Below are positions 1-6,078 of a DNA stretch of 6,078 nucleotides, one piece after another. Source of the DNA: Burkholderiales bacterium. Its GTDB lineage: Bacteria > Pseudomonadota > Gammaproteobacteria > Burkholderiales > CAIKXV01. Made by a program: the position numbers and the translations under genes. The notes beneath the pieces were generated by a model. It was given only the letters and a program-made list of their open reading frames with translations. It had not been told where the DNA came from and did not search any database. The stretch is taken from contig JAIENF010000738.1 in assembly GCA_019751575.1 (NCBI GenBank), forward strand, positions 1 through 6,078, read 5' to 3'. Position 1 is the stretch's first letter. Each line of letters opens with the position of its first letter.

Positions 1-115
1 AGAGAGGTTGAACTCTTGCTCTCTCTCTCCCTCTCTTTCTCTGCTATCTAGCTCGCTCTCTCTCATCTCGCCGACGCACGAGCAGCTCTGTCCCTCTATC
101 CTTCTCTCAGAGCGC
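1..115. repeat. CT-rich low-complexity stretch at the window edge
   Basis: The first ~115 bases are dominated by CT dinucleotide runs and short pyrimidine blocks, clearest at about 13-45 and 50-68, with a short AGAGAG at 1-6 that is complementary to them. Composition is unlike the GC-rich coding sequence that follows, although one reading frame stays open through it and gives a Ser/Leu-rich peptide resembling no N-terminus I know for the gene downstream. The simplest reading is a low-quality or misassembled contig end. A genuine low-complexity insertion cannot be excluded from the sequence alone. Confidence 0.6.
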
Positions 116-883
116 CGCCGCATCGCATCGATTCAAAACAATGCCAGGCGACAAAGAGCAGCAGCAGCCGACGATGCATCCAGGCCGCTGCCCACGGTGG
201 CCGCCGCAGCGGCGCCGCCCCCGGCCAGCGTCCGCTTTCCCAGCAGCGGCCGTCTCGACTACGCGGTCAGCATCGGCTCGCCGCCAACCCCGGTCGGTCG
301 TGCGACCTATGCCTGGGAAGCAAGCGAGACTGCCTACCGGCTCAGCCTGAGCGCCGAGACAACGGGGCTGGTCGGCCTGCTGCGACGCGTGCGCGTGGTC
401 CAGATGAGCGAGGGGCGGATCACCCCGGACGGCTTGAGACCGGACGCGTTCTCGATGGACCGCGGCCCGAAGGCGCGCAATGAGTTCGCGCGCTTCGACT
501 GGGCCGGCAAGCAGATCACCTTCGGCTATCCCGACGCCCAGCAGACCGCCGCGCTCGGCGACGGCACGCAGGACACGCTGTCTCTGATCCTGCAGTTCGC
601 GTTCGTGCCGATCGGCGACGGCAGGCGCGAGGTGCTGCTGACCACGGGGCGCAGGCTCTACGTGCAGACGTACGAACGCGTCGGGGAGGAGGTGGTCGAA
701 ACCCCGGCCGGGAACTGGCGCGCATGGCACCTGAGGCGCGTTCGCGCACAAGCCGGCGACGAAGGCTACGATATGTGGCTGGCGACCGATCGACCGTTCC
801 TGCCGGTGCGCATCCGCTGGACCGACCGCAACGGACGCGTGACCAGCGCGACCCTCGATACGGTGCGGCTCGCGCGGGACTGA
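2..883 (+). CDS. DUF3108 domain-containing protein, N-terminus unresolved
   Basis: The reliable part is the stretch from about base 220 to the stop at 881-883, which reads as a DUF3108 domain. It has a Ser-Gly-x-Leu-x-Tyr opening, a Gly-x-Ala-x-x-x-Trp strand, a Gly-Leu-Arg-Pro-Asp-x-Phe segment, an FDWAGKQITFG segment and a GTQDTLSL segment. Family members I recall are exported or membrane-anchored proteins, with an N-terminal hydrophobic segment and a Pro/Ala-rich linker before the domain. The linker (about bases 180-225, Ala/Pro-rich) is present, but the hydrophobic segment is not visible. In its place is translation of the CT-rich edge sequence. The frame is open to the left edge and the first possible start is a TTG at 8, which I do not trust. 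The gene is probably truncated or corrupted on its 5' side. Function is unknown. It lies directly upstream of an RsmB-like gene, as I recall for Burkholderiales. Confidence 0.75.
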   Translation, partial: ERLNSCSLSPSLSLLSSSLSLISPTHEQLCPSILLSERRRIASIQNNARRQRAAAADDASRPLPTVAAAAAPPPASVRFPSSGRLDYAVSIGSPPTPVGRATYAWEASETAYRLSLSAETTGLVGLLRRVRVVQMSEGRITPDGLRPDAFSMDRGPKARNEFARFDWAGKQITFGYPDAQQTAALGDGTQDTLSLILQFAFVPIGDGRREVLLTTGRRLYVQTYERVGEEVVETPAGNWRAWHLRRVRAQAGDEGYDMWLATDRPFLPVRIRWTDRNGRVTSATLDTVRLARD

Positions 884-1001
884 CCGCGCATCCCGCACGC
901 GAACCCCGGCCGAGCGCTTCCTCCCGGGTCGTCCGCCCCACCCCTGTTCCCGCTCCTGCGGTTCCCGTTTCTGTCCCCTGTTCGCGATCGGCCCTTCTTC
1001 G
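884..1001. other. Intergenic gap before the methyltransferase gene
   Basis: This is a 118-base pyrimidine-rich gap with no convincing promoter hexamers, hairpin or Shine-Dalgarno. A near-perfect direct repeat is present: CCCCTGTTCCCG at 941-952 and CCCCTGTTCGCG at 975-986, with another GTTCCCG at 961-967. I assign no function to it. Confidence 0.3.
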
Positions 1002-2399
1002 ATGGATGCACTGCCCTCCCCCAACCCGCTGCGCATCGACGCAGCCACCCAGGCGCTGAGCCTCGCATCGACCTTCGCGCTGCCCGCCGACCAGGTGCTG
1101 CACCAGTTCTTCCGCACCCGGCGCGAACTCGGCCCGCTCGACCGTGCGTTCGCCGCCGAAGTGATGTACACGGTGCTGCGCCGCTGGCGCACGCTGAATG
1201 CCCGGGCGAGCGTGACGGCACCGGCGGCGGCCGCCGAACCGGCTGCGGGTGCGCCGGGCGCTGCCACCGTCCCCTCCATCGACGCCTCCACCTTCGCCGC
1301 TGCAGGCATCGCAGCGCCCGCGTCCGTCGAAGCCCTGGCGCCCACGCCGCGCCGACTGGTGCTGGTCGCGCTGACCACCGTGTTCGGACTGTCGGCGCGC
1401 GCGCTCGAGCCGGTGATCGGCCGCAACGACAGCGAATGGCTGGCGACCACGCATGCGATGGATCCGTCCGCGCTGTCGGCCGGTGCCGCACTGGACATCC
1501 CGGACTGGCTCTACGATCGTCTGCACGCGCGCTTCGGGGCCGCCGAGACCGCGCAGCTGGTCGCTGCGCTCAACCAGCCGGCCCCGCTCGACCTGCGGGT
1601 CAACCCGGCGAAGATCGACCGCGAGGCGGCGATCGCGCAACTGCAATCGCGGCGGATGGACGCGCGCGCCACGCAGTATTCGCCGTTCGGCCTGCGCATC
1701 GAAGGCCGGCCCAACCTCGGCCGCGATCCCCTGTACGAGCAGGGCGCGATCGAGGTGCAGGACGAAGGCAGCCAGCTGCTTGCCCAGCTGGTCGCGCCGA
1801 AGCGGCGCGAGATGGTGGTCGACTTCTGTGCCGGGGCCGGCGGCAAGACGCTGGCACTGGGCGCGCTGATGCAGTCGACCGGGCGCCTCTATGCGTTCGA
1901 CGTGTCCGAGCGGCGGCTGAAGGCGTTCGAGCCCCGGCTGCGGCGAAGCGGATTGTCGAACGTGCATCCACAGCTGCTGTCGAGCGAAGTCGACGCACGC
2001 GTCAAGCGCCTCGCCGGCAAGATCGACCGCGTGCTGGTCGATGCGCCCTGCACCGGCCTGGGCACGCTGCGCCGCAATCCGGACATGAAGTGGCGGCAGC
2101 CGGAATCTGCAGTGGCCGAGATGACGGCCAAGCAGTCGGCGATCCTGGCCAGTGCAGCCCGGCTGCTCAAGCCGGGGGGCCGCATCGTCTACGCCACCTG
2201 CAGCCTGCTGGAAGAAGAGAACCGCCTCGTGGTCGAGGCCTTCCTCGCGGCGAATCCGGCGTTCGCGTTGCGTCCGGCGAACGAGGTGCTGGCCGGCCTG
2301 GGCATCGCGCTCGATACCGGACCGTACCTCGAGCTGCTGCCGCATCGCCATGGCACGGACGGGTTCTTCGCCGCGGTGCTGGAACGCGCGAAGTCCTGA
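1002..2399 (+). CDS. RsmB/NOP-family SAM-dependent RNA (cytosine-C5) methyltransferase
   Basis: This 465-aa cytoplasmic enzyme is predicted to transfer a methyl group from SAM to C5 of a cytosine in RNA, probably 16S rRNA as RsmB does. The SAM-binding motif I, VDFCAGAGGKT, lies at about residues 273-283. Motif IV, DAPCTGLGTLRRNPDMKWR, is at 347-365 and holds the releasing Cys350. Motif VI, ATCSLLEEEN, is at 398-407 and holds the nucleophile Cys400. Both cysteines of the RsmB/NOP two-cysteine mechanism are therefore present. The N-terminal ~65 residues look like the start of the NusB-like RNA-binding domain. They are followed by an Ala/Pro-rich low-complexity insert at about 71-114. The ATG at 1002 has no good Shine-Dalgarno but is the only start that keeps the N-terminal helix and has no in-frame alternative just upstream. 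Family assignment is firm. The exact target base is inference, so no gene symbol is given. Confidence 0.93.
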   Translation: MDALPSPNPLRIDAATQALSLASTFALPADQVLHQFFRTRRELGPLDRAFAAEVMYTVLRRWRTLNARASVTAPAAAAEPAAGAPGAATVPSIDASTFAAAGIAAPASVEALAPTPRRLVLVALTTVFGLSARALEPVIGRNDSEWLATTHAMDPSALSAGAALDIPDWLYDRLHARFGAAETAQLVAALNQPAPLDLRVNPAKIDREAAIAQLQSRRMDARATQYSPFGLRIEGRPNLGRDPLYEQGAIEVQDEGSQLLAQLVAPKRREMVVDFCAGAGGKTLALGALMQSTGRLYAFDVSERRLKAFEPRLRRSGLSNVHPQLLSSEVDARVKRLAGKIDRVLVDAPCTGLGTLRRNPDMKWRQPESAVAEMTAKQSAILASAARLLKPGGRIVYATCSLLEEENRLVVEAFLAANPAFALRPANEVLAGLGIALDTGPYLELLPHRHGTDGFFAAVLERAKS

Positions 2400-2401
2400 G
2401 G
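2398..2401 (+). promoter_or_regulatory. Ribosome binding site overlapping the methyltransferase stop
   Basis: A GAGG core begins inside the TGA stop at 2397-2399 and lies 6 bases before the ATG at 2408. This site decides the start of the phospholipase D-family gene and suggests translational coupling to the methyltransferase gene. Confidence 0.5.
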
Positions 2402-2407
2402 CAGGCA

Positions 2408-3007
2408 ATGTCCCTGCGTGCGACGCTGTTGCCACTCACGCAGCTGATCGCCCTGCTGATGCTGGCCGGCGGGCAACCGGCCGCGGCGGGCGAGGCCCCG
2501 CCCGGCCAGTCGCGCCTGTTCGCCGCCACCGGCACGGTGCAGGTCGCGTTCACGCCGGGCGACCCGGTCGACGAGATCCTGATCGGCGTGATCGGACAGG
2601 CCCGGCAGCAGGTGCTGGTGAAGGCATTCAGCTTCACCCACAAGCGGATCGCGCGCGCGCTGGTCGATGCCCACCAGCGCGGCGTGCGCGTCGAGGTACT
2701 GGCGGACGAGCGCCAGGACCGGCAACTCGACGGAAGCGTACTGACCGACCTCGTGCGCAACGGCATCCCCGTCTGGCTCGATGCGAAGCGCGCGAGCGCG
2801 CACAACAAGGTGATGATCATCGATGCCGGAACGCCGGCGGCGGTGCTCGTCACCGGCAGCTACAACTTCACCTACTCGGCGCAGCGGCGCAATGCCGAGA
2901 ACGTGCTGGTGATGCGCGGCAACGTGGCGCTGGCCGGCGCCTTCGTCGACAACTGGCAGCGCCTGCGCGCATCGGCGCGGCCGTACCGCGCGCACGCCGT
3001 GCCTTGA
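2408..3007 (+). CDS. Exported phospholipase D-family protein with a single HKD motif
   Basis: This 199-aa protein belongs to the PLD superfamily, whose members hydrolyse phosphodiester bonds in lipids or nucleic acids. A signal peptide is visible at about 1-27: Arg4, a hydrophobic core at 8-20, then an Ala-rich end. The catalytic motif H-x-K-x4-D is at His132, Lys134 and Asp139, followed by GSYNFTYSA at 150-158 and the Glu164-Asn165 pair typical of the family. Only one HKD motif is present, as in the small bacterial endonuclease Nuc, which works as a homodimer. By length and layout this protein fits that group better than two-domain phospholipases. Substrate (DNA, RNA or lipid) cannot be told from sequence. 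The periplasm is its likely location. The frame is open upstream to 1436, but the part before 2408 runs antisense-like through the methyltransferase gene and is not real coding. The gene follows the methyltransferase stop by 8 bases. Confidence 0.88.
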   Translation: MSLRATLLPLTQLIALLMLAGGQPAAAGEAPPGQSRLFAATGTVQVAFTPGDPVDEILIGVIGQARQQVLVKAFSFTHKRIARALVDAHQRGVRVEVLADERQDRQLDGSVLTDLVRNGIPVWLDAKRASAHNKVMIIDAGTPAAVLVTGSYNFTYSAQRRNAENVLVMRGNVALAGAFVDNWQRLRASARPYRAHAVP

Positions 3008-3049
3008 GCGCTGCCAGGCAGTCACGTTCCGGGACCGCGACATTGCAAA

Positions 3050-3079
3050 ATCCTGCACTATCGGCCCCGCGATCCTGCA
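3050..3079. repeat. Direct repeat ATCCTGCA upstream of the binding-protein gene
   Basis: ATCCTGCA occurs at 3050-3057 and again at 3072-3079, 22 bases apart, about two helical turns. That spacing would suit a regulator binding on one face of the DNA. It may equally be chance, given only 8 matching bases. Confidence 0.25.
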
Positions 3080-3121
3080 TTGCCCGGGGTACTCGAAGCG
3101 GAAATGAATCCGCTCATCATC

Positions 3122-3128
3122 AAGGAGG
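3122..3128 (+). promoter_or_regulatory. Strong Shine-Dalgarno for the binding-protein gene
   Basis: AAGGAGG lies 6 bases before the ATG at 3135. It matches the anti-Shine-Dalgarno fully and is the best ribosome binding site in the window. It fixes the start codon and points to high expression of the first gene of the operon, as is usual for periplasmic binding proteins. Confidence 0.85.
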
Positions 3129-3134
3129 AAGACC

Positions 3135-4133
3135 ATGGCTTCATCACACTCGCCGCGAGAAGCGCTGGCAACGGACGGCCTGCGCGCCGGTGCAGCACTG
3201 GCGGCGCTGGTGGTCGCAGCCGCGGCACAGGCCCAGTTCCCGGACCGGCCGCTGCGTCTCATCGTGCCGTTCGCACCCGGGGGCAACATCGACCTGACCG
3301 CGCGCACCATCGCACCGGGCATGTCACAGGCGCTCGGCCAGCCGGTGGTGGTCGACAACCGGTCCGGCGCGGGCGGCCGCATCGGCGCGGAGGTGGCCGC
3401 CAAGTCGGCACCGGACGGATACACGCTGCTGCTCGGATCGAGCGGCTCGCTGACCATCAACCCCGTGTTCGGCACCAACGTCTCCTACGACCCACTGCGC
3501 GACTTCACGCCGACGACGCTGGTGTCGATCACGCCGCTGGTGGTGACGGTCCACCCGTCGGTCCCGGTCAAGACCATTGCCGGGCTCATCGCGCTGGCGA
3601 AGAAGCAGCCGGGCAGGCTCGCCGTGGCCTCGGCCGGCATCGGCTCGACCACCCACATCGCCAACGAGATCTTCCAGATCGAGGCCGGCGTCAAGTTCAT
3701 CCACGTGCCGTTCAAGGGCAGCGGCCCCGCGCTGGTCGACCTCGTCGGCGGCCATGCCGACCTGATGTTCGACCAGCTGTCGACGTCGTCGCCGCACGTC
3801 CGGGCGGGCCGGCTGCGCGCGCTCGCGCTCACCACGAGCAAGCGCTCCGCGCTGCTGCCGGAGATCCCGACGATCGAGGAAGCCGGCGTGCGTGGCTACG
3901 AGGTCGAGACCTGGACCGGGGTGTTCCTGCCGGCCAATGCGCCGAAGGAGATCGTGGCGCGGATCTGGAAGGCGGCCTACGACACGCTGGCCCAGCCCTC
4001 CGTGCGCGAGGCGTTCGAACGTCTCGGTTCCGAGCCGCTGCGCAGCACGCCGGAGGCGCTGGCCCTGCGCATGCGCAACGAGATGGTGAAGTGGACCAAG
4101 GTGAAGCAGGCCGTGAACATCAAGCTGGATTGA
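3135..4133 (+). CDS. Bug/TctC-family tripartite tricarboxylate transporter substrate-binding protein
   Basis: This 332-aa periplasmic solute receptor has the usual length of its family. A signal peptide covers about 1-33: a hydrophobic Ala/Leu/Val segment at 18-31, then AQA before Gln34. The mature start QFPDRPLRLIVPF is the classic Bug opening. PFAPGGNIDLTAR at 45-57 is the first ligand-pocket loop. DNRSGAGGRIGAE, then SAPDGYTLLL and later HVPFKGSGPALVDLVGGHAD, are further family landmarks. Characterised members bind carboxylates such as citrate, glutamate, aspartate or nicotinate. The ligand here cannot be named. No tctA/tctB membrane genes are in the window, so this is an orphan receptor, which is common in Burkholderiales. 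It heads an operon with a UGSC selenoprotein (17-base gap) and a conserved unknown protein, which suggests that its ligand relates to their chemistry. Confidence 0.94.
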   Translation: MASSHSPREALATDGLRAGAALAALVVAAAAQAQFPDRPLRLIVPFAPGGNIDLTARTIAPGMSQALGQPVVVDNRSGAGGRIGAEVAAKSAPDGYTLLLGSSGSLTINPVFGTNVSYDPLRDFTPTTLVSITPLVVTVHPSVPVKTIAGLIALAKKQPGRLAVASAGIGSTTHIANEIFQIEAGVKFIHVPFKGSGPALVDLVGGHADLMFDQLSTSSPHVRAGRLRALALTTSKRSALLPEIPTIEEAGVRGYEVETWTGVFLPANAPKEIVARIWKAAYDTLAQPSVREAFERLGSEPLRSTPEALALRMRNEMVKWTKVKQAVNIKLD

Positions 4134-4137
4134 GTGC

Positions 4138-4143
4138 GAGGGA
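4138..4143 (+). promoter_or_regulatory. Ribosome binding site of the selenoprotein gene
   Basis: GAGGGA lies 7 bases before the ATG at 4151, inside the 17-base gap after the binding-protein stop. It supports the 4151 start over the in-frame ATG two codons later at 4157. Confidence 0.6.
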
Positions 4144-4150
4144 CATCGAC

Positions 4151-4732
4151 ATGGCAATGATCAGGCTCGTGGTTCCGGAGGAACTGGCCGGCGCGGCACC
4201 GACCGCGGTCGGCGCGCACGCGGCATCCGTCGACGTTGCACCGGGCGCGGTGGCACCGACCGGGGCAGGACCGGGCGCGATGCTCAGGCTCGGCGTGCTC
4301 GACAACAGCAAGGGCAATGCCGACCACCTGCTCGCCTCGCTGGTCGAACGCCTGCGCGCCGAGATCCCGCTCTCCGCGGTGGTCGGCGCGCGCAAGCCGA
4401 CGTCTTCGCTGCCGGCCACCGACCAGGTGCTCGCCCGCCTCGCACAGGAGACCGACTGCGTCGTCTCGGCCATGGGCGACTGAGGGTCGTGCACGTCGTG
4501 GAGTGTCCACGACGCCGTTGAACTTCGCCGGCGCGGCAAGCCGAGCGCGGTTGTCTGCACGACCCTGTTCGAGGGCCTCGCCAGGGGTCAATGCCGGGCG
4601 CTCGGCATGCCGGACCTGCCGCTGTTCGTGGTCCCGCACCCGATCGGCGGCCTGTCGCGCGAGGAAGTCGAGCAACGTGCCGACCTTGCCTTCGCACCGC
4701 TGCTCGAGTGGATCAAGGGAGGGGCACGATGA
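4151..4732 (+). CDS. UGSC-family selenoprotein (Sec at residue 111, encoded by TGA 4481-4483)
   Basis: Read with the in-frame TGA at 4481-4483 as selenocysteine, this is a 193-aa protein. A conventional reading stops at 110 aa and loses the active site and C-terminal half. Visible landmarks are a poorly conserved Ala/Pro-rich leader at about 12-43, LDNSKGNADHLL at 50-61, a Lys at 82 in ARKPTSS, DCVVSAMGD at 102-110, then Sec111-Gly-Ser-Cys114 followed by TSWSVHDAVELRRRGKP to residue 131, and VVPHPIGGLSREE near 160-172. The U-G-S-C signature followed by T-S-W-x-x-H-D is what I recall for the UGSC family, first noted in marine metagenome selenoprotein surveys, which has Cys homologues with CGSC. 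UxxC resembles a thioredoxin CxxC, so a redox role is likely, but the reaction is unknown. Other cysteines are 103, 136 and 148. No signal peptide is seen. The true stop at 4730-4732 overlaps the next ATG, which supports readthrough. Alternative: a TGC-to-TGA nonsense mutation, made unlikely by the hairpin after the TGA. Confidence 0.9.
4481..4514 (+). promoter_or_regulatory. Bacterial SECIS element with the Sec TGA codon
   Basis: Right after the TGA at 4481-4483 lies a perfect 9-bp hairpin: CGTCGTGGA (4494-4502) pairs with TCCACGACG (4506-4514) around a GTG loop (4503-4505). There are 19 bases between TGA and loop. Bacterial SECIS elements sit within the coding sequence just after the UGA, with a short apical loop bearing an early G, usually about 16-37 bases from the UGA. 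In E. coli fdhF, as I recall it, 18 bases separate UGA and the GGU loop. The element would recruit SelB with Sec-tRNA. It also encodes residues 115-121, so the pairing is compatible with the conserved TSWSVHD protein segment. Confidence 0.85.
4717..4722 (+). promoter_or_regulatory. Ribosome binding site inside the selenoprotein 3' end
   Basis: GGGAGG lies 6 bases before the ATG at 4729 and within the last codons of the selenoprotein. With the ATGA stop/start overlap at 4729-4732, it indicates translational coupling and fixes the start of the next gene, ruling out longer readings of that frame from 4591. Confidence 0.75.
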
Positions 4733-5841
4733 GCAGACTGACGAACTGGCTCGACACACCGGGCTGCACCATCGATTGCGACGATGGGCTCGAGGCCATC
4801 CAGTCGCTGTTCCTCGCGCGCGGCTGGAGCGACGGCCTGCCGGTGATCCCGCCCACGTCCGAACGGGTCGAGGCGATGCTCGCGTACTGCGACCGCCCGT
4901 GGGACGAACCGTTCATGACGGTGCCGCCGCGCTACGCGCCCGCCACCCCGGCACGGATCGCGGCGAACGCGGTGATGGCCGGGCTGCAGCCCGCGCATTT
5001 TCCGCTGGTGCTGGCCGCGTTCGACGCGCTGAACGCGCCGGAGTTCAACCTGTACGGCATCCAGGCGACCACGCATCCGTGCACGCCGCTGCTGCTGTTC
5101 GGCGGACCGCTCGCCGTTGAAGCCGGCATCCATGGCGGCAACAACGCCTTCGGCCAGGGCTATCCGGCGAACGCGACCATCGGCCGCGCGGTACGTCTCG
5201 CCCTGGTGAACATCGGCGGTGCGATCCCGGGCATCGGCGACATGGCGACGCAGGGGACGCCGGCCAAGTTCGCCTACTGCTGTTCCGAGAACGAAGCGCA
5301 CAGCCCCTGGGAGCCGCTGCGCGTCGAACTCGGCCTGCCCGCCGAGGTGACCACGGTCACCGTGGTCGCCGCCGAAGGCCCGCACAACATCAACGACCAC
5401 GAGAGCACGACCGCGATCGGCGTGCTGAAGTCGATCGCCGGGACGGTCGCGATCACCGGCGCGAACAACGCCTATCACCCGTCCGTGCCGGTCGTCGCGA
5501 TCGGTCCTGAACATGCGCGGACCCTTGCCGACGGCGGCTACACCAAGCAGGCCGTGAAGGCGTACCTGTACGAGCATGCCAGGCTGCCGCTCGGACGGTT
5601 CTCAGACGAGAACATCGAGCGGCGGCTGCGCAAGCGGTTCCCCGAACGCTTTGCCACCGCCGGCCTGGACGCGCTGGTGCCGATGGCGCAGTCGCCCGAG
5701 GAATTCATGGTGTTCGTGGCCGGTGGCGCCGGCAAGCACTCGGCCTTCATCCCGACCTTCGGCAGCACGCGGCCGGTGACCCGGGTGGTCGCGACCGCCG
5801 ATGGCGTGCCGGCACGGCGGCTCGACGACTTCCGTCGCTGA
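4729..5841 (+). CDS. Conserved protein of unknown function, partner of the UGSC selenoprotein
   Basis: This 370-aa protein resembles a widespread group I remember only as hypothetical proteins. Its recognisable features are ARGWSDGLPVIPPT at 30-43, ARIAANAVMAGLQPAHFPLVL at about 75-95, an NLYGIQATTHP segment at 107-117, an Asn/Gly-rich segment HGGNNAFGQGYPANATIGRA at about 135-154, NIGGAIPG at 161-168, and CCSENEAHSPWEPL at 184-197. Cysteines are at 13, 17 (a CxxxC pair), 54, 118 and 184-185. Cys118 (THPCTP) and the Cys184-185 pair lie in conserved-looking segments and could be active-site or thiol-exchange residues. This is inference. No signal peptide or clear membrane helix is seen, so it is probably cytosolic. 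The gene overlaps the selenoprotein stop by 4 bases (ATGA), the tightest coupling in the window, so the two products may act on the same substrate or form a complex. Enzyme class is not assigned. Confidence 0.85.
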   Translation: MSRLTNWLDTPGCTIDCDDGLEAIQSLFLARGWSDGLPVIPPTSERVEAMLAYCDRPWDEPFMTVPPRYAPATPARIAANAVMAGLQPAHFPLVLAAFDALNAPEFNLYGIQATTHPCTPLLLFGGPLAVEAGIHGGNNAFGQGYPANATIGRAVRLALVNIGGAIPGIGDMATQGTPAKFAYCCSENEAHSPWEPLRVELGLPAEVTTVTVVAAEGPHNINDHESTTAIGVLKSIAGTVAITGANNAYHPSVPVVAIGPEHARTLADGGYTKQAVKAYLYEHARLPLGRFSDENIERRLRKRFPERFATAGLDALVPMAQSPEEFMVFVAGGAGKHSAFIPTFGSTRPVTRVVATADGVPARRLDDFRR

Positions 5842-5842
5842 A

Positions 5843-5865
5843 GCGCCTGATCGATGATCAGGCGC
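5843..5865. terminator. Inverted repeat between converging genes, candidate two-way terminator
   Basis: GCGCCTGATC (5843-5852) and GATCAGGCGC (5856-5865) are perfect 10-bp arms with a GAT loop. The hairpin starts one base after the + strand stop at 5839-5841 and overlaps the stop of the - strand gene at 5858-5860. It is placed to end transcription from both sides. No run of T follows on either strand, so it is not a textbook intrinsic terminator, though high-GC genomes often use such T-poor hairpins. Confidence 0.55.
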
Positions 5866-6078
5866 GTACCGGGAAACCGTACAGCTGCGCCGGATTGTCC
5901 ACCAGCACCCGCTGCCTGACCCCGGCGTCCGGCAGCCATCCCGCGAGCGCGTCGATCAGCATGCCGTCGTCGGGCACGCGTGCCGGCGCGAACAGGTTCG
6001 GGTGCGGCCAGTTCGAACCCCAGACCACGCGGTCGGGCCGGGCGGCGACGATCGCGCGCGCGATCGGCGCCATGTCGG
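5858..6078 (-). CDS. Amidohydrolase-2 family protein (PDC-hydrolase-like), C-terminal part only
   Basis: Only the last ~73 residues are in the window. The frame is open to the right edge, and the ATG at 6071-6073 is internal because a codon for Asp precedes it in frame and the family is about 280-300 aa. The piece contains PDRVVWGSNWPHPN and then VLVDNPAQLYGF near the stop, the typical C-terminal end of metal-dependent TIM-barrel hydrolases related to 2-pyrone-4,6-dicarboxylate hydrolase (LigI). These open lactone or ring esters of carboxylic acids. In the relatives I recall, the segment reads WG-[ST]-DWPHP with an Asp on strand 8 that takes part in catalysis. Here it is Asn (codon at 6011-6013). 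The gene converges on the operon, so it is not co-transcribed with it. A shared pathway is possible but unproven. Confidence 0.85.
   Translation of the reverse strand, partial: DMAPIARAIVAARPDRVVWGSNWPHPNLFAPARVPDDGMLIDALAGWLPDAGVRQRVLVDNPAQLYGFPVRA

Follow-up and report, generated by a model that had tools for sequence, protein, structure and literature searches.

As far as sequence can show, the gene at 4151..4732 of the 6,078-nucleotide stretch of DNA analysed here (hereafter the window) encodes a UGSC-family selenoprotein with selenocysteine (Sec) at residue 111, and it is followed by a 370-aa partner gene with which it may form a two-part selenium-dependent reductase. UGSC is an already known family (Pfam, NCBIfam and the literature) of which the window gene is a new member: the family as described in passages of the Global Ocean Sampling survey (PMC2398784; PF24696, NF041046) and the window gene have U-G-S-C, an in-frame UGA and a hairpin in common, and the gene itself does not differ from the family. 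The literature passages on UGSC consulted here, those in PMC2398784 and PMC13188914 among them, make no mention of the adjacent 370-aa partner or of a relationship to protein B.

Reading frame and family membership

The following features define the gene:
4138..4143, + strand: GAGGGA, ribosome-binding-site-like by eye, 7 nt before ATG 4151
4151..4732, + strand: UGSC-family selenoprotein gene, 193 aa, Sec at 111 (PF24696, NF041046)
4481..4483, + strand: predicted Sec codon 111, in-frame UGA
4490..4492, + strand: Cys114 codon, second half of the U-x-x-C motif

The preliminary description of this DNA had proposed a frame open through the TGA, and this holds: the frame starts at ATG 4151, passes the in-frame TGA at 4481-4483 (codon 111) and ends at the next stop, TGA 4730-4732. 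Around the UGA lies the motif VSAMGD-U-GSCTSWSVHD (Sec111-Gly-Ser-Cys114), rightly recognised at the outset as the UGSC signature, since the 193-aa read-through protein matches the Pfam UGSC family PF24696 at 154.7 bits (cut-off 25; 3.4e-45; residues 43-184) and the NCBIfam UGSC model NF041046 at 131.5 bits (cut-off 125; 2.3e-38).

Public protein sets often hold UGSC as stubs cut at the active site, just as had been foreseen for standard gene callers. Public sets yielded 88 relatives: 61 of them stop precisely at the UGA, 19 carry Cys at that position and 8 show neither; the nine best-scoring all end at the UGA, the first of them being the cluster that holds the window’s own protein. Those ending at the UGA are gene-caller stubs, or look so. 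Read literally, these 61/88 predictions favor the UGA as a true stop, with a 110-aa protein and a decaying remainder, but we regard this as next to impossible given the conserved TGA, the conserved sequence beyond it, the low downstream dN/dS and the invariant residues after Sec set out here. Codon 111 is TGA in all 82 loci covering it, namely 79 distinct loci from a scan of 84,980 species genomes (best 80 of 85), the window locus and its two paralogues, which supports the assignment of Sec111 made in the preliminary description to the extent that sequence alone can. Because the sole search pattern covering codon 111 was written with Cys, TGA was not favored by the search. The concern that homologues might truly end at this point is answered by homologues that run on in frame beyond the TGA, with conserved sequence there.

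Comparison with L019 (85% identical) gives a dN/dS of 0.16 after the TGA and 0.22 before it; in the two shifted frames, calculated past the hairpin, the ratio is 1.7 and 13.5. The closer L020 differs after the TGA by three synonymous and three nonsynonymous changes (dN/dS 0.35), too few to decide, and beyond the hairpin by two and three (dN/dS 0.55), which is not informative. Residues after the Sec position that are invariant among 48 homologues include Cys114, Thr115, Asp121, Gly129, Phe140, Gly152 and Pro164.

The hairpin after the UGA

A candidate decoding signal follows the UGA closely, as predicted from its fold, a freeze of synonymous sites and changes in its pairs:
4494..4514, + strand: predicted bacterial SECIS hairpin, 9-bp stem, GUG loop, starting 10 nt after the UGA

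Its sequence is CGTCGTGGA-GTG-TCCACGACG, and its GUG agrees with the bacterial SECIS pattern described in part in PMC1088965, a small apical loop with a guanosine. Taken alone, the folding energy does not stand out (z -1.39), but the conservation does: normalised codon diversity is 0.03 in the six degenerate hairpin codons vs 0.46 in 48 codons outside, and the Ser118 codon is AGT in 81/81 sequences. Across 81 relatives, 649 of the 729 pair cells hold standard pairs, compared with 81-401 in slid-strand controls. The outermost (lowest) pair is unmatched in 79/81 relatives, so that the conserved stem is 8 bp; the hairpin sequence is identical in 72/81, and covariation is therefore sparse. The changes seen include a G-C to A-T replacement of the second pair in two sequences, a break of that pair in one, and a two-sided G-C to C-G change of an inner pair in the paralogue L098, which L117 appears by eye to share; more distant UGSC forms have differing stems.

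Sec-decoding genes in the host and its relatives

The window’s host genome is a draft (3.8 Mb, 807 contigs, 84% complete) in which all four genes that the preliminary description had suggested looking for (selA, selB, selC and selD) were found. One contig carries, in a row, selA (6009-7343), selB (7392-9287) and tRNA-Sec (9353-9444, anticodon TCA), and selD lies on another contig. The selD gene (L016, contig C774) itself contains an in-frame TGA, and SelD is thus probably also a selenoprotein. Two further UGSC genes in this genome both have TGA. Throughout the window’s genus, UGSC occurs in 11/11 genomes, and 57 of 58 matches carry one TGA, the remaining one stopping at profile position 79, reckoned to lie before Sec. 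Among 369 genomes of the class, UGSC occurs in six, with 17 matches, 16 with TGA and one (L116) with Cys, encoded by TGC. Of six genomes with UGSC, a full selB is present in four; the match in G394 is partial and below the cut-off, and none was found in G193, which is 97% complete and has UGSC with TGA. Tandem UGSC matches less than 100 bp apart occur in G003 (contig C145) and G006 (contig C2), the second in a 600-aa frame.

Decoding of the UGA as cysteine or another residue, instead of Sec, draws some support from the existence of Cys forms of UGSC (19/88 public relatives; TGC in L116), yet the genome holds tRNA-Sec with anticodon TCA as well as selA, selB and selD. Moreover, the 43-nt segment beginning with the UGA has a folding energy of -9.8 to -21.1 kcal/mol across 14 Sec forms, compared with -5.1 kcal/mol in the single Cys form, L116, and we consider such decoding very improbable. 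Taking together the open frame, the family, the kept UGA, the conservation of the hairpin, the Sec-decoding genes in the genome and the kept four-base overlap with the partner gene, the UGA at 4481-4483 is almost certainly decoded as Sec.

A conserved partner gene and natural fusions

Directly downstream of the UGSC gene lies:
4729..5841, + strand: partner gene, 370 aa, no Pfam domain, overlapping the UGSC stop by ATGA 4729-4732

The partner sits directly downstream of UGSC in 64/79 loci (scan: best 80 of 85). The ATGA overlap was initially held to make sense only under read-through; the overlap is there, but this wording was too strong, as four-base overlaps between genes are common and one alone is no proof. 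What does weigh is its conservation: the partner start overlaps the stop of the extended frame by four bases in 54 of the 64 partner-bearing loci, where that frame closes with the four bases ATGA in 47 cases and GTGA in 12 (both counts from the best 80 of 85 in the scan). The partner is absent beside UGSC in 12 of the 76 loci with room for it, three others being too short (again the best 80 of 85). Residue 113 is Ala (U-G-A-C) in 11 of these 12 partnerless loci but also in nine loci with the partner, so that the link between Ala113 and partner absence is partial. Among the U-G-A-C members lacking the partner, L043, L053, L058 and L059 have TctC genes directly downstream.

UGSC–partner fusions account for every one of the 11 long UGSC frames in three other genomes; ten have TGA and one has TGC, the latter with a shortened partner part. 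PF24696 detects the UGSC part of all 11, and blastp that of 10. L111 is another natural fusion. BLASTP matches the window’s partner to the fusions down to 4e-41, and the partner profile matches the fusion profile at 9e-112, a value reached partly by construction given that the fusion C-termini are in both alignments. A fusion of UGSC to an unnamed domain (Unknown_1) has already been reported in the passages of PMC2398784. As further observations on these fusions, the N-termini of L114, L118, L119, L120, L121 and L123 resemble signal peptides by eye, which would mean an exported selenoprotein, and on contig C2 of G389 the fusion gene L124 is divergent from selB (about 250 bp between profile matches) and L121 is located some hundred bases away from tRNA-Sec.

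Although its predicted model is confident (pLDDT 90.8), the partner resembles no fold convincingly, and it has neither a Pfam domain nor a credible relative in the PDB. Residues invariant among 57 partner sequences include Asp35, Pro42, Asn148, Arg153, Asn161, Glu187 and Trp194. The 57 sequences share no invariant or nearly invariant Cys, which sets the partner apart from pyruvoyl proproteins such as GrdE and PrdA; a Cys-cleaved candidate of that kind was rejected on this ground and for want of a Pfam match.

Genomic neighborhood

On either side of the pair lie:
3135..4133, + strand: TctC-type solute receptor gene (PF03401, 2.2e-70), ending 17 bp before the UGSC gene
5861..6076, - strand: amidohydrolase C-terminal fragment, convergent and cut by the window end (PF04909, 7.5e-14; NF042924 at 70 bits, well short of the cut-off, 500)

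Window positions 1-135 are CT-rich and of low complexity, unlike the GC-rich rest, and are possibly a contig-end artefact; a DUF3108 frame (2-883) extends into them without a clear start.

Spaced three residues apart, Sec and Cys could coordinate a soft metal, and UGSC and its partner might accordingly bind or carry a metal, metalloid or selenium species instead of reducing an organic substrate, a role that a partner without a known enzyme domain would fit. The neighborhood argues against it: 76 Pfam families occur in 116 hand-picked neighbor ORFs, and among the 25 commonest there are TctC receptors, type III CoA-transferases and MmgE/PrpD but no metal-handling family. We judge such a carrier to be quite improbable.

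Likeness to protein B and PrdB

Profile matches point to a probable kinship of UGSC with the Sec domain of protein B (glycine/betaine/sarcosine reductase) and with PrdB. A scan of 48 hand-picked UGSC proteins, one by one, against the 18,950 models of NCBIfam with an E limit of 1 found a match to the glycine reductase selenoprotein B model in 33 of them (best 5.7e-6), to the general protein-B model in 17, to GrdF in 14, to GrdH in 5 and to PrdB in 2; besides UGSC and these five models, every family was matched by one member only. With 12 fusions, the same five models came next after UGSC (4, 4, 4, 3 and 2 members; best 1.5e-6), the following family standing at 0.012. The fusion L111 matched PrdB at 1.5e-6, below that model’s cut-off (27.9 of 300), and reached 1.3e-5 to 4.1e-4 with four models of protein B, all these scores being a selected best case since L111 was fetched via a protein-B model match. 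The window protein matched protein-B models weakly (0.005 and 0.2), below the cut-offs of TIGR01917 and TIGR01918 (15.8 of 602.2; 10.6 of 65.45), and gave no match to TIGR04483. Against this relationship, an hhalign comparison of UGSC with a profile of eight PrdB-like sequences from relatives scored poorly (probability only 3.7%, E 0.012), although Sec was aligned to Sec, and in the reverse direction none of the eight PrdB-like proteins hit the UGSC model, even with E values as high as 10 allowed. PrdB-like selenoproteins with the motif U-P-[NRV]-C-T-C (L101-L107 and L110, among them L104, a partial copy from the window’s own genome) match PrdB at up to 1.5e-33, below its cut-off, the full-length ones with an extra C-terminal stretch of about 180 aa.

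Protein B (GrdB, GrdH, GrdF) and UGSC share U-x-x-C and weak but consistent profile matches around Sec. However, the protein-B models are about 430 aa and UGSC about 190 aa, UGSC scores fall far below the cut-offs, and the UGSC partner does not belong to the Cys-cleaved pyruvoyl proproteins. PrdB of D-proline reductase (TIGR04483, model 238 aa) is, like UGSC, a short separate Sec subunit, but UGSC stays below its cut-off and the partner matches no Pfam family, thus none of PrdA’s. GrdA and GrdE gave no match in any of six genomes, and for both families the controls gave none either. By analogy, the setting of UGSC may resemble the fluoroacetate reductase FarB/FarE of Cloacibacillus, which according to the passages of PMC10838667 joins a Sec subunit of the protein-B type to a partner that is not of the pyruvoyl kind, alongside a transporter; FarE is thus a case of a protein-B partner that likewise lacks pyruvoyl-type Cys cleavage (PMC10838667). 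Unlike UGSC, FarB/FarE belongs to a rumen anaerobe and comprises true GrdB/GrdE homologues (PMC10838667), and the likeness is one of analogy only.

Fold and proposed mechanism

The predicted model of UGSC is Rossmann-like, with five strand-helix repeats and Sec after strand 3, so that Sec111 is predicted at a helix start in an alpha/beta domain. This bears on an alternative in which UGSC is a general thiol-disulfide oxidoreductase of thioredoxin-like fold, its U-x-x-C redox pair acting on protein or small-molecule disulfides and the partner being its target or reductase. The U-x-x-C motif suits such an enzyme, a likely thioredoxin-like fold for UGSC has been suggested in print (in the passages of PMC2398784), and UGSC has been named beside thioredoxin-like proteins (in those of PMC13188914), but the Rossmann-like prediction speaks against a thioredoxin fold, and we consider this alternative unlikely.

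We favor instead the view that UGSC and its partner constitute a two-part selenium-dependent reductase cleaving a carbon–heteroatom bond, an explanation that, taken whole and in round terms, we see as evenly balanced. Carbon–heteroatom bond cleavage as such, drawn by analogy, is a tentative proposal that we place somewhat below an even chance. The ligands of TctC receptors are small carboxylates, and this hints at the type of substrate. A small carboxylate would be supplied through the TctC receptor and held by the partner; the Sec111 selenolate would attack a C-N, C-halogen or C-O bond of this substrate; Cys114 would then resolve the Sec adduct, freeing the product and forming a Se-S bond that a cellular dithiol would reduce. 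For glycine and D-proline reductase, a Se-C bond to the substrate, cleaved with formation of a Se-S bond, has been proposed (in part of PMC10298544), and FarB has been proposed to attack C-F (in part of PMC10838667).

Implications for the UGSC family

On its widest reading, UGSC and its partner could represent an unrecognised class of selenium-dependent reductases that split carbon–heteroatom bonds, occur in free-living Proteobacteria and dispense with glycine reductase’s pyruvoyl subunit, with several duplicates per genome, each for another substrate and some with their own TctC receptor; we offer this as a speculative, rather doubtful possibility. The partner gene, the one-chain fusions and the probable link to protein B turn UGSC into a testable enzyme, for which the question becomes which substrate bonds to selenium.
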